Origin: an uncultured Dongia sp.
GTDB lineage: Bacteria; Pseudomonadota; Alphaproteobacteria; Dongiales; Dongiaceae
Length of the DNA: 64,000 bases
Direction: 5' to 3'
Assembly (NCBI RefSeq): GCF_936916975.1
Contig: NZ_CAKZGO010000013.1
Location: 1-64,000, forward strand
Position 1 is the first letter of the stretch. Every line of letters starts with the position of its first letter. Below, one piece after another: positions 1 to 64,000 of this stretch. The notes beneath the pieces are model-generated. The model was not told the origin of the DNA and did no database searches. It worked only from the letters and a program-made list of their open reading frames with translations. Position numbers and translations under genes: made by a program.

Positions 1-157
<157 letters not shown>

Positions 158-465
158 CCTACCAAACCTCACCGACGCAACCTTTCGCGGACGGGCCCGT
201 ACCGGGCGAATTCAGCCAGGGCCGAGCCGCCCGATTACACCTAGCGGTCTTGATCCATACGAATCAAGACCTAATCCCTAACACGAAAAGTATCATGTTA
301 ACGTTCTGTTAACCAACACAAACATATAGCAAGCGCACACCATTTGTGACGAACTCACAATTTTGATGGATGATGAGCGATTTCGCCCGGATTTGGTGGG
401 TTTTAGTGCGCCAAATGCCCGACTTTTCGGTTGTGTTAGCTAAAGACCTTACACATAAACTGGTC
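158..465. other. Non-coding stretch with one perfect inverted repeat
   Basis: I see no convincing gene here. The one structured element is the inverted repeat at 246-271 (arms GGTCTTGAT and ATCAAGACC, 8-base loop). The region lies downstream of the minus-strand secreted-protein gene that ends at 466. No T-tract follows the hairpin on either strand, so a classic intrinsic terminator is not supported. Confidence 0.5.
246..271. repeat. Perfect 9-bp inverted repeat
   Basis: Arms GGTCTTGAT (246-254) and ATCAAGACC (263-271) are exact reverse complements separated by 8 bases. It could be an operator or an RNA hairpin. Its position, about 200 bp downstream of the gene ending at 466 on the minus strand, leaves the role open. 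Confidence 0.45.
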
Positions 466-1008
466 TTAAACCGTCGGGCATTGGGTGAGGGAGCTGAGCG
501 GCAAATGGGCATCATTGCCGGGTGCGGTCTTCCAGGAGGAGGAGGCCATATAGGGTGCGCCGTCGGCGCTGAAGGCGACAAATTGGATGGCGCCGTCCGG
601 TCGCAGGAACATGACAAAGCAGTTCGGTTCGCCGCCGCGATAGGTCGGATAAGCGTAGCAGACCTCGCCGGCCTCCACCCACCATTTACCAGGATAGACG
701 CAGCCTTTTTCGGCATATGCAGTACGGCCGTCAGCGACGTGATATTCGATCCAGTCCTGGCCATCGTAATAGCGGCCATAGATGGTCAGGCCGTCCAGCG
801 CCTTTTTAATCTCGGCCGGATCGGTGACGGCAACGGCGTCAGGGGCCAGATCGTTGAGGATTTCTGGGGAAAGGTCCGGGGAATCCGTAGAGGTATCCGC
901 CCAGGCCGGCCGCGCAAGGATCGGCAGGACGAGGCCAGCCAGGATCATCTGGCCCAGCACCACCAGGCGCAGTAATTTGGATGCTGATCGCGCTAGGCAG
1001 GTGGTCAA
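466..1008 (-). CDS. Secreted hypothetical protein
   Basis: This is a 180-residue protein of unknown function, predicted to be exported. Residues 1-37 form a typical Sec signal peptide: a basic start, a hydrophobic core around 13-32, and an Ala-Trp-Ala cleavage site near 35-37. The mature part is acidic near its start and then rich in aromatic residues and glycine, with Tyr-Gly-Arg-Tyr-Tyr and Lys-Trp-Trp stretches. It has three cysteines (in GCVYPGKWW, EVCYAY and EPNCFV) before the C-terminal tail and a fourth near the end, which could form disulfides. It stands alone, divergent from the Lrp regulator at 1162. An overlapping plus-strand frame exists, but the clean signal peptide favours this strand. 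I do not recognise the family with certainty. Confidence 0.75.
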   Translation of the reverse strand: MTTCLARSASKLLRLVVLGQMILAGLVLPILARPAWADTSTDSPDLSPEILNDLAPDAVAVTDPAEIKKALDGLTIYGRYYDGQDWIEYHVADGRTAYAEKGCVYPGKWWVEAGEVCYAYPTYRGGEPNCFVMFLRPDGAIQFVAFSADGAPYMASSSWKTAPGNDAHLPLSSLTQCPTV

Positions 1009-1161
1009 ACGTCAATCTCCGGCTAAGGCGTCATTATATAGATCCCGATATTGGCATAAGGAGGGCAGTGCAGGAAAAGGTAAGGTGCCGGCCCCGTCAA
1101 ATCCGTTGACTCGGCAGCTGAGCCGAATTATATGCGGAATAATCATGAAATATCCGGATAA

Positions 1162-1638
1162 ATGCAAATGCTGGATGACATTGACCGTTCAATCGTCGAG
1201 ATGATGCAGGCCGATGCCACTCTCGCTTATGCGGATCTTGGCGCGCGCGTGGGCCTCTCTGCGTCGACCATCAACGATCGGCTCAAGCGATTGCGGGCGA
1301 AAGGGGTCATCCGCAGGGTCAGCGCCGAGATCGACCCCCATGCCCTGGGGCTCGATCTCATGGTCTTCGTGCTGGTGGAAGTGGGCGGCGTGGAAGCGGA
1401 ACGCGCGTTCCTCCGCACCATGCGGGACGCGAGCGCAGTCCTGGAGTGTCATCATATCGCGGGCGATTTCTCGTACCTTCTGAAGGTGCGCGTGGCGTCG
1501 ACCAGCGCTTATGAGGATTTCCTCAACAGCCATATCAAGACCCTGGCGGGCATCCGGCGCACGCAAAGCCTCATCGCTCTTTCCAGCCCCAAGGACAGTC
1601 GTGTGCTGCCGACCGAGATGGCCAAAGAAAGCGCTTGA
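1162..1638 (+). CDS. Lrp/AsnC family transcriptional regulator
   Basis: This 158-residue protein has the standard Lrp/AsnC architecture. An N-terminal winged helix-turn-helix (about residues 4-60) opens with LDDIDRSIVEMMQADA and has a recognition helix around SASTINDRLKRL. A C-terminal RAM/AsnC ligand-binding domain (about 65-145) contains the typical AGDFSYLLKVRV strand. Such proteins bind amino acids and regulate amino-acid metabolism or export. Its stop overlaps the start region of the LysE-type exporter that follows, so the pair is probably one transcript and the regulator probably senses the exported amino acid. Two in-frame ATGs (1162 and 1168) are possible starts, and neither has a strong ribosome-binding site. 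Confidence 0.9.
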   Translation: MQMLDDIDRSIVEMMQADATLAYADLGARVGLSASTINDRLKRLRAKGVIRRVSAEIDPHALGLDLMVFVLVEVGGVEAERAFLRTMRDASAVLECHHIAGDFSYLLKVRVASTSAYEDFLNSHIKTLAGIRRTQSLIALSSPKDSRVLPTEMAKESA

Positions 1639-1640
1639 TC

Positions 1641-2312
1641 ATGGACCTGCTGCTGCGCGAAATCCTGCTGCTGGCAAAGGGGATCGGCATCGGCTTTGCC
1701 GTGGCGGCGCCGGTCGGGCCGATCGGCATGCTATGCATCCGCTTGACGCTGGAAAAGGGCCGTATGGCGGGCTTTTGCGGTGGTCTGGGTGCTGCTGTGG
1801 CAGATACCATTTTTGCTGCGGTCGGGGCATTTGCCATCATTGGCGCCTTTGGCCTCTCCAGCGGCGGAAGCTCGATCGAAGGCTATCGCACCTGGTTTGA
1901 ATTGGGCGGTGGCCTGTTCCTGATCGGGTTCGGCGTCCATCTTGGCTTGAAGCGCCCGATCATCGCCAGCGACGACGAGGAAGTGCCGCAAACCCTCTTC
2001 GCCGATTTTGCCAAGACCCTGATCCTCACCCTCGCCAATCCCGTGACGATCCTGTCCTTCATCGCTATCTTTGCCGGCGTCCCCGGCATGGCACGGATCG
2101 AGCTTGGCATGATGCCGGTGCTGACCCTCGGCGTGTTCGTGGGATCGGCCGGCTGGTGGCTCACCTTGGCGATCGGCGTGGGGCTCATCCGGCATATGAT
2201 TTCCGAGGTGGTCTTCATCTGGCTCAACCGGATCGCCGGCGGCCTGTTGGTCGCCTTCGGCTTCTATACGCTGATGCATCTGGCCGGGACCTATTTCGCC
2301 GGCGGTCAATAG
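1641..2312 (+). CDS. LysE family amino-acid exporter
   Basis: This inner-membrane protein of about 223 residues belongs to the LysE/RhtB translocator family, which exports lysine, arginine, homoserine or related amino acids. The N-terminus carries the family signature (GFAVAAPVGPIGMLCIRLTLEKG, residues about 15-37). Five or six hydrophobic segments follow, and the motif LILTLANPVTILSFIAIF falls near the middle. I chose ATG 1641, two bases after the regulator's stop codon (1636-1638), over the upstream in-frame TTG at 1635. The tight spacing with the Lrp-type regulator is the usual arrangement for a substrate-responsive exporter. The exact substrate cannot be read from sequence. Confidence 0.88.
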   Translation: MDLLLREILLLAKGIGIGFAVAAPVGPIGMLCIRLTLEKGRMAGFCGGLGAAVADTIFAAVGAFAIIGAFGLSSGGSSIEGYRTWFELGGGLFLIGFGVHLGLKRPIIASDDEEVPQTLFADFAKTLILTLANPVTILSFIAIFAGVPGMARIELGMMPVLTLGVFVGSAGWWLTLAIGVGLIRHMISEVVFIWLNRIAGGLLVAFGFYTLMHLAGTYFAGGQ

Positions 2313-2403
2313 GTCGTCCGGGCGGTTGCCGCCGCTGGTGCCGGATGCTAGTTTCCGGCCCGATTTCGTCGTTTTTCCGTACAGATTGGACTGATCCCCC
2401 GCC

Positions 2404-2691
2404 ATGTCATTGGACAGCAAGACCGTCGCCAACATCGCCACTTTGGCCCGCATCCGGGTGCCCGAAGCCGACCTTCCCGGGCTCGCCCAGGAACTTTCCG
2501 GCATCATGACCTGGATCGAGCAGTTGAACGAGGTCGATACCACGGGCGTGCAACCGATGTCCGGCGTGCTTGCGCGCGATATGCCGCGGCGGCCGGATGT
2601 GGTCAATGACGGTGGCGATCCCAATAAGGTGCTGGCCAATGCGCCGGAGCCGGCGCATGGCTTTTTCACCGTCCCCAAAGTGGTCGAGTGA
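2404..2691 (+). CDS. gatC: Asp/Glu-tRNA amidotransferase subunit GatC
   Basis: This 95-residue protein is the small subunit of the GatCAB amidotransferase, which converts misacylated Glu-tRNA(Gln) and/or Asp-tRNA(Asn) to Gln- and Asn-tRNA. The family start ([24 protein letters not shown]) and the mid-region ILTWIEQL-like helix (here [19 protein letters not shown]) are clear, and length is normal. It is first of three genes: gatA starts 11 bases after its stop and gatB overlaps the end of gatA's region, so the three subunits are co-translated. A gatCAB operon implies that at least one of the two direct amide aminoacyl-tRNA routes is missing in this organism. Confidence 0.97.
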
Positions 2692-2702
2692 GGAGCGGCA
2701 TC

Positions 2703-4175
2703 ATGAGCGATTTGACGCATCTCACCATTGCCGCCGCCCTTGACGGCCTCGCCGCCAAGAAATTCTCGGCGCGCGAATTGACCAATGCCCATATCACCAA
2801 GATGGGCCAGGCCAAGGGATTGAACGCCTATATCACGGAGACGCCGGATATCGCCTGCGCCAAGGCTGACGCATCCGACAAGCGCCGCGCCATTGGCGAT
2901 AAAGTCGGCGCGCTCGACGGGATTCCGCTCGGCATCAAGGATCTGTTCTGCACCGAAGGCGTGCAGACAACGGCGGGCTCGCACATCCTCGAAGGCTTCA
3001 AGCCGACCTATGAATCGACCGTGACCACCAAGCTGTTCGATGCCGGGGCGGTCATGCTGGGCAAACTCAATCTCGACGAATTCGCGATGGGCTCCAGCAA
3101 CAAGACCTCCTACTTCGGTAACGTCATCAATCCGTGGAAGCGCCAGGGCGACAATACAGATCTAGTCCCGGGCGGTTCGTCCGGTGGTTCGTCGGCAGCG
3201 GTGGCGGCACGCATCGCCATGGGTGCGACGGGCACGGACACCGGCGGTTCGATCCGCCAGCCAGCCGCCCTGACCGGTACCGTCGGCATCAAGCCGACCT
3301 ATGGCCGCTGCTCGCGTTGGGGCATCGTGGCGTTCGCCTCGTCCCTCGATCAGGCCGGGCCGATCGCGCGTTCGGTGGAAGACTGCGCCATCATGCTGGG
3401 CGTCATGGCGGGGCATGACCCGAAGGATTCGACCTCGGTCGAAATGGCGGTGCCGGATTTCCGCAAGGGCCTCACCGGCGACATCCGTGGTCTCCGCATC
3501 GGTATCCCGAAGGAATACCGCGTGGATGGTATGTCGCAGGAGATCAGCGATCTCTGGGCGAAGGGTGCCGAGTGGTTGAAGGCGCAAGGCGCCGAGATCA
3601 AGGAGATCTCGCTGCCGCATACCAAGTATGCGCTGCCGACCTATTACATCATCGCGCCGGCGGAAGCCTCGTCCAACCTCGCGCGCTATGACGGTGTGCG
3701 TTTTGGCCTGCGCGTGCCTGGCAACTCGCTGGATGAGATGTATGAACTCACCCGCGCCGCCGGCTTCGGCAAGGAAGTGAAGCGCCGCATCCTCATCGGT
3801 ACCTACGTGCTCTCGGCCGGTTACTACGACGCCTACTATCTGCAGGCGCAGAAGATTCGCGCCCTTATCCTCAAGGATTTCACTGACGCGTTCAAAGATG
3901 TCGATGTGATCCTGACGCCGTCCACACCGTCGGCCGCCTTCGGCTTTCATGAGAATGAGGACGATCCGGTCCAGATGTATCTGAACGACGTCTTCACCGT
4001 GACCGTGAACCTCGCCGGATTGCCGGGTATTTCGGTGCCGGCGGGCCTCGACAGCAATGGCTTGCCGCTGGGCCTGCAGATGATCGGCCGTGCCTTCGAT
4101 GAGGAGACGCTGCTGCGCTCTGCCCAGGCCCTGGAAAAGGCCGCCAATTTCACCGCCCTGCCGGCGGGAGTGTGA
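2703..4175 (+). CDS. gatA: Asp/Glu-tRNA amidotransferase subunit GatA
   Basis: This 490-residue amidase-signature enzyme hydrolyses glutamine and feeds ammonia to GatB. The Ser-cisSer-Lys catalytic triad is intact: Lys79 in GIKDLF, Ser159 in the PGGSSGGSS motif, and Ser183 in [11 protein letters not shown]. The start is set at ATG 2703 because a strong AGGAG ribosome-binding site lies at 2691-2695. An in-frame GTG at 2688 lies within the gatC stop region and would have no such site. Length matches the family. The gene lies between gatC and gatB in the standard order. Confidence 0.98.
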
Positions 4176-4180
4176 CGAAC

Positions 4181-5656
4181 ATGACTGACACCCTGATCAA
4201 CGACAAGAACCTGATCGACGGCCGCACCGGTAAATGGGAGGTCGTGCTCGGCCTTGAAGTCCATGCGCAGGTGACGTCGAAATCCAAGCTCTTCTCGGGT
4301 GCCGCCACCGAGTTTGGCGCCGAACCCAACACGCAGGTGAGCCTGGTCGATGCCGGTTTCCCGGGCATGCTGCCGGTCATCAATGAAGTCTGCGTCGAGC
4401 AGGCGGTGAAGACGGGTCTCGGCCTTAAGGCGCAGATCAATCTCATCTCAGTCTTCGACCGGAAGAATTATTTCTACGCCGATCTGCCCAATGGCTATCA
4501 GATCAGCCAGTTCCTGCAGCCGATCGTGGGCAAGGGCACGATCGTGCTGGATCTGGCGGAAGGCGAACACCGCGAGGTCGGCATCACGCGCCTGCATCTG
4601 GAGCAGGATGCGGGCAAGAGCCTGCATGACCAGCATCCATCGAAGACCTATGTCGATCTCAACCGCGCCGGTGTCGCACTGATGGAGATCGTCTCGGAAC
4701 CCGACATGCGCTCGTCGGAAGAGGCTGCTGCGTATTTGAAGAAGCTGCGCTCGATCCTGCGCTATCTCGGCACCTGTGACGGCAACATGGACGAAGGCTC
4801 GATGCGCTGCGACGTCAATGTCTCGGTGCGCAAGGTCGGCGACCCACTCGGCACGCGCTGCGAAATCAAGAACGTGAACTCGATCCGCTATGTGGCGGCC
4901 GCCATCGAACATGAAGCGCGCCGCCAGATCGAGGTGATCGAGGAAGGCGGCAGCATCCGCCAGGAGACCCGCTTGTGGGATCCGGGCAAGGGTATGACGC
5001 GCGCCATGCGCTCCAAGGAACAGGCGCATGATTATCGCTATTTCCCGGACCCCGACCTGCTGCCGTTGAAGCTGGATGCCGCCTGGGTGGAAAGCCTCAA
5101 GGCCGGCCTGCCGGAACTGCCGGACGCCAAGCGTGCGCGTTTTGTGAAGGATCTGGGCCTCTCCGATTACGATGCCGGCGTGCTGGTCTCGGAAAAGGAA
5201 TCGGCTGACTTTTACGAACTCGCCGCCAAGGGGCATGACGCAAAGCTCACCGCCAACTGGCTGACCTCGGAATTGTTCGGGCGTCTGAATGCGGTCGGCA
5301 AGTCGATCACGGAAAGCCCGGTCTCTGCGCAAGCGCTGGGTGAGCTTGTCGGTCTCATCGAGGACAACACGATCTCCGGCCGCATCGCCAAGGACGTGTT
5401 CACCGAGATGTTCGAGACCAGCAAATCGGCAGCAGCGATTGTCGACGAGAAAGGCCTGCGCCAGGTGCTGGACACCGGGGCGATCGATGTCGAGATCGAC
5501 AAGATCATGGCGGCCAATGCCGACAAGGTCGCCGAATACCGCTCCGGCAAGGACAAGCTGTTCGGCTTCTTCGTCGGCCAGGTCATGCGCGCGATGGGCG
5601 GCAAGGCCAATCCGGCTATGCTTAACGAGCGGTTAAAGGCGAAGCTAGCTGGATAA
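4181..5656 (+). CDS. gatB: Asp/Glu-tRNA amidotransferase subunit GatB
   Basis: This 491-residue subunit binds and phosphorylates the misacylated tRNA and transfers ammonia. The N-terminal catalytic domain carries the hallmark [22 protein letters not shown] and the zinc/active-site region with [19 protein letters not shown] central helical domain and the C-terminal YqeY-like tail ([29 protein letters not shown]) are complete. I prefer ATG 4181 over the in-frame GTG 4172, because the latter overlaps the gatA stop. It closes the gatCAB operon. No obvious terminator follows before the next gene at about 5730. Confidence 0.98.
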
Positions 5657-5732
5657 CCTCTGCCTGTTTGCGCCGACTAGCCATTTGTGCGACACTAATT
5701 CCTAGCGAGAACGCGTTTAGCGGGTGATCTCG

Positions 5733-6716
5733 ATGGGCGTTGCCGGTGGTATCTTCAATATCATTCAGCGGGGGCAGCTATATGCCACGGCCGCGAGCTT
5801 GCGCGCGACAACCCAGACCGGCAACAATTCCGGCAACAATCGTCAAGCTGCCAAAAGCCAGAATGAGACCAGCACCGATCCGCGGACATGGTCTTTGAAG
5901 GCCAATGAAAGTGCCGCTGCCAGCTATTGGCGGTTGGCCCCGGACTCAGCGGCCAAGAACGCGCCGACGCTCGATATGGTCAAGCGTCTGGAAAAGATGG
6001 CCGACAATAACAACAGTGATATATCCGCCGAAAAGATGCGTCAGGCCAAAGCGAAATTGGATGGCCTGCGGCGTCAGCTGCAGATGCTGGCGGCTACTGG
6101 CGATGTGCGCCAATTGCGCCGGATCGCCGCTGAGGCCGCGAGTCTGGCGCGGGAAATCGGCGCTGCCGCCCGCAGTATCGCCCAAGGCATCGGAGCCGGC
6201 AGCGTTTCAAGCGACGCCAGTAGCGCGCAGGCGACGGCGAGTGCTGCCAATGCAGCGGCGCAAAGCACACCCGGCAAGACGGCGCTTGAAGGTACCGCTC
6301 CTGATAGTGGCGGAATTGACAGCCCGACTGTTGCTGCCGGCGCTGCAGCGGGAAGTACTCTGGAGCAATCCTACAAAGCGCTCCATGATCTTGGCACCGA
6401 TGCGCGCAATGCCGTTGTGCAGGCCAAGGGCATCATTGCCTTGGCGGCGCAAATCGCGCGCGCCAAACGGCGCGGCGGTGATGAAGAAGAGGATCGCTAC
6501 TTCCGCCGGTTGCAGGAGGAGGCGGATGGCGCTCTCCACGATATCGATGCGGGCCAGCGCGAAGCCTTGGGTGAACTGATTCTGCCGCAGAATGACTCGG
6601 TCGCCAGCAGCCTTGGTGCCAGCAGTCTTGATGGTGGAGTCCTTACCAGCACATCGCTTGAAATCACGGTCGAGACGCTCGTCATTTCCCAGACCAGTGT
6701 CGAAGTTTACGCCTGA
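5733..6716 (+). CDS. Unrecognised Ala/Ser-rich helical protein
   Basis: This protein of about 327 residues has no family that I recognise. The N-terminus (about 1-25) is mildly hydrophobic (GVAGGIFNIIQRGQLYATAA) but is not a clear signal peptide. It is followed by an Asn/Gln/Ser-rich linker. Residues about 75-160 look like a long amphipathic helix or coiled coil (KMRQAKAKLDGLRRQLQML), and then comes a low-complexity Ala/Ser/Gly stretch. The C-terminal third is charged, and the tail ends in beta-prone Thr/Val/Ile residues (TSLEITVETLVISQTSVEVYA). Two starts are possible: GTG 5724 or ATG 5733. It stands between gatB and a lipoprotein pair. The composition resembles surface or flagellum-associated proteins, but that is only an impression. 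Confidence 0.65.
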   Translation: MGVAGGIFNIIQRGQLYATAASLRATTQTGNNSGNNRQAAKSQNETSTDPRTWSLKANESAAASYWRLAPDSAAKNAPTLDMVKRLEKMADNNNSDISAEKMRQAKAKLDGLRRQLQMLAATGDVRQLRRIAAEAASLAREIGAAARSIAQGIGAGSVSSDASSAQATASAANAAAQSTPGKTALEGTAPDSGGIDSPTVAAGAAAGSTLEQSYKALHDLGTDARNAVVQAKGIIALAAQIARAKRRGGDEEEDRYFRRLQEEADGALHDIDAGQREALGELILPQNDSVASSLGASSLDGGVLTSTSLEITVETLVISQTSVEVYA

Positions 6717-6831
6717 CATCTGTTGGCGGGCCGTCCTCCCGGTTCTTCTCTGGCACGCAAGGGGCGGCTGAATCTGCTTTTGAACCTGGTATTTACGACA
6801 GGAACCTTGGGCTCGCATGAGCATCGTAAGG

Positions 6832-6859
6832 TTGTGTTAACTAATTTCTGGCGTAAAAT
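6832..6859 (+). promoter_or_regulatory. Candidate sigma-70 promoter for the lipoprotein pair
   Basis: A TTGTGT element at 6832-6837 and a TAAAAT element at 6854-6859 are separated by 16 bases. They lie about 55 bp upstream of the first lipoprotein start (6913), in a locally AT-richer gap. The -10 element is a good match and the -35 a weak one. Confidence 0.35.
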
Positions 6860-6912
6860 AGGGAAGATACGGAAACGACCCTCGGCCACGGCGTCGGGGA
6901 GGGGGACAATCC

Positions 6913-7308
6913 ATGCGGCACAATTATCTCGCTTTGGCAGTGTTGGTCGCCGCCGGCCTGATGGCTGGCTGCGGCGGGCGTGCGGCGAACCCGACGCCTC
7001 AGGTTTCCATCTATGACCGATATATGAGCTGCGACGAAATCCGCGAGGAGGTCGCCCGCAATTACGAAGCTCAGTCCCTGCTGGTGCGTGACCGCGTCTG
7101 GGCTGAGGAAAAGAACGACATGATCATGGGGCTGTCGCTGGCCTTCCCGCCGGGCTGGTTCGCGGTCGACCCCACGGTCGAAGGCGAGTACGGCGAATCG
7201 CCTCAGGAGATCGAAGGCTCGGCCCTGGCGACACGAGCGCGCTATCTCATCGCGACGGCTCAGAAAGACGAATGCTGGCCCGATCCCAAGGTGTGGAGTC
7301 CGTTATGA
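6913..7308 (+). CDS. Putative lipoprotein
   Basis: This 131-residue protein has a lipoprotein signal: a basic start, a hydrophobic run (LALAVLVAAGL) and a lipobox ending at the cysteine of LMAGCGG (Cys20). The mature part contains MSCDEIREEVARNYEAQSLLVRDR, a helical pattern seen in small envelope lipoproteins, plus a more hydrophobic middle segment (MIMGLSLAFPPGWFAVDP). Two further cysteines (in MSCDEI and DECWPD) may pair. The stop overlaps the start of a second lipoprotein gene by four bases (ATGA), so the two are translationally coupled and may act together. No specific function is recognised. Confidence 0.75.
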   Translation: MRHNYLALAVLVAAGLMAGCGGRAANPTPQVSIYDRYMSCDEIREEVARNYEAQSLLVRDRVWAEEKNDMIMGLSLAFPPGWFAVDPTVEGEYGESPQEIEGSALATRARYLIATAQKDECWPDPKVWSPL

Positions 7309-7646
7309 AGCGCTTCGTATCCGTGCTGGGCGCGGCCGCGCTGATGCTCGGCGCCTGCGGTGGCGAGGTACCAAAGCTGGCGCAAGTCATCCGGCCGACC
7401 GACAGCGATATGGACTGCATGGATTTGCTGCGTGAAACCGGCGCCAATGACCTGGCGATCGCGCGGCTCGTCGACCGGGACGATCAAGTGCATCGCCGCA
7501 ATGTCCATTACACGGTGATCGACGGCATCATGGTGCCGCCGGCCATGCTGACCTTGGATTTCCGCGAGCAGGCACCCAAGGAAATGGCCGTGCTGCGCCA
7601 GCGCAACCAGCGCCTCATTGAACTTGCCGATATGAAGGGCTGCTGA
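7305..7646 (+). CDS. Putative lipoprotein, coupled to the preceding one
   Basis: This 113-residue lipoprotein has the signal MKRFVSVLGAAALMLGACGG, with the modified cysteine at residue 18. The mature part has two cysteines, one in DMDCMDLLRE and one as the last residue. It also has a helix-rich C-terminus (EMAVLRQRNQRLIELADMKGC) like that of its upstream neighbour. I chose ATG 7305, which overlaps the upstream stop in an ATGA arrangement, because it gives a perfect lipoprotein signal. Starts further upstream would bury the signal. Both lipoproteins share a Cys-acid-(I/L) helix (SCDEIREE and DCMDLLRE), which suggests ancient duplication or partnership. Confidence 0.75.
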   Translation: MKRFVSVLGAAALMLGACGGEVPKLAQVIRPTDSDMDCMDLLRETGANDLAIARLVDRDDQVHRRNVHYTVIDGIMVPPAMLTLDFREQAPKEMAVLRQRNQRLIELADMKGC

Positions 7647-7662
7647 ACGCCCGCTGCCGGTG

Positions 7663-8538
7663 CTAGCTCAGCAGGAACTGGCGCAGTCTTCCGATGATCT
7701 GGTCCGGGATTTCCTCGGGGATGAAATGCCCCGATTGGACCTGTTCGACCGTTACCCTCTTGGCCCAGCGCTGCCATTGCTTCAACGGATCGCGCTGGTG
7801 ATCGACGAAGGTGCCTGAATAAAGCGCCAAGGTGGGGCATTCGATCATGCGGCCAGCCTTCAAATCGGCAAGATCATGGGTGTCGTCGATCGTGGCGCCG
7901 GCGCGGTAATCGGCACAGGTGGCGGCGATCACGTCCGGCCGCCGGAAGCAGCGCTTGTATTCAGCCATGACCTCGTCGGGAAAGGCGCTCATGTCGAGCG
8001 CCCAATGGCGGATGATCCATTCCAGCCAAAAATCCGGATCGGCGCCGATCAGGCGTTCCGGCAAGCCGTTGGGCTGCGCGAGGAATCCCCAATGGAAGGT
8101 GCCGAGGGCAAACTCCTTGTCCGCCTGTTCCCAATAGGCCGCGGTGGGCAGGATATCGAGCGGGACCAGACGATGGACCCGGTCGGGATAATCGAGTGCC
8201 AGGCGATAGGCAACCCGGGCGCCACGGTCGTGGCCGATAACCGCAAACTTCTCATAACCAAGCATTTTCATGATTTCGACCACTTCGGCCGCCATCTGGC
8301 GCTTGGAATAATTACTGGAATCGGCCAGTGGGGCAGGGGCTGCGCTGTCGCCATATCCCTTCAGATCGAGGCAGACCACTGCCATCGAGCGGGCCAGAAG
8401 TGGTGCCAGATGCCGCCAGATGAGATGGGTCTGCGGATAGCCATGCAGCAGCACGACCGGGCTGCCTTCGCCGCCCTTGATGACCTTGAAACTGAGGTCA
8501 TTCAGTTGAACTTGCCAGCGGCTGAAGCCGTCGAACAT
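7663..8538 (-). CDS. Haloacetate (fluoroacetate) dehalogenase-like alpha/beta hydrolase
   Basis: This 291-residue alpha/beta hydrolase would cleave carbon-halogen bonds of haloacetates or a similar small acid. From the known fluoroacetate dehalogenase active site I can place the nucleophile Asp104 in GHDRGAR, carboxylate-binding Arg105 and Arg108, acid Asp128, the halide pocket His149, Trp150 and Tyr211, and His271 in SGHF. The spacing between these residues is nearly the same as in the characterised enzymes, and the RAGATID segment is also family-like. The oxyanion motif HGYPQ is at 32-36. It is cytoplasmic with no signal peptide. The gene is divergent from putA with a 179-bp shared upstream region. 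Epoxide hydrolase is the main alternative, but the His-Trp-Tyr pocket argues for dehalogenase. Confidence 0.8.
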   Translation of the reverse strand: MFDGFSRWQVQLNDLSFKVIKGGEGSPVVLLHGYPQTHLIWRHLAPLLARSMAVVCLDLKGYGDSAAPAPLADSSNYSKRQMAAEVVEIMKMLGYEKFAVIGHDRGARVAYRLALDYPDRVHRLVPLDILPTAAYWEQADKEFALGTFHWGFLAQPNGLPERLIGADPDFWLEWIIRHWALDMSAFPDEVMAEYKRCFRRPDVIAATCADYRAGATIDDTHDLADLKAGRMIECPTLALYSGTFVDHQRDPLKQWQRWAKRVTVEQVQSGHFIPEEIPDQIIGRLRQFLLS

Positions 8539-8717
8539 GCTGCCACTCCTGAAACTTTAACAAAGTATCGGATAGGTGGGGGCGCGCCGGTTTTGCCGCC
8601 CACTTTCTTCTGCCGCGGAACGGATTAGACTGTGCGCCGCGATTCCCGGTCAACCCCTCCCAGGACTGATTTCCCGCCCCCGTTCCTGGCCAATTTTCAA
8701 GGTTTCCTGACGCCATC

Positions 8718-11700
8718 ATGACGATGATCCTCGCTGCTCCCTCGACTGAAGCCAATTCCCTGCGCCAACGCCTGCGCGCGCATTACCGGGCTGACGAGAC
8801 CGGTATCGTCGAAATGCTGTTGGGGCAGGCGGAATTGCCCGCCGAAATCCAGGACCGAATTGCCGCCCGGGCGCGCGCCCTGGTCGAGGAGGTGCGCCGC
8901 AACCGGGTGGGACAAGGCGGTATCGACGCCTTCATGCATGCCTATGAGCTGTCGTCCCGCGAGGGCGTGGTGCTGATGTGCCTTGCCGAGGCCCTTTTGC
9001 GAATTCCGGATAACGAGACCGCCAACCAGCTGATCCGCGACAAGCTGAAGGATGCCGATTTTGCCGCCCATCTGGGCGAATCGGATTCGATGTTCGTCAA
9101 TGCATCCACCTGGGCGCTGATGCTCACTGGGCGCATCATGCAGCTCGACCAGACCAGCAGCGATCTTCGCGGTGTGCTGAAACGCCTGGTGACGCGCAGC
9201 GGCGAGCCGGTCATCCGTCAGGCGGTGACGCAGGCGATGAAGATTCTCGGCAAGCAATTCGTCATGGGCCGTGACATCAGCGAAGCGACCGATCGGGCGG
9301 AATCCGCCGAAAAGCGCGGCTATCGCTATTCCTATGACATGCTGGGCGAAGCCGCGCGGACCATGAGGGATGCGGAGCGTTATTTCGCGTCCTACGTCAA
9401 TGCGATCGCTGCTATCGGCAAGGCGTCGAAAGGCAAAGGCATCATCGCTGGCCCCGGCATCTCGATCAAGCTCTCGGCCATCCATCCGCGTTATGAATTC
9501 GCGCAAAGCGACCGGGTGATGAAGGAGCTGGTGCCGCAGGTGGTGGCGCTGGCCCAGGCGGCGAAGAAGGCCGGCATCGGCTGCACCATCGACGCTGAGG
9601 AAGCCGACCGGCTCGATCTCTCGCTCGACATCATCGACGCTGTGGCAGGTGATGCCAGCTTGAAGGATTGGGATGGGCTGGGCCTCGCCATCCAGGCCTA
9701 TCAGAAACGCTGCCTGCCGCTTATCGACTGGCTGGCCGATTGCGCGCGCCGCAATCGGCGGCGGCTGATGGTGCGCCTGGTCAAGGGTGCTTATTGGGAC
9801 AGCGAGGTGAAATGGAGCCAGGAGCGGGGCCTGCCGGACTATCCGGTCTTCACGCGCAAGGTCTCGACCGATGTCTCCTATCTTGCTTGTGCACGTCGGC
9901 TGCTGTCCGATGGACAGGCCTTCTATCCAATGTTTGCCACCCACAATGCGCACACGCTGGCCGCCGTCATCGAGATGGCAGGCGGCGAGGCGGCGGCACG
10001 GGAGAAGCTTGAGTTCCAGCGCCTCCATGGCATGGGCGAACCGCTCTATGATCAGGTGACGCCGGCGGAAGCGATGGGCATTCCGTGCCGTGTCTACGCG
10101 CCGGTCGGCAGCCATGAAGATCTGCTGGCCTATCTGGTGCGCCGCCTGCTGGAAAACGGCGCCAATACATCCTTCGTCAACCGCATCGTCGATGAGAAGG
10201 CGCCCTTGGATGCCATCGTCGCCGATCCGATCATGCAGGTACGGAAGCTGAAGACCAAGCCGCATCCAGGCATTCCGCAGCCGCGCAACATGTTCGGGTC
10301 GGAACGCAAGAACTCGGCCGGCGTCGACCTCACGGACCCTGAAGTGATGCAGAAGCTGGCGGCGGAAGTGACCGCGGCGGCGGCGAACCTCGTCAGTTCC
10401 GGGCCAATCATTGGTGGCGTCGAGAAGACCGGCAAGACCGAGAATGTCGTCAATCCGGCCGATAGTCATCAAGTTGTCGGTCGCGTTGTCCAGGCGACAC
10501 AGGCCGATGTTGATGACGCGATTGCACGCGCTTCCCGCGCCTTTCCGGACTGGGCGGCCACCAGCGCCATGACGCGCGCGGCCTGCCTGGACCGTGCCGC
10601 TGATCTCATGGAAGCGCGCCGTGGCGAAGTGCTGGCGCTTTGCATCCAAGAAGCTGGCAAGACCATTGGTGACGCCATTGCCGAATTGCGCGAGGCGGTG
10701 GATTTCTGCCGCTATTACGCAGCACGGGCGCGGGCCGATTTTGGTACGCCCCTCGTCCTGCCCGGGCCGACGGGCGAACGCAACCAGCTGCTGATGCAGG
10801 GTCGTGGCGTCTTTGCCTGCATCTCGCCCTGGAATTTTCCGCTGGCGATCTTCATGGGCCAGGTGAGCGCGGCGCTGGCTGCCGGCAATTGTGTGATCGC
10901 CAAGCCTGCCGAGCAGACGCCGTTGATTGCGGCTCTTGCGGTGAAGCTGCTGCATCTGGCCGGCATCCCGGGCGATGTCCTCCATCTGCTGCCGGGTGAT
11001 GGCCCGAATGTCGGCGCGCCGCTGACGCGCGATCCGCGCATTGCCGGCGTGGCGTTCACGGGTTCGACGGAGACCGCTCGCCTCATCAACCGGACGCTGG
11101 CCGCCAAGGACGGGCCGATCGTGCCGCTCATTGCCGAGACCGGCGGGCAGAATGCAATGATCGTCGATTCATCCGCCCTGCCGGAACAGGTGGTGCGCGA
11201 CGTGCTGATCTCATCGTTCCAAAGTGCTGGCCAGCGCTGCTCGGCCTTGCGCGTGCTGTTTGTGCAGCAGGATATCGGGTTGAAGCTTGAGGAGATGCTG
11301 TCGGGCGCCATGGCCGAATTGCGCGTCGGCGATCCGGCCCTGCTTGCGACCGATATCGGCCCGGTGATCGATGCCGAGGCGAAGTCGGTTCTCGACGCCC
11401 ATGCCGCGCGCATGGAACGCGAAGGAAAACTCATCTATCGCGTGGGGTTGGATAAGGCTTGCAGCAAGGGGCATTTCTTTGCCCCGGTCGCCTATCGTAT
11501 CGATGGCCTTAACCGTCTTCAGCGCGAAGTGTTCGGGCCAGTCCTGCATGTCGTGCATTACGCCGCCGACAAATTGGACGACGTGCTGGCCTCGATCAAC
11601 GCCACCGGCTATGGCCTCACGCTCGGCATCCACAGCCGTATCGATGGCAAGGTCAAATACATCGCCGAGCGGCTGCGGGTCGGCAATACCTACGTCAACC

Positions 11701-11888
11701 GCAACATGATCGGCGCAGTGGTCGGCGTGCAGCCCTTCGGCGGCGAAGGGCTCTCTGGTACAGGCCCCAAGGCGGGTGGCCCGCATTACTTGCACCGCTT
11801 TGCGACCGAACGCACCCTCACCATCGACACGACGGCAGCGGGCGGCAATGCGAGCCTGTTGAGTTTGGAGGAGGAGGGCGGCGCGTAA
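8718..11888 (+). CDS. putA: Bifunctional proline dehydrogenase / L-glutamate-gamma-semialdehyde dehydrogenase PutA
   Basis: This 1056-residue enzyme oxidises proline to glutamate in two steps with substrate channelling. The N-terminal helical arm is followed by the FAD-dependent proline dehydrogenase barrel (about 150-480), with RLVKGAYWD, FATHNAHTL and FQRLHGMGE motifs. The aldehyde dehydrogenase domain (about 530-1030) has SPWNFPLAIF, FTGSTETA, the general base Glu807 in AETGGQN, and the catalytic Cys841 in GQRCSALR. The N-terminal ribbon-helix-helix DNA-binding domain of enteric PutA is absent, as is the extra C-terminal domain, so it is a short, non-autoregulatory type. It is divergent from the dehalogenase-like gene and convergent with the ABC transporter genes. 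Confidence 0.98.
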   Translation: MTMILAAPSTEANSLRQRLRAHYRADETGIVEMLLGQAELPAEIQDRIAARARALVEEVRRNRVGQGGIDAFMHAYELSSREGVVLMCLAEALLRIPDNETANQLIRDKLKDADFAAHLGESDSMFVNASTWALMLTGRIMQLDQTSSDLRGVLKRLVTRSGEPVIRQAVTQAMKILGKQFVMGRDISEATDRAESAEKRGYRYSYDMLGEAARTMRDAERYFASYVNAIAAIGKASKGKGIIAGPGISIKLSAIHPRYEFAQSDRVMKELVPQVVALAQAAKKAGIGCTIDAEEADRLDLSLDIIDAVAGDASLKDWDGLGLAIQAYQKRCLPLIDWLADCARRNRRRLMVRLVKGAYWDSEVKWSQERGLPDYPVFTRKVSTDVSYLACARRLLSDGQAFYPMFATHNAHTLAAVIEMAGGEAAAREKLEFQRLHGMGEPLYDQVTPAEAMGIPCRVYAPVGSHEDLLAYLVRRLLENGANTSFVNRIVDEKAPLDAIVADPIMQVRKLKTKPHPGIPQPRNMFGSERKNSAGVDLTDPEVMQKLAAEVTAAAANLVSSGPIIGGVEKTGKTENVVNPADSHQVVGRVVQATQADVDDAIARASRAFPDWAATSAMTRAACLDRAADLMEARRGEVLALCIQEAGKTIGDAIAELREAVDFCRYYAARARADFGTPLVLPGPTGERNQLLMQGRGVFACISPWNFPLAIFMGQVSAALAAGNCVIAKPAEQTPLIAALAVKLLHLAGIPGDVLHLLPGDGPNVGAPLTRDPRIAGVAFTGSTETARLINRTLAAKDGPIVPLIAETGGQNAMIVDSSALPEQVVRDVLISSFQSAGQRCSALRVLFVQQDIGLKLEEMLSGAMAELRVGDPALLATDIGPVIDAEAKSVLDAHAARMEREGKLIYRVGLDKACSKGHFFAPVAYRIDGLNRLQREVFGPVLHVVHYAADKLDDVLASINATGYGLTLGIHSRIDGKVKYIAERLRVGNTYVNRNMIGAVVGVQPFGGEGLSGTGPKAGGPHYLHRFATERTLTIDTTAAGGNASLLSLEEEGGA

Positions 11889-11901
11889 GCGTCGCCGCTA
11901 C

Positions 11902-13992
11902 CTAGAACACCACCTGCGTTGCCGTTGCCAGTTCCGCCATCGGGATGTGGCAGGCGATGCGGTGGCCGGCGGGCGAGACCTGTTCCGGCGGCGGGGTATC
12001 GTCGCAGATGGCGCCGATCTTGCGCGGACAACGCGTGGCGAAGGGGCAGCCCTTGGGCCGGTTCTGAGGGCTTGGGATATTGCCTTCGAGAATGATGCGG
12101 CGCTGCTTCACGTCCGGGTCCGCAATCGGCACCGCCGACATCAAGGCTTCGGTATAGGGATGATAGGGTGGTGCAAAGACGTCGGTGACCGACCCGAATT
12201 CCATCACCTTGCCGAGATACATCACGGCGACATGATCGGCGAGATAGCGCACGACCGACAGATCGTGAGAGATGAAGAGCAGCGTCGAGCCGCGTTTTCT
12301 CTGGATTTCGACCAGCAGATTGATGATGGCGGCCTGCACGGAGACATCAAGGGCCGAGACCGGCTCATCGGCCAGGATCATCTCCGGCTCGCCGGCGAGA
12401 GCCCGGGCGATGGCGACGCGCTGCTTCTGGCCGCCTGACAATTGGCGCGATTTCCGCGCCGCGAATTCGAGGGGCAGATTGACGGTCTTCAGCAGGTCAT
12501 TGACCTGGACGCGCGCTTCCTTGCCGCTGATCTGCTTCAGCTTCTTGATGGCACGTTCCATGACATAGCCGATGGTATGGCTGGGATTGAGCGTGCTTTC
12601 CGGGTTCTGGAACACCATCTGGATCGAGCGCTTCGTATCGCTGTCGCGCTTTTCCACCGCGGTATTGCCGATATCCTTGCCGGCCAACGTGACCTTGCCG
12701 CCGCTCGCCAGCTCGATGCCGGTGAGAACCTTGGCGAGCGTCGACTTGCCGCAGCCGGATTCGCCGACGATCGCCAGCGTTTCTGATTTCCGGGCGGCAA
12801 GTGTGATGTCGTCGACGGCATGAACATCATAGCCGCTACCGCCGAACATGCCGATCGCCTGATGGTAGGTTTTCTTGACATGATCAAGATCGAGAATAGG
12901 TGGCTGCGTCGTGAACTCGTTGGCGACGGTATCGACCGCAGTCGAGGTGGGACGCACATGTTTGGGCAACTCGGCCACGCGCACGCATTTCACGCGATGC
13001 TGTCCCGTGCCACCATAGGTGGCGGTGGGAATGGCCGCCGCCGTGCAGCGGGGGCCATCGGCATCCGAACAACGGGGCGCAAAAATGCAGCCCGGCGGGC
13101 GATTGAGGATCGGCGGCACCTGGCCCGGAATGGCGCTTAAGGGGCGGCTGCGCTTGTCGGCATTGAGCGTCGGGATGCAGTTGAGAAGGCCGCGCGTATA
13201 GGGATGGCGCGGGTCGCGGAACACCTCGCCGATGGGCCCCTCTTCGACCAGTTCGCCGGCATACATGACACCGATCCGATCGCAGATGCGCACCACGGTG
13301 CCGAGGTTATGGCTGATGAAGACGATCGAGCTGTGATGCTTCTGTCGCAGCTGTGCCACGAGATCGAGCACCGCCGCTTCCACCGTCACATCAAGGCCGG
13401 TGGTCGGCTCGTCCATCACCAGCAGTGACGGTTCCGACATCAGCGCCATGGCGATCACCACGCGCTGCTGCTGGCCACCCGACAGTTGATGCGGATAGCG
13501 GGTCATGATCCGCGCCGGGTCAGGCAGGTTTACTTCCTGCAGCATCTGCAGTGCCCGCTTGTAAGCCTCGTCCTCGCTGACATTGGAGTGGATGAGCGGG
13601 ACTTCCATCAGCTGCTTGCCGACCGGAATGACCGGGTTGAGACTGCTCATCGGGTCCTGATAGACCATGGCCATGCGGCCACCACGCAGCTTACGCAGTT
13701 CCTCGTCCGACATTTTGGTCATGTCCCGTCCTTCGAACAGGATCTGACCACCGGTAATACGCCCGGCGCCGCCGAGGTATTTCATGATGGCAAAGGCGAC
13801 GGTCGACTTGCCGCAGCCGGATTCGCCAACCAGGCCCAAAGCCTCGCCTTCGTAAAGCGTCAGGCTGATATTGGGGACGACCTTGAGCTCACCGGCGCGC
13901 ACGAAGTAGGAGATCGAGACGTTACGCAATTCCAGGATGGCTTTGCGTGTCTCGACGCTCGGTTCCAATGTCGCGGCGGCGTTGCTGCTCAT
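11902..13992 (-). CDS. Dipeptide/oligopeptide-type ABC transporter, fused double ATP-binding protein (DppD-DppF)
   Basis: This 696-residue protein joins two complete ABC ATPases of the peptide/nickel class. Half 1 has Walker A GLVGESGCGKST, signature LSGGQQQRV and Walker B LLVMDEPTTGLD. Half 2 has GESGCGKSTLAKVL, LSGGQKQRVAIARAL and ILADEPVSALD. Each half ends with the oligopeptide-type C-terminal extension containing clustered cysteines (PPGCIFAPRC and PKGCPFATRC). Separate DppD and DppF chains are more common, but such fusions are known (GsiA/YejF-like). It is last in a minus-strand run after the two permease genes. No substrate-binding protein gene is beside them, so the substrate is unknown. 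Peptides, opines or betaine-like compounds are all possible. Confidence 0.92.
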   Translation of the reverse strand: MSSNAAATLEPSVETRKAILELRNVSISYFVRAGELKVVPNISLTLYEGEALGLVGESGCGKSTVAFAIMKYLGGAGRITGGQILFEGRDMTKMSDEELRKLRGGRMAMVYQDPMSSLNPVIPVGKQLMEVPLIHSNVSEDEAYKRALQMLQEVNLPDPARIMTRYPHQLSGGQQQRVVIAMALMSEPSLLVMDEPTTGLDVTVEAAVLDLVAQLRQKHHSSIVFISHNLGTVVRICDRIGVMYAGELVEEGPIGEVFRDPRHPYTRGLLNCIPTLNADKRSRPLSAIPGQVPPILNRPPGCIFAPRCSDADGPRCTAAAIPTATYGGTGQHRVKCVRVAELPKHVRPTSTAVDTVANEFTTQPPILDLDHVKKTYHQAIGMFGGSGYDVHAVDDITLAARKSETLAIVGESGCGKSTLAKVLTGIELASGGKVTLAGKDIGNTAVEKRDSDTKRSIQMVFQNPESTLNPSHTIGYVMERAIKKLKQISGKEARVQVNDLLKTVNLPLEFAARKSRQLSGGQKQRVAIARALAGEPEMILADEPVSALDVSVQAAIINLLVEIQRKRGSTLLFISHDLSVVRYLADHVAVMYLGKVMEFGSVTDVFAPPYHPYTEALMSAVPIADPDVKQRRIILEGNIPSPQNRPKGCPFATRCPRKIGAICDDTPPPEQVSPAGHRIACHIPMAELATATQVVF

Positions 13993-14013
13993 CGATGCAC
14001 GTCCTTACTTCAC

Positions 14014-14865
14014 TTAGTCGCGAATGCTGATCTCGCGCATGCCGTCGGCCAACAGGCTCAAGCCCACCACAAGCGAGGAAATGGCGGCGGCGGGGAACAG
14101 CGACATATGCGGATAGATCGACATCATGGCATAGGTTTCCTTGACCATGCCGCCCCAATCCGGGTCGGGCGGCGGCAGGCCGAGCCCCAGGAAGCCGAGG
14201 ACACCGATAGCGATGGTGGTGTAGCCGAGACGGAGGCACGCATCGACGATCAGCGGCCCGCGGGCATTGGGCAGGATTTCCACCAGCATGATATAGAGCG
14301 CCGATTCACCGCGCATTTTGGCAGCGGCGACATATTCGCGTTCCCGCAACTCCAGGGTCATACCGCGCACGATGCGGGTGATCTGTGGCGAGGAGATGAA
14401 GATGACCGCCAGAATGATGTTATTCGCCGACGCGCCGAAGCGCATGATGACGATGATGTAGAGCACGATCGCCGGGAACGAGAGCACGATGTCGGAAATA
14501 CGGTTGACGAGATCATCGACCCAACCGCGGTAATAGCCGGCCATCAAACCCATCATGCAGCCGATCGCATAAGCGCAGAGCACCGCGAGCGGCGCCACCG
14601 CGAACACGGTGCGCGATCCCCAGATGATGCGCGAGAGGATATCGCGGCCCGAATTGTCGGTGCCCAGCCAATTGACGGCACTTGGCGTGGGGTCGATCAG
14701 CGCGTCCATGTTGTTGGCATTGGGGTCGAAGGGCGCGATCCAGGGGGCGAAGATGGCGACGAATAGCCAGAACAGCACCAGGAACGCGCCGATCATCCCG
14801 ACCGGCGATTCCTTGAGAAGTCGTACCCTGTTCCAGGTCAGGGCGAGGACGCCATCATTAGCCAT
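14014..14865 (-). CDS. Dipeptide-type ABC transporter permease (DppC-like)
   Basis: This 283-residue inner-membrane permease belongs to the OppC/DppC group. The N-terminal OppC_N segment (LLKESPVGMIGAFLVLFWLFVAIF) includes the first membrane helix. It is followed by the periplasmic loop typical of DppC (WLGTDNSGRDILSRIIWGSRT) and the EAA-loop region (AAKMRGESALYIMLVEILPNARGP). The C-terminus lies in the ATPase-facing part. It lies 12 bp downstream of the DppB-like gene and 21 bp upstream of the fused ATPase gene, giving a complete membrane part of one importer. Confidence 0.93.
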   Translation of the reverse strand: MANDGVLALTWNRVRLLKESPVGMIGAFLVLFWLFVAIFAPWIAPFDPNANNMDALIDPTPSAVNWLGTDNSGRDILSRIIWGSRTVFAVAPLAVLCAYAIGCMMGLMAGYYRGWVDDLVNRISDIVLSFPAIVLYIIVIMRFGASANNIILAVIFISSPQITRIVRGMTLELREREYVAAAKMRGESALYIMLVEILPNARGPLIVDACLRLGYTTIAIGVLGFLGLGLPPPDPDWGGMVKETYAMMSIYPHMSLFPAAAISSLVVGLSLLADGMREISIRD

Positions 14866-14877
14866 ATCTGCTCTGCC

Positions 14878-15819
14878 TTAACTGAAGCGAATGCGTGGGT
14901 TGAGCATCATGTAACCGAGATCGCCCGCGATCTGGGTGCTGACCGAGACCAACACGGCAAACAAGGCAGCTGCCTCGACCACGGCGACGTCCTGGGAGAG
15001 AGCCGCTTCGAGCAACATGCGGCCGAAGCCGGGATAGGCAAAGACCGCCTCGACCACGACCACGCCGGTAATGAGATAATTGATCTGCAGCAGGATCACC
15101 GTAAAGGGTGCGATCATCGCATTGCGCAAAGCGTGTTTCATGATCACGGCGCGGAAGCTTAGGCCCTTGAGCACGGCGGTGCGGATATAGGGCCGGGTCA
15201 TGACCTCGACCATCGAGGCCCGGACCATGCGCACAACATAGCCGAGATCATAGAGAACCATCACCGTGACAGGCAGGATCAATTGCTGCCATAGCGACCA
15301 GCCGGCGCCGGTGTCGAGTGACGATGTGCCGGGTAGCCAGCCCAGCCAGATAACGAAGATGCTGGCGAGAAAGACGCCGGAAGCAAATTCCGGGACCGAT
15401 GTCGTGACGATACTCCCGACCGAGATACTTCGGTCTAGTATGGATCCCTCGCGCATCCCGGCAGCGATTCCCAGGATGATCGACAAGGGCACGATCACGG
15501 CAAAGGCCGTTCCTGCCAGCAGCAGGGTGTTGCCGAGGCGATCCCAGATGATGCTGTTGACCTCGGTCTTGTAGAGGGTCGAAAAGCCGAGATCGCCGGT
15601 CAGGGTATTGCCGAGCCATTCGCTATACCGGACGATGACGGGGCGATTGAGGCCCATCTTTTCGTTGAGGATATCTACTTGATTCTGGGTCGCGAAAGGC
15701 CCAAGGACCTTACGTGCCACCTGACCCGGCGTGAATTCGAACGCGGCAAAGACCAGCGCCGAAACCACCAGCATCGTGAACGCAAGCAAAGCTATACGCT
15801 TGGACAGAAATGCCAGCAT
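14878..15819 (-). CDS. Dipeptide-type ABC transporter permease (DppB-like)
   Basis: This 313-residue permease of the OppB/DppB group has six predicted membrane segments. The amino end is MLAFLSKRIALLAFTMLVVSALVFA. The periplasmic part contains MGLNRPVIVRYSEWLGNTLTGDLGFS, the typical DppB signature, and the EAA loop reads LKGLSFRAVIMKHALRNAMIAPFTV. It is the first transporter gene of the block. About 170 bp separate it from the upstream ornithine-cyclodeaminase-family gene on the same strand, so it may share that transcript or have its own promoter. The substrate is not evident. Confidence 0.93.
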   Translation of the reverse strand: MLAFLSKRIALLAFTMLVVSALVFAAFEFTPGQVARKVLGPFATQNQVDILNEKMGLNRPVIVRYSEWLGNTLTGDLGFSTLYKTEVNSIIWDRLGNTLLLAGTAFAVIVPLSIILGIAAGMREGSILDRSISVGSIVTTSVPEFASGVFLASIFVIWLGWLPGTSSLDTGAGWSLWQQLILPVTVMVLYDLGYVVRMVRASMVEVMTRPYIRTAVLKGLSFRAVIMKHALRNAMIAPFTVILLQINYLITGVVVVEAVFAYPGFGRMLLEAALSQDVAVVEAAALFAVLVSVSTQIAGDLGYMMLNPRIRFS

Positions 15820-15989
15820 GTCCCCTCGGCCATCCCTGAGCCCTCAACCCGTCGCCGGGTCCCGATCTTTGCCGGGAAGTAGCTCTTGGATTGAACTAAA
15901 GCATAAAAGTTTCACCTTGCCAGCCTCTAATATCGAATAGTGGCATAACTGCCAGTAACCCGGCGCATGGCTGAAAAGGTCGGGAATCC

Positions 15990-16931
15990 TCAGGTCGAGC
16001 GTTGCTGCTTTTCAAAAAGGTACTGGGCCACGGCCAAATCCTCATGACCGCCGCCACCGGATTTGAACCAGGTGATCTCGGTGGGCGACAACCGGCCCGG
16101 TTTTTCGCCGCGGTTGAGTTCAAACATGTCGATGAGATCTGCCGCGGCGGTGAAGCCCTTTGCAATCGGTTCGCAAACGTCGCCCGCAACGCCGATGGTC
16201 GTGAGACGTGCATCTATATAGTGCCGCGGGGCCCGCTTGAAGGCCGCGTCGTCCGCCTCGCGCATCTCCGGCAGATAGCCGCCGACGAGATCGAGATGGC
16301 AGCCGGGCTTGAGCCAGGCACCGCGGATGATAGGTTCGGTTGCTCGGGTTGCGGTCGAAATGATGTCGGCTTGTGCCGCGGCGCCGGCCAGATCGCTGAC
16401 GATCTCGACGGGCAAGCCGCGGGCGCGCAGCGGCGCTGCGTCGAGTATTTCCGGTCGCCGATTCCACCACAGCACCCGGCGGATCGGCCGCGTCGCACAA
16501 TGCGCGATGATGAGATAGGGCGCCAGGGCGCCGCCGCCACAGACCAGCAAGGTCGCAGCGTCCGACCGGGCGAGAAGGTCCGCAGCCATGGCGGAATTGG
16601 CGGCAGTCTTCACCAAAGTAAGAGCGGCACCATCCAGGGTCGCGATGGCGGCCCCGGTTTTGCCCTCGAACAAGGCATAGAGGCCCTGAACCGCCGGCAG
16701 CGCCCGCGCCGGATTGTCGGGGAAAACACTCACCAGCTTGATGCCGAAATAGCTGTCATAGGTCCAGGCCGGCAGCAGCAGCCAGTCATTCTGCGTGCCA
16801 TTTGCCATGGCCTGGCCCAGCAGCAGGCGATCTAGGACATCGACACCTCGCCGGTTCATGGCCTTGAGGGCTGCGATCAGGCCGGGATAGTCGGCCAATG
16901 CATGAATTTGGTCGGCAGTCAGATGCTGCAT
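15990..16931 (-). CDS. Ornithine cyclodeaminase / mu-crystallin family protein
   Basis: This 313-residue NAD(P)-dependent enzyme belongs to the family that includes ornithine cyclodeaminase, alanine dehydrogenase (AlaDH-like) and pyrroline/piperideine-2-carboxylate reductase. The characteristic segments are GIKLVSVFPDNPARALPAVQGLYALFEGKTG (about 63-93) and TLVKTAANSAMAADLLAR. A Rossmann domain begins at LLVCGGGALAPYLI and ends with a region rich in acidic residues around LVGGYLPEMREADD. The dinucleotide loop (CGGGALAP) is not the textbook GxGxxA. It starts 2 bp downstream of the flavin oxidoreductase gene, so both are one operon. The neighbours putA and a demethylase-like enzyme make a cyclic imino-acid reductase the most attractive role, but true ornithine cyclodeaminase is not excluded. 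Confidence 0.85.
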   Translation of the reverse strand: MQHLTADQIHALADYPGLIAALKAMNRRGVDVLDRLLLGQAMANGTQNDWLLLPAWTYDSYFGIKLVSVFPDNPARALPAVQGLYALFEGKTGAAIATLDGAALTLVKTAANSAMAADLLARSDAATLLVCGGGALAPYLIIAHCATRPIRRVLWWNRRPEILDAAPLRARGLPVEIVSDLAGAAAQADIISTATRATEPIIRGAWLKPGCHLDLVGGYLPEMREADDAAFKRAPRHYIDARLTTIGVAGDVCEPIAKGFTAAADLIDMFELNRGEKPGRLSPTEITWFKSGGGGHEDLAVAQYLFEKQQRST

Positions 16932-16933
16932 GG

Positions 16934-18919
16934 TCAGAGTGTCAGTGCCAGGCGGCGGCCTTCAAAGATCGCCGCCGCGGCATGGCGCGGTGCCAGGCAA
17001 TCACCGATGGCATGATGGCCAAGGCCCGCATCCTGTAGTTCCGTCTGAAGAGCGCTGTCCGACGTGTTCGTCGTTGCCAGTACCAATGAGTCGAAGGGCA
17101 GTCGCTGCTCGAGCCCGGTCGACAGGTCTCGGATGGTCGCCGCATCCCCATGCCATGCCAGGATCACCGAATCCGTGATGAAGGTGACGCCAAGCTTCTT
17201 CAGGCGCGAGCGCATCGGGAAATCGGCCGCTGTGCGCGCCAGATCCCGTCCGACATAGGCATCGCCGGTGAGCAGGGTGACGGCGTGATTCTTCTCCGCC
17301 AAATGCCAAGCCGTGCCTGGACCGCGCCAATTGCCGGCATCGTCGAGCAGCAAGACGCGTTTGCCCAGCCGCGCGTCGCGCCGCAGGACATCTTCGACCG
17401 ACCAGACATTGGCATCGTCGACGCCCGGCAACATATCGCGATGGGCAAGGCTGCGTTGCCAGCCGCTCATGCTCGGTTGCGACCCGGTTGCCAGTACCAC
17501 TTCATCGGCGCCGATTGCGGCAATATCAGCTTGTTCGAGATAGGCGTTGGTGCGGATCTCGACCTGCAGCTTGGTCAATTGACCTTCATACCAGCCGATG
17601 AGGTCGGTGATCTGGCCGCGGCGCGGTTGCAGGCCGGCGAGGCGGAACTGACCGCCCAATTTGTCGGTCGCTTCCGCGAGGATGACGTGATGGCCGCGTT
17701 CGGCCGCAACCCGCGCTGCCTCCAGGCCACCCGGGCCGCCGCCGACGACCAGCACGGTCTTGGGGCTCGGTGCAGGTGTAAAGGTGTCGCCGCCCCATTC
17801 GAATTCGCGGCCGGCGGACGGATTGATGAGGCACGAGATCCAATAGTCGCGCGAGCGCCGGCCCCAGCACATCTGGTTGCAGGAAATGCAGCCGCGCACG
17901 TCTTCCGGCCGGCCGTCCTTGGCCTTGTTGGCGAGATGCGGGTCGGCGATCTGGCCGCGCACGATGCTGACCGTATCGGCTTGTCCCGATGCGATGACGT
18001 AATCGGCATTCTCCGGCGTGCGGATATGGCTTTCCGCCTGGACGCGCACGGTTTTCAGCGCTGCCTTCATCGCCTCGGCAAAGGGGGCGCCCATCTTGTC
18101 TTCATAGACAAAGGGCGGAATGATCTTGGTGAAGTCGAAATAGCTGCCGGTGCCCAGCGTGATGTAGTCGTATAGCCCGCGCGCCTCATGCCATTGGGCG
18201 ATCTCGATCTGCTGCTCGATGCTGAGTGCCGCCGGGCTGCCGGGGTCGAGGCTGATTGCCATGCCGATGATGAAATCCTCGCCCACCTTGCGGCGGAGTG
18301 CCGTCAGAAGATCCGCTGAGAATTTCATGCGCTTCTCGAACGTGCCGCCATAGGCGTCGTCGCGGCGGTTGGCCTGTACCGACCAGAATTGCTCGATGAT
18401 GGCGTTGTAGGCCGCCATCAATTCGATGCCGTCATAGCCCGACGCCTTGGCGCGACCGGCGGCACTGGCGAAATCGGCAATCGTCTGTTCGATCTCCGCC
18501 ACCGTCATGCGGTGGCTGCCATCGGTATCATGCATCGATGGCGCGCCGGAGGGCGACTGGTTGGCTTCGAAGGAATTGTCCCAATCGCCATGGGCACCGA
18601 CATGATAAAGCTGCTGGATCATCACCGTGCCGTGCTCGTGGCAGGCTTCGGTGATGCGGCGGAAATGCGGAATCACGCCATCATCGCCGGCGCGGAAATT
18701 GCCGCGGGTCAGAACGGCGGCCTTGTTCACCGGCACGGGTTCCACGACAATCATGGCAGCACCGCCCCGCGCCCGTTCACGGTAATAGCCGAGATGCCGG
18801 TCGCTGGGCCAGCCATCGACGCTCATATTGGCGGTGTGTGCGCCAAAGACGATGCGGTTCTTCAGCGTCTTGTGACGCAGGGTGAGCGGCTGGAAGAGAT
18901 GCGGGAAGGACTGCGACAT
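16934..18919 (-). CDS. NADH:flavin oxidoreductase / Fe-S demethylase-like protein (StcD / dienoyl-CoA reductase family)
   Basis: This 661-residue enzyme has the three-part layout of trimethylamine dehydrogenase, 2,4-dienoyl-CoA reductase and N-methylproline demethylase. It has an FMN-binding TIM barrel (about 5-340), a 4Fe-4S cluster with Cys344, Cys347, Cys351 and Cys363 in the correct C-x2-C-x3-C-x11-C spacing, and a FAD/NAD(P) domain beginning with VLVVGGGPGGLEAA (about 389-402). The barrel segment normally reading like HGAHGYL is LMAAYNAII here (167-175), so the active-site Tyr/His pattern differs from dienoyl-CoA reductase. Its operon partner is an ornithine-cyclodeaminase-type enzyme, and putA lies nearby. 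Oxidative N-demethylation of a cyclic amino acid is therefore a plausible role, by inference only. Confidence 0.85.
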   Translation of the reverse strand: MSQSFPHLFQPLTLRHKTLKNRIVFGAHTANMSVDGWPSDRHLGYYRERARGGAAMIVVEPVPVNKAAVLTRGNFRAGDDGVIPHFRRITEACHEHGTVMIQQLYHVGAHGDWDNSFEANQSPSGAPSMHDTDGSHRMTVAEIEQTIADFASAAGRAKASGYDGIELMAAYNAIIEQFWSVQANRRDDAYGGTFEKRMKFSADLLTALRRKVGEDFIIGMAISLDPGSPAALSIEQQIEIAQWHEARGLYDYITLGTGSYFDFTKIIPPFVYEDKMGAPFAEAMKAALKTVRVQAESHIRTPENADYVIASGQADTVSIVRGQIADPHLANKAKDGRPEDVRGCISCNQMCWGRRSRDYWISCLINPSAGREFEWGGDTFTPAPSPKTVLVVGGGPGGLEAARVAAERGHHVILAEATDKLGGQFRLAGLQPRRGQITDLIGWYEGQLTKLQVEIRTNAYLEQADIAAIGADEVVLATGSQPSMSGWQRSLAHRDMLPGVDDANVWSVEDVLRRDARLGKRVLLLDDAGNWRGPGTAWHLAEKNHAVTLLTGDAYVGRDLARTAADFPMRSRLKKLGVTFITDSVILAWHGDAATIRDLSTGLEQRLPFDSLVLATTNTSDSALQTELQDAGLGHHAIGDCLAPRHAAAAIFEGRRLALTL

Positions 18920-18985
18920 CTGCGGGCTCTGGCTCTGATCTGGCTGGCACCAGATTGGGAGGCCCGCGCGCGGGGTGTCAAGAAC

Positions 18986-19492
18986 CTATCGAACAGTCGC
19001 TGCGGTCGCTTGCATGCCGAGCAGCCATTGAATGCCGGCAAGATGCTGCTGGTCGTGGCTGCACAGAAAATGGATGACGCTCTGCACGGTCACCGGGCCA
19101 TAGCCCTCGAAGGTACCGCTGCGTGCAAGATCGCTGGGCGTTATCGCATCCAACAGCTTCATCGTGTGAGACCTGCCCCGATCAAATGCATCAAGGGCGG
19201 TACCAATGTCGGTCTGGTCGTAGCGCCTGCTTTCCACCAATTCGTATCCATCGATCGAGGGCAGGAACGGATCGTCTTCGTGGAGCAGGCTCTCGAAGCG
19301 CTGGATATAGCCGTCGATCTCGATATCGCGCACATGGCAGATCTGCTGGCGGATGGTCAGCATTTCGCTGGGGATGCCCTCCCAGCTCACCGGCCGCCAA
19401 TCAAATGCCTCGGCCGGTGTGTCATCAAGGAAGGCTCGCAGAGTCGACGGAAAGTCCCGTAGCGACTGCAAGGTGTTGGCGAGGTGTCCCAT
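18986..19492 (-). CDS. DinB-family protein
   Basis: This 168-residue protein has the DinB/YfiT four-helix-bundle pattern. Conserved metal-binding-type histidines occur in ICHVRDIEIDGYIQRFESLL (about 49-68) and in a C-terminal HFLCSHDQQHLAGIQWLL (about 140-158). These proteins bind a divalent metal, and several act as thiol-dependent transferases, although most have no known activity. The gene lies between a Cys-cluster protein gene (8-bp gap upstream) and the oxidoreductase operon (66-bp gap downstream), all on the minus strand, so they may be co-transcribed. No specific reaction can be assigned. Confidence 0.8.
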   Translation of the reverse strand: MGHLANTLQSLRDFPSTLRAFLDDTPAEAFDWRPVSWEGIPSEMLTIRQQICHVRDIEIDGYIQRFESLLHEDDPFLPSIDGYELVESRRYDQTDIGTALDAFDRGRSHTMKLLDAITPSDLARSGTFEGYGPVTVQSVIHFLCSHDQQHLAGIQWLLGMQATAATVR

Positions 19493-19500
19493 CGCAGAGG

Positions 19501-20238
19501 TCAGTCAATGAAGGGTGATTGTGCCGGCATCTCGCCGCCCGCTTCCTTGACCGCACGGGCATAGGCGCGGGGGCTCTTATAGGGGCCGGTCTTGACCATG
19601 TCCCGGGCGCTGGCGATGCGCACTTCAGCCGTGCGCGGCATGACCTTGAGGAAGCCACCCTCTTTGCCGATGAGCAGGATCGGCTTGTTGTAGCGGGTGG
19701 AAATGCGCCGATGGCTGGCGGAGTGGCGCTTCATGGCGTCCTTCTCCTCAGAATCGCGCTGGAAGACATATTCATAGGCGTCGATGAATTCCTTGACGAA
19801 CTCCCGCTCGACCACCTGCATATTGGAAATCAGCCAGCAACGGTCCGCGAAGATCCAATAGGTGCCAAGCCCCAGCAACTCGCCCTTCTTGTCGAAATAG
19901 GGATAGAAGGGAAAGGCGCGGCAGGCCAGGGTCCGGTTGTCACGCTCACAGAAACGCGCCCCTTTGCATTCGACGGCCATGCAACCCTTGTGCAGTTCGG
20001 CGACGATCTTGCGGGCGTTGGCGTCGGTCGGCTTATACTTGTGCCACAGATCGCTCCGGGTCTTGAGCAACTCGAACTCAGGCTTGTCGACCACGGGAAT
20101 GGCATGCTTGGTGTCGCAGCAGACCGGCTGGCCTTCGTTCAACGGAGAGCAAAAGCGGCCACAGTCGAAGCGCGAAACATTCGCCTGAAAACGGTCATAG
20201 ACCGCCTTGAAATTCTCCGGATGCATATCCTGGGTCAT
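19501..20238 (-). CDS. Cysteine-cluster protein, YkgJ-like (putative metal-binding)
   Basis: This 245-residue soluble protein has at least eight cysteines in its first 140 residues: FDCGRFC, VCCDTKH, KGCMAVECKGARFCERDN and LACRAFPFYPYF. The CRxFPF motif after a cysteine series is typical of YkgJ/UPF0153-type proteins thought to bind zinc or an Fe-S cluster. The carboxy half is basic (SASHRRISTRYNKPILLIGKEGGF). It is directly upstream of the DinB-family gene and divergent from a DUF4170 gene. The family has no firmly established role. Confidence 0.7.
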   Translation of the reverse strand: MTQDMHPENFKAVYDRFQANVSRFDCGRFCSPLNEGQPVCCDTKHAIPVVDKPEFELLKTRSDLWHKYKPTDANARKIVAELHKGCMAVECKGARFCERDNRTLACRAFPFYPYFDKKGELLGLGTYWIFADRCWLISNMQVVEREFVKEFIDAYEYVFQRDSEEKDAMKRHSASHRRISTRYNKPILLIGKEGGFLKVMPRTAEVRIASARDMVKTGPYKSPRAYARAVKEAGGEMPAQSPFID

Positions 20239-20411
20239 AACATCTTTACCTTGGCTTTTTATAATCGGAGCCGGAATGCGAGTGGACGCACACGCAGTTA
20301 TGCGATTTATGCTTTGCTGCCGACTCGAAATCCAGTTAAGAATGAGCAGGTTAGCATGGTTTTTTGGCGCGAGTCTGTATTCCGCCGAGAGCGAAGGAAC
20401 CGAAAAAAATC

Positions 20412-20822
20412 ATGGCCCGTTTCTGGGTAATTGGCGGCGCCTATGCCGACACGAACTTCGATCGAATTCAAGAGGGCGGCAAGGAAGAGCGGATCGGCCC
20501 CTTTCCCACCTATGACGATGCCAAGGCCGCCTGGCAAAAGCGTGCCTGGGAGACGGTCGATCAGGCCCATGCCCGCTTCCGGATAGAAGAAGAGGGCGGC
20601 GAAATCTGCTTCTGGGTGGTTGGCGGCCCTTATTGCGACACCACTTTCACGGAACCGGCGCCGGGCGGCGGCGAACAGTGGTTCGGCCCGTTTGACAGCT
20701 ATGACGATGCCAAGACCGCCTGGTCGCGCCATGCCTGGTCGACCGTTGACGACGCGATGTGCCGCTATCGGATCGAGAAGCTGGCCAAGGGCGAGCACCC
20801 CAAATCCCGGAAAGCGCGCTGA
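20412..20822 (+). CDS. DUF4170 protein with two tandem domains
   Basis: This 136-residue protein contains two copies of the small DUF4170 fold, which is typical of alphaproteobacteria. Copy 1 (about 1-62) reads RFWVIGGAYADTNFD...GPFPTYDDAKAAW. Copy 2 (about 67-128) reads CFWVVGGPYCDTTF...GPFDSYDDAKTAWSRHAW. Each copy ends in an Arg-Ile-Glu stretch. Single-domain members are common, so the duplication is notable. ATG 20412 is preferred over an upstream in-frame start at 20364, because copy 1 begins right there. It is followed after 7 bp by the SemiSWEET gene. Function is unknown. Confidence 0.82.
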   Translation: MARFWVIGGAYADTNFDRIQEGGKEERIGPFPTYDDAKAAWQKRAWETVDQAHARFRIEEEGGEICFWVVGGPYCDTTFTEPAPGGGEQWFGPFDSYDDAKTAWSRHAWSTVDDAMCRYRIEKLAKGEHPKSRKAR

Positions 20823-20829
20823 CCCGACC

Positions 20830-21114
20830 ATGGCCAATCCCGGTGATTTCTGGGTCGAGGTGATCGGCGTAGGCGCCGCTTGCCTGACCACACTCAGCTT
20901 CCTGCCGCAGGCCCTACGCATCTGGCGCAACGGGTCGGCGCGCGACGTCTCGCTTACCATGTATCTGATGATGTTTGCCGGCCAGACGCTGTGGCTCACC
21001 TATGGAGTCGTCATCGGCTCGGCCTCGCTCATCCTTGCCAATGTCAGCGCCCTGCTGCTGGTGGGGTCGGTGCTGCTCCTCAAGCTGCGCGACCGGGCGG
21101 CTGCGGTTAAGTAG
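20830..21114 (+). CDS. SemiSWEET-type PQ-loop transporter
   Basis: This 94-residue membrane protein has three predicted helices and one PQ-loop (LTTLSFLPQALRIWRNGSARDVS, about 20-42), the pattern of bacterial SemiSWEET sugar transporters, which function as dimers. Conserved features include the Phe-Leu-Pro-Gln motif and the helix-2 pattern MYLMMFAGQTLWLTYGVVIGS. Length is typical. It starts 7 bp after the DUF4170 gene, suggesting one transcript. Its 3' end overlaps the convergent methyltransferase gene by 8 bp. Sugar specificity cannot be inferred. Confidence 0.9.
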   Translation: MANPGDFWVEVIGVGAACLTTLSFLPQALRIWRNGSARDVSLTMYLMMFAGQTLWLTYGVVIGSASLILANVSALLLVGSVLLLKLRDRAAAVK

Positions 21115-21658
21115 CGGCCACGTCGGTCAGGCGGGCAGCCAACCGCTGCACCATGGCTGGCTTGGGCCGACCAACCTCGCCGCTGAAATACCCAAGGACA
21201 GTGAGGTCTTGCTCTTGTGCAAAGGCCAGCAGCTCGCCCGGCGCCAGCAGGAAAGCGGGGTTGCTCGGCTTGCCGAACCGCTCATTGCCAGCAGCGAAGG
21301 TCTCGTAAATGAGTATGCCGCCCGGCGCCAAGGCACGAGCGAGATGTGGCAGGAGCGGGCGGTGCAGGTAGTTCGTCACCACGATGCCGGCGAAACGTCG
21401 CTCGCCCAAGGGCCAGGCCGAGCCATCCTCCAAATCGGCGATGATGATTTCCACGCGCGGATCCGCCATCGCGGCCAACGCCGTCCCGTCCCGGTCGACC
21501 GCCACAACAGAATGACCTTTCGTCCGCAGGAAATGGGTATGTCGTCCGCTGCCGGCAGCAAGATCGAGCACCAACCCGGCCGGATCGATCAGGGCGCTGC
21601 ACTGAACGACCCAGGGCGATGGTGGCGTGGTCGGGGAAAGGGGCGGCACATCACACAC
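21107..21658 (-). CDS. Class I SAM-dependent methyltransferase (TehB-like)
   Basis: This 183-residue protein has the class I methyltransferase signature. Motif I is LVLDLAAGSGRHTHFL (about 29-44). An acidic residue follows at the end of beta-2 (VAVDRDG), and the motif III area includes LARALAPGGILIYETFAAG. The N-terminal region before motif I is short. Proteins like this are often named TehB or tellurite-resistance methyltransferases, but most have unknown small-molecule targets. It is single, convergent with the SemiSWEET gene (8-bp overlap) and divergent from the DUF1178 gene. Confidence 0.82.
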   Translation of the reverse strand: MCDVPPLSPTTPPSPWVVQCSALIDPAGLVLDLAAGSGRHTHFLRTKGHSVVAVDRDGTALAAMADPRVEIIIADLEDGSAWPLGERRFAGIVVTNYLHRPLLPHLARALAPGGILIYETFAAGNERFGKPSNPAFLLAPGELLAFAQEQDLTVLGYFSGEVGRPKPAMVQRLAARLTDVAAT

Positions 21659-21805
21659 TATTGTTGGGGACGGACAGGGATAGCGGGACGCAGGGTAGCA
21701 TTTTTGCCGACCGTCTCTATATTCTTAAGGATTATCGGCAAGAATAGGCCGATCGAGATTGGCGCGGCTGTTGCATGGGATGACCGCGCATAAGAGGCAG
21801 TGACG

Positions 21806-22228
21806 ATGATCGTGTTTCAGCTCAATTGTGGCAAAGGCCACAGCTTCGATATCTGGTTCAAGGACGGCAACACCGCCGACCGCCAGTTGGCGCGTGGCAT
21901 GGTGGAATGTCCGGATTGCGGAGACCGCAAGGTCGGCAAGGCTTTGATGGCACCGCGTATTGGTGCCAAGGGCGACAAGGTCCCGGCCCAGAACATGGCT
22001 GTCCTCGCCAGCAACATGCGGGCTCAACTGGCCGAAGTACGCCGCCAGGTTGAAGAGAATTGCGACTATGTCGGCGACAAGTTTGCCGAGGAAGCCCGCA
22101 AGATTCATTACGGCGAAGCCGATGCCCGCGGCATTTTCGGCGAAGCGAACGAAGATCAGCACCGCGAACTCGCCGAAGAAGGTATCGAGGTCGCGCGCAT
22201 TCCCTGGCTACCCCGGGACGATGCTTAG
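21806..22228 (+). CDS. DUF1178 family protein
   Basis: This 140-residue alphaproteobacterial protein of unknown function has N-terminal zinc-ribbon-like cysteine pairs: Cys9 in LNCGKGH, and Cys36 and Cys39 in VECPDCGDRKV. The family signature GDKFAEEARKIHYGEADARGIFGEA (about 86-110) follows, with a terminal LPRDDA. ATG 21806 fits the family start (MIVFQLNC...HSFDIWF). A GTG six bases upstream is possible but less likely. Its last four bases overlap the convergent UPF0260 gene. The role is not known. Confidence 0.9.
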   Translation: MIVFQLNCGKGHSFDIWFKDGNTADRQLARGMVECPDCGDRKVGKALMAPRIGAKGDKVPAQNMAVLASNMRAQLAEVRRQVEENCDYVGDKFAEEARKIHYGEADARGIFGEANEDQHRELAEEGIEVARIPWLPRDDA

Positions 22229-22674
22229 CTGATCCAGTCGACGATGTGATCTTCCGGTTCGCCGGCGCGGGTTTCTGAGATCGCGCGCTTGCGGATGGAA
22301 ATGCCCGCCTGGTGGACGGTCTTCGGATCGCCCGACACCAGCGGATGCCACCAGGGCAGATCCTGCTTCTGATGCACCAGCTTGTAGGCGCAGGTTTCCG
22401 GCAGCCAATCGATGCGGCCGAGATTGCGCGGGCTCAGCTGCACGCAGTCGGGCACGATGTCCTGGCGATTGGCGTAGTCCTTGCAGTGACAGTTTCGCAG
22501 ATCGAGCTGCTTGCAGGCGACGTTGGTGAACAGTACCTGGTTGGTGTCGGCATCGCGCAGCTTGACGAGGCAGCATTTGCCGCAGCCATCGCACAGGCTC
22601 TCCCATTCCGACGGCGTCATCTTGGAAAGGGGCGTCGTCTTCCAGAAGGGCTCTTTGGGAGAGGCCTTTTTCAC
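22225..22674 (-). CDS. UPF0260 / YcgN-family cysteine-cluster protein
   Basis: This 149-residue protein matches the UPF0260 (YcgN) family: LCDGCGKCCLVKLRD (about 29-43), then NVACKQLDLRNCHCKDYANR, then VPDCVQLSP, and LPETCAYKL. The eight cysteines probably bind a metal or an Fe-S cluster. The start is set at GTG 22674: this gives the usual family length and a four-base GTGA overlap with the stop of the upstream phaZ-like gene. A start further upstream at 22731 would overlap phaZ by about 60 bp. Translational coupling with the PHB depolymerase is seen directly. A functional link is inference. Confidence 0.88.
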   Translation of the reverse strand: MKKASPKEPFWKTTPLSKMTPSEWESLCDGCGKCCLVKLRDADTNQVLFTNVACKQLDLRNCHCKDYANRQDIVPDCVQLSPRNLGRIDWLPETCAYKLVHQKQDLPWWHPLVSGDPKTVHQAGISIRKRAISETRAGEPEDHIVDWIS

Positions 22675-23900
22675 GACACCTTGTTGCGGCGGATGAACTC
22701 GCCGACGGCGGGGCTGATGCGTTCGCGCCACGACCGGCCGCTGAACAGGCCGTAATGGCCGACCTTTTCCTCGGTCACTTCGAGGCGTAGTTTGTCGGGG
22801 ATGCGCGCACAGAGTTCATGGGCGGCGTGGCATTGGCCGGTACCGGTGATGTCATCGCGCCCACCTTCGACCGTCATCAGGCCGACATTGCGAATGGCGC
22901 TGGCGTCCACCAGGTGCCCGCGATGCTTTAACGTGCCTTTCATCAGCGCATGTTCCTGGAACACGATACTGACAGTGTCGAGATAGAACTGCGCGTCGAG
23001 ATCCATGACCGCGAGGTATTCCTCGTAGAAGCGGCGATGCGCCTTGGCGAAATGATCGTCGCCCTTGGCATGGGCCCAGAGAAAATCGACATGGGCCTTC
23101 AAGTGCCGGTCGGGGTTGAGCGACATGAAGCCGGACAATTGCAGCAGGCCCGGATAGACGCGGCGGCCGGCGCCCGGATGGAACGGCGGCACGTTATGAA
23201 CGGCGGCTGCTTCGAAGGCCGCAATGGTATGCGACTGTGCCAGCCGCGTCACCTCGGTGGTGCCGCGCCGTGTATCAACCGGACCACCCATGATGACGAG
23301 GTTGCGCGGCGTCAACGGGTCCTTGGCTTCGGCCATGAGGGCGGTGGCGACGATGGCGGCGGGTGCCGGCTGGCAGATCGCCAGCATGGTGACGCCGGCG
23401 CCGATATGGCTGATGCAGCGCCGCAGGACATCGACATAATCTTCAAAGCCGAAGCGACCGTCGCTCAACGGTACCTCGCGCGCATCCTGCCAATCGGTCA
23501 CGTAGACTTCATGGGTGGCGGCAAGGCTTTCGATGGTGTCACGGACCAGTGTGGCGAAGTGGCCGGAGAGCGGCGCCACTAACAGGATCTTCGGATCCTT
23601 GCGCGGCTTTGCGAGCGCGCGTTCGAAATGGATAAGGCGGCAGAACGGCTCGCCATGGATCAGCTTCTCGGTGATGGCGACCGGCTGGCCGTCGACCTCG
23701 ACGGTCGGAATGCCGAACTCCGGACGACCGTGCCTGCGGGCGGCACGTGCCATGATTTCCATGGCGGCAGCACCTGCGCGATGCAGGGTGGTTTCCGACA
23801 GCGGATTGCCGGGATGAGCCAACATGCTGCGCCACGTATCGGCAGCGATGCGGAATGGCGTCAGGGCGAGGTACTGAGCCTCTATGGCATGATAAAGCAT
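22671..23900 (-). CDS. phaZ: Intracellular polyhydroxyalkanoate depolymerase
   Basis: This 409-residue enzyme mobilises stored poly-3-hydroxybutyrate granules by hydrolysis. It belongs to the cytoplasmic PhaZ1 type, which uses a Cys nucleophile: Cys176 in MLAICQPAPA replaces the lipase-box serine. The family N-terminus MLYHAIEAQYLALTPFRIAA and the C-terminal TVEGGRDDITGTGQCHAAHEL with the catalytic-type Asp are present, followed by the His of KVGHYGLFSGRSW. There is no signal peptide, consistent with an intracellular role. It is translationally coupled to the UPF0260 gene. The organism probably accumulates PHB. Confidence 0.95.
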   Translation of the reverse strand: MLYHAIEAQYLALTPFRIAADTWRSMLAHPGNPLSETTLHRAGAAAMEIMARAARRHGRPEFGIPTVEVDGQPVAITEKLIHGEPFCRLIHFERALAKPRKDPKILLVAPLSGHFATLVRDTIESLAATHEVYVTDWQDAREVPLSDGRFGFEDYVDVLRRCISHIGAGVTMLAICQPAPAAIVATALMAEAKDPLTPRNLVIMGGPVDTRRGTTEVTRLAQSHTIAAFEAAAVHNVPPFHPGAGRRVYPGLLQLSGFMSLNPDRHLKAHVDFLWAHAKGDDHFAKAHRRFYEEYLAVMDLDAQFYLDTVSIVFQEHALMKGTLKHRGHLVDASAIRNVGLMTVEGGRDDITGTGQCHAAHELCARIPDKLRLEVTEEKVGHYGLFSGRSWRERISPAVGEFIRRNKVS

Positions 23901-23955
23901 ATTAATTCTTTACGCTGCACTGCGACATTAGGCAACCCTACCTTCGACCAATAAC

Positions 23956-25077
23956 TTAATTGTTAAGCAGAACCCCCGCTTCGACAGGCCAAGTTAACCA
24001 TATTGGCGCCTCCGCAGCGAAAGTTTCGGCGCCAATCTGCGCTTTTCGGTTCTGTAACGATACCGAGACCGGCGCTGTCCCTTCGCGCCATTCTGCGAGA
24101 ATCAGGCTGCGATCACCCAGATAGGACCCGGCCAAAGCGCGCGCCTTGATGACATTGGCACTGATTGAACCATTGCCTTGCGGCATGGTTGCGGCGGCGT
24201 CGATTTTTTCCGGCCGGATGGCGAGGATCGCCACCTGGCCGGGGGCCGAACTCCCGCTCGCCGCGACGCGCACATGCTGCCCTGGCCCGATCTCGATTGC
24301 GGCCACGCCATTGGCTACGCTGGAGATGCGACCCTCGAAGAAATTCATGTTGCCGATGAAGCCAGCGACCTCGCGACAATTGGGGCGCTCATAGAGCGCT
24401 GTCGCCGTATCGATCTGCAGCACCTGGCCGCGCGCCATCACCGCGATGCGGTCGGACAGCGAGAGTGCCTCTTCCTGGTCGTGCGTCACGAAGATGAAGG
24501 TTATGCCGAGTGACTTCTGCAACTGGCGCAATTCGATCTGCATCTCTTCGCGCAGTTTCTTGTCGAGGGCGCCCAAGGGTTCGTCGAGCAGCAGCACCTT
24601 GGGCTCGCAGACGATGGCGCGGGCGAGCGCCACGCGCTGGCGCTGGCCGCCGGAAATCTGGTTGGTGCGGCGGTTGCCGAGGCCACCCAACCGCACCATC
24701 TCAAGCGCCTGAGCCACTTTCTTGGAGATGGTGGCCTTGTCAAAGCCGCGATTGACCAGGCCGTAGGCGATGTTCTCCGCGATATCGAGATGCGGGAAGA
24801 TAGCGTAGCTCTGGAACACCATGTTGGTTGGGCGCTGGTTGGGTGGCCGAATACCCATCGGTTCGCCGTCGATCAGGATGTCGCCTTCGCTCTGCCGCTC
24901 AAAGCCGCCGATCATGCGTAGGAGCGTGGTCTTGCCGCAGCCCGACGGGCCCAGCAGCGAGAAGAACTCGCCGGGCGCGATATCGAAGGTCGCTGAATCG
25001 ACCGCGGCGAAATTGCCGAAGCGTTTGCTGACCGATTGCAGCGAGATCATGGGCCGAGAATTTGCGGGTTGCGTCAT
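23956..25077 (-). CDS. potA: Polyamine-type ABC transporter ATP-binding protein
   Basis: This ATPase of about 373 residues belongs to the spermidine/putrescine class. It has Walker A GPSGCGKTTLLRMI, Q-loop MVFQSYAIFPH, signature ISGGQRQRVALARA and Walker B VLLLDEPLGALD. A C-terminal TOBE domain (about 270-373) occurs in this class. I set the start at ATG 25077 rather than 25140, because the latter would overlap the end of the potC-like permease and adds a non-homologous extension. It is the last gene of the potD-potB-potC-potA order on the minus strand. Substrate assignment rests on family and gene order. Confidence 0.9.
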   Translation of the reverse strand: MTQPANSRPMISLQSVSKRFGNFAAVDSATFDIAPGEFFSLLGPSGCGKTTLLRMIGGFERQSEGDILIDGEPMGIRPPNQRPTNMVFQSYAIFPHLDIAENIAYGLVNRGFDKATISKKVAQALEMVRLGGLGNRRTNQISGGQRQRVALARAIVCEPKVLLLDEPLGALDKKLREEMQIELRQLQKSLGITFIFVTHDQEEALSLSDRIAVMARGQVLQIDTATALYERPNCREVAGFIGNMNFFEGRISSVANGVAAIEIGPGQHVRVAASGSSAPGQVAILAIRPEKIDAAATMPQGNGSISANVIKARALAGSYLGDRSLILAEWREGTAPVSVSLQNRKAQIGAETFAAEAPIWLTWPVEAGVLLNN

Positions 25078-25084
25078 GCCTGCC

Positions 25085-25897
25085 TCAGATAACAGATGAA
25101 TCGCTGCCGGCGACGCCGCGCCGGCGCAGCCATTCGGCAAACACCACCAGCACGATCGACACCATCAGAATGAGAGAACCCAGCGCCAGAACATCCGGAA
25201 TCTTTGCCGGAAAACGCAGGCTGCCGAAAATAAAAATGGGCAATGTCGTTTCGCTGCCGGCAAGGAAGAACGCCAGCAGGTATTCGTCAAAGGATGTGAT
25301 GAAGCACAGCAGCAGGCTGGAAACGATGCCCGGCATCACCAATGGCAGTGTCACGCGGCGGAAGCTCGTCCAGGCCGAATCGCCCAGATCGCGCGACGCT
25401 TCCTCCAAGCTTCGGTCGAAGCCTTCCATGCGTGCCATCAGGACCAGCATGGACAACGGCACGGTGATGAGCACATGCGACAAGCCGACGGTCCAGAGCG
25501 AAAGATCAACATCGAGCGCGCGCCGCAGGATGACCAGCGAGGAAACGCCGATGACCATATAGGGGATGACCAGTGGCAGCATGATGAGGGCATAGATCGA
25601 GCGCCGGAACGGCAGGCGGTAGCGCGTCATGGCGCGCGCAGCCATCAGTCCCAGGACCGTGCTGATACTGGCGACACCAACGCCGACCTTGATGCTGGCC
25701 CAGATCGCCGCTTGCAGGCTCGAATTAGCCAGCAGGTTCTCGTACCACTTCAACGTGAAGCCCTTGAGCGGCAAGGTCACATAGATGTTGTCGTTGAACG
25801 AGAACAGCGGCAGCAGCAGCACGGGCACATAGAGGAATGCCAGATACAGCACGGCGAACAGCGACAGCAGGGTGCAATGCTTGCGGAGCGTCTCCAT
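25085..25897 (-). CDS. potC: Polyamine-type ABC transporter permease (PotC-like)
   Basis: This 270-residue inner-membrane permease has about six helices. The start LFAVLYLAFLYVPVLLLPLFSFND is typical of PotC. The EAA loop is LEEASRDLGDSAWTSFRRVTLPLVMPGI (about 156-183), and the end is AEWLRRRGV. It starts 3 bp downstream of the PotB-like gene's stop and ends 7 bp before the ATPase gene start, so the operon is tightly packed. Confidence 0.92.
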   Translation of the reverse strand: METLRKHCTLLSLFAVLYLAFLYVPVLLLPLFSFNDNIYVTLPLKGFTLKWYENLLANSSLQAAIWASIKVGVGVASISTVLGLMAARAMTRYRLPFRRSIYALIMLPLVIPYMVIGVSSLVILRRALDVDLSLWTVGLSHVLITVPLSMLVLMARMEGFDRSLEEASRDLGDSAWTSFRRVTLPLVMPGIVSSLLLCFITSFDEYLLAFFLAGSETTLPIFIFGSLRFPAKIPDVLALGSLILMVSIVLVVFAEWLRRRGVAGSDSSVI

Positions 25898-25900
25898 CGC

Positions 25901-26815
25901 TCAGATGTCCGCGGCTTTGAGGCGCTTGCGGCCAATCACGGCCAGGAAGGCACAGACCGCCAAGGTGATCGCCAGCATCATGACGCAAGAGAGGGCGGCG
26001 CCCAGCGGCGCGTTATTGGCCTTGCCGAATTGCGTCACGATGGAATTGCCGATCATGATGCCGGACGTGCCGCCGACCAGGGTCGGCGTGATGTAATCGC
26101 CGACCGTCGGGATGAACACCAGCAAGGTCGCGGCGATCGTGCCCGGCAAAGATAGAGGAAAGGTGATGCGCCAGAAGCGCTTCCATTTTGAATCACCCAG
26201 ATCGGTCGCAGCTTCCAGGTAGGAGCGGTCGATCTTTTCCAGGCTGACATAGATCGGCAGCACGGCATAGGCGGCCCAGGCATGGGCCAGCGTGATGGTT
26301 ACCGAGGCGGGGTTGTAGAGCAGGAATTCCAGTGGCTTGTCGATGACTCCGATGAATTTGAGGCCGGAATTGATGACGCCGTTGAAGCCCAGGATTACCT
26401 TCCAGGCGAAGATGCGCAGCAGATAGCTGGTCCAGAACGGGACGGTGAGCAGGATGATCCAGATAAGCTTGGCGCGCTCGATGCGGAAGGCCATGAAATA
26501 GGCCATCGGGTAAGCCAGCAGCACGACCGCAATCGTCGCGGTGAGCGACATCCACAGCGATTTCAGGATGAGGATGCGATAGAGCGCACCTTCTGCCGTG
26601 AAGAGAATGCGGTAATTGTCGAGATTCCAGTCCCGCTGGATGTCGAAGCCGGTTTGGCTCCAGAAGCTGACCAGCACGATGCCGGCCAGCGGTGCCACCA
26701 TCATGCCGACGACGATGAGCAAGGTCGGAACGATCAGCCACAGTCCATCGAGCCATTCCGGGCGCGCGGTCTGGAGGCTGGCGGCCGTTGTCGTGGGGGC
26801 TGCTTGCAAGGTCAT
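25901..26815 (-). CDS. potB: Polyamine-type ABC transporter permease (PotB-like)
   Basis: This 304-residue permease is the partner of the PotC-like one. The N-terminal 20 residues are Ala/Thr-rich and cytoplasmic. Six helices follow from LWLIVPTLLIVVGMMVAPLAG. The EAA-type loop is YLEAATDLGDSKWKRFWRITFPLSLPGT (about 200-227). It lies 77 bp downstream of the binding-protein gene, the usual gap where a stem-loop or a weak secondary promoter may sit; I do not see a strong hairpin there. Confidence 0.92.
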   Translation of the reverse strand: MTLQAAPTTTAASLQTARPEWLDGLWLIVPTLLIVVGMMVAPLAGIVLVSFWSQTGFDIQRDWNLDNYRILFTAEGALYRILILKSLWMSLTATIAVVLLAYPMAYFMAFRIERAKLIWIILLTVPFWTSYLLRIFAWKVILGFNGVINSGLKFIGVIDKPLEFLLYNPASVTITLAHAWAAYAVLPIYVSLEKIDRSYLEAATDLGDSKWKRFWRITFPLSLPGTIAATLLVFIPTVGDYITPTLVGGTSGIMIGNSIVTQFGKANNAPLGAALSCVMMLAITLAVCAFLAVIGRKRLKAADI

Positions 26816-26892
26816 GTGATCAGGCTCGGGTGACGTCGGAGCCAGCAGGACCGCTGCTGGCTCCGCCTATCGTCACGATACCGAATCTGGCG

Positions 26893-27999
26893 TCAGGCGC
26901 CAGCCTTCACTTCCTCGAACACCTTCTGGACGCGCTCGGTGTCCATGATCGGCTGCTGGATGATGCCCTTCGAGAAGAACGCGCCCGGATCACGCGGCAG
27001 GCCACGTTCCGCCAGCGTCTTGTCATCGACCAGGTCGAAGGACTTGGCATTGGAATGGCCATAACCCATGACTTCGATCAGCCATTTGCCGGCTTCCGGG
27101 GCAATCATGGCATCGATCAGGTCATAGGCCTTGTCCAGATGCGGCGCGTCCTTGGTCAGGACCAGGCCGCAGCAATAGCTCATGATGCCTTCCTTCGGAT
27201 TGGCGTACTTAATATTGACGCCCTGCCCGTTGAGGGTCACGACCGAGCTGTTCCAGCCCGTCGCCATCACCAGTTCGCCCGATGCCAGCGCCTGCTCGAC
27301 GGCGGCATTGCTGTCCCAATAGAACCGCACCAGCGGCTTCTGCTTCACCAACAGCGCCTTTGCCTTGGCCAGTTCATCATCGGTCATGTTGAAGGGATCT
27401 TTGGCGCCCACGACGATGCCGGCAATCGGCACCGCTTCGGTCGCATCGGCGGACATGGAGATCTGCCCGGTGTAGCGCTCGTCCCAGAGCATGTTCCAGG
27501 ATTCTTCCTTCACATCGACGAGGTCCGGGCGATAGAGGATGGAGGTATTGCCCCAATCCACCGGCACGAACATCTGTCCGCCATTTGCGTCCTGCGCATA
27601 GGGCAGCTTGGTGAGGCCCGGAAATAGGTTGCCCCAGTTTGACAGGCGGCTGGTGTCGATCGGCTGGATGACGCCCGCATCGCCCCAGCGCTTGAGGTCG
27701 AGATTGCAGGGGTGCACGAGGTCGACCACAAAACCGCCGCGGACCTTGGTCAACGCTTCTTCCGCGTCACCGAAGGCCGGACCTTCCGGCTCAGCATTGT
27801 ACTTGCTGGTATAGCCAGGGTGAAAACCCGGATCGTTATAGCTGTCCCAGGTGAAATAGATGACTTCGCCGTCGGCGGCCTTGGCGCGGCCGACCGGCAT
27901 CATGGTCATGGTCAGGCCGGCGGCGGTCAACATCTGCAGGATATCGCGGCGCGACATGCGGCCGCTCTTCATCGCGCTCAGAAATTCTTGGGCTTCCAT
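26893..27999 (-). CDS. potD: Polyamine-type ABC transporter substrate-binding protein
   Basis: This periplasmic binding protein of about 368 residues belongs to the spermidine/putrescine (PotD/PotF) class. It carries an apparent Tat signal: Ser-Arg-Arg-Asp at 16-19, then LQMLTAAGLTMTMMPVGRAKA, with cleavage near 40. The body has the usual WDSYNDPGF, VDWGNTSILYRPDLV and WNMLWDERYTGQISM segments. The start is ATG 27999, which has a GGGAGGGAG Shine-Dalgarno just upstream. A further ATG at 28041 is not preferred. It is the first gene of the operon. The ligand could be putrescine, spermidine or a related amine. Confidence 0.9.
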   Translation of the reverse strand: MEAQEFLSAMKSGRMSRRDILQMLTAAGLTMTMMPVGRAKAADGEVIYFTWDSYNDPGFHPGYTSKYNAEPEGPAFGDAEEALTKVRGGFVVDLVHPCNLDLKRWGDAGVIQPIDTSRLSNWGNLFPGLTKLPYAQDANGGQMFVPVDWGNTSILYRPDLVDVKEESWNMLWDERYTGQISMSADATEAVPIAGIVVGAKDPFNMTDDELAKAKALLVKQKPLVRFYWDSNAAVEQALASGELVMATGWNSSVVTLNGQGVNIKYANPKEGIMSYCCGLVLTKDAPHLDKAYDLIDAMIAPEAGKWLIEVMGYGHSNAKSFDLVDDKTLAERGLPRDPGAFFSKGIIQQPIMDTERVQKVFEEVKAGA

Positions 28000-28360
28000 C
28001 ACGTAACTCCCTCCCTGTCCTGGGTTTATTTTTTGCAGCATGGCGCCGGTATTGGGTTCCGGCGCTCTTATTGTTGCTGTGTACAGCTAATCTTGCCATC
28101 GCCCCGGCCGTGCCGCAACCACGCATCTCGCCCGAGCCGATTTTGGCGATGAAGATGCCGTGATCGACGCCGAATCATCGCGGCGTACCCGCGCAGAAGG
28201 ATTTCTTTAAGTTTTCCGTTTGGTCAGAATTCTTCCATAAAGCGCGTGAGGCCGGGACGGTAAAGCGGAAAGCTGTGCGCTGTTGACGGGTGACGGTGAT
28301 CACCGTCACTTTAAGGTTGGCATCTCCTGACCAGATGGGTGGCGTCTGGGAGTACGTGAA
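28000..28360. other. Divergent intergenic region with one palindrome
   Basis: This gap of about 360 bp separates the potD-type start (minus) from a secreted-protein gene (plus). It contains the potD Shine-Dalgarno and the perfect palindrome at 28291-28308. I see no further gene. Promoters for both divergent transcripts are expected here but no strong -35/-10 pair stands out. Confidence 0.55.
28291..28308. promoter_or_regulatory. Perfect 18-bp palindrome, candidate operator
   Basis: TGACGGTGATCACCGTCA is identical to its reverse complement over 18 bases. It lies 52 bp before the ATG at 28361 and about 290 bp from the potD-type start. Palindromes of this kind are usual operators for dimeric regulators. 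The cognate regulator is unknown; no regulator gene is adjacent. Confidence 0.6.
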
Positions 28361-29056
28361 ATGAGGCGTCAAATGATCATGCGTCAGGTGAGCCAGGGCG
28401 TCGCCATCATGGCGTTTGTCGCCGTGGCGCACGTCCAGTTCACGAAGATGGCGCGGGCGGATGAGCCCGCAGTCGCCATCGTCGAGGATACCAGCGGCAC
28501 CGTTGCCGGCGTCGAGCCGCTCGATCTGTTGCGCAAGGGCCAGCAGATCGCGCTCAGTGCTGGTGCTGGCCTTATCATCTCCTATCTCGATTCCTGCCAG
28601 CGCGAGAATATCCGTGGCGGCAAGGTCGTCATCGGCAGGACGCAATCGGACGTGGCCGGTGGAGCTGTAACCCGGTCCAAAGTTTCCTGCGATCCCGTGG
28701 CGCTGGCATTGACACCCGAGCAGGCCAATCAAAGTGCGACGCTGGTGTTCCGCGAGCCGGACAAGATCGTCGGTGATTCCGTTGCGGCAGAGGCGAAGTT
28801 CGCCCTGCAGACACGCCGGCCGATCGTGATTGTGCCGGATTTGACGGAAATCACCGTCGAAGATTGGCGCGACAAGAAAACCAAATGGTCGGTCAAAGTC
28901 ATGAACGGCATTGCCGACATCACTGCCGACCGGAAAATGCTCGATCAGGGGGGCGTCTATCGCCTGGTGGGTGGCGGCAAGACGCTGATCTTCCGCATCG
29001 GCAAGGAAGCAACCGATGCGCCACTGCCTTTGCTCAAGCGAGTGATCCGCTTCTGA
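28361..29056 (+). CDS. Exported hypothetical protein
   Basis: This protein of about 231 residues has an amino-terminal signal-like segment (VSQGVAIMAFVAVAHVQF) and likely cleavage after Ala-Arg-Ala near 33. The mature part begins with AVAIVEDTSGTVAGVEPLDLLRKGQQIALSAGAGLIISYLDSC. This resembles the first strands of FecR-like or ligand-independent beta domains found in exported alphaproteobacterial proteins. Two cysteines (in LDSCQRE and SKVSCDP) may pair. It is single, with the palindromic site upstream and the convergent cueR-copA genes downstream. An internal ATG at 28379 is an alternative start. I do not recognise a precise function. Confidence 0.7.
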   Translation: MRRQMIMRQVSQGVAIMAFVAVAHVQFTKMARADEPAVAIVEDTSGTVAGVEPLDLLRKGQQIALSAGAGLIISYLDSCQRENIRGGKVVIGRTQSDVAGGAVTRSKVSCDPVALALTPEQANQSATLVFREPDKIVGDSVAAEAKFALQTRRPIVIVPDLTEITVEDWRDKKTKWSVKVMNGIADITADRKMLDQGGVYRLVGGGKTLIFRIGKEATDAPLPLLKRVIRF

Positions 29057-29059
29057 CGG

Positions 29060-29488
29060 CTAATGGCAGTTGGCTTTGCCGGCACCACTCCCGGACGCCA
29101 GCCCATCCAAGATCGGGCAATCCGGCCGGTCATCGCCGTGGCAGTTGTGGGCGAGATGTTTCAGGGACGCGGCCATTTCCTGCATTTCGGTGATCTTCGC
29201 TTCCAATCCGGCGACATGGGTAAGTGCCAGTTTCTTGACCTGGGAACTGGAACGCTGCCGGTTGCGCCACAGCGCCAGTAATTCGCGGATCGTCTCCAGC
29301 GGAAACCCCAGTGACCGAGCGCGGTGAATGAAGCGCAGGTTGTGAACGTCCTGCTGGCCATAGAGTCGGTAATTGCCATTGCTGCGCTGGGCCGCGGGCA
29401 GCAGGCCGATGCTTTCATAATGCCGGATCATTTTGGCCGATACACCGCTGGCTTTTGCAGCTGACCCGATGTTGAGAGAATCATTCAT
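29060..29488 (-). CDS. cueR: MerR-family copper-responsive regulator (CueR)
   Basis: This 142-residue MerR-family activator senses Cu(I). The winged helix-turn-helix (about 5-45) contains IGSAAKASGVSAKMIRHYESIGLLP. A long dimerisation helix (about 80-112) follows, then the metal loop CHGDDRPDC (Cys116 and Cys124), the same C-x7-C layout as CueR. Its start overlaps the copA stop by four bases (ATGA), so it is co-transcribed with the pump. The CueR-type promoter at 31664-31694 precedes copA, so the regulator probably controls its own operon. Confidence 0.95.
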   Translation of the reverse strand: MNDSLNIGSAAKASGVSAKMIRHYESIGLLPAAQRSNGNYRLYGQQDVHNLRFIHRARSLGFPLETIRELLALWRNRQRSSSQVKKLALTHVAGLEAKITEMQEMAASLKHLAHNCHGDDRPDCPILDGLASGSGAGKANCH

Positions 29489-31635
29489 TTCGGCCTCCAG
29501 CGATTGAGGGTGAGGGCGTTGGTGACCACCGCCACTGATGACAGTGCCATGGCCCCGCCGGCGAGGATCGGGCTGAGATAGCCCAATGCCGCCAGCGGCA
29601 GGCCGAGCAGATTGAACACGAATGCCCAGGCAAGGTTTTCCTTGATCTTGCGGCAGGTGGCGCGCGCCAGCCCGATGGCTTGTGGCACCAAGGCCGGGTC
29701 GCCGCGCATCAACGCAATCCCCGCCGTTTCGATGGCAACATCGGTGCCGGTCGCCATGGCGAGGCCGAGATCGGCCGCTGCCAGCGCCGGCGCGTCGTTG
29801 ACACCGTCGCCGACCATTGCAACCCTGGCGCCATCCGCCTTCAATGCCGCGATGGCATGGGTCTTGTCGTCCGGCAGCAGATCGGCGCGGACATCGTCGA
29901 GCCCCAGTTCAGCGGCGATCTTGGCGGCCGCTCCCTTGTTGTCGCCGGTCAGCATCAGGCTCCGGATGCCCAACGCATGCAGCGCATCAATCGCCGGCTT
30001 GGCGCTCGGCCGGATCTGATCGGCAAAAGCGAAGAGCGCGATAAGCCGTGGCTGCGGCGTGATCTCGGCGAGATACGAGACGCTGGCACCCTCTCCGGCG
30101 TGCGTCGTTGCGGCGTCGGCCAAGGGTGTCACGTCAATGCCATTCTCCTGCATCATCTTGGCGGTGCCCAATGCATAAGCATGCTGGTCGATCGTGGCCG
30201 TGACACCGCGCCCGGCAATGACGCGCGCGTCCACCGCGCGCGGCAAGGTCTCGCCTTCCGCCGCATGGCGCAGTGCGTCGGCTAGGGCATGCGTACTGCC
30301 CGTTTGCAAGGCGGCAGCGATGCGCAACGCTGTCTTCTGGTCTTGGCCAGGCATCGGCCGGGTCGCCTGCAAGCGCGGTTTGCCTTCAGTGAGGGTGCCG
30401 GTCTTGTCGAAGGCGACGATGGTGATATCGCCAGCGGTTTCCAGGGCCGCGGCGTCACGAATGAGGATGCCGCGCTTGGCGCCAGCGCCGACACCGACCA
30501 TGATCGCCGTTGGTGTCGCAAGACCCAGCGCGCAAGGACAGGCGATCACCAGGACGGCCACGGCATTGATCAGTGCCGTCTCGATCCCGGCGCCCAGCAT
30601 CAGCCAACCACCCACGGTCAAGGCCGCGATCACCAGCACGACCGGCACAAAGATCGCCGAGACGCGGTCGGCCAGGCGCTGGATCGGTGCCTTGGCGCCC
30701 TGTGCTGCCGTTACCATACGGATGATGCGCGCCAGCGTGGTTTCAGCGCCCACGGCGGCGACGGCAATTTCCAAGGCGCTCATGCCATTCACGGAACCGC
30801 CGATGACGCGGTCGCCAATAACAACGAGGCGCGGAAGGCTTTCGCCGGTGATGAGCGATTCATCAATCTCGCTCTCACCCAGGGTGATCTTGCCATCCGC
30901 TGGAATGCGCTCACCGGCACGGATGATGGCAATATCGCCGGTCACGAGTTGCTGCAATGGTATCTCGCGCTCGACCCCGTCACGGCGCACCCGCGCCTGC
31001 GCTGGCCATAGCGCATTGAGGGCGCTCAAGGCAGAGAGCGTGCGCTTCTTGGCGCGTTTTTCCAGCCATTTGCCGAGGCGCACCAGGACGATGATGACGG
31101 CTGCGGATTCGAAATAGAGGTGATGCGGGTTGATGTTCATCATATAGAGGCTGAGGCCGAAGGCGGCGCTGGTGCCCATCGCCACCAGCAAATCCATATT
31201 GCCGCTGAAACCGCGAAGTGCACGCCAGGCGCCGATATAAAACGGCAGGCCGAGTCCGAACTGTACCGGCAGGGCCAAAGCCAATTGTATCCATGGATCC
31301 AGCATCCACATGCCGCCCAGGGTCAGTTCCAGGATCATTGGTGCGAGCAGCGGCAAGGTGAGTGCGGCGCCGAGCAGCAGAAACCAGGCCTCGTGATCCG
31401 CCACTGCACGCGCATCCTTGAGCCGGATTCCATAACCAGCTTTCTCGATGGCCTTGGCCACGACATCCAGGGTGACGGTAGCATCTCCGGTGACGACGGC
31501 TTCTTCGCTCGCGAGATTGACGTCCGCGGCGTTGATGCCGGGCGTCCGGCGCAACACCTTCTCGATGCGCGTGGCGCAGGCGGCACAGGTCATGCCCGTG
31601 ATGCCTATTCTTAGTTCCGTGGCGCTGGCGGTCAT
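29485..31635 (-). CDS. copA: Cu(I)-exporting P1B-type ATPase CopA
   Basis: This 716-residue pump removes Cu(I) from the cytoplasm to the periplasm. It has one N-terminal metal-binding domain with GMTCAAC (Cys17 and Cys20), membrane helices, the transmembrane CPCALGLA motif, DKTGTLTEG with the phosphorylated Asp410, and the hinge GDGVNDAPALAAADLG. ATG 31635 is chosen because AAGGAG lies at the right distance (6 bases) upstream; the ATG at 31641 would leave no spacing, and longer starts run through the promoter. CueR follows in the same operon, and a multicopper oxidase lies at 55.4 kb. Confidence 0.97.
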   Translation of the reverse strand: MTASATELRIGITGMTCAACATRIEKVLRRTPGINAADVNLASEEAVVTGDATVTLDVVAKAIEKAGYGIRLKDARAVADHEAWFLLLGAALTLPLLAPMILELTLGGMWMLDPWIQLALALPVQFGLGLPFYIGAWRALRGFSGNMDLLVAMGTSAAFGLSLYMMNINPHHLYFESAAVIIVLVRLGKWLEKRAKKRTLSALSALNALWPAQARVRRDGVEREIPLQQLVTGDIAIIRAGERIPADGKITLGESEIDESLITGESLPRLVVIGDRVIGGSVNGMSALEIAVAAVGAETTLARIIRMVTAAQGAKAPIQRLADRVSAIFVPVVLVIAALTVGGWLMLGAGIETALINAVAVLVIACPCALGLATPTAIMVGVGAGAKRGILIRDAAALETAGDITIVAFDKTGTLTEGKPRLQATRPMPGQDQKTALRIAAALQTGSTHALADALRHAAEGETLPRAVDARVIAGRGVTATIDQHAYALGTAKMMQENGIDVTPLADAATTHAGEGASVSYLAEITPQPRLIALFAFADQIRPSAKPAIDALHALGIRSLMLTGDNKGAAAKIAAELGLDDVRADLLPDDKTHAIAALKADGARVAMVGDGVNDAPALAAADLGLAMATGTDVAIETAGIALMRGDPALVPQAIGLARATCRKIKENLAWAFVFNLLGLPLAALGYLSPILAGGAMALSSVAVVTNALTLNRWRPK

Positions 31636-31663
31636 CGACATCTCCTTATCCTGGCGCCAGCTA

Positions 31664-31694
31664 CATATGGTCCTTCCAATCATGGGAAGGTCAA
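31664..31694 (-). promoter_or_regulatory. CueR-type promoter/operator of copA-cueR
   Basis: Read on the minus strand, a TTGACC -35 element (31694-31689) overlaps the dyad CCTTCC-N7-GGAAGG (31690-31672) and is followed by a CATATG -10 element (31669-31664). The spacer is 19 bp. An over-long spacer with this dyad is the hallmark of CueR/MerR-activated promoters and closely resembles the E. coli copA promoter. The ATG of copA is 29 bases downstream. Confidence 0.9.
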
Positions 31695-31766
31695 GGGTAA
31701 ACAGGATGTGACGGATGAAGCGCCCTTTGCTAGGGTGCGGCGACACAATCCGAAGGCAGCTAAGTC

Positions 31767-33125
31767 ATGGCAGAACAGCGAAAATCTCGGCCCAATGCAG
31801 CGGCCAAAAGGCTCGGCCAACGGATCGCCGGCAAGAAGGCCAGGATCGGCATTATCGGCCTCGGCTATGTCGGCCTGCCGCTGGCCTGCCTATTCGCGGA
31901 AAAGGGCTTTCCTGTCACTGGCTTCGATGTCGACGAGAACAAGACGACCAAGCTCAATGGCGGCCGTTCCTATATCCGGCACATCTCGGCGCGGCGTATT
32001 GCGCCGCTGGTGAAGGCCGGTTCGCTCAAGGCCAGCGCCGATTTTCGCGGCCTCAAGGCCATGGATTGCATCATCATCTGCGTGCCGACCCCGCTCTCAA
32101 AGCAGCGCGAACCGGATCTGAGCTATGTCGCCGACACCGCCGCTGAGATCGGCAAGCATCTCAAGGCCGGCCAATTGGTGGTGCTGGAATCCAGTACCTA
32201 TCCCGGTACCACCGATGAAGTGGTGCGTCCGGCCCTGGAAACCAAGGCTCTAAAAAGCGGCCGTGATTTTTTCCTGGCTTACTCGCCGGAACGCGAAGAT
32301 CCCGGCAACGAAACATATGGCACCGCGGCCATTCCCAAGGTCGTCGGCGGCGATGGCGCTGCGGCACTCTCCCTCGCACTGGCGCTCTATGACGCGGCCG
32401 TCGTGAAAACGGTGCCGGCGTCGAGTCCGGCGACGGCCGAAGCCGTGAAGCTCACCGAGAACATCTTCCGTTCCGTCAATATCGCCTTGGTCAATGAGTT
32501 GAAGGTCATTTTCGATGCGATGGGCATCGACGTCTGGGAGGTGATCGACGCCGCCAAGACCAAGCCCTTCGGCTTCATGCCGTTCTATCCGGGGCCTGGC
32601 CTCGGCGGACATTGTATCCCGATTGACCCCTTCTATTTGACCTGGAAGGCGCGCGAATTCGGCATCACCACCCGCTTCATCGAGCTTGCGGGTGAGATCA
32701 ACACCTTGATGCCGCATTACGTCGTCGAAAAGCTCGGTGAAGCGTTGAATGCCCGCTCTGCGAAGGCGCTCAAAGGCGCTCATATCCTGGTGATCGGCCT
32801 GGCTTACAAGAAGAATGTCGACGACATGCGCGAAAGCCCGGCGCTGACCTTGATCGAACTCTTGGAAGCGCAAGGCGCCAAGGTCGATTACCACGATCCT
32901 ATCATCACCCAGATCAAGCCGTCACGGGAACATCCGCATCTCGCCGGCCGTCGCTCAAAGGCGCTCTCGGATGCGACGCTCAAACGCGCCGACGTCGTGC
33001 TCATCGTCACCGATCACGATGTCATCGATTTCAAGCGTATCGGCAAACAGGCGCGCCTGATCGTCGACACGCGCAATACCATGGCCCGCGCTGGTTGGCG
33101 GGGGAAGAATGTGGTGAAGGCGTAG
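31767..33125 (+). CDS. UDP-HexNAc (UDP-GlcNAc) 6-dehydrogenase, WbpA-like
   Basis: This 452-residue NAD-dependent nucleotide-sugar dehydrogenase oxidises the C6 hydroxyl to a uronic acid. The Rossmann start is IGIIGLGYVGLPLACLFAEKG (about 27-47). The catalytic Cys283 lies in GPGLGGHCIPIDPFYLTW, and the C-terminal UDP-binding region has the usual LAYKKNVDDMRESPAL. The GGHCIPIDPFYLTWKAREFG form is typical of the WbpA/UDP-N-acetylglucosamine type rather than plain UDP-glucose dehydrogenase. It is cytoplasmic and supplies a precursor for surface polysaccharide or exopolysaccharide. No other glycan gene lies beside it in this window. Confidence 0.92.
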   Translation: MAEQRKSRPNAAAKRLGQRIAGKKARIGIIGLGYVGLPLACLFAEKGFPVTGFDVDENKTTKLNGGRSYIRHISARRIAPLVKAGSLKASADFRGLKAMDCIIICVPTPLSKQREPDLSYVADTAAEIGKHLKAGQLVVLESSTYPGTTDEVVRPALETKALKSGRDFFLAYSPEREDPGNETYGTAAIPKVVGGDGAAALSLALALYDAAVVKTVPASSPATAEAVKLTENIFRSVNIALVNELKVIFDAMGIDVWEVIDAAKTKPFGFMPFYPGPGLGGHCIPIDPFYLTWKAREFGITTRFIELAGEINTLMPHYVVEKLGEALNARSAKALKGAHILVIGLAYKKNVDDMRESPALTLIELLEAQGAKVDYHDPIITQIKPSREHPHLAGRRSKALSDATLKRADVVLIVTDHDVIDFKRIGKQARLIVDTRNTMARAGWRGKNVVKA

Positions 33126-33163
33126 GGGACATTCGTCTGGGATATTGATGTCCGGTCGGACCA

Positions 33164-33276
33164 TACCCCCTCTCTAACTCTCCCCCTCAAGGGGGGAGAG
33201 AACTAGAACGAGGTTGTCACGACCACTCGGTCAGAACCCCCTCCCCCCTTGAGGGGGAGGGCCGGGGAGGGGGGTG
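33164..33276. repeat. Inverted pair of pyrimidine/purine-rich intergenic repeats
   Basis: Two copies of a unit of about 40 bases stand in opposite orientation. Copy 1 contains the stem-loop at 33178-33200 (CTCTCCCCC... to ...GGGGGGAGAG). Copy 2 contains the stem-loop at 33239-33261, and its reverse complement matches copy 1 nearly base for base, including the flanking CCCCCTC block. The whole element can fold on itself. It lies between two convergent genes, a usual place for REP/RPE-like elements. Confidence 0.75.
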
Positions 33277-33288
33277 TCTCTCAACCGC

Positions 33289-33744
33289 TCAACCCTTCTT
33301 CGCCAACGGCAAACTCACCACCCAGCAATATCCATCGGGATCCAGGATATAGGCCTCGCGCATGCCGTGGGGTTTGTCGGCGGGCTCGGCCAGCACGACG
33401 TAATCCAGCCTCTTGGCGCGGATCACGGCGGCGTCGGGATCGAGGTGATAGAGCCGCAATTCCGCCCCGGCACCACGTGGCTGACCATCTGCGATCAGGC
33501 CGAGCAGCGGATTGCTGTGATAGGTGCCGTCGGCATGCAGCATCCATTCGGCGAGGACCTGCCCGTTCACCCGGTGGCGCATGACGGCAAAGTCCTTATC
33601 CGCCGTGGCGGTTTCCGCCAGCAGGATATCGCGGGCAAAGGCGACCGTGCGCGGCACGTCGCGGACCAGCAGGTTGATGCCGAACCCTTTGAGAGAACGG
33701 CCATAATCCTCGCCGCTGGGAAAATCGCGTTGGGCTTCGCTCAT
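33289..33744 (-). CDS. VOC-superfamily (glyoxalase-like) protein
   Basis: This 151-residue single-domain protein has the vicinal-oxygen-chelate pattern. A first beta-alpha-beta-beta-beta unit starts at GFGINLLVRDVPRTVAFARDIL and a second at LRLYHLDPDAAVIRAKRLDYVV. The end is EAYILDPDGYCWVVSLPL, the usual terminal strand. It may be a metal-dependent lyase, dioxygenase or a binding protein; the exact class is not evident. It is convergent with the dehydrogenase gene across the repeat element and divergent from mutL. Confidence 0.82.
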   Translation of the reverse strand: MSEAQRDFPSGEDYGRSLKGFGINLLVRDVPRTVAFARDILLAETATADKDFAVMRHRVNGQVLAEWMLHADGTYHSNPLLGLIADGQPRGAGAELRLYHLDPDAAVIRAKRLDYVVLAEPADKPHGMREAYILDPDGYCWVVSLPLAKKG

Positions 33745-33863
33745 GATCGGTTGGGCTCGCTCTGGCTATGACCGGGTGACATTCAGCCATTGCCCTCGAC
33801 GCGGGGCAAGCCTGGGATCGACACGGTACAATCTGGGGGCGTCAAGGTGCTAGACTGCCGGCC

Positions 33864-35699
33864 ATGCCGATTCGTCTTTTGCCAGCCAATCTCGTCAACC
33901 AGATCGCCGCCGGCGAGGTCATCGAACGACCCGCCTCGGTGGTGAAGGAGTTGGTCGAGAATGCCGTCGATGCGGGCGCCCACCGCGTCGTCGTGGAATT
34001 GCGCGAGGGCGGCAAGAGCTTCATCAGCGTCACCGATGACGGCCATGGCATGAACCCGCGCGAATTGGCCCTGGCCATCGAGCGCCACGCCACCTCGAAA
34101 TTGCCGGATGACGATCTCGTTCATATCGGATTCTTCGGTTTCCGCGGTGAGGCCTTGCCGTCGATCGGCGCGGTCGGGCGCCTTTCCATCGCCAGCCGCG
34201 CACGTGGCGCCGAGGAAGCCTGGATCATCCGCGTCGAGGGTGGGGAACGCCAAGGCCCGGAACCCACCGCACTCACCGCCGGCACGCGGGTCGAGCTGCG
34301 TGACCTGTTCTATGCGGTGCCGGCGCGTCTTAAATTCCTGAAGACCGCACGGTCGGAACTGAATGCCGTCGTCGAGATCCTGGAACGGATCGCGATGGCG
34401 CATCCTGATGTTGCCTTTGCCGTGACCGATGACGGCAAGAATGTTTTGCGCCTCGATGCGGCACAGGCCGATCTCATGAAGATGCCGGATGCCGCCCGCC
34501 TGAAGCGTCTCAGCGATGTCATGGGACGCGATTTCGCCGATAACGCGGTGGCGCTGTCGGTCGAGCGGGAAGGGTTGCACCTCACCGGCTTTGCCGGCCT
34601 GCCGACGCTCAACCGCGCCACCGCGTCGTCGCAATATCTCTTCGTGAATGGCAGGCCTGTGCGCGACCGGCTGTTGCAAGGCGCCATTCGCGGCGCCTAT
34701 CAGGATTTCCTGGCGCGCGACCGGCATCCGCTGGTGGCGCTGTTCCTGGAATGCCCGCCGGATTTGGTCGACGTAAACGTGCATCCGGCAAAGGCCGAGG
34801 TCCGCTTCCAGGATGCGGCCATGGTGCGCGGCCTCATCGTCGGCGCCATCCGCCGGGCGATGGATGCGGCCGGTCACCGTGCCTCGACCACGGTCGCCGG
34901 CGCTGCCATCGCCGCCTTCGGCTTTGGCGGCACGCCAGGGGTCTCCGCACCACTGCCTACCGCCTATCAGGCGATGCATGGCGGCAATGGCCAGCTCAAT
35001 CGCTTCAATGCCGGTGTGGTGCAACAGGCGATGGCGGCCTTTGCCCCCCTCTCGCCCGAGATGGATCGGCCTTCAGGGGTTTCCCACGCAACAACGCAAG
35101 ACAATGCGCCACAGCAGGATTACCCGCTGGGCGTCGCCCGCGCGCAGATCTTCGGCACCTATATCGTCGCTCAGACCAAGGACGGCATGGTCATCGTCGA
35201 TCAGCACGCGGCACACGAACGCCTGGTGCTGGAGCGGATGAAGGTGGCGCTGGCCGGCAGCGGTGTGAAGCGCCAGGCTTTGCTCATTCCGGAGATCGTC
35301 GAACTGCCGGCCAAGCTGGTGGGCTCACTGCTTGCACGCAGCGCGGAACTGGAAGAACTGGGCCTTGCCATCGAAGCCTTCGGCCATGATGCGGTAGCTG
35401 TACGTGAAGTCCCCGCCCTGCTGGGGCAGAGCGACGTCAAGGGACTGGTGCGCGATTTGGCGGAAGAGATCGCCGAACTGGGTGCTGCCTTGAGCCTCAA
35501 GGAGAAGCTTGAGGATATCTGCGGCACCATGGCCTGCCATGGCTCCGTGCGCGCCGGGCGGCAGCTGCTGCCCGCTGAAATGGATGCGCTCCTTCGCCAG
35601 ATGGAGGCAACACCACATTCCGGCCAGTGCAATCATGGCCGCCCCACCTATGTGGAACTGAAACTCTCCGATATCGAGCGGCTGTTCGGGCGTCGATGA
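33864..35699 (+). CDS. mutL: DNA mismatch repair protein MutL
   Basis: This 611-residue protein couples mismatch recognition by MutS to downstream nicking or excision. The GHKL ATPase domain has all signatures: IAAGEVIERPASVVKELVENAVDAGA (about 12-37), DDGHGM, and FFGFRGEALPSIGAV. The transducer domain includes VNVHPAKAEVRF. After a variable linker (about 340-420), the C-terminal dimerisation domain ends with CNHGRPTYVELKLSDIERLF. Length is typical. The last bases overlap the next ORF start (ATGA), coupling it to an MFS transporter. Confidence 0.98.
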   Translation: MPIRLLPANLVNQIAAGEVIERPASVVKELVENAVDAGAHRVVVELREGGKSFISVTDDGHGMNPRELALAIERHATSKLPDDDLVHIGFFGFRGEALPSIGAVGRLSIASRARGAEEAWIIRVEGGERQGPEPTALTAGTRVELRDLFYAVPARLKFLKTARSELNAVVEILERIAMAHPDVAFAVTDDGKNVLRLDAAQADLMKMPDAARLKRLSDVMGRDFADNAVALSVEREGLHLTGFAGLPTLNRATASSQYLFVNGRPVRDRLLQGAIRGAYQDFLARDRHPLVALFLECPPDLVDVNVHPAKAEVRFQDAAMVRGLIVGAIRRAMDAAGHRASTTVAGAAIAAFGFGGTPGVSAPLPTAYQAMHGGNGQLNRFNAGVVQQAMAAFAPLSPEMDRPSGVSHATTQDNAPQQDYPLGVARAQIFGTYIVAQTKDGMVIVDQHAAHERLVLERMKVALAGSGVKRQALLIPEIVELPAKLVGSLLARSAELEELGLAIEAFGHDAVAVREVPALLGQSDVKGLVRDLAEEIAELGAALSLKEKLEDICGTMACHGSVRAGRQLLPAEMDALLRQMEATPHSGQCNHGRPTYVELKLSDIERLFGRR

Positions 35700-36889
35700 T
35701 CATGGGATCAGCGCGGCGGCCGGCTCTGCCGCGAACCGTCTGGATGCTGGGCGTCACCAGCCTGCTGATGGATTCGTCGAGCGAGATCGTGCATGCGGTC
35801 CTGCCGCTGCTGCTCGTCAACGCGATGGGTGCCAGCGTCCTCCTGGTCGGCATCATCGATGGCCTGGCAGAGGCGACTGCCTCGATCACCAAGATCTTTT
35901 CCGGGGCGCTCAGCGATTATTGGCGGAACCGGAAATACATCGCGGCCTTTGGTTATGCGCTCAGCGCTTGCTCCAAGGTGATCTTTCCGCTGGCGGCAAC
36001 GCCGCTCATGGTCTTCGTTGGGCGCTTCGCCGATCGTTTCGGCAAGGGTGTGCGCGGCGCGCCGCGCGATGCGCTGATCGCCGATTGGGTGGCACCTGAA
36101 CATCGCGGCTACGCCTATGGCGTGCGCCAGGCGCTCGACAATGCAGGTGCGGTGATCGGACCCTTGGCGGCCATCCTGCTGTTGCAGATCTATCTGGGCG
36201 ACGTGACGCCGGTCCTGTGGTGGGCATTCGTGCCGGCGATCCTCTCGGTCGCGGTGATGCTGGTGGGGGTGCGCGAGCCAGTTGTCATCGAGCCACGCGT
36301 GAAACGACCGTTTCCATTGCGCCTGAGCGAACTGCGCCAGCTGGGCCAGCCGTTCTGGCTGGCGATGGGGTTCCTGTTCGTATTGCTGTTGCCGCGCTTT
36401 TCCGAAGCCTTCCAGATCCTGCGCGCGCAGGATGTCGGTGTAGATGTGGCCTGGGCACCCATGACCCTGGTAGTGATGAATCTGGTCGCTGTTCCGCTGA
36501 CACCCCTCGCTGGCATCTGGTCCGACCGCATCGGCCGCAACCGCGTCATCGCTTTGGGGTTTGCCATGTTGATCCTGTCGCATGGCGCGATGGCGTTGGC
36601 CACCGGACCGATCCTGGTCTGGGTCGGTGCCGGCATCTGGGGCCTTCATCTTGCTTTCACGCAAGGTATCTTCTCGGCCCTGGTGGCTGACTACGCGCCG
36701 GCGCATCTACGTGGCACGGCCTTCGGCGTCTTCAATCTCGCCGCCGGTATCGCCATCTTCGTTGGATCGGCGGCGATGGGGCTGGCGTGGGATCAACTGG
36801 GTGCCGGCACGGCCTTCATGCTGGCGGCGGTTGTGAATGTCGCGGGGCTCGCGCTGTTCCTGCTGCCGCGCAGACCTCAAGCTTCGTGA
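35696..36889 (+). CDS. MFS transporter
   Basis: This membrane protein of about 397 residues has 12 predicted helices and major-facilitator motifs. Examples are RFADRFGKGVRGAPRDALIADW (loop 2-3 area) and GIWSDRIGRNRVIALGF (loop 8-9). The early MDSSSEIVHAVLPLLL segment is typical of the YcaD/UMF-like MFS group with a wide range of substrates. The start ATG 35696 overlaps the mutL stop. Another ATG follows at 35702. The 3' end overlaps the convergent rsmD gene by 13 bp. No substrate can be assigned. Confidence 0.88.
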   Translation: MIMGSARRPALPRTVWMLGVTSLLMDSSSEIVHAVLPLLLVNAMGASVLLVGIIDGLAEATASITKIFSGALSDYWRNRKYIAAFGYALSACSKVIFPLAATPLMVFVGRFADRFGKGVRGAPRDALIADWVAPEHRGYAYGVRQALDNAGAVIGPLAAILLLQIYLGDVTPVLWWAFVPAILSVAVMLVGVREPVVIEPRVKRPFPLRLSELRQLGQPFWLAMGFLFVLLLPRFSEAFQILRAQDVGVDVAWAPMTLVVMNLVAVPLTPLAGIWSDRIGRNRVIALGFAMLILSHGAMALATGPILVWVGAGIWGLHLAFTQGIFSALVADYAPAHLRGTAFGVFNLAAGIAIFVGSAAMGLAWDQLGAGTAFMLAAVVNVAGLALFLLPRRPQAS

Positions 36890-37440
36890 CGCAGGAAGAC
36901 GATGCGCGCCTTGCCGTAGCGACGCTCGTCAACCAGATCGAAACCATGGGGTGGAGTAAAGGCGTCGCGTCCGGCCATCTCCGCCACAATGAGCGCATTA
37001 CCCGCGATCCAGCCGCGGCGATCCAGCGCGGTCAGGGCGGGCACAATCAAATCCTGGCCATAGGGCGGATCGAGAAACACCAGATCGGCCGGCGTAAACC
37101 GCGCATGGCGCTGCGCTTCTGGCGGGTTGAGGGCGTCACTCAGCACGATCGTCGTGCGCTGGGCTTCATGGCAGGCAGCCACGTTCAATTTGATGCAATC
37201 TGCGGCAGCACGATCCTTCTCGATCGCGATCAGGGACGCCGCCCCGCGCGACAACGCCTCCAGCCCCAAGGCGCCGGAGCCCGCGAAGACGTCGAGCACC
37301 TTCGCGTCCGCCACCGCATCGTGACCGTGGATGAGGATGTTGAAGATCGCCTGCCGTGCCCGGTCCGAGGTTGGCCGCACATCGCTGCCTTCCGGGACAG
37401 CGAGGCGGGTACCGCGATGGCTACCTGAATCGACGCGCAT
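36877..37440 (-). CDS. rsmD: 16S rRNA (guanine966-N2)-methyltransferase RsmD
   Basis: This methyltransferase of about 187 residues modifies G966 of 16S rRNA. It has the RsmD start MRVDSGSHRGTRLAVPEGSDVRPTSDRARQAIFNIL, the SAM-binding motif VLDVFAGSGALGLEALSRGA, and the catalytic LVFLDPPYGQDL motif. The start ATG 37440 is chosen because it begins the conserved family sequence. Upstream codons belong to the tail of the pseudouridine synthase gene on the same strand, which it overlaps by 20 bp. It is last in the puuD-like / rluB-like / rsmD run. Confidence 0.95.
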   Translation of the reverse strand: MRVDSGSHRGTRLAVPEGSDVRPTSDRARQAIFNILIHGHDAVADAKVLDVFAGSGALGLEALSRGAASLIAIEKDRAAADCIKLNVAACHEAQRTTIVLSDALNPPEAQRHARFTPADLVFLDPPYGQDLIVPALTALDRRGWIAGNALIVAEMAGRDAFTPPHGFDLVDERRYGKARIVFLRHEA

Positions 37441-39169
37441 TACCCGATCCCGGCTTGCCGCCCGATTTGCTGCGCGGCTTGTCGCCAGCAGGTTTGCCCC
37501 CAGGTTTACCACCGGCGGGCTTTGGTCCCCTCGGCTTATCGCTCCTGGGCTTGTCGCCCATCGGCTTCGCAAATGTCTTGCGCGGTCGCTCTTCGACTGT
37601 TGGGCGTTCGCTCCGCGCGTAGCGCTCGTCCTTGATCGCGCGGTCGCGATCCGGCTTGCGGCCTGTGCCGGGCTGCGGCTTGGTCGGCTTGTTCTTCGCC
37701 CAACCCGGCTTCAGGCCGGCCTTGGGCGCATCGCTGCGCGCGGCCTGTTCGTTGCGCGCACCGCGATCGTTGCGACGGGCGCGTTCCTGGCGGACCGGTT
37801 GCTCGTCGCGATCCGGTCGCTTGGACCAGCTCGGCTTGGCGCCTTGTGCTGCGGTGTCGCTGCGGCGCGGCCGGTCGTCGCGGGTCGGCCGATCCTCGCG
37901 CTTCACAAAAGCGGGTCGTTCGCTGCGCTCGGGTCGATCCTCGCGCTTCACAAAGGTGGGCCGTTCGCCGCGTGCTGGCCGCTCGGTGCGCGGTGCGCGG
38001 TCGTCGCGCGGTCGCTCATCCCGTAACGGGCGTTCGCTGCGACTGGCATGCTCTGCCCGCGCGGGCCGGACCGGCTTTTCCGGTCGGTTGCCCGGGCGCG
38101 GTGATTTGTCCCAACTGGGCTTATCGGTGCGGGTCGGTCGCTCGAAGCGCGGCGGCGCGCCATCTTCGCGGGCCATGCGTTCGTTGCGGCCGGGCCGTTG
38201 ATTGCGAACCCGTCCTTCGCTGGGCGTGGGCGTTTCAGCCCGTGCGGGTCGTTCGCTGCGCTCGGCGCGGATGGGCCGCTCGCTGCGCGGCATGTTCTTC
38301 TCGCGGGTGCGCTTGTCGGGCCCCTTGTCGAAGGCGGGGCGCTCGCGCCGCGCATTGCGGCGGTTATCGGCTTCCAATGCGGCCTTGTCCGGGTCGGCTT
38401 TTTCTTCATGGCGATAATCGTTGCCGAATTGCAGCTGCTCTTTCAGCAGCTTGCCTTTGACTTCATGGACCTGGCCGGGCTCCATCTCCTCCAAGCGGAA
38501 GGGACCATAGCCGACACGAATGAGGCGGCTGACGGGCCAGCCGAAATGCTGGCAGATGCGGCGGATTTCGCGGTTCTTGCCCTCGGTCAACGCCATGTTG
38601 AGCCAAGCATTGGCACCCTGCTGGCGATCGAAAGAGGCGATAATCGGGCCGTAGCGCACGCCGTCAATCTCGATCCCGTCCTTGAGGCCATCGAGCAGCT
38701 TCGGATCGAAGCGGCCATTGACACGGACACGGTAGCGGCGGATCCAGGCGGTGGTCGGCAGTTCCAGCTTGCGCGCCAGTTCGCCATCATTGGTGAGCAG
38801 CAGCAGGCCTTCGGAATTGAGATCGAGCCGGCCGATCGAGATCACCCGCGGCATGTCGGCCGGCAGATTGTCGAAGACGGTGGCGCGGCCCTCCGGGTCA
38901 TAGGCCGTCGTCATCAAACCCTTGGGCTTGTAATAGAGCCAGACCCGCGACAGCTGCTTCTCCGGCAAGGGCTGGCCGTCAACCAGGATGACGTCCTTGG
39001 TGCCGACATTCACGGCGGCAGAGGTCAGCACCTTGCCGTTGACGCTGACGCGCCCGTTGACGATCCAGATCTCCGCATCGCGCCGCGAGCAGAGACCGAC
39101 GCGCGCCATCACCTTGGCGATACGCTCGCCGGCATGGGCACTTTTGATCCGCTTCTGATCCTTGCTCAT
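37421..39169 (-). CDS. rluB: 23S rRNA pseudouridine synthase (RluB-type) with long charged tail
   Basis: This 582-residue protein has an S4 RNA-binding domain (about 15-65) and the RsuA/RluB catalytic domain (about 75-240) with Asp116 in GRLDLNSEGLLLLTNDG. These features match 23S rRNA U2605-type synthases. From about residue 255 to the end, more than 300 residues are low-complexity, rich in Arg, Pro, Glu, Asp and Lys, with repeated RPxR/RDER/SERP units. Its DNA shows a 45-bp direct repeat. The tail is probably disordered and may bind RNA or ribosomes. It overlaps the upstream puuD-like gene (ATGA) and the downstream rsmD. Confidence 0.93.
   Translation of the reverse strand: MSKDQKRIKSAHAGERIAKVMARVGLCSRRDAEIWIVNGRVSVNGKVLTSAAVNVGTKDVILVDGQPLPEKQLSRVWLYYKPKGLMTTAYDPEGRATVFDNLPADMPRVISIGRLDLNSEGLLLLTNDGELARKLELPTTAWIRRYRVRVNGRFDPKLLDGLKDGIEIDGVRYGPIIASFDRQQGANAWLNMALTEGKNREIRRICQHFGWPVSRLIRVGYGPFRLEEMEPGQVHEVKGKLLKEQLQFGNDYRHEEKADPDKAALEADNRRNARRERPAFDKGPDKRTREKNMPRSERPIRAERSERPARAETPTPSEGRVRNQRPGRNERMAREDGAPPRFERPTRTDKPSWDKSPRPGNRPEKPVRPARAEHASRSERPLRDERPRDDRAPRTERPARGERPTFVKREDRPERSERPAFVKREDRPTRDDRPRRSDTAAQGAKPSWSKRPDRDEQPVRQERARRNDRGARNEQAARSDAPKAGLKPGWAKNKPTKPQPGTGRKPDRDRAIKDERYARSERPTVEERPRKTFAKPMGDKPRSDKPRGPKPAGGKPGGKPAGDKPRSKSGGKPGSGNARRFR
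37891..37954. repeat. 45-bp-period direct repeat inside the pseudouridine synthase tail
   Basis: A 19-base unit (GATCCTCGCGCTTCACAAA) occurs exactly at 37891-37909 and 37936-37954. The period is 45 bases, or 15 codons. It encodes the repeated protein piece FVKREDRP on the minus strand. This points to slippage or recent duplication within the low-complexity tail. Confidence 0.8.
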
Positions 39170-39897
39170 GCTGCAACGACCGATGAAACACGGGCCGCAT
39201 CAACGAAGGCCGACAGAATCTTGGCGTCACCCGCCGTAACATTGAGTTCCGGGTGCCATTGCACGCCGAGGCAGAATTTATAGCGTGGGTCCTCGATCCC
39301 CTCGATCACCCCATCGGGTGCTGTCGCATTGACGACGACACCGGCACCGACCGACTTCACCGCCTGGTGATGCGCGCTGTTCACCGGCAGTTCGTCACTG
39401 CCGATGATCCGCTGCAGGAGCGAGCCCGGCGTCAGCTTGACCTTATGGCCGGCCTCGGTGCGTGGGTTGGGTTGTTCGTGAAGCAGCGAATCCGTGACCT
39501 CATCCTCGATATGCTGGATGAGTGTGCCCCCTAAGATGACATTGATGAGCTGTTCGCCGCCGCAGATGCCGAGCACGGGCTTGTTGCGCTTGAGCATCGC
39601 CTTCACGATGCCGAGTTCGAACGACGTGCGGCCTTCCTTGGTGCGCACGGTCGCGTGCTGCTTGTTCTCGCCGAACAAAGCGGGACTCACATCGAAGCCA
39701 CCCCCGGTCACGACCAGGCCGGCGATGGTGTCGGCATAGGCCTCGACCATCTCGGGTTCATGGGGCAGGCACATCGGCAATCCGCCGGCATGGGAGACGG
39801 CCTGGGTATAGGTGGCGCGCAGGGAATAATGCGGTGCCTTGGAAAGGCCGCGAGGCGCATCGACATCCAAAGTGAGGCCGATGAGGGGATTGGTCAT
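39166..39897 (-). CDS. Gamma-glutamyl-gamma-aminobutyrate hydrolase-like class I glutamine amidotransferase (PuuD family)
   Basis: This 243-residue peptidase C26-type enzyme has the nucleophile Cys112 in VLGICGGEQLINVILGG and the downstream His-containing LGVQWHPELN near the end. The family hydrolyses gamma-glutamyl-GABA from putrescine breakdown, although close relatives act on other gamma-glutamyl compounds. The oxyanion-type GGGFDVSPALFG segment (about 65-76) is family-typical. Its stop overlaps the start of the pseudouridine synthase gene. A polyamine-type importer (24-28 kb) and a gamma-glutamylputrescine oxidase-like gene (40.5 kb) are nearby, which supports a polyamine role. Confidence 0.88.
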   Translation of the reverse strand: MTNPLIGLTLDVDAPRGLSKAPHYSLRATYTQAVSHAGGLPMCLPHEPEMVEAYADTIAGLVVTGGGFDVSPALFGENKQHATVRTKEGRTSFELGIVKAMLKRNKPVLGICGGEQLINVILGGTLIQHIEDEVTDSLLHEQPNPRTEAGHKVKLTPGSLLQRIIGSDELPVNSAHHQAVKSVGAGVVVNATAPDGVIEGIEDPRYKFCLGVQWHPELNVTAGDAKILSAFVDAARVSSVVAA

Positions 39898-40073
39898 GAT
39901 TTGGCTCCAAATTCACCCGCGCGCCGGACCAGAAAAGCCTTGAAATCTCAAGGATTGGCGGCGCTGGCAGGATTTCAGGGCAAGCTATTTCATATCGCCC
40001 CTTCTGATACAAGGGCGTCACGCGCAGGGCGGCCCCGCTTGACCGGGACATTTCGGGAAGGGAACATGCTGAA

Positions 40074-40544
40074 ATGACTGACTTACCCCCCCATCCACCT
40101 GTCAATTTCATGGATTTGGCCTTCCGTCAGGCGGAAGCAGCCTATCAGCGCGACGAAGTGCCGATCGGCGCCGTCCTAGTCGATCCTATGAGCGGCGAGG
40201 TACTGGCAGCCGACCACAACCGGGTTGAGGAGCTGCATGACCCGACCGCCCATGCCGAGATGCTGGTGATCCGGGCGGTGGCCATGGGCCGCAAGGAAAA
40301 GCGCCTACCCTTCGCCGATCTCTACGTCACCCTGGAGCCTTGCCCGATGTGCGCCACCGCGATCTCGTTCGCACGGTTGCGACGGGTGATCTACGCGGCG
40401 CCCGACCCGAAAGGCGGCGGGGTCGAGAGCGGGCCGAAGATCTATACCCTGCCTACCTGCCATCACCGGCCGGAAGTAGTCGGCGGAGTAGGGGAGGCGC
40501 GCAGTGCGGAACTGCTGCGGAGCTTCTTCCGGGCGCGACGGTAG
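40074..40544 (+). CDS. tadA: tRNA-specific adenosine deaminase TadA
   Basis: This 156-residue zinc deaminase converts A34 to inosine in tRNA-Arg. The catalytic motifs are HAEMLVI (zinc-binding His60 and general base Glu62) and PCPMCATAISFARLRRVIY (zinc-binding Cys90 and Cys93). The C-terminal helical part is present. The start ATG 40074 opens MTDLPPHPPVNFMDLAFRQAEAA, with an extension of about eight residues before the usual beginning. It is divergent from the PuuD-like gene and convergent with the PuuB-like gene. Confidence 0.97.
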   Translation: MTDLPPHPPVNFMDLAFRQAEAAYQRDEVPIGAVLVDPMSGEVLAADHNRVEELHDPTAHAEMLVIRAVAMGRKEKRLPFADLYVTLEPCPMCATAISFARLRRVIYAAPDPKGGGVESGPKIYTLPTCHHRPEVVGGVGEARSAELLRSFFRARR

Positions 40545-40545
40545 A

Positions 40546-41844
40546 TTAGATCGGCAGTGCGTCCTTGATCCGGTAATAGAGGATCGATGGCGCCAGGAAC
40601 CACGGATTGCCCTCATAGAGCGGCCGCGTCTGGAATGGCACGTTGTCGAGTGCCGATTTCCCGTCCGCTTTGCCCAAAACCTGCTGGCCGATCTTCATGC
40701 CGAAATAGGTAGCGAGCGACACACCCGATCCGCAATAGCCCATTGCATACCACAGGCCATCCTGTTTCCCGATATGCGGCAGCGTGTCAAAAGTATAGGC
40801 GACATAGCCCATCCAGCTATGCGTGACCTTCGATGACTTCACGTCGGGGAAGATCAGCGACATCCAGTTATGAAGCCGCGGCGCGCTGACCTTCGGATCG
40901 TTCTCCTTATAAGCGACACGGCCGCCGAACAGGATGCGACGCTTGTCAGGCGATAGGCGATAATAAAAGACTAGTTTGCGGGTGTCGGAGATCATGCGGT
41001 TGGTCGGCAGCAGGCGGCTGGTCAACTCCAGCGGCAATTCTTCCGTCGCGATGATGTAGCTGCCGATCGGAATGACCCGGCGGCGATGCCACGGTGTCAG
41101 TGGTCCGGTATAGCCATTGGTGGCGACGATCACGTCGCGCGCCGATACCTTGCCGAGCGGCGTTGTAACGATGAAACCCGGACCATCCTTCGCCAGCGTC
41201 GTGACCGGGCAATAGCCGACCACCTGCACACCCGCCGATTCCGCGAGGCGCAGCAATTCGAGATGGAACTTGCCGGGGTGAAGCGCGCCATGTTTCGAAT
41301 GGACGGCACCGCCGTGATAGAATGGGCTGTCGATCTCCTTCGCCTGCTCGGCCTTCGGCACCATGAAGTAGGGGCTGGAGAGATCCTTGGGTTGTGCGGC
41401 GAGGCTCTTGGCCAACGCGTCATACTGCTTCGGGTTGTGCGCGGCGTGGAAGCGACCGCTTACCTCCCAATCGCAGGAGAGATTTTCGCCGGTGATGAGA
41501 TCGCCGATATAGTCGAGCGCATTGAGGCCCTCGCGGCGGATTCCATAGGCGATTTCCTGGTTGAGCCGGCCGGAGAGTTCGCCATAGGTCGGCTTGATGC
41601 TGGTCGAGACCTGGCCGCCATTGCGGCTGGAGCAACCGAAACCGGCCGCTTCCGAATCCAGCACCAGGGTCGAGCGACCGCCCTTGGCGGTTTCGCGCGC
41701 CGCCATCAGGCCGGTATAGCCGGAGCCGATCACCAGCACATCGACCTTGGCCGGCAATGTTGTGGCGCGGCGATCCGGACGGGGGGCCGCGTCCCACCAA
41801 TAGGCCTCGTTTTTATAATCGGCGGCGAAAATCGACTCGGACAT
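40546..41844 (-). CDS. FAD-dependent amine oxidoreductase (gamma-glutamylputrescine oxidase-like, PuuB/DAO family)
   Basis: This DAO-superfamily enzyme of about 432 residues starts with SIFAADYKNEAYWWDAAPRP, a typical PuuB-type opening, then the FAD motif DVLVIGSGYTGLMAARETAKGG (about 32-53). It also has DSEAAGFGCSSRNGGQVSTSIK (covalent or substrate loop region) and the family C-terminus HIGKQDGLWYAMGYCGSGVSLATYFG. I chose ATG 41844 because it begins the conserved part; the frame stays open to 42033 but overlaps the divergent recX start. Likely reaction: oxidation of gamma-glutamyl-putrescine or another secondary amine. It is near a PuuD-like gene. Confidence 0.88.
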   Translation of the reverse strand: MSESIFAADYKNEAYWWDAAPRPDRRATTLPAKVDVLVIGSGYTGLMAARETAKGGRSTLVLDSEAAGFGCSSRNGGQVSTSIKPTYGELSGRLNQEIAYGIRREGLNALDYIGDLITGENLSCDWEVSGRFHAAHNPKQYDALAKSLAAQPKDLSSPYFMVPKAEQAKEIDSPFYHGGAVHSKHGALHPGKFHLELLRLAESAGVQVVGYCPVTTLAKDGPGFIVTTPLGKVSARDVIVATNGYTGPLTPWHRRRVIPIGSYIIATEELPLELTSRLLPTNRMISDTRKLVFYYRLSPDKRRILFGGRVAYKENDPKVSAPRLHNWMSLIFPDVKSSKVTHSWMGYVAYTFDTLPHIGKQDGLWYAMGYCGSGVSLATYFGMKIGQQVLGKADGKSALDNVPFQTRPLYEGNPWFLAPSILYYRIKDALPI

Positions 41845-41998
41845 GTCGCGGACGCTCCCCCAGAACCCAAGGAATTGGGCGCGGAATTGATAGACCGGAT
41901 TTGGCGCGGTTTCCAGACAGCCCAGAAAATTTGTCTTGGGCAGATATTTGTCTGAAGTGCCGGAATCTGCAAAGCTCGCGGTGAAGGAACCCCTAATC

Positions 41999-42562
41999 AT
42001 GGCCGACCGCCGACCCCGCCGCCTCGCGATCACCGATCTCGACCAGATCGCCCTCGACTATCTCGCGCGCTTTGCGACCACGAAGAAGCGCGTGCAGGAG
42101 ATGCTGACCCGTCGCATCCGCAGATCGGCGCATTTCCATGGTGACGATCCGGCGGAGATGCTGGCGACGATCCCGGCCGTGATCGAAAAACTCGAGCGCA
42201 ACCGCTTCCTTGACGATCAGGCTTTTGCTGCCATGAAGGCGGCAAGCCTCACCCGCCGCGGCACATCGCGCCGGCAGATCGGTGCCAAGCTGTCACAACT
42301 CGGCATCAACCAGGACATGCAGGGAACGGCGATGGACGGCCTGGTCGAGGAATTCGGCGATACCGAGGAAGCAGCTGCGGTTGCCTATGCAAAACGCCGC
42401 CGGCTCGGTCGCTACCGCGCCCGCCACATCGCCGGCGAACAGCGGCTGGTACAGGCAAAGCGCGATCTCTCCGCCATGGCCAGGGCGGGGTTCAGCTTCG
42501 CGCTCGCCAAGCGCGTGCTGGGCGCCACGGACGATATCGACATCGAAGACGACGAAGGGTAG
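41999..42562 (+). CDS. recX: RecA regulatory protein RecX
   Basis: This helical protein of about 187 residues modulates RecA filaments. It shows the RecX three-helix repeats: ALDYLARFATTKKRVQEML...RR (about 18-40), IEKLERNRFLDDQAFAAMKAASLTRRGTSRRQIGAKLSQLGI, and a final ARAGFSFALAKRVLG. ATG 41999 is chosen because it begins the compact family sequence. It is divergent from the PuuB-like gene. recA itself is not in this window. Confidence 0.9.
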   Translation: MADRRPRRLAITDLDQIALDYLARFATTKKRVQEMLTRRIRRSAHFHGDDPAEMLATIPAVIEKLERNRFLDDQAFAAMKAASLTRRGTSRRQIGAKLSQLGINQDMQGTAMDGLVEEFGDTEEAAAVAYAKRRRLGRYRARHIAGEQRLVQAKRDLSAMARAGFSFALAKRVLGATDDIDIEDDEG

Positions 42563-42697
42563 GACCGTGGACCCGGACATTGGTGCATATATATTCTGCG
42601 TTGATCGCCCACTTGCGATCCATCGCGGGTCCTGTAAGGTCGCCAATACGATAACTTGTCGCCATCTTGCTCGAATTTGAGGAGTATTGTCCTCAAC

Positions 42698-44755
42698 ATG
42701 CGCCCGTTCTGGTCTGTCCGTACAGCTCTGCTGATTGCCCTGCCGTTGCTGGTTGGATTCGCTGCCTTGGCGATCATCAGTGGTGGCATCGTCATCGCGC
42801 AGCGCGGCACCGATTCTGCTGCGCGATCGCTGATGCAAAGTGCCAATGGCCATATCATTTCGCGCACCACCGGCTTTCTGGCAGAAGCCGAGCGGTCGAC
42901 CGATGCAGTCGCGCGGAGCATCAGTGACGGCACTGTTGTGTCGCAGGATCGCACCACGCTGCAGCGCTATCTGTGGCAGCAATTGATGGCGCAACCCAAC
43001 ATTTCCGGCATGTATGTCGGTTATGAAGATGGCAGCTTCAACTATGTGCTGCGGGTGAACACGATCGCCGGCGACCAGTTCATGTTCAAGTCGATCGAGG
43101 TGCAGCGGCGCAGCCGCGATGTGAAGGTGACCTGGCGCAACGCCTTCTACGAAGACATTGTGCCGGAAGAAGGCATGATCGACGGCTTCGACCCCAGATT
43201 GCGCCCCTGGTATGCGGCGGCGACGCGCGGGCTCAACCATGGTTGGACCGAGCCCTATATCTTCTGGACCACACGGCAGCCTGGCATCAGTGTGGCGCGG
43301 CCGGCAGTTTGCGCAGGCAACATCAACTGCGTGATCGGCGCCGATATCACGCTGGCGGATTTATCGCAGTTCTTTGGCAGTTTGGAAGAGGATATCGGCG
43401 GCCGCGCGTTCTTGCTGACCGATGCGGGCAAGGTGATTGCCGCATCGGAGATGACCGGCGGTGCCGTGATCAGGGCGCTGGGTCGCAACCGGACTCACAC
43501 GCTGCCGGAAATGTCCGATATCGGCGCTTCCCTGCTGCAGGCGGTATGGCAGGCCGCCATGTCGCCGGCCGGGTCGCGGCCGCTGGGTTACCGAACGCTG
43601 GACTGGCAGGACACCAGCTATCTTGCCGAGATAGCGCCGATCGATTTTCACGGGCTCTCCTGGCTGGTTGGTGTCGCTGTGCCGCGGGCCGGGCCGCTCG
43701 GCTGGTTTGCCGGCGTGCGGGATTCGGTCGTCTGGCTGGTGGCCGGCATTGCGCTGGTGACCGTGCTTTCCGGCATGGCGTTGTCGCAACCGATCGTGAG
43801 CGGCCTCAAGCGCCTTGAGGGCAATGCGCAAAAGGTGCGCAGCGGCCAATTCACCGATCTGGTGTTGCCCGAGGGCGGCTTTAAGGAAATCCGCCGGACC
43901 GAGGAAGCCCTCCTCGATATGGCGCATAATCTGCAATCGCAAATGCAGGCGACCCATCTGGCGCTTGACGAAGCGATCCGTGCCGGCCAGGCGAAGTCCG
44001 AGTTTCTCGCTCATATGAGTCACGAATTGCGGACGCCGCTCAACGGCATCATCGGCTTTTCCGAACTGCTGGAGATGAACGCCGCTGCCAAGCTCAATGA
44101 ACGCGAGGCCACCTATGTTGCCGATATCATCGGCCTTGGGCGGCATCTGCAGCATCTTATCGAGCAGGTCCTGGAATACGCCCAGCTGGAGGGCGGCGCG
44201 GTCAGCCCGGCGTCGGAACCTTTGCGCCTTGCAGATGTGGCCGACAGCATCAAGCGGATGTTGGAGCGGCAATGGGCGGAGAAGCGGATCATTTGGACCA
44301 GTACGATCCCCGCCGATCTGGTCGTCCGGATCGACGAAACCAATCTGCGGCAGATTCTGACCAACCTTTTGACGAATGCCGTGAAGTATACGCGGCCGCA
44401 AGGTCGCGTCAGCCTCGCCGCGACGCGGCAAGTGGATGGCGCTACCTTGATCACCATCACCGACAGCGGCATCGGCATGAGTGCCGAGGATTTGCGCAAC
44501 GCCTTTGTGCCGTTCTCGCGATCGCTGCGAAATCCCTATGTCGCGGCCAATAGCGGCGTTGGCCTCGGCCTGCCGATCACCAAGATGCTATGCGACCGGC
44601 ACCGGATCGCCATCTCGCTCACGAGCGTGCAGGATGAGGGCACAACTGCCACCGTCCTGATCCCAGCCAGTACGCCCGTCGCCCAGGCTGGGGTACCAGA
44701 TCTTGCCGTCGATTCGGCACATCTCCAGGCTGACCGAGCTCAAATCGACGCCTGA
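42698..44755 (+). CDS. Membrane sensor histidine kinase with extracytoplasmic (dCache-like) domain
   Basis: This kinase of about 685 residues has a first membrane helix (TALLIALPLLVGFAALAIISGG), a periplasmic sensing region (about 35-340) with dCache-like features (WYAAATRGLNHGWTEPY and VIGADITLADLSQFF), and a second helix (VVWLVAGIALVTVLSGMAL). Then come a HAMP-type linker, the HisKA domain with His442 in LAHMSHELRTPLNGIIGFSELL, and the ATPase domain (LTNAVKYTRPQGRVSL, ITDSGIGMSAEDL, GVGLGLPITKML). No response regulator gene is adjacent, so the partner is elsewhere. The ribosome-binding site for ATG 42698 is weak; starts up to 42656 are in frame. Confidence 0.9.
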   Translation: MRPFWSVRTALLIALPLLVGFAALAIISGGIVIAQRGTDSAARSLMQSANGHIISRTTGFLAEAERSTDAVARSISDGTVVSQDRTTLQRYLWQQLMAQPNISGMYVGYEDGSFNYVLRVNTIAGDQFMFKSIEVQRRSRDVKVTWRNAFYEDIVPEEGMIDGFDPRLRPWYAAATRGLNHGWTEPYIFWTTRQPGISVARPAVCAGNINCVIGADITLADLSQFFGSLEEDIGGRAFLLTDAGKVIAASEMTGGAVIRALGRNRTHTLPEMSDIGASLLQAVWQAAMSPAGSRPLGYRTLDWQDTSYLAEIAPIDFHGLSWLVGVAVPRAGPLGWFAGVRDSVVWLVAGIALVTVLSGMALSQPIVSGLKRLEGNAQKVRSGQFTDLVLPEGGFKEIRRTEEALLDMAHNLQSQMQATHLALDEAIRAGQAKSEFLAHMSHELRTPLNGIIGFSELLEMNAAAKLNEREATYVADIIGLGRHLQHLIEQVLEYAQLEGGAVSPASEPLRLADVADSIKRMLERQWAEKRIIWTSTIPADLVVRIDETNLRQILTNLLTNAVKYTRPQGRVSLAATRQVDGATLITITDSGIGMSAEDLRNAFVPFSRSLRNPYVAANSGVGLGLPITKMLCDRHRIAISLTSVQDEGTTATVLIPASTPVAQAGVPDLAVDSAHLQADRAQIDA

Positions 44756-44774
44756 TCCGGTCAGCTGTTCCCCT

Positions 44775-45359
44775 TCAGGAAGCAGCAATCTCTCGAACAT
44801 ATTCGGCTGCCGAATCGAGAAAGGAGTCGGCAAGGCCGGTGTCGTTGACGACGCGCGAAAGTATCAGCGCACCGACCATCATCGAGAGAGTGGCCATCGC
44901 CTTGCGGTCCGGTTTGCCGTCGCCAGCGCCGGAACCGTAAATCAGAGATTGAAGGACATTCAGGTGCGCCTTGATCCCGTCTTCAAATGACGCTTTCACC
45001 TCGGGGCTCTGCCGCGCAGCATCGGAGCCGAGTGCTACGATCGGACAGCCATCCATCGATTCTTCGCGGTGCCCTTTGCTGAGGTAGAACGCGATGACAG
45101 CACCGAGTGGATCCCCAGAGTTCGATCCGATCGCGGCGAGCCACCGACGGGTGGCATGTTCCAATGCGCGCGCCGACGCATGCTTAACCAGATCCTCCTT
45201 TGACGAGAACTGTTTGTAGAAAGCTCCCTGGGTCAGCCCGGCGCCTTCCATCAAATCCTTCAGTCCGATGCCATCAAAGCCGTGCGCTCTGAACTGGCGG
45301 CTGGCCACATTGATGACGGTTTGCCGGTTCTCCTCAGCTTGAGCACGGTTTACGCGCAT
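44775..45359 (-). CDS. TetR-family regulator of the adjacent RND pump
   Basis: This 194-residue TetR-family repressor has its helix-turn-helix at about 10-52 (ASRQFRAHGFDGIGLKDLMEGAGLTQGAFYKQFSSKEDLVKHA). The C-terminal ligand domain is typical of the regulators next to RND pumps and contains MDGCPIVALGSDAARQSPEV. It is divergent from the adaptor-pump operon at 45644. A perfect palindrome, CTCTATA-N5-TATAGAG, lies at 45389-45407, 30 bp upstream of its own start, and is probably its operator. Confidence 0.92.
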   Translation of the reverse strand: MRVNRAQAEENRQTVINVASRQFRAHGFDGIGLKDLMEGAGLTQGAFYKQFSSKEDLVKHASARALEHATRRWLAAIGSNSGDPLGAVIAFYLSKGHREESMDGCPIVALGSDAARQSPEVKASFEDGIKAHLNVLQSLIYGSGAGDGKPDRKAMATLSMMVGALILSRVVNDTGLADSFLDSAAEYVREIAAS

Positions 45360-45388
45360 GACGACCTCATCTTTAGAGTGTAGTTAGG

Positions 45389-45407
45389 CTCTATAGCCTA
45401 TATAGAG
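45389..45407. promoter_or_regulatory. Perfect palindromic operator candidate, TetR / RND module 1
   Basis: CTCTATA (45389-45395) and TATAGAG (45401-45407) are exact inverted repeats with a 5-base centre. An overlapping AGGCT-CTAT-AGCCT dyad lies at 45386-45399. The site lies just upstream of the minus-strand TetR gene and in the shared region with the plus-strand pump operon. Confidence 0.7.
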
Positions 45408-45643
45408 TCCGAATGAAAGCTATTCTTTTTGCCTGCAGAACTGGAGCTAATCCAGTCTTTATAGCTGATATCACTATATAAACCGATTTTATCTCTGCTT
45501 TTCATTGATGTTTCCACGCCCATTTTTACACCGTAATTTATTATCAGCTTCATAATTAGATTGTGATCGACATATAACATTGATATAGATGTCGTTCAAA
45601 ATCTAAATCGCGCGACGCCACACTTTCAACAAGGACCATCCAG
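45408..45643. other. AT-rich intergenic segment before RND module 1
   Basis: This 236-bp stretch is clearly richer in A and T than the rest of the window. It must hold the promoter of the adaptor-pump operon. A 60-codon open frame on the minus strand (45580 to 45398) is present, but its composition gives no support for a gene. The base composition suggests recent acquisition of the regulator-pump unit or an AT-rich promoter region. Confidence 0.5.
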
Positions 45644-46762
45644 ATGGGGCGCAGACGGCTGCTATTCATGGGCGCGATTGCGCTTGTCGCTTCGGGCATC
45701 GCCGCATTCGCGGTCATTTCGCAATGGCCGAGAGGCGATGCATCCGCCGCTACCGATCCGCGGATTGCCGCGCAGCTCGTCAAAGTCGCCAATGCGACGA
45801 GTGTCGCCGGCGTCGAGCGCGCCTTTACCGGGACAATTGCGGCGCGGATACAGAGCAATCTCGGGTTTCGCGTGCCCGGCAAGATCGTCGAACGACTGGT
45901 GGATGTCGGCGAGCAGGTCAAGGCTGGCCAGCCATTGATGCGTATCGATGATACCGATCTGCGCCTCGCCTTGATCGCCAAGCGCAATGCGGTTGCCGCC
46001 ACGCGCGCGGCCCTCGTTCAGGCCAAGGCGGACGAGAAGCGTTATGCCGCCATGGTCAAGAATGGACTTGCGGCGACCCCACAACGTTATGAACAAGCCA
46101 AGGCGGCGCTGGACACGGCCTTAGCGCAGCTCGCCGTAGCAGACGCGGAAGCGGACGTCGCCGAGAACGAAGCGACCTATGCCACCCTGGCCGCGGGTGC
46201 AGACGGAACGGTGGTAGAAGCGCTGGGCGAACCAGGGCAGGTCGTCGCGGCGGGCCAGACAGTGGTTCAACTGGCGCATGCCGGGCCGCGCGAGGCGGTG
46301 GTCTCGCTCCCGGAAACGATCCGTCCCGCATTAGGCTCGGTAGCCGAAGCCAGCGTCTATGGCAGCAACGGACAACAGGGCAAGGCACATCTTCGCCAAA
46401 TTTCCGACGCCGCCGATGCCCAGACCCGCACCTACGAGGCGCGTTACGTGCTTGAGGGCGATGCCGCCGCGGCGCCGCTCGGTTCGACGGTCACGATCAG
46501 GATCGCCAGCAGCGAAAGGCAGTCTGAAGTCGCGGTGCCGATCGGCGCCGTGTTGGATGACGGCAATCGCACCGGGGTCTGGGTTCTCAATCGCAACTCT
46601 TCCACCGTGCACTTCGTTCCGATCCAGATCAAGCGGCTCGGCAGTGAGACGGCGATTGTCACCGGCATCGAGCTTGGACAGGAACTCGTGGCACTTGGGG
46701 CACATCTTCTCAAGGATGGCGCGCCAGTCAGAACCAGCCTGCAATCAGAGGCGGCGAACTGA
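45644..46762 (+). CDS. RND efflux periplasmic adaptor (module 1)
   Basis: This 372-residue HlyD/MexA-type membrane-fusion protein links the inner-membrane pump to an outer-membrane channel. An N-terminal membrane anchor (MGRRRLLFMGAIALVASGIAAFAVI) is followed by the split lipoyl half (VPGKIVERLVDVGEQVKAGQPLMRIDDTDL), an alpha-helical hairpin (about 105-175), the second lipoyl half, beta-barrel and membrane-proximal domains. Its last codon overlaps the first base of the pump gene at 46762, so the two are coupled. Divergent TetR regulator upstream. Confidence 0.93.
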   Translation: MGRRRLLFMGAIALVASGIAAFAVISQWPRGDASAATDPRIAAQLVKVANATSVAGVERAFTGTIAARIQSNLGFRVPGKIVERLVDVGEQVKAGQPLMRIDDTDLRLALIAKRNAVAATRAALVQAKADEKRYAAMVKNGLAATPQRYEQAKAALDTALAQLAVADAEADVAENEATYATLAAGADGTVVEALGEPGQVVAAGQTVVQLAHAGPREAVVSLPETIRPALGSVAEASVYGSNGQQGKAHLRQISDAADAQTRTYEARYVLEGDAAAAPLGSTVTIRIASSERQSEVAVPIGAVLDDGNRTGVWVLNRNSSTVHFVPIQIKRLGSETAIVTGIELGQELVALGAHLLKDGAPVRTSLQSEAAN

Positions 46763-49700
46763 TGAGCTTCAATCTTTCCGCCCTTGCGGTTCGCGAACGA
46801 GCAGTCACGCTGTTCTTCATCGTCCTTCTGGCCGCCGCAGGCGTCTACGCTTTCGTCAATTTGGGACGAGCGGAGGATCCCTCCTTCACGATCAAGGCCC
46901 TGACCGTCACGTCCGTATGGCCAGGTGCCACGGCGCGCGAGATGCAGGATCTCGTCGCCGAACCGCTCGAGAAACGGCTTCAGGAGCTCACCTGGTACGA
47001 CCGTGTCGAGACCATCACGCGGCCCGGCTTCGCCTTCCTCACTGTCACGCTGAAGGACAGCACCCCGCCCACCGCCGTCCAGGAAGAGTTCTACCAGGCC
47101 CGCAAGAAGCTCGGAGACGAAGCCCGGAACCTGCCTCCAGGCGTCCTCGGCCCATTCGTCAACGATGAGTTCTCCGATGTGAGCTTCGCCCTGTATGCCC
47201 TGAAAGCCCAGGGCATGCCGATGCGCGAGTTGGCGCGGCAGGCCGAGGTCATCCGGCAGGATCTTCTGCATGTGCCTGGCGTCAAGAAGATCAACATTCT
47301 TGGAGAAAAGCCGGAGCAGATTTTCGTCGAGTTCTCCTACGCCAAGCTCGCAACGCTCGGCGTGTCTGCGCAGGACATCGCCTCTGCTCTGCAAAGACAA
47401 AATACCGTCACGCCCGCAGGCTCGATCGATACACGCGGTCCACAAGTCTTCATTCGGTTCGACGGTGCCTATGACAGCATCCAGGCGATCGCCGACACGC
47501 CGATCGTGGCCAGCGGACGTACGTTAAAGCTCTCCGATATTGCGGACATTCGGCGGGGCTATCAGGATCCGGAGACATACATCATTCGCCATGAGGGTGA
47601 GCCCTCCATCATGCTTGCGGCTGTGATGCAGCAGGGCTGGAATGGGCTCGACCTCGGCAAGGCACTCGAAGCACGATCCAGCGCGATCGCCCAGACACTG
47701 CCGCTCGGCATGATACTGGCCAAAGTCAGCGATCAGGCCGTCAACATCGACGCTGCGGTTGGCGAGTTCATGCTGAAATTCGCGATGGCCCTTGGCGTCG
47801 TGTTGTTCGTGAGCCTGGTTAGTCTCGGCTGGCGGGTTGGCATTGTGGTGGCGCTGGCTGTTCCGCTGACGCTTGCCGTGGTGTTTCTCATCATGCTGGA
47901 AAGCGGTCGGTTCTTCGACCGCATTACTCTAGGCGCGCTTATCCTCGCACTCGGCCTTCTCGTCGATGACGCCATCATTGCCATCGAAGTGATGGTCGTA
48001 AAGATGGAAGAGGGCATGGACCGCATCAAGGCGGCCGCCTATGCCTGGAGTCATACGGCAGCGCCGATGTTGTCGGGCACGCTCGTGACAATCATCGGCT
48101 TGATGCCGGTCGGCTTTGCCAGATCAAGTGCCGGCGAGTACGCCGGCAACATTTTCTGGGTAGTCGGCTTTGCGCTGATCGTTTCCTGGGTCGTCGCCGT
48201 GGTCTTCACCCCTTACCTCGGCGTGAAAATGCTGCCGGAGATCAAGCCCGTAGAGGGTGGCCATCACGCAATCTACAACACACCAAATTATCGGCGGCTG
48301 CGCAGCGTCATTAAATTCACTGTGCAGCACAAGTTCGTGACGTGCGCGGTCGTCGTCATCGCGCTTGCTCTTTCCGGCGTAGGAATGGGAGCGGTAAAGC
48401 AGCAGTTCTTCCCGACGTCGGATCGTCCCGAGGTGTTGGTCGAAGTACGCCTGCCGGAAGGCACCAGCATCGAGACAACGACTGCAGCGGTCGAAAAGGT
48501 CGAAGGCTGGCTGAAGAATCAGTCCGAGGCCAAGATCGTCACGAGTTACATTGGCCAAGGTGCGCCGCGCTTCTTCTTTGCCATGGCGCCGGAATTGCCC
48601 GATCCCGCCTTTGCCAAGATCGTCGTGCTGACTCCTGACGCTGGGGCGCGCGAGGCGTTGAAACACCGACTCCGCCAAGCAGTCTCGGAGGGGCTCGCGC
48701 CCGAAGCCTTCGTGCGTGTCACGCAGCTTGTATTCGGTCCCTACACGCCGTTTCCCGTCGAGTTCCGTATCATGGGGCCCGATCCTGCGCAGCTGTACCA
48801 GATATCCGAGAAAGCCCTCGACATCATGAAAGGTATTCCGGACGTCCGGCAGGCAAATCGTGACTGGGGCAACCGTTCGCCTGTCCTTCGCTTTATTCCT
48901 GACCAGGAGCGGCTGAATCTGATTGGCCTTTCGCCCGCCGAAGCAGCCCAGCAGATGCAGTTGCTGTTGAGCGGTATTCCGGTGACGCAGGTTCGGGAGG
49001 ACATCCGCAATGTGCCGGTCGTAGCACGTAGCGCCGGCGACAATCGGCTGGACCCTGCACGGTTGGCAGATTTCTCGCTGATGAGCCGCGATGGCCGGCA
49101 GGTTCCACTTGATCAGATCGGACATTCGGAAATCCGGTTTGAGGAACCGATCCTCAAGCGCCGCGATCGAACACCTACCATCACGATCCGGTCGGATATC
49201 AATGAGGCGACCCAACCCCCGGAAGTTTCTCAGCAGGTGATGACGGCGCTACAGCCGTTGATCGCCTCGCTGCCGGTTGGATATCGTATCGAGATGGCCG
49301 GAAGCATCGAGGAATCTCTCAAGGCCAATGCCGCGCTTGTTAAGATATTCCCGGCCATGATCGCCGCCACGCTGATCATCATCATCCTGCAGGTGCGCAG
49401 CCTCTCAACGATGACCATGGTCATATTGACGGCGCCGCTTGGCCTTGCCGGCGTGGTACCCATGCTGCTCGTCTTTGATCAGCCGTTCGGTTTCAACGCC
49501 ATTCTCGGATTGATCGGACTGGCCGGCATTCTGATGCGCAACACCCTGATTCTGACGGAGCAGATCAAGGAAAATCAGGCGGCGGGTCTGGATGACTATC
49601 ATGCCGTCATCGAGGCAACGGTGCAGCGGACACGTCCGGTCATCCTGACGGCACTTGCGGCCGTCCTGGCCTTTATTCCGCTCACCCATTCGGTGTTCTG

Positions 49701-49884
49701 GGGGTCGATGGCCTACACGCTGATCGGCGGCACGGCAGTTGGCACAGTGATGATCCTGCTTTTCCTGCCGGCCCTCTACGCTGCATGGTTCCGGATCAAA
49801 CCGACGGCAGATGAAGCGCACAAGCCGGCATCGAACAGCGCCCAGGCCCGCGACTTGCTCGCCGCGGCCCCAACTTCCTCGTAA
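46762..49884 (+). CDS. RND efflux pump permease (module 1)
   Basis: This 1040-residue inner-membrane pump belongs to the AcrB/MexB-like HAE1 superfamily. The start is FNLSALAVRERAVTLFFIVLLAAAGVYAFVNLGRAEDPSF. The proton-relay pair Asp402 and Asp403 sits in transmembrane helix 4 (LGLLVDDAIIAIEVMVVKMEEG), and the C-terminal copy contains GLIGLAGILMRNTLILTEQI. The porter loops are complete. It would export drugs, lipophilic compounds or similar molecules. No outer-membrane factor gene follows, so a channel encoded elsewhere is needed. The next gene after a 118-bp gap is a second TetR unit. Confidence 0.95.
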   Translation: MSFNLSALAVRERAVTLFFIVLLAAAGVYAFVNLGRAEDPSFTIKALTVTSVWPGATAREMQDLVAEPLEKRLQELTWYDRVETITRPGFAFLTVTLKDSTPPTAVQEEFYQARKKLGDEARNLPPGVLGPFVNDEFSDVSFALYALKAQGMPMRELARQAEVIRQDLLHVPGVKKINILGEKPEQIFVEFSYAKLATLGVSAQDIASALQRQNTVTPAGSIDTRGPQVFIRFDGAYDSIQAIADTPIVASGRTLKLSDIADIRRGYQDPETYIIRHEGEPSIMLAAVMQQGWNGLDLGKALEARSSAIAQTLPLGMILAKVSDQAVNIDAAVGEFMLKFAMALGVVLFVSLVSLGWRVGIVVALAVPLTLAVVFLIMLESGRFFDRITLGALILALGLLVDDAIIAIEVMVVKMEEGMDRIKAAAYAWSHTAAPMLSGTLVTIIGLMPVGFARSSAGEYAGNIFWVVGFALIVSWVVAVVFTPYLGVKMLPEIKPVEGGHHAIYNTPNYRRLRSVIKFTVQHKFVTCAVVVIALALSGVGMGAVKQQFFPTSDRPEVLVEVRLPEGTSIETTTAAVEKVEGWLKNQSEAKIVTSYIGQGAPRFFFAMAPELPDPAFAKIVVLTPDAGAREALKHRLRQAVSEGLAPEAFVRVTQLVFGPYTPFPVEFRIMGPDPAQLYQISEKALDIMKGIPDVRQANRDWGNRSPVLRFIPDQERLNLIGLSPAEAAQQMQLLLSGIPVTQVREDIRNVPVVARSAGDNRLDPARLADFSLMSRDGRQVPLDQIGHSEIRFEEPILKRRDRTPTITIRSDINEATQPPEVSQQVMTALQPLIASLPVGYRIEMAGSIEESLKANAALVKIFPAMIAATLIIIILQVRSLSTMTMVILTAPLGLAGVVPMLLVFDQPFGFNAILGLIGLAGILMRNTLILTEQIKENQAAGLDDYHAVIEATVQRTRPVILTALAAVLAFIPLTHSVFWGSMAYTLIGGTAVGTVMILLFLPALYAAWFRIKPTADEAHKPASNSAQARDLLAAAPTSS

Positions 49885-49929
49885 GTCGCCGCTGGATCTA
49901 GGTTAATAATCTCCTAAATGTGACTTTAC

Positions 49930-49949
49930 TGTACCGTCTGGACGGTATA
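49930..49949. promoter_or_regulatory. Palindromic operator candidate, TetR / RND module 2
   Basis: TACCGTC (49932-49938) and GACGGTA (49941-49947) are perfect inverted repeats with 2 bases between, and the flanks extend the match with one mismatch. It lies 53 bp before the TetR start at 50003. The pattern is typical of TetR-type autoregulatory operators. Confidence 0.7.
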
Positions 49950-50002
49950 GTTTGCCGCGCTGCAATAGCGTTTTCGGCTTCTTTGGACAGAATTCTCCCC
50001 TG

Positions 50003-50581
50003 ATGAGTACGCGCGAACAGATCATCGACGCTGCGCTGAGTGTCGTCCGCGCCCAAGGCGTGGTGGCGCTCACCTTGGATGAAGCGGCGCGCATCGCCGG
50101 TATCAGCAAGGGCGGCGTGCTTTATCATTTTAAAAGCAAGGAAGCACTGATCCAGGGCATGGTCGCGCGTCTGGCCGGGCAGTGCGAAAGTCTGCAGCAG
50201 GAACATTACGACCGACTGGCGCCGGGGCCCAATCGCTGGGCCCGCGCCCTGGTCGCGACGTCCTTCGATCCTGCGGCTCCCACCATGGACCCGGCTGGCT
50301 GCGCGTTGCTGGCGGCGATTGCCACCAATCCCAGCCTACTTGAGCCGCTGGAGGGCACCATCGACACCGCCTTTCGCCGACTTACCGCTGATTCCGAGGA
50401 TCCGAGCATGGCCCTCCTGGTGGCACTCGCCATGGACGGGCTGTGGCTGCATCGGCTGGTCGGCTCGCCGGTCATGGACGAAACGCGGCGCCTGGCCATT
50501 CGTGAGAAGGCGTTGGAATTGCTGGGCGACGGCGCTGCGGCCGGCGGCACGAGCGATCCAAAAATTGCCCGAACCGCGTAG
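50003..50581 (+). CDS. TetR-family regulator of RND module 2
   Basis: This TetR-family regulator of about 192 residues has its helix-turn-helix at about 7-48 (IIDAALSVVRAQGVVALTLDEAARIAGISKGGVLYHFKSKEALIQGMV). The ligand domain ends with VALAMDGLWLHRLVGSP, as in TetR C-terminal domain groups linked to efflux. ATG 50003 starts the conserved part; an earlier ATG at 49952 would add an unrelated leader. It is transcribed in the same direction as the adaptor-pump pair (48-bp gap), so the TetR is autoregulated within the operon if the operator upstream is its own. Confidence 0.92.
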   Translation: MSTREQIIDAALSVVRAQGVVALTLDEAARIAGISKGGVLYHFKSKEALIQGMVARLAGQCESLQQEHYDRLAPGPNRWARALVATSFDPAAPTMDPAGCALLAAIATNPSLLEPLEGTIDTAFRRLTADSEDPSMALLVALAMDGLWLHRLVGSPVMDETRRLAIREKALELLGDGAAAGGTSDPKIARTA

Positions 50582-50628
50582 TCAGACCACCGTCATTGAC
50601 GACACTTAGAGATTTTCAGGAGCTTCAA

Positions 50629-51798
50629 ATGTCCGCCGGTACAGTTGCAAAATCGATGGTTCGCGGCGTCTTCCGTTGGAAGATGCTGTTCATGCTGATC
50701 GGCAGCTTCATCGTGTTCGGTGGTGTGTTCTTTGCGATCAATTTCAAGAACAAGGCGATCGCGGAATATTTGGCCGGCATGTTTGCGTCAATGCCCGCCG
50801 TCAACGTTACCGCCGCCAAGGCAGAGCAACAGGATTGGGCGGTGCAGGTCCCAGCGATCGGTGTCCTTGAAGCCAATCGCGGTGTCGACATCAACTCGTC
50901 GGTGACGGGCCTCATCCAGCAGATCCAGTTCGAATCCGGAGAGACCGTGAAGCAGGGCCAGACCTTGTTGCGCCTCGATGCCGATGTCGAGCGCGCCAAT
51001 CTGGCGAGCGCCCAGGCCTCGCTGAAGCTGGCCAAGGCCAATCTCGCCCGCGGCGAATCCCTGCGCACCAGCGACAATATTTCGAAAGCGACGCTCGAGC
51101 AGCGCCAGTCGGAGTATGAAGTGGCCTCGGCGGAGGTCTCGGCGCTCTCAGCCCAGATCGACAAGAAGGTGATCGGCGCGCCGTTCGACGGTGTCCTCGG
51201 TATCCGCAAGGTGAATGTCGGCGAGTACCTCGATGTCGGGAAGCCGATCGTCAACATCCAGGACCTCTCGGTCATGTTGATCAATTTCAGCGTGTCGCAG
51301 CGCGAACTCTCGAGCCTGAAGGTCGGCCAGGAGATTGCCATGACGACCGACGCCTATCCGCTGGCGACCTTTACCGGCGAGATTTCCACCATCGCGCCAC
51401 TGGTCAACCAGGAAACCGGCATGATCGAGGTGCAGGGGCGCTTCGACAACAGTAAGGGCCAGCTGCGCCCAGGCATGTTCGCCAAGCTCAACGTGCTGCT
51501 GCCGGCGCGTAAGCAGGTCATCGTCGTGCCGCAGACCTCGATCAGCTACAGCCTTTATGGCGACAACATCTATGTCATCAAGACGACCAAGGACGATCAG
51601 GGCGCGGAGCTGAACGTCGTCGAGCGCAAGATCGTCAAGACCGGCGAGCGACGTAACGGCTTCATCATCATCGACGAAGGTATCGCGGCCGGTGAGCAGA
51701 TCGTGACATCGGGTCAGCTGAAGCTCGACAACGGCGCCAAGGTGGCAATTTCCGACACCAACCCGCTGGCCACGCCGGCCGAAATTCCGACGGAGTAA
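50629..51798 (+). CDS. RND efflux periplasmic adaptor (module 2)
   Basis: This adaptor of about 389 residues starts at ATG 50629, which has CAGGAG as ribosome-binding site. It has a single membrane anchor (WKMLFMLIGSFIVFGGVFFAINF), the lipoyl half SSVTGLIQQIQFESGETVKQGQTLLRLDADVE, a helical hairpin (about 110-165), the second lipoyl half (APFDGVLGIRKVNVGEYLDVGKPIV), and beta-barrel regions. The pump gene begins 8 bp after its stop. The C-terminus contains GIAAGEQIVTSGQLKLDNGAKV, typical of MexE/AcrA-like adaptors. Confidence 0.93.
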   Translation: MSAGTVAKSMVRGVFRWKMLFMLIGSFIVFGGVFFAINFKNKAIAEYLAGMFASMPAVNVTAAKAEQQDWAVQVPAIGVLEANRGVDINSSVTGLIQQIQFESGETVKQGQTLLRLDADVERANLASAQASLKLAKANLARGESLRTSDNISKATLEQRQSEYEVASAEVSALSAQIDKKVIGAPFDGVLGIRKVNVGEYLDVGKPIVNIQDLSVMLINFSVSQRELSSLKVGQEIAMTTDAYPLATFTGEISTIAPLVNQETGMIEVQGRFDNSKGQLRPGMFAKLNVLLPARKQVIVVPQTSISYSLYGDNIYVIKTTKDDQGAELNVVERKIVKTGERRNGFIIIDEGIAAGEQIVTSGQLKLDNGAKVAISDTNPLATPAEIPTE

Positions 51799-51806
51799 GG
51801 CCAGCG

Positions 51807-54800
51807 ATGTTCGACATATTCATCAAACGGCCGGTCCTCGCGACGGTCATCAGCCTGCTCATCCTGCTGCTGGGTGCCAAGGCTCTGTCCTCGCTGCAGA
51901 TCCGGCAATATCCGGAGCTGTTCAACACGGTCATCACCGTGACCACGACCTATCCCGGTGCCGATGCCGATCTCATGCAGGGTTTCGTGACCGACCCGGT
52001 TCAGAAGGCGGTCGCGACCGCCGACGGCATCGACTATCTCACCTCGAAAAGCTCGGCCAGCACCAGTGTGGTGTCGGTCCATGTGCGCCTCAACGAGGAT
52101 CCGGACGCGGCGATGACCGCGGTCACTGCCAAGGTCAATCAGACTCGCTCGGTCCTGCCGCGCGACATCAACGACCCCGTCATCGTGAAATCGACCGGCG
52201 ACAGCTTTGCTGCGATGTATCTGGCGTTCTCCAGTACCGAGATGAACCCCGGGCAGCTCACCGATTACGTGACCCGCGTCATCCAGCCCAAGCTATCGAC
52301 CGTGCCCGGCGTCGCCGATCCGGAACTGCTGGGCGGCCAGAAATTCGCGATGCGCATCTGGCTCGATCCCAATCGCATGGCATTCTACAACGTCTCGGCG
52401 GGCGACATAAACGTGTCCCTGGCCGCCAACAACTACCAGGCCGCAGCCGGCAGCACCAAGGGTCTGTTCGACGTGGTCGGCACCACGGCGCGCACCGATC
52501 TGCGCAGCGAGCAGGAGTTCCGCGACCTCGTCGTGCGTCACGCAGGCACGCAGCTGGTGCGCCTCTCGGACATCGCCCGCATCGAGCTGGGGCCGCAGGA
52601 CACCGATTCCTCGGTTTATGTGAACGGCGACAAGGCCGTCTTCATCGGTATCAAGACGACGCCGGACGCCAACGTGCTGTCGGTTATCTCCGACGTGCGC
52701 GACATGCTGCCGAAGCTGGAAAAGGAACTGCCGCCTGGCGTCAAGCTGCAGATCGCCTATGATTCCACCATCTTTATCAGCGCCTCGATTGAGGAAGTCG
52801 TGAAGACGATCGCGGAAGCGGCGATCATCGTCATGGTCGTGATCTTCATGTTCATGGGATCGTTGCGCTCGGTTGCCATTCCGCTAGTCACCATGCCGCT
52901 TTCGATGATCGGCGTGTGCCTGTTCCTCCTCATGCTCGGCTTCTCGATCAATTTGCTGACCCTGCTGGCATTGGTGCTGGCGATCGGCCTGGTCGTCGAT
53001 GACGCCATCGTCGTGGTGGAAAATATCCACCGCCATATCGAAGAAGGCTTGAGTCCTTTCCAGGCTGCCCTGGTGGGAACGCGGGAAATTTCCGGGCCGG
53101 TCATTTCCATGACCATCACCCTCGCTGCCGTCTATGCCCCGATCGCCTTCCAGAGCGGCGTTACCGGCGCCCTGTTCAAGGAGTTCGCGCTGACCCTGGC
53201 GGGGGCCGTCATCGTCTCTGGCGTCGTTGCACTAACGCTCAGTCCGATGATGTGCTCGAAGATTCTCAAGCGCGACGACAACAAGAAGGGCCTGGCGCAC
53301 CTCATCGACCGCGTGTTCGAGCGGACGCAGCGGGTCTATCTGCGCATGCTGACCGGCTCGCTGCACGATCGCGCCGCGACAGTCGTTTTTGCAGCCATTG
53401 TTTGCACCTCGCTTTATTTCCTGTTCGCCTCTGTCTCGACGGAATTGGCGCCTGAAGAAGATCAGGGTGCGGCCCTCATGGCCTATCAGGGCCCGACCAG
53501 CGCCAACATCGACTATATGAACCGCTACGCGGAGCAGATGAAGGGCGCCGTCAGCCAGATTCCGGAGATCAGCGGCTTCTTCACCATCAACGGCACCGAC
53601 GGGCCCAGCAATGGCTTTGGTGTCGCCGTGCTGAAGCCGTGGGAAGAGCGCACCAAGAAGCAGCAGGAAATCGTCCCGGAACTGACCGGTCTCATGGGGA
53701 CTATTCCCGGCATCAACGCCGCGGTCTTCGGCGTGCCTTCCTTGCCGGGCAGCGATGGTACGCCGGTGCAGTTCGTCGTCAACACGACCGCCGATTATCG
53801 CTCGCTCGACGACGTGATGAATCGCTTCATGGAGAAGGTCGGCCAGAGTGGCCTCTTCATCTATACCGACGTCGATCTCAAATTCCAGAAACCGCAGACC
53901 TTGGTGGAGGTCGATCGCGACAAGGCCGCCGCCTATGGCGTGACCATGGCCTCGATCGCCGAAACGCTGGCCGTCATGACCGGCGGCAACTATGTCAACC
54001 TGCTCAATCTCTATAACAAGAGCTATCAGGTGATTCCGCAGGTGGCGCGCGTCGATCGTCTCGATCCGGCAAAGCTGGGTGAGTTTTATGTGCGCACGAC
54101 CTCCGGAGGCATCATCCCGCTGGCCAGCCTGATCACGATGACGCCGGAGGTGCAGCCGATCGCCCTCAACCAGTTCAATCAGCAGAACGCCGCCACGATC
54201 AACGGTGTCATGATGCCGGGCGTCAGCCTGGGCACGGCGCTCGATTTCCTGGCCAAGACGGCGGATGAAGTCCTGCCGGAGGGCTTCAGCATCGAATATG
54301 CCGGCCAGTCGCGCCAGTATATCGAAGAAGGCAACGCGCTCTACGGCACCTTCGCCTTTGCGCTCGCGGTCATCTTCCTGGTGCTCGCCGCCCAATTCGA
54401 AAGCCTGCGCGATCCACTGGTGATTTTGATCAGCGTGCCCTTGTCGATGTGCGGCGCGCTCATCCCCTTGGCACTGGGTGTCACCACCATGAACATCTAT
54501 GCCCAGGTCGGATTGGTGACGCTGATCGGCCTCATCACCAAGCACGGCATCCTGATCTGCGAAGTGGCCAAGGAGCAGCAGGAGAAGCATGGCAAGTCGA
54601 AGCTCGAAGCTGTCGAGATCGCGGCCGGCCTGCGCCTTCGCCCGATCCTGATGACCACGGCCGCCATGGTGGCCGGTCTCATTCCGTTGATGTTCGCCAG
54701 CGGTGCTGGTGCTGCCAGCCGTTTCTCGATCGCGGTCGTCATCGTCTCCGGCATGACCATCGGCACGTTGTTCACGCTGTTCGTGCTGCCGGTGATTTAC

Positions 54801-54902
54801 ACCTTCCTCGCTTCCGACCACCGCAAGGCCAAGCCCGGCGATGTCGCCACCGCGGAAGCTTCCCATAGTGGCCATGTTCATCCGGCCACGATCGAAGGCT
54901 AA
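51807..54902 (+). CDS. RND multidrug efflux permease (module 2)
   Basis: This 1031-residue HAE1-family pump has the start MFDIFIKRPVLATVISLLILLLGAKALSSL, the proton-relay pair Asp398 and Asp399 in IGLVVDDAIVVVENIHRHIEEG, and the C-terminal repeat with QVGLVTLIGLITKHGILICE. It would form an AcrB-like trimer. The His-containing tail (ASHSGHVHPATIEG) is unusual but short. No outer-membrane channel gene follows. The gap to the next gene has a GC-rich stem-loop and an inverted repeat. Confidence 0.96.
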   Translation: MFDIFIKRPVLATVISLLILLLGAKALSSLQIRQYPELFNTVITVTTTYPGADADLMQGFVTDPVQKAVATADGIDYLTSKSSASTSVVSVHVRLNEDPDAAMTAVTAKVNQTRSVLPRDINDPVIVKSTGDSFAAMYLAFSSTEMNPGQLTDYVTRVIQPKLSTVPGVADPELLGGQKFAMRIWLDPNRMAFYNVSAGDINVSLAANNYQAAAGSTKGLFDVVGTTARTDLRSEQEFRDLVVRHAGTQLVRLSDIARIELGPQDTDSSVYVNGDKAVFIGIKTTPDANVLSVISDVRDMLPKLEKELPPGVKLQIAYDSTIFISASIEEVVKTIAEAAIIVMVVIFMFMGSLRSVAIPLVTMPLSMIGVCLFLLMLGFSINLLTLLALVLAIGLVVDDAIVVVENIHRHIEEGLSPFQAALVGTREISGPVISMTITLAAVYAPIAFQSGVTGALFKEFALTLAGAVIVSGVVALTLSPMMCSKILKRDDNKKGLAHLIDRVFERTQRVYLRMLTGSLHDRAATVVFAAIVCTSLYFLFASVSTELAPEEDQGAALMAYQGPTSANIDYMNRYAEQMKGAVSQIPEISGFFTINGTDGPSNGFGVAVLKPWEERTKKQQEIVPELTGLMGTIPGINAAVFGVPSLPGSDGTPVQFVVNTTADYRSLDDVMNRFMEKVGQSGLFIYTDVDLKFQKPQTLVEVDRDKAAAYGVTMASIAETLAVMTGGNYVNLLNLYNKSYQVIPQVARVDRLDPAKLGEFYVRTTSGGIIPLASLITMTPEVQPIALNQFNQQNAATINGVMMPGVSLGTALDFLAKTADEVLPEGFSIEYAGQSRQYIEEGNALYGTFAFALAVIFLVLAAQFESLRDPLVILISVPLSMCGALIPLALGVTTMNIYAQVGLVTLIGLITKHGILICEVAKEQQEKHGKSKLEAVEIAAGLRLRPILMTTAAMVAGLIPLMFASGAGAASRFSIAVVIVSGMTIGTLFTLFVLPVIYTFLASDHRKAKPGDVATAEASHSGHVHPATIEG

Positions 54903-54911
54903 AGTTAAATT

Positions 54912-54936
54912 GGCCGGGGCGGCGCTTGCCCCGGCC
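54912..54936. terminator. GC-rich stem-loop after RND module 2 (possible terminator)
   Basis: The arms GGCCGGGGC (54912-54920) and GCCCCGGCC (54928-54936) pair perfectly around a 7-base loop, 10 bp after the pump stop. No T-tract follows, so Rho-independent termination is only possible. The sequence CTTGCCCCGGCCAC then recurs once more nearby. Confidence 0.45.
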
Positions 54937-54957
54937 ACCACTTGCCCCGGCCACTTG

Positions 54958-55013
54958 CCTTAGCCGGCCACCGCTCTATATCTTGAGCACACTGCTTCGC
55001 CGACTGGCTAAGG
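54958..55013. repeat. Inverted repeat flanking the small copper-related gene promoter region
   Basis: CCTTAGCC (54958-54965) and GGCTAAGG (55006-55013) are exact inverted repeats 40 bases apart. The second arm overlaps the likely ribosome-binding site of the next gene. It may be an RNA hairpin affecting translation. No CueR-type dyad is present. Confidence 0.4.
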
Positions 55014-55022
55014 TTCCTTGAT

Positions 55023-55349
55023 TTGCGCAAACTGCTCCTCATGCTGATGACGGTGTGCTTCCTGGCCGGGCTCGCCCTGGCCGGCATTATCCCGCCGCAG
55101 ATGGCGCATGCCGTGGCAGCTGCCGAGCAGAGCGAGGATTGCGACCATCACGCCCCAAAGGAACCCAGCGGCCGCGCCAAGATGGATTGCTGTGCCGCCG
55201 GATTTTGTCCGATGCTGGCGCAGGGCATGCTGCCGGAGGCGGCACCTCAACTCGCGATAACGAAACCGGTGCTCCATCCTGTGGCCGTGGCGATGCAGCT
55301 TGGCCTTGCCAGCATGCCGTCGCTGCGACCACCGCGATCTCTGATCTGA
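55023..55349 (+). CDS. Small exported Cys/His-rich protein, copper-associated
   Basis: This protein of about 108 residues has a signal peptide (MRKLLLMLMTVCFLAGLALAGIIPPQMAHAVA). Its mature part is rich in Cys and His: EDCDHHAP, MDCCAAGFCPMLAQGM. A terminal LRPPRSLI resembles small proteins found just before copper oxidase genes. The start is TTG 55023 with AAGG 9 bases upstream; an ATG at 55041 is an alternative. The multicopper oxidase gene starts 72 bp downstream on the same strand. A periplasmic copper-binding or delivery role is likely but not proven. Confidence 0.75.
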   Translation: MRKLLLMLMTVCFLAGLALAGIIPPQMAHAVAAAEQSEDCDHHAPKEPSGRAKMDCCAAGFCPMLAQGMLPEAAPQLAITKPVLHPVAVAMQLGLASMPSLRPPRSLI

Positions 55350-55421
55350 ACAATTTCCTCAAGCACTTCCTGGCATTGCCCGGGAAGCGCCCATTCAGAT
55401 CTTGCAGATTGGAAACGACAC

Positions 55422-56882
55422 ATGTTTCAACACATCTCGCGTCGCCGCTTCATGGCGGGCAGCGCTTCTCTCACAACATTTGCAGCACTGCCGCGCTTTG
55501 CGGTGGCGGCAGCGCCGATCAACCTGGCGATCACACGCCGCAGCCTGGAGGTGAACGGCAAGGCCGCCACCGTCTTTGGCATCGTGCAACCCGATGGCAC
55601 CCACGGCCTGGCGCTCGATCCGGGTCAGCGCTTCCAGGTTGATCTCACAAACGATGCCGGCGAACCCGCCATCATCCACTGGCACGGTATGACGCCGCCC
55701 TTCGCCCAGGACGGTGTTGCCGACAAGGACCGTCCCTTATTGGCGGCGGGTGCATCGGCGCGCTACGATTTTGAACCGCGCACCGGCACCCATTGGATGC
55801 ATTCTCATCACGGGCTGCAGGAGCAGCGCCTGATGGCGGCACCGCTCATCGTGCACAGCGATGATGATCTGCGCGCCGACGTCCAGGAGGTGGTCGTGCT
55901 GCTGCATGATTTCACCTTCCGCGATCCGGTTGAAATCCTCAGCGAACTCACCGGCGGTGCGGGCATGGCACATGCCGGTCATGACATGTCCAATATGGAT
56001 ATGGGTGATATGGAGATGCCCGCCGCCGATTCCCCTGGGGCCGATATGCCGGGCATGGACCACGGCACCATGGCGATGGACCTCAACGACGTCACCTATG
56101 ACGCCTATCTTGCCAACGACCGCACGCTCGCCGATCCGCTGGTGGTGCGGACTGAGCGTGGTGGTCGCATTCGGCTGCGCCTGATCAACGGTGCCACGAC
56201 GACAGCCTTCCATATCGATCTCGGTGCGCTGACCGGCACCGTGGTGGCAGTCGATGGCAATGCGGTGCAGCCTGTCACCGGGCAGCGCTTCCCCATGACC
56301 ATGGGCCAGCGTCTCGACATCCTCCTCGATCTGCCGAAGGAGGGCGGTGCCTTCCCGATCCTGGCGTTGCGCGAAGGGGCAGTGGAACGCACCGGTATCA
56401 TCCTCGCAAGCCCGGATGCGGCGATCACCCGGATTGCCGAAAAAGGCGACGCCACCACCACTGCACTCACGATCGATTTCGAGACGCAGTTGATGGCCGC
56501 CACCCCGCTTCCGGCGAAAGCACCGGATGCCAGGCTCCGCGCGACGCTGACGGGATCGATGATGCCCTATGTCTGGGCGATCAACGGCGAGGTGTTCGGC
56601 AAGCACACGCCGCTGCAGGTCGCCGAGGGCCAGCGCGTCATCATCGAGATGGTCAACAACAGCCAGATGGCGCATCCGATGCATCTCCATGGCCATCATT
56701 TCCAAGTGGTCGAGGTGCAAGGCCGCGCGCTCAACGGCGCGGTGCGCGACACGGTGCTGGTACCGATCGGCGGCTCGGTCAGCATCGCCTTCGACGCCGA
56801 CAATCGCGGGCGCTGGCCGTTCCACTGCCACAATCTCCTGCACATGGCGACCGGCATGATGTCGGAAGTGGCGTATAGCTGA
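55422..56882 (+). CDS. Multicopper oxidase (CueO/CopA-type)
   Basis: This 486-residue periplasmic enzyme would oxidise Cu(I) to Cu(II), or other reduced metals or phenols. The Tat signal is SRRRFMAGSASLTTFAALPRFAVAA. The four copper motifs are complete: HWHG at 86-89, HSHHG at 127-131, HPMHLHG at 418-424, and HCHNLLHM at 468-475, where Cys469, His474 and Met479 form the type-1 site. A Met/His-rich segment (about 182-219, with repeated MDMGDM- and MDHGTM-like units) is typical of copper-handling oxidases. It follows the small Cys/His-rich exported protein gene. Confidence 0.95.
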   Translation: MFQHISRRRFMAGSASLTTFAALPRFAVAAAPINLAITRRSLEVNGKAATVFGIVQPDGTHGLALDPGQRFQVDLTNDAGEPAIIHWHGMTPPFAQDGVADKDRPLLAAGASARYDFEPRTGTHWMHSHHGLQEQRLMAAPLIVHSDDDLRADVQEVVVLLHDFTFRDPVEILSELTGGAGMAHAGHDMSNMDMGDMEMPAADSPGADMPGMDHGTMAMDLNDVTYDAYLANDRTLADPLVVRTERGGRIRLRLINGATTTAFHIDLGALTGTVVAVDGNAVQPVTGQRFPMTMGQRLDILLDLPKEGGAFPILALREGAVERTGIILASPDAAITRIAEKGDATTTALTIDFETQLMAATPLPAKAPDARLRATLTGSMMPYVWAINGEVFGKHTPLQVAEGQRVIIEMVNNSQMAHPMHLHGHHFQVVEVQGRALNGAVRDTVLVPIGGSVSIAFDADNRGRWPFHCHNLLHMATGMMSEVAYS

Positions 56883-56911
56883 GCGACTGACGGCTCAATT
56901 GAAACCAGACC

Positions 56912-57000
56912 ACGTCATGGCCGGGCTTGACCCGGCCATCCACGAGTTTGCTTGCCACAAAGCAACTCGTGGATGCCCACACCAAGTGCGGGCATGACGT
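56912..57000. repeat. 89-bp imperfect palindromic intergenic repeat
   Basis: The sequence from ACGTCATGGCCGGGCTTG at 56912 onward pairs with its complement ending in GGGCATGACGT at 57000, with a short loop (TGCCAC) near the middle. Such GTCATGGCCGGGCTTGACCC-type elements are widespread in intergenic regions of Alphaproteobacteria. It lies between the convergent oxidase and methylglyoxal synthase genes and could act as a bidirectional transcription barrier. Confidence 0.85.
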
Positions 57001-57019
57001 AAGGGAATGACGGGGCCGC

Positions 57020-57412
57020 CTACCTCTTCGCCATGCCTTCGATGAGAAGATTGGCCGTCGCCTCGTTGCAGGCAAAGGGAATATCGTAAACGATGCTGAG
57101 GCGTATCAGCGCCTTGACGTCGACGTCATGAGGCAGGGCGGTCATCGGGTCGACGAAGAAGATCAACGCCTGCACCTTCCGCTCCGCGATCAGCGCGCCG
57201 ATCTGCTGGTCACCCCCGAGCGGGCCGCTTTTCAGTTTCTTGATCTTGAGCGATCGGCATGCGGCGCCCACGATGCCGCCGGTCGTCCCGGTCGCAAAGA
57301 GCCTGTAGCGGCTGAGCAGGCGCTCGTGTTGAACGGCCCAGTCGCGCATCCGGGACTTCATCTCGTCATGAGCGACGATGGCGAGGGACGCCGCGGTATT
57401 GGCGGTAACCAT
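57020..57412 (-). CDS. mgsA: Methylglyoxal synthase
   Basis: This 130-residue enzyme converts dihydroxyacetone phosphate to methylglyoxal and phosphate, a bypass of lower glycolysis. Conserved parts are TGTTGG (phosphate-binding, 41-46), [14 protein letters not shown] with catalytic-type Asp68, [18 protein letters not shown] with His95, and [14 protein letters not shown]. Length is slightly shorter than in E. coli. It is on the minus strand, convergent with the multicopper oxidase and divergent from tauD. Confidence 0.96.
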
Positions 57413-57600
57413 CTGCGATTCCTTGATATTTGGCGAGATTGATAAGCCTTGGTTAAGAAAAACTAACCAAGCCCACGAGAAACGCTTATTTGTCTACTAG
57501 TTTGGTAGTGATTATAGTTCAGCCCATGACGACCTCTGGATGGGCGCCCCAAAGACTGCCCCACCGGACATCCTTTTGGAAGCCAGAGCAGGAGGCCAGC

Positions 57601-58455
57601 ATGAGCAATCGCACAATCGCCGACCGGATCAAGATCGACGCGCTGAGCCCGGTCATCGGTGGGCTGGTGGAGGGCGTCGATCTCGCGCGCCCGCTTGATG
57701 CGGCGAGCCGCGCCCGCTTGGGGCAAGCCTTGCTCGACCACAAGGTGCTGTTCTTCGAGGATCAGACGATCACCCCGCAGCAGCAGCGCAATTTTGCCGC
57801 CAGCTTCGGCAAGCTGCACATTCATCCGATCTATCCGCAGGTCGAAGACGTGCCGGAGATTCTCATTCTCGACACCCATGTCGACAATCTGCCGGACAAT
57901 GATACCTGGCACACCGACGTCACCTTCATCGAGACGCCGCCCTTGGGCTCCGTTCTTTACGCCAAGCAGTTGCCGCCGAGTGGTGGTGATACGTTGTGGG
58001 TCAATAACGAGGCGGCGTTCGCGGCATTGTCGCCGGCCTACCGCGCCTTTCTCGAGCGTCTGACGGCAACGCATGATTTCGTCAAATCCTTCCCGCGCGA
58101 GCGTTACGCAACGACACCGTCGGAAGAGAAAAAATGGTTGGTGGCGCAGGCCAAGAACAAGCCGGTGAAACACCCGGTCATCCGCACCCATCCGGTGAGC
58201 GGCGCCAAAGGCCTGTTCGTCAACGAAGGCTTCACGACGCGCATCAACGAATTGTCGGCGGCCGAAAGCCGTTCGGTGCTTGATCTGCTGTTCGCGCATA
58301 TCGCCAAGCCCGATTTCCAGATCCGCTATCGCTGGAAGCTGAATGCCGTGGCGATGTGGGACAATCGTGCGACACAGCACTATGCGGTGGCGGATTACCT
58401 GCCACATCGGCGCGTGATGCACCGGGCGACCATTCTGGGCGACCGCCCTTTCTAA
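57601..58455 (+). CDS. tauD: Taurine dioxygenase TauD
   Basis: This Fe(II)/2-oxoglutarate enzyme of about 284 residues converts taurine to sulfite and aminoacetaldehyde. The facial triad is His104, Asp106 and His260 ([12 protein letters not shown] and [16 protein letters not shown]), and the 2-oxoglutarate/taurine arginines are Arg271 and Arg275. The segments [11 protein letters not shown] and [11 protein letters not shown] are almost as in E. coli TauD. ATG 57601 is supported by the family start. The tauABC importer is not nearby, but a sulfate-binding protein gene lies 1.5 kb downstream in convergent orientation. Confidence 0.94.
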
Positions 58456-58481
58456 CCAACCGCGTTTCCAGCATCGGACTC

Positions 58482-59882
58482 ATGGCCATGGCAGCTGTCG
58501 GTGATCAGCGCGGGCGACGCATTGCTATTGTCGGGGCTGGTTTCAGCGGCTCGCTGCTGGCGCTCCATCTGCTGCGGCGATGTCAACCGGAAGACCGCAT
58601 CTATCTGGTTGAGCGGAATCAGAATTTCGGTCGCGGTCTTGCTTACGCCACCGGCAATCCCAATCATTTGCTGAACGTGCGCGCCGGTAATATGAGCGCC
58701 TTCCCGGACGAGCCCGATCATTTCGTGCGCTGGCTGCAAGCCCTGCCGCCGGAAGAGAAGGCCGAGCTCGCCGGCGAGCCGAGCGCATCGACTTTCGTGC
58801 CGCGCCGTGTCTTCGGCAATTACATCCAGCAATTGCTGGGCGACAAGATCTGGCGGGAAGAACAGGGCCATAATCTCTTTCTGGTAACTGACGAGGCCGT
58901 GGCGTTGCATCGCGGGCCGCAGGGCCTGGCCCTGGAGCTCGCCGTCGGACGGCGCTACGACATCGACCACGCCGTCCTTGCCGTCGGCAATTTCCCGCCA
59001 GCCCAGTCCGCCGCCGGCTATTACGGCGATCCCTGGAATCCGGCCTGCCTCGCCGATCTACCCGCCGATGCGCCGGTTCTCATTCTCGGCACGGGCCTTA
59101 CCTTCATTGATACGGTTCTCTCGCTGCTGGACCGTAGTCATCAAGGCAAGATCTACGCTTTGTCGCGGCGTGGCCTCCTGCCGCGCGTTCATGCCGCCGT
59201 GCCGACGCCGTGGAAATACGTGTCACCTCCCAATGGGAAGAGTCTAGTGAGCCTGCTCCGTCAAATCCGTGCCGCCTGCGCCGCCGCAGAAAGTGTCGGA
59301 GCTGGATGGCGGGCGGCGATTGATGGCTTGCGGCCGCACACCCAGCGCCTGTGGCAGGAAATGCCGCGCCAGGAACGTTCGAGGTTCCTGCGGCATCTGC
59401 GACCCTGGTGGGATGTGCATCGCCACCGCAGCGCGCCGCAGGTCGCGGGCCGCATTCAGGCAGCGATCGATCGCGGACAGCTGGAGATCATCAAGGGTCG
59501 CATCGCCACAAGCACGCGTGCGACCAATGTCACGGAAGTAGAGATTGGTTTGCGTGGCGACGCCGGCATGCAGTTGATCAGCGTAGACCGCATCATCGAT
59601 TGCTCCGGCCCACGCTCCGACGCCACCATGATTGATCAGCCGCTGGTCCAGCAATTGCTGAGCAGCGGCCAGGTACATCCCGATCCGCTCGGCCTCGGCA
59701 TCGACGTCACGACGGACGGCGCGGTGATCGACGCCTTTGGCTGTGCCGCGCGGGACATCCATGCCGTCGGTCCGATCACCAAGGGCACTTTCTGGGAAAT
59801 CATCGCGGTGCCGGATCTTCGCCTCGCCTGCGCCGATCTTGCTGGCAAACTGCTTGCCGTGTCCGCTGCCTTCGCAAAGTAG
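58482..59882 (+). CDS. FAD/NAD(P)-binding protein (NAD_binding_9-type)
   Basis: This flavoprotein-like protein of about 466 residues has an N-terminal dinucleotide fold RIAIVGAGFSGSLLALHLL (about 13-31) and the follow-up ENQNFGRGLAYATGNPNHLLNVRAGNMSAFPDEP. A second motif is VLILGTGLTFIDTVLSLLD (about 200-218), and the end is AVGPITKGTFWEIIAVPDLR. This layout is typical of the FAD-NAD(P)-binding family (HdrA- or flavin mono-oxygenase-like) with largely unknown reactions. ATG 58482 is chosen because it is close to the conserved start and only 26 bp after tauD. Co-transcription with tauD suggests a sulfonate-linked role. I cannot name the substrate. Confidence 0.85.
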   Translation: MAMAAVGDQRGRRIAIVGAGFSGSLLALHLLRRCQPEDRIYLVERNQNFGRGLAYATGNPNHLLNVRAGNMSAFPDEPDHFVRWLQALPPEEKAELAGEPSASTFVPRRVFGNYIQQLLGDKIWREEQGHNLFLVTDEAVALHRGPQGLALELAVGRRYDIDHAVLAVGNFPPAQSAAGYYGDPWNPACLADLPADAPVLILGTGLTFIDTVLSLLDRSHQGKIYALSRRGLLPRVHAAVPTPWKYVSPPNGKSLVSLLRQIRAACAAAESVGAGWRAAIDGLRPHTQRLWQEMPRQERSRFLRHLRPWWDVHRHRSAPQVAGRIQAAIDRGQLEIIKGRIATSTRATNVTEVEIGLRGDAGMQLISVDRIIDCSGPRSDATMIDQPLVQQLLSSGQVHPDPLGLGIDVTTDGAVIDAFGCAARDIHAVGPITKGTFWEIIAVPDLRLACADLAGKLLAVSAAFAK

Positions 59883-59926
59883 GTGCGCCGCCGGTCGTCT
59901 TCAGTAGCGTCAAGCCATCACCCAAA

Positions 59927-59957
59927 ACAGAAACGGGGCCCTTGCGGGCCCCGTTTT
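59927..59957. terminator. Bidirectional intrinsic terminator
   Basis: Arms ACGGGGCCC (59933-59941) and GGGCCCCGT (59946-59954) pair around TTGC. There is an A-tract on the left side and a T-tract (TTTT at 59954-59957) on the right. It stands between the convergent FAD-protein and sulfate-binding-protein genes and can serve both. Confidence 0.9.
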
Positions 59958-59977
59958 GCAGTTAAATGAGCGATCGA

Positions 59978-61000
59978 TCAGTTGGTCGGCTGGTAGATCT
60001 GATCGAAGGTCCCGCCATCACCGAAATGTTCCGGCTGCGCTTTGGCCCAGCCACCGAACTCGCCATCGATGGTGATGAGATTGACCTTGGGAAAATCCTT
60101 CTCATGCGCGGCCGCCACTTTGGGGTCGGTCGGGCGATAGAAGTTCTTCGCGGCGATCTCCTGGCCTTCCGGCGTGTAGAGATAATTGAGATAGGCTTCG
60201 GCGACTTTGCGCGTGCCGTGGGCGTCGACCACCTTGTCGACCACTGCCACAGGCGGTTCGGCGAGGATGCTGACACTCGGAACAACGATGTCGAACTGAT
60301 CCGGGCCCAGTTCCTTGACAGCCAGGAAGGCTTCGTTTTCCCAGGCGAGCAGCACATCACCGATGCCACGCTGGACGAAGGTCGTGGTCGAACCGCGTGC
60401 GCCGCTATCGAGGACGGGGACATGACTATAGAGGCTCTTCACGAAGGCCTGCGCGGTTTCGGCGCTGCCGCCCGGCTGCTTCAGGGCCCAGCCCCAGGCA
60501 GCGAGATAGTTCCAGCGTGCGCCACCCGAGGTTTTCGGATTCGGTGTAATCACTTCGACGCCATCCTTCACCAGATCGCCCCAATCCTGGATGCCCTTGG
60601 GGTTGCCCTTGCGGACCAGGAACACGATGGTCGAGGTATAGGGCGAGGAATTGTGCGGCAGCTTCTTCTGCCAGCCGGCATCGAGCAGTTTGCCCTTGGC
60701 GGCGATTTCGTCGATGTCATAAGCCAAGGCGAGCGTCACGACATCTGCCTCGAGCCCGTCGATCACCGAGCGGGCCTGCTTGCCGGAGCCGCCATGGGAG
60801 GCCTCGATGCTGAGATCCTCGCCGGTTTCCTTCTTCCAATGGGCGGCAAAGGCGGCGTTGAATTCCTTATAAAGCTCGCGGGTCGGGTCATAGGACACGT
60901 TGAGGAGCTTGGTTTCGGCCTGGGCCAGCTGCGGCAGGGCGCTGCTGGCGAGGGCCGCCAGAACCACGGCAACTGAGAGAGAACGTCTTGAAATCAACAT
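59978..61000 (-). CDS. sbp: Sulfate/thiosulfate-binding periplasmic protein
   Basis: This 340-residue ABC-type binding protein of the Sbp/CysP class starts with a signal peptide ([22 protein letters not shown], cleavage near residue 28). The mature part begins [18 protein letters not shown] and contains [25 protein letters not shown] and [19 protein letters not shown], the usual sulfate-contacting segments. CysT, CysW and CysA are not in the window, so it works with genes elsewhere. It is convergent with tauD and the FAD protein across the terminator. The locus looks like one of sulfur supply. Confidence 0.95.
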
Positions 61001-61262
61001 CTTAAGCCTCCTGTGGGCGCTTCACGGCGCGGGTTTCCACCTCGCCAGCACGTCTCGCTTCTGAACCTTACGCCGGTGCTGGCTTAATCGAAAGACTAAA
61101 TCTCTATCGATGTAGTAGACAAACGAGGCTAACTTAAAGGCGCCGCGAGTTTTTCTTAAGTCGACCATGATTGGTCCGCACGATGGAAAACGGGTGCCCT
61201 CCCGCGTCGGTATGCTAAAGACCTCATATTCCCAAGATATTTCAGGCCATTTACGGACCCGC

Positions 61263-62804
61263 ATGTTCTCCCTCCGCGCCATCGCCACCGTCGGCGGCAT
61301 GACCCTCCTCAGCCGGATCCTCGGCTTCGTTCGCGAAGTGATGATCGCCGGCATCCTGGGCGCGGGTCCCATGGCGGAAGCCTTCATCGTCGCCATGCGG
61401 CTGCCGAACCTGCTGCGCCAGATGTTTGCGGAGGGCGCCTTCAGTGCCGCCTTCGTGCCGGTCTTCACCCGCCATGTGGCCGAAGGTGGCGTCAACGGTG
61501 CGCGGATCTTTGCCGAGCAGGTGCTCTCTGTCCTCCTCGTGGCGCTCCTGGTGACGACGATCGCCGCTGAACTCGCCATGCCCTGGCTCATCCATCTCTT
61601 TGCCCCCGGCTTCGACGAGATGCCGGAGAAGTTCGCGGCCACGGTCCTCTTCACCGGCATCACCTTTCCCTACATCGTCTTCATGTCGCTCTGCGCCCTG
61701 CAGGGCGGCATGCTCAACGGGCTGCAGAAGTTCGGCCAGAACGCGGTCACGCCGGTCATCCTCAATGCCATCCTGGTCGCCAGCATGTGGTTCATCCGCG
61801 GCGATGATTTCTTCGTCGGCCAGGCGCTCTCATGGTCGGTAACGCTGGCCGGCCTCGTGCAGTTCCTGTGGCTGACCTATGCCTGCCACCGGGCGGGGCT
61901 CAGACTCCGTCTGCCCTGGCCGCGCTTCACGCCCGATGTGAAGCGGCTGTGCATCCTCATGGTGCCGGGCCTCATCGGTTCCAGCGTCAACCAGATCAAC
62001 CTCGCCGTCTCGACCATCCTTGCTTCGCTGCATCCGGGCTCGGTCTCTTATATCTATTACGCCGACCGGCTCTACCAATTGCCGCTGGCCCTGATCGGCT
62101 CGGCGATCGGCGTGGTGCTGCTGCCCGCACTTACCCGGTCGCTGCGCGGCGATGATCCGGCGGCCGCACTCCGCATGCAGAACCGCGCGCTGGAGCTCGG
62201 CCTGATGCTGTCGCTGCCGGCCACCATCGGCCTGATGGTCGCTGCCTTGCCGATCGTCACCACGGTCTATCAGCGCGGCGCCTTCGGCCATGACGATGCG
62301 CAGGCCGTGGCGCTGGCCTTGATGATCATGTCGGCGGGGCTGCCGGCTTATGTCGGCAACAAGGCGCTGACCGCGGCCTTCCTCGCCCGCGAGGATACCG
62401 CGACACCCTTCAAGCAGGCGGCGATCAGTGTCGCCATCAACATCAGCATCAGCGCCTTGCTGACGCCGACCTATGGCTATATCGGCGTCGCCATCGGCGC
62501 CATGGCATCGGCCTGGGTGAATGCCATCCTGCTGGCCGCCATCCTGCTGCGCCGCGGCTACCTCACCTTCGATGATCGCCTGCGCCGCATGCTGCCGCGT
62601 CTCTTTCTGTGCTGCGCCGGATTGGGTGCTGCCACCTGGGCCGCCGGCGACCTCTTGTGGCCGGGCGGTTCTGCGAGCACGTTGGAACAGGCGCTGGCCC
62701 TGGTCGCCATCATCGCCGCGGGTGGCGCCGTCTTTGCCGGTCTCATCCTGCTGCTGCGCGTCAGTTCCTTCGCCGAACTCCGCAACCTTCGCCGCAGGCG
62801 CTAA
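61263..62804 (+). CDS. murJ: Lipid II flippase MurJ
   Basis: This integral membrane protein of about 513 residues moves lipid II across the inner membrane for peptidoglycan synthesis. It has the MurJ start MFSLRAIATVGGMTLLSRILGFVREVMIAGILG, then RLPNLLRQMFAEGAFSAAFVPVF, a central channel region, and about 14 membrane segments. ATG 61263 is chosen since it gives the family start; an upstream in-frame ATG at 61167 adds a non-conserved leader. The 262-bp gap before it, shared with the divergent sulfate-binding protein, is likely to hold promoters. A DeoR-type regulator gene follows 77 bp downstream. Confidence 0.96.
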   Translation: MFSLRAIATVGGMTLLSRILGFVREVMIAGILGAGPMAEAFIVAMRLPNLLRQMFAEGAFSAAFVPVFTRHVAEGGVNGARIFAEQVLSVLLVALLVTTIAAELAMPWLIHLFAPGFDEMPEKFAATVLFTGITFPYIVFMSLCALQGGMLNGLQKFGQNAVTPVILNAILVASMWFIRGDDFFVGQALSWSVTLAGLVQFLWLTYACHRAGLRLRLPWPRFTPDVKRLCILMVPGLIGSSVNQINLAVSTILASLHPGSVSYIYYADRLYQLPLALIGSAIGVVLLPALTRSLRGDDPAAALRMQNRALELGLMLSLPATIGLMVAALPIVTTVYQRGAFGHDDAQAVALALMIMSAGLPAYVGNKALTAAFLAREDTATPFKQAAISVAINISISALLTPTYGYIGVAIGAMASAWVNAILLAAILLRRGYLTFDDRLRRMLPRLFLCCAGLGAATWAAGDLLWPGGSASTLEQALALVAIIAAGGAVFAGLILLLRVSSFAELRNLRRRR

Positions 62805-62881
62805 CAGCAAAACCGGATTGGCATGAACGCCATGCCGTGACTAATCTCTGAGCCACCACTAACCGCTGCGGACCCCGCGCC

Positions 62882-63691
62882 ATGTTCACGCCGACACCAC
62901 GCCAGAACGACATCCTCGGGATGGCCCGCCTCAACGGCCGGGTCAATGTCGAGGAATTGGCCGCCAAATTCGACGTGACGCCGCAGACCATCCGCAAGGA
63001 TCTCAACGATCTCTGCGGCCAGCGGCTGCTGACGCGCACCCATGGCGGGGCGATCCTGGCGTCGGGCGTCGAGAACGTCGCCTATGAGGCGCGCCGGCAT
63101 CTGGCCGACGACGAGAAGCGGCGCATCGGTGAACATGCGGCCTCGCTCATCTCGAACGGCTCGTCGCTGTTCGTCAATATCGGCACCACCACGGAAGAAG
63201 TGGCGCGGGCACTCCGGGCCCATGAAGGCCTGCTGGTGATCACCAACAACATCCATGTGGCCGGCATCCTGTTGCCCTCGCAGCGCATCGACGTGATCGT
63301 CGCGGGCGGCATGCTGCGCCGGGCCGATGGCGGCATCGTCGGCGAGCAGGCGGTCGATTTCATGTCGCAGTTCAAGGTCGATTACGCCGTCATCGGCGTC
63401 TCGGCGATCGATGACGACGGCTCGCTGCTCGATTTCGATTATCGGGAGGTGCGCGTCGCGCAGGCCATCATCGCCAACGCCCGCAACGTCATCCTGGTCG
63501 CTGATTCGATGAAGTTCACCCGCACTGCCCCGGTGCGCATCGGGCATCTGTCCGAGATCAATATTTTCGTCACCGACCGCGCGCCGCCGGAATCGATCGG
63601 CGAGATCTGTCGCCACAGCGGCACCACCATCGCCATCGCGCCTGGTGGTCCACCAGTGGACGATCGGGTGGAAGAATCCGAGCCCAGCTAA
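62882..63691 (+). CDS. DeoR/GlpR-family transcriptional regulator
   Basis: This 269-residue repressor has the DeoR layout. An N-terminal winged helix-turn-helix (about 7-60) contains MARLNGRVNVEELAAKFDVTPQTIRKDLNDLCGQRLLTRTHGGAI. A C-terminal sugar-phosphate-binding domain (about 75-250) contains SLFVNIGTTTEEVARAL and the family motif SAIDDDGSLLDFDYREV. This matches the GlpR group that senses glycerol-3-phosphate, but related DeoR-type proteins respond to other sugar phosphates. A multi-copy operator lies just downstream (63808-63851), consistent with regulation of the next operon. Confidence 0.92.
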   Translation: MFTPTPRQNDILGMARLNGRVNVEELAAKFDVTPQTIRKDLNDLCGQRLLTRTHGGAILASGVENVAYEARRHLADDEKRRIGEHAASLISNGSSLFVNIGTTTEEVARALRAHEGLLVITNNIHVAGILLPSQRIDVIVAGGMLRRADGGIVGEQAVDFMSQFKVDYAVIGVSAIDDDGSLLDFDYREVRVAQAIIANARNVILVADSMKFTRTAPVRIGHLSEINIFVTDRAPPESIGEICRHSGTTIAIAPGGPPVDDRVEESEPS

Positions 63692-63704
63692 CGAGTTAGG
63701 TTCC

Positions 63705-63720
63705 TTTCGCATCTGCGAAA
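63705..63720. repeat. Perfect inverted repeat TTTCGCA-N2-TGCGAAA
   Basis: A 7-bp dyad with 2-base spacer 13 bp after the DeoR-type stop codon. It is similar in base pattern to the array further downstream, so it may be an additional operator half-site cluster. No T-tract follows, so a terminator role is less likely. Confidence 0.5.
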
Positions 63721-63755
63721 TCCGCAAGCGAACTGCTTCATTTCGTGCGTTTGAA

Positions 63756-63770
63756 CATCGCTTTGCGATG
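63756..63770. repeat. Inverted repeat CATCGC-N3-GCGATG
   Basis: A 6-bp perfect dyad with a 3-base loop in the DeoR/next-operon intergenic region. Either a small hairpin or a regulator-binding half-site pair. Confidence 0.35.
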
Positions 63771-63807
63771 CAACCGAACCTCAATCGGCTGAAAATTTTC
63801 CCTTGTC

Positions 63808-63851
63808 TTTCGTTTAGTTTCGTTTAACGATCACGAACGAAAGTAACGAAA
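63808..63851. promoter_or_regulatory. Fourfold TTTCGTT/AACGAAA operator array, likely for the DeoR/GlpR-type regulator
   Basis: TTTCGTT occurs at 63808-63814 and 63818-63824. Its complement AACGAAA occurs at 63836-63842 and 63845-63851. The two direct copies on the left face two inverted copies on the right, a nested symmetric layout expected for a tetrameric DeoR/GlpR-type repressor. The array lies about 120 bp downstream of such a regulator gene and about 130 bp before a candidate ATG at the window end. Confidence 0.75.
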
Positions 63852-63981
63852 CCCGGATGATTGTCACGACGCGGCCGGCGGAACTGGGTCCCGCCTGCCA
63901 GCCAAAGTCCGACTCTCACGGCCTTCCAGAGGCTTGAGCATAGGGGTCGACATCAACCGGATGCGGAGGAAGCGTTAGATC

Positions 63982-64000
63982 ATGCCCACAGGGGTCGTCG
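63982..64000 (+). CDS. Possible start of the next gene (truncated by the window)
   Basis: An ATG at 63982 begins an open frame of only six codons before the window ends. A weak purine-rich GGAGGAAG stretch lies about 10 bases upstream (63965-63972), in position for a ribosome-binding site. The operator array upstream and the DeoR-type regulator suggest it could be a sugar-phosphate or glycerol-related gene. Identity cannot be judged. Confidence 0.35.

Follow-up and report, generated by a model that had tools for sequence, protein, structure and literature searches.

Characterized fluoroacetate dehalogenases

Fluoroacetate dehalogenases (FAcDs) use an Asp nucleophile that expels fluoride, a His-Trp-Tyr trio that stabilizes it, and an activated water that hydrolyzes the ester intermediate (PMC11022551; this and the other papers cited here were available in part). 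In FA1, whose triad and pocket numbering includes Asp104, Asp128, Trp150 and His271, Trp150 is required for defluorination and dispensable for dechlorination; NOS0089 (Alr0039) and DAR3835 are active on fluoro- and difluoroacetate (PMC11022551). The pocket of H1 is described as the same as that of other FAcDs (PMC12955510). The results of Chan 2010 and Khusnutdinova 2023 are taken as given in the available parts of PMC11022551 and PMC11003709.

Five characterized FAcDs were compared with the protein studied here: FA1 (Burkholderia, PDB 1Y37), H1 (DehH1, plasmid pUO1), RPA1163 (Rhodopseudomonas palustris, PDB 3R3U), Alr0039/NOS0089 (Nostoc sp., PDB 3QYJ) and DAR3835. Positives are probably over-represented among characterized FAcDs. 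On pUO1, dehH1 is adjoined by genes for a methyltransferase, an FlK fluoroacetyl-CoA thioesterase, CrcB and a LysR regulator, and a similar cluster is reported in a fluoroacetate-growing Caballeronia (S22) in the available part of PMC11812338.

The gene and its closest relatives

The gene occupies positions 7663-8538 on the minus strand of the window (i.e., the whole 64,000-nucleotide stretch analyzed). It is a single intact frame of 291 amino acids plus stop, with an ATG start and no internal stops. Pfam assigned the product to the alpha/beta hydrolase fold (PF00561, 98.6 bits), through general hydrolase-type models only, and among the 25 NCBIfam models listed none was over its cut-off. Judging from its sequence, the product is very probably an enzyme of the FAcD family, whose members can break carbon-fluorine or carbon-chlorine bonds of small acids. 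Within this large and widespread family, which has already been described, the hydrolase is unexceptional.

Among the best 60 of 92 matches in the PDB sequence search, Alr0039 ranked highest (3.3e-89), ahead of RPA1163 (4.8e-77) and FA1 (1.1e-69), and the first hydrolase from outside the family followed after a drop, at 1.1e-34. Over 266-289 aligned positions, identity was 48% to Alr0039, 44% to RPA1163, 43% to DAR3835, 40% to FA1 and 39% to DehH1. Alr0039 has the same length, 291 residues. The Delftia D4B FAcD (9c9f) was also among the matches and lies outside the residue-by-residue alignment described below.

Active-site residues

The residues were checked in a MAFFT alignment of the protein with six PDB sequences, DehH1 and relatives out of public genomes. 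The initial annotation had matched Asp104, Arg105, Arg108, Asp128, His149, Trp150, Tyr211 and His271 to the catalytic, carboxylate-binding and halide-stabilizing residues of FAcDs, and this is borne out: all eight are found at those numbers and are identical in all five characterized FAcDs. The numbering is that of FA1, except that Tyr211 corresponds to FA1 Tyr212 (FA1 numbers from the available part of PMC11022551). All five references align at 263 positions, of which 62 show the same residue throughout, the eight catalytic and pocket residues included; against this background the probability that eight random positions would all be identical is ~7e-6, which indicates a homologous active site and excludes a chance match.

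Conservation was then scored in 130 family members and 34 next-nearest relatives by sequence, these being the fetched loci, a subset of those listed. Matches spanning 200 residues or fewer, identical proteins and the copy from dehH1's own locus were dropped from this sample, the last because H1 was already a reference. The Asp-His-Asp triad lies at the FA1 positions in the alignment (FA1 triad from the available part of PMC11022551). It comprises the predicted nucleophile Asp104 (8227-8229, minus strand, as are all codons below; 130/130 of the family), which aligns with RPA1163 Asp110 and FA1 Asp104 (PMC11022551, in part), the predicted base His271 (7726-7728; 129/130) and the predicted acid Asp128 (8155-8157; 127/130). 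The sequence also carries the His-Trp-Tyr halide pocket, with the predicted pocket residues His149 (8092-8094; 112/130 of the family and 32/34 next-nearest relatives), Trp150 (8089-8091; 128/130 and 0/34), which is the discriminating residue, and Tyr211 (7906-7908; 128/130 and 32/34). The solved relative that departs here is Salmonella 4nvr, with Trp in place of His149. The Arg pair of the DRxxR motif is likewise present in the sequence, and is formed by Arg105 (8224-8226), found in 5/5 references, 130/130 family members and 0/34 next-nearest relatives, and Arg108 (8215-8217), found in 127/130 and 0/34; both are predicted, and we take them, to be carboxylate binders. Trp179 (8002-8004), the equivalent of RPA1163 Trp185, was outside the residues listed in the initial annotation and is also present in 5/5 characterized FAcDs and in 78/130 family members.

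The full eight-residue set was found in 107 of the 130 sampled family members, against none of the 34 next-nearest relatives; with Trp179 added, 70 of the 130 have it. Arg105, Arg108 and Trp150 separate the two groups, and His149 and Tyr211 do not. As a sequence signature, the set is thus a mark of the family, chiefly through its Arg pair and Trp. The earlier claim that generic epoxide hydrolases seldom retain the His-Trp-Tyr trio is borne out in so far as none of the 34, which are putative epoxide hydrolases, has the whole trio; what does not stand is the part played by His149 and Tyr211, given that the absence is due to Trp150 alone.

These counts also bear on whether the protein is a generic epoxide hydrolase that matches the FAcD residues by chance, which we regard as very improbable. 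Such an enzyme would have the same fold, and His149 and Tyr211 are positions that most of the 34 relatives share; yet the pattern of the epoxide-hydrolase-like relatives, with no Arg pair after the Asp and no Trp after the cap His, is absent from the window protein, and Arg105, Arg108 and Trp150 are missing in every one of the 34.

Phylogenetic and structural placement

The tree, built by a quick method, has 143 rows: the window protein, seven references, the 130 family members and five hand-chosen next-nearest relatives of the 34. It splits the family from these five with an SH-aLRT of 99, which further argues against a generic epoxide hydrolase. The window protein clusters with its counterparts from three congeners (SH-aLRT 100); the sister group of this clade consists of four proteins from a second genus in the taxonomic family (SH-aLRT 98), and the two together lie inside a 29-row group with RPA1163 and the Pseudomonas aeruginosa protein 4b9a (SH-aLRT 89). 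FA1/H1, DAR3835 and Alr0039 are in other lineages, FA1 and H1, which share the eight residues and Trp179, forming a separate one from that of the window protein. The characterized FAcDs are scattered over the family, with the window protein nested among them; the deep branching order is uncertain, since the tree leaves 55 of its 140 inner branches open.

An AlphaFold2 model built on a thin five-row alignment reached a mean pLDDT of 70.6 and a pTM of 0.74, the core being well modeled and the cap poorly. In the cap, pLDDT falls below 50 over residues 131-159, a stretch that includes His149 and Trp150, so the geometry of these two residues is taken from the sequence alignment. With this model, Foldseek placed Alr0039 and RPA1163 entries on top (first row E 1.5e-27, TM 0.85). 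VIA-align gave Z scores of 29.3 for 3qyj, 29.1 for 3r3u, 28.0 for 1y37 and 27.9 for 8sdc, its top row, 4b9e, being a tie at 29.4. Both comparisons are at fold level only. At that level, the model confirms an alpha/beta hydrolase fold that is closest to FAcD structures, with the P. aeruginosa 4b9 entries tied.

The tie is the structural point in favor of an epoxide hydrolase, given that the P. aeruginosa protein (4B9A/4B9E) is titled a putative epoxide hydrolase in the PDB. This protein is 43% identical to the window protein and has the Arg pair and His-Trp-Tyr, but differs in having Thr131 at the triad acid Asp128 and Met at Trp179. The PDB titles of the 4b9 entries mention a T131D mutant and bound MFA. 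As a side observation, a family member that has no triad acid and yet an MFA-bound entry may be slow or non-hydrolyzing. Among the matches listed in a literature search on 4B9A, none was relevant to its source publication.

Predicted chemistry and departures from the references

In the proposed mechanism, a small 2-haloacid would be held by its carboxylate through Arg105 and Arg108, and Asp104 would attack the alpha carbon in an SN2 step. His149, Trp150 and Tyr211 would accept the leaving halide, and the His271-Asp128 pair would activate a water, upon which the aspartyl ester would be hydrolyzed and glycolate released. By homology, the protein should follow this chemistry and should hydrolyze chloro- and fluoroacetate in vitro.

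Defluorination or dechlorination of haloacetates had been put forward as a serious possibility, and sequence, tree and fold support it: they place the protein in the full-pocket subset of the FAcD family, and its nearest solved relative, Alr0039, has all eight residues and Trp179 and is a reported defluorinase of fluoro- and difluoroacetate (PMC11022551, in the part available). Haloacetate hydrolysis is the activity best supported by the sequence of the window protein, and it is probable. The best explanation of the gene is, with good though not high confidence, a stand-alone FAcD-family member with 2-haloacid hydrolase chemistry.

The first screen of candidate dehalogenases by Chan 2010 reportedly had a low success rate, and the refined screen is said to have succeeded for about half. 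These rates are the reason why our confidence goes no further. If active, the protein would be another natural defluorinase candidate, diverse from the five studied (39-48% identity), from which work on organofluorines could usefully start.

The window protein departs from the references at a few sites. Residues 240-246 (YSGTFVD; 7801-7821, minus strand) make up a loop; at this place most family members, Alr0039 included, have Trp-Gly. This loop is unlike that of all references, RPA1163 (249-253) among them, and it is kept in the three own-genus orthologues examined, one of which has Ile for Val245; the loop varies among the references too. Trp174-Ile175 stand in place of Ala180-Lys181 of RPA1163, which otherwise shares the eight residues and the equivalents of its Trp185 and Tyr141. 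PDB titles indicate that others altered RPA1163 Lys181 and Trp185 in complexes with bulkier fluoroacids. Alr0039 has Met for Tyr135 of the window protein. The differences at 240-246 and 174-175 may alter the substrate range.

Such differences would fit an enzyme of the FAcD family whose substrate is now a different small carboxylic acid or ester and whose defluorinase activity is slight or nil. The pocket would then still serve to bind the carboxylate and to carry out nucleophilic catalysis, in a physiological reaction other than dehalogenation. The loop is specific to the clade, and the Trp174-Ile175 pair adds to this; on the other hand, the loop is also variable among characterized FAcDs, and the five compared members are all reported FAcDs (PMC11022551, PMC12955510, both in part). 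We consider such a shift rather unlikely, and 2-haloacid hydrolase chemistry is preferred.

Gene neighborhood and selection

The divergent neighbor is putA (8718-11888, plus strand), which encodes proline dehydrogenase and aldehyde dehydrogenase domains and is separated from the hydrolase gene by a 179 bp intergenic region (8539-8717). On its other side, the hydrolase gene is convergent with a small frame at 7272-7646 that has no Pfam match and whose start, by eye, resembles that of a lipoprotein; farther off are gatB and an amidase-family (GatA-like) gene. The hydrolase gene thus stands alone, in line with the description of putA as its neighbor and of a site that lacks a halo-catabolic operon.

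The hydrolase gene is divergent to putA in eight genomes of two genera: four of its own genus (the window's, G001, G006 and G002) and all four seen of the second genus. In congener G005 (L063, ~9824-9922), the gene order is the same without the hydrolase, with ~100 bp from putA to the small gene. In G004, putA is present and the hydrolase is not nearby, and in G003 the searches, at their thresholds, detected neither gene. Three other genera, represented by four genomes, had no full-length hydrolase copy near putA; the sequence examined stops 1.3 kb upstream of putA in one of the four, and in another a weak 110-residue match lies ~4 kb past the putA end. The comparison covered the genomes above, with the putA regions of G008 and G012 outside it.

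The hydrolase is under purifying selection, with dN/dS values of 0.06, 0.06 and 0.16 against three orthologues, compared with 0.09-0.12 for putA and 0.03-0.10 for gatB; these ratios are rough, as the dS of the hydrolase is 0.8-1.04, near saturation. The empty orthologous spot in one congener would suit a decaying or non-functional copy, but with an intact frame, kept catalytic residues and such ratios, decay is hardly credible. The gene instead looks like an old, selected yet dispensable occupant of its spot. A functional tie between the hydrolase and putA is possible, and the shared position leaves it at that, given that the GatA-like gene and gatB hold their place too.

Within the putA/hydrolase gap, the window shares a 17-bp block (8641-8657) without any change with three own-genus genomes, and much of the rest varies. 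A sigma-70-like pair was read by eye in this block; a consensus scan of 7500-8900 returned none, so no promoter is claimed there.

Fluoroacetate module and natural role

The proteins encoded next to dehH1 on pUO1 were used as tblastn queries (E 1e-4). FlK, the methyltransferase, CrcB and LysR all gave no match in the window, and hence no catabolic or resistance cluster of adjoining FlK, methyltransferase and CrcB genes was found around the hydrolase gene, unlike dehH1, nor anything else there that ties it to organofluorine metabolism. The same queries gave no match in 15 family-gene loci with flanks of ~5-10 kb, two of which are paralogue loci. The genome itself has one CrcB, on another contig. 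A search for fluoride riboswitches in the genome, which as a control was positive in 4 of 14 known genomes, yielded none among the 150 scored of 1,035 first-look candidates.

The absence of a fluoroacetate or fluoride-resistance module nearby argues against a dedicated fluoroacetate catabolic pathway. It argues for low-level or incidental haloacid detoxification as the role, or for a reaction on another small alpha-substituted acid.

The wider distribution of the family is relevant here. Relatives at E 1e-25 were found in 80 of 289 genomes of the class and 61 of 299 of the phylum, with up to eight candidates scored per genome and a few relatives being of the next-nearest kind; 356 plasmid records have a family relative at E 1e-30. 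Since 107 of the 130 sampled members have the full set, it is usual in the family and not rare. In our judgment, with a pocket this common, the residue set is a poor indicator of a natural role related to fluoroacetate, and a fair one of chemistry. That full pockets and relatives are so common in the class and phylum, and that the gene sits beside putA in two genera and not beside crcB or FlK, also fits the enzyme shifted away from dehalogenation that was considered above.

A broader suggestion, which we make tentatively and regard as possible though not favored, is that the many FAcD-family genes without a module, the present one among them, serve a common, unrecognized reaction whose natural substrate is a small alpha-substituted acid, with or without a halogen, and that fluoroacetate hydrolysis is a side activity of the conserved pocket. 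If this were true, the conserved spot beside putA in two genera would be a clue to the role. A limited literature search found no statement on the natural role of operon-less FAcD-family genes.

Two further genes of the genome are recorded as observations. An FlK-family protein (G000:C14, L204:7797-8216) is 43-45% identical to the dehH1 neighbor of pUO1, and its contig differs from those of both FAcD-family genes. The second FAcD-family gene (L002/L051; G000:C23:121090-121929) encodes a paralogue that is 39% identical to the window protein and keeps the eight residues, with Asn34 and Lys179. An SDR gene and an MmgE/PrpD-family gene lie downstream of it, with ABC transporter genes, as read from translations, between them, and these neighbors suggest that the paralogue may belong to a catabolic cluster.
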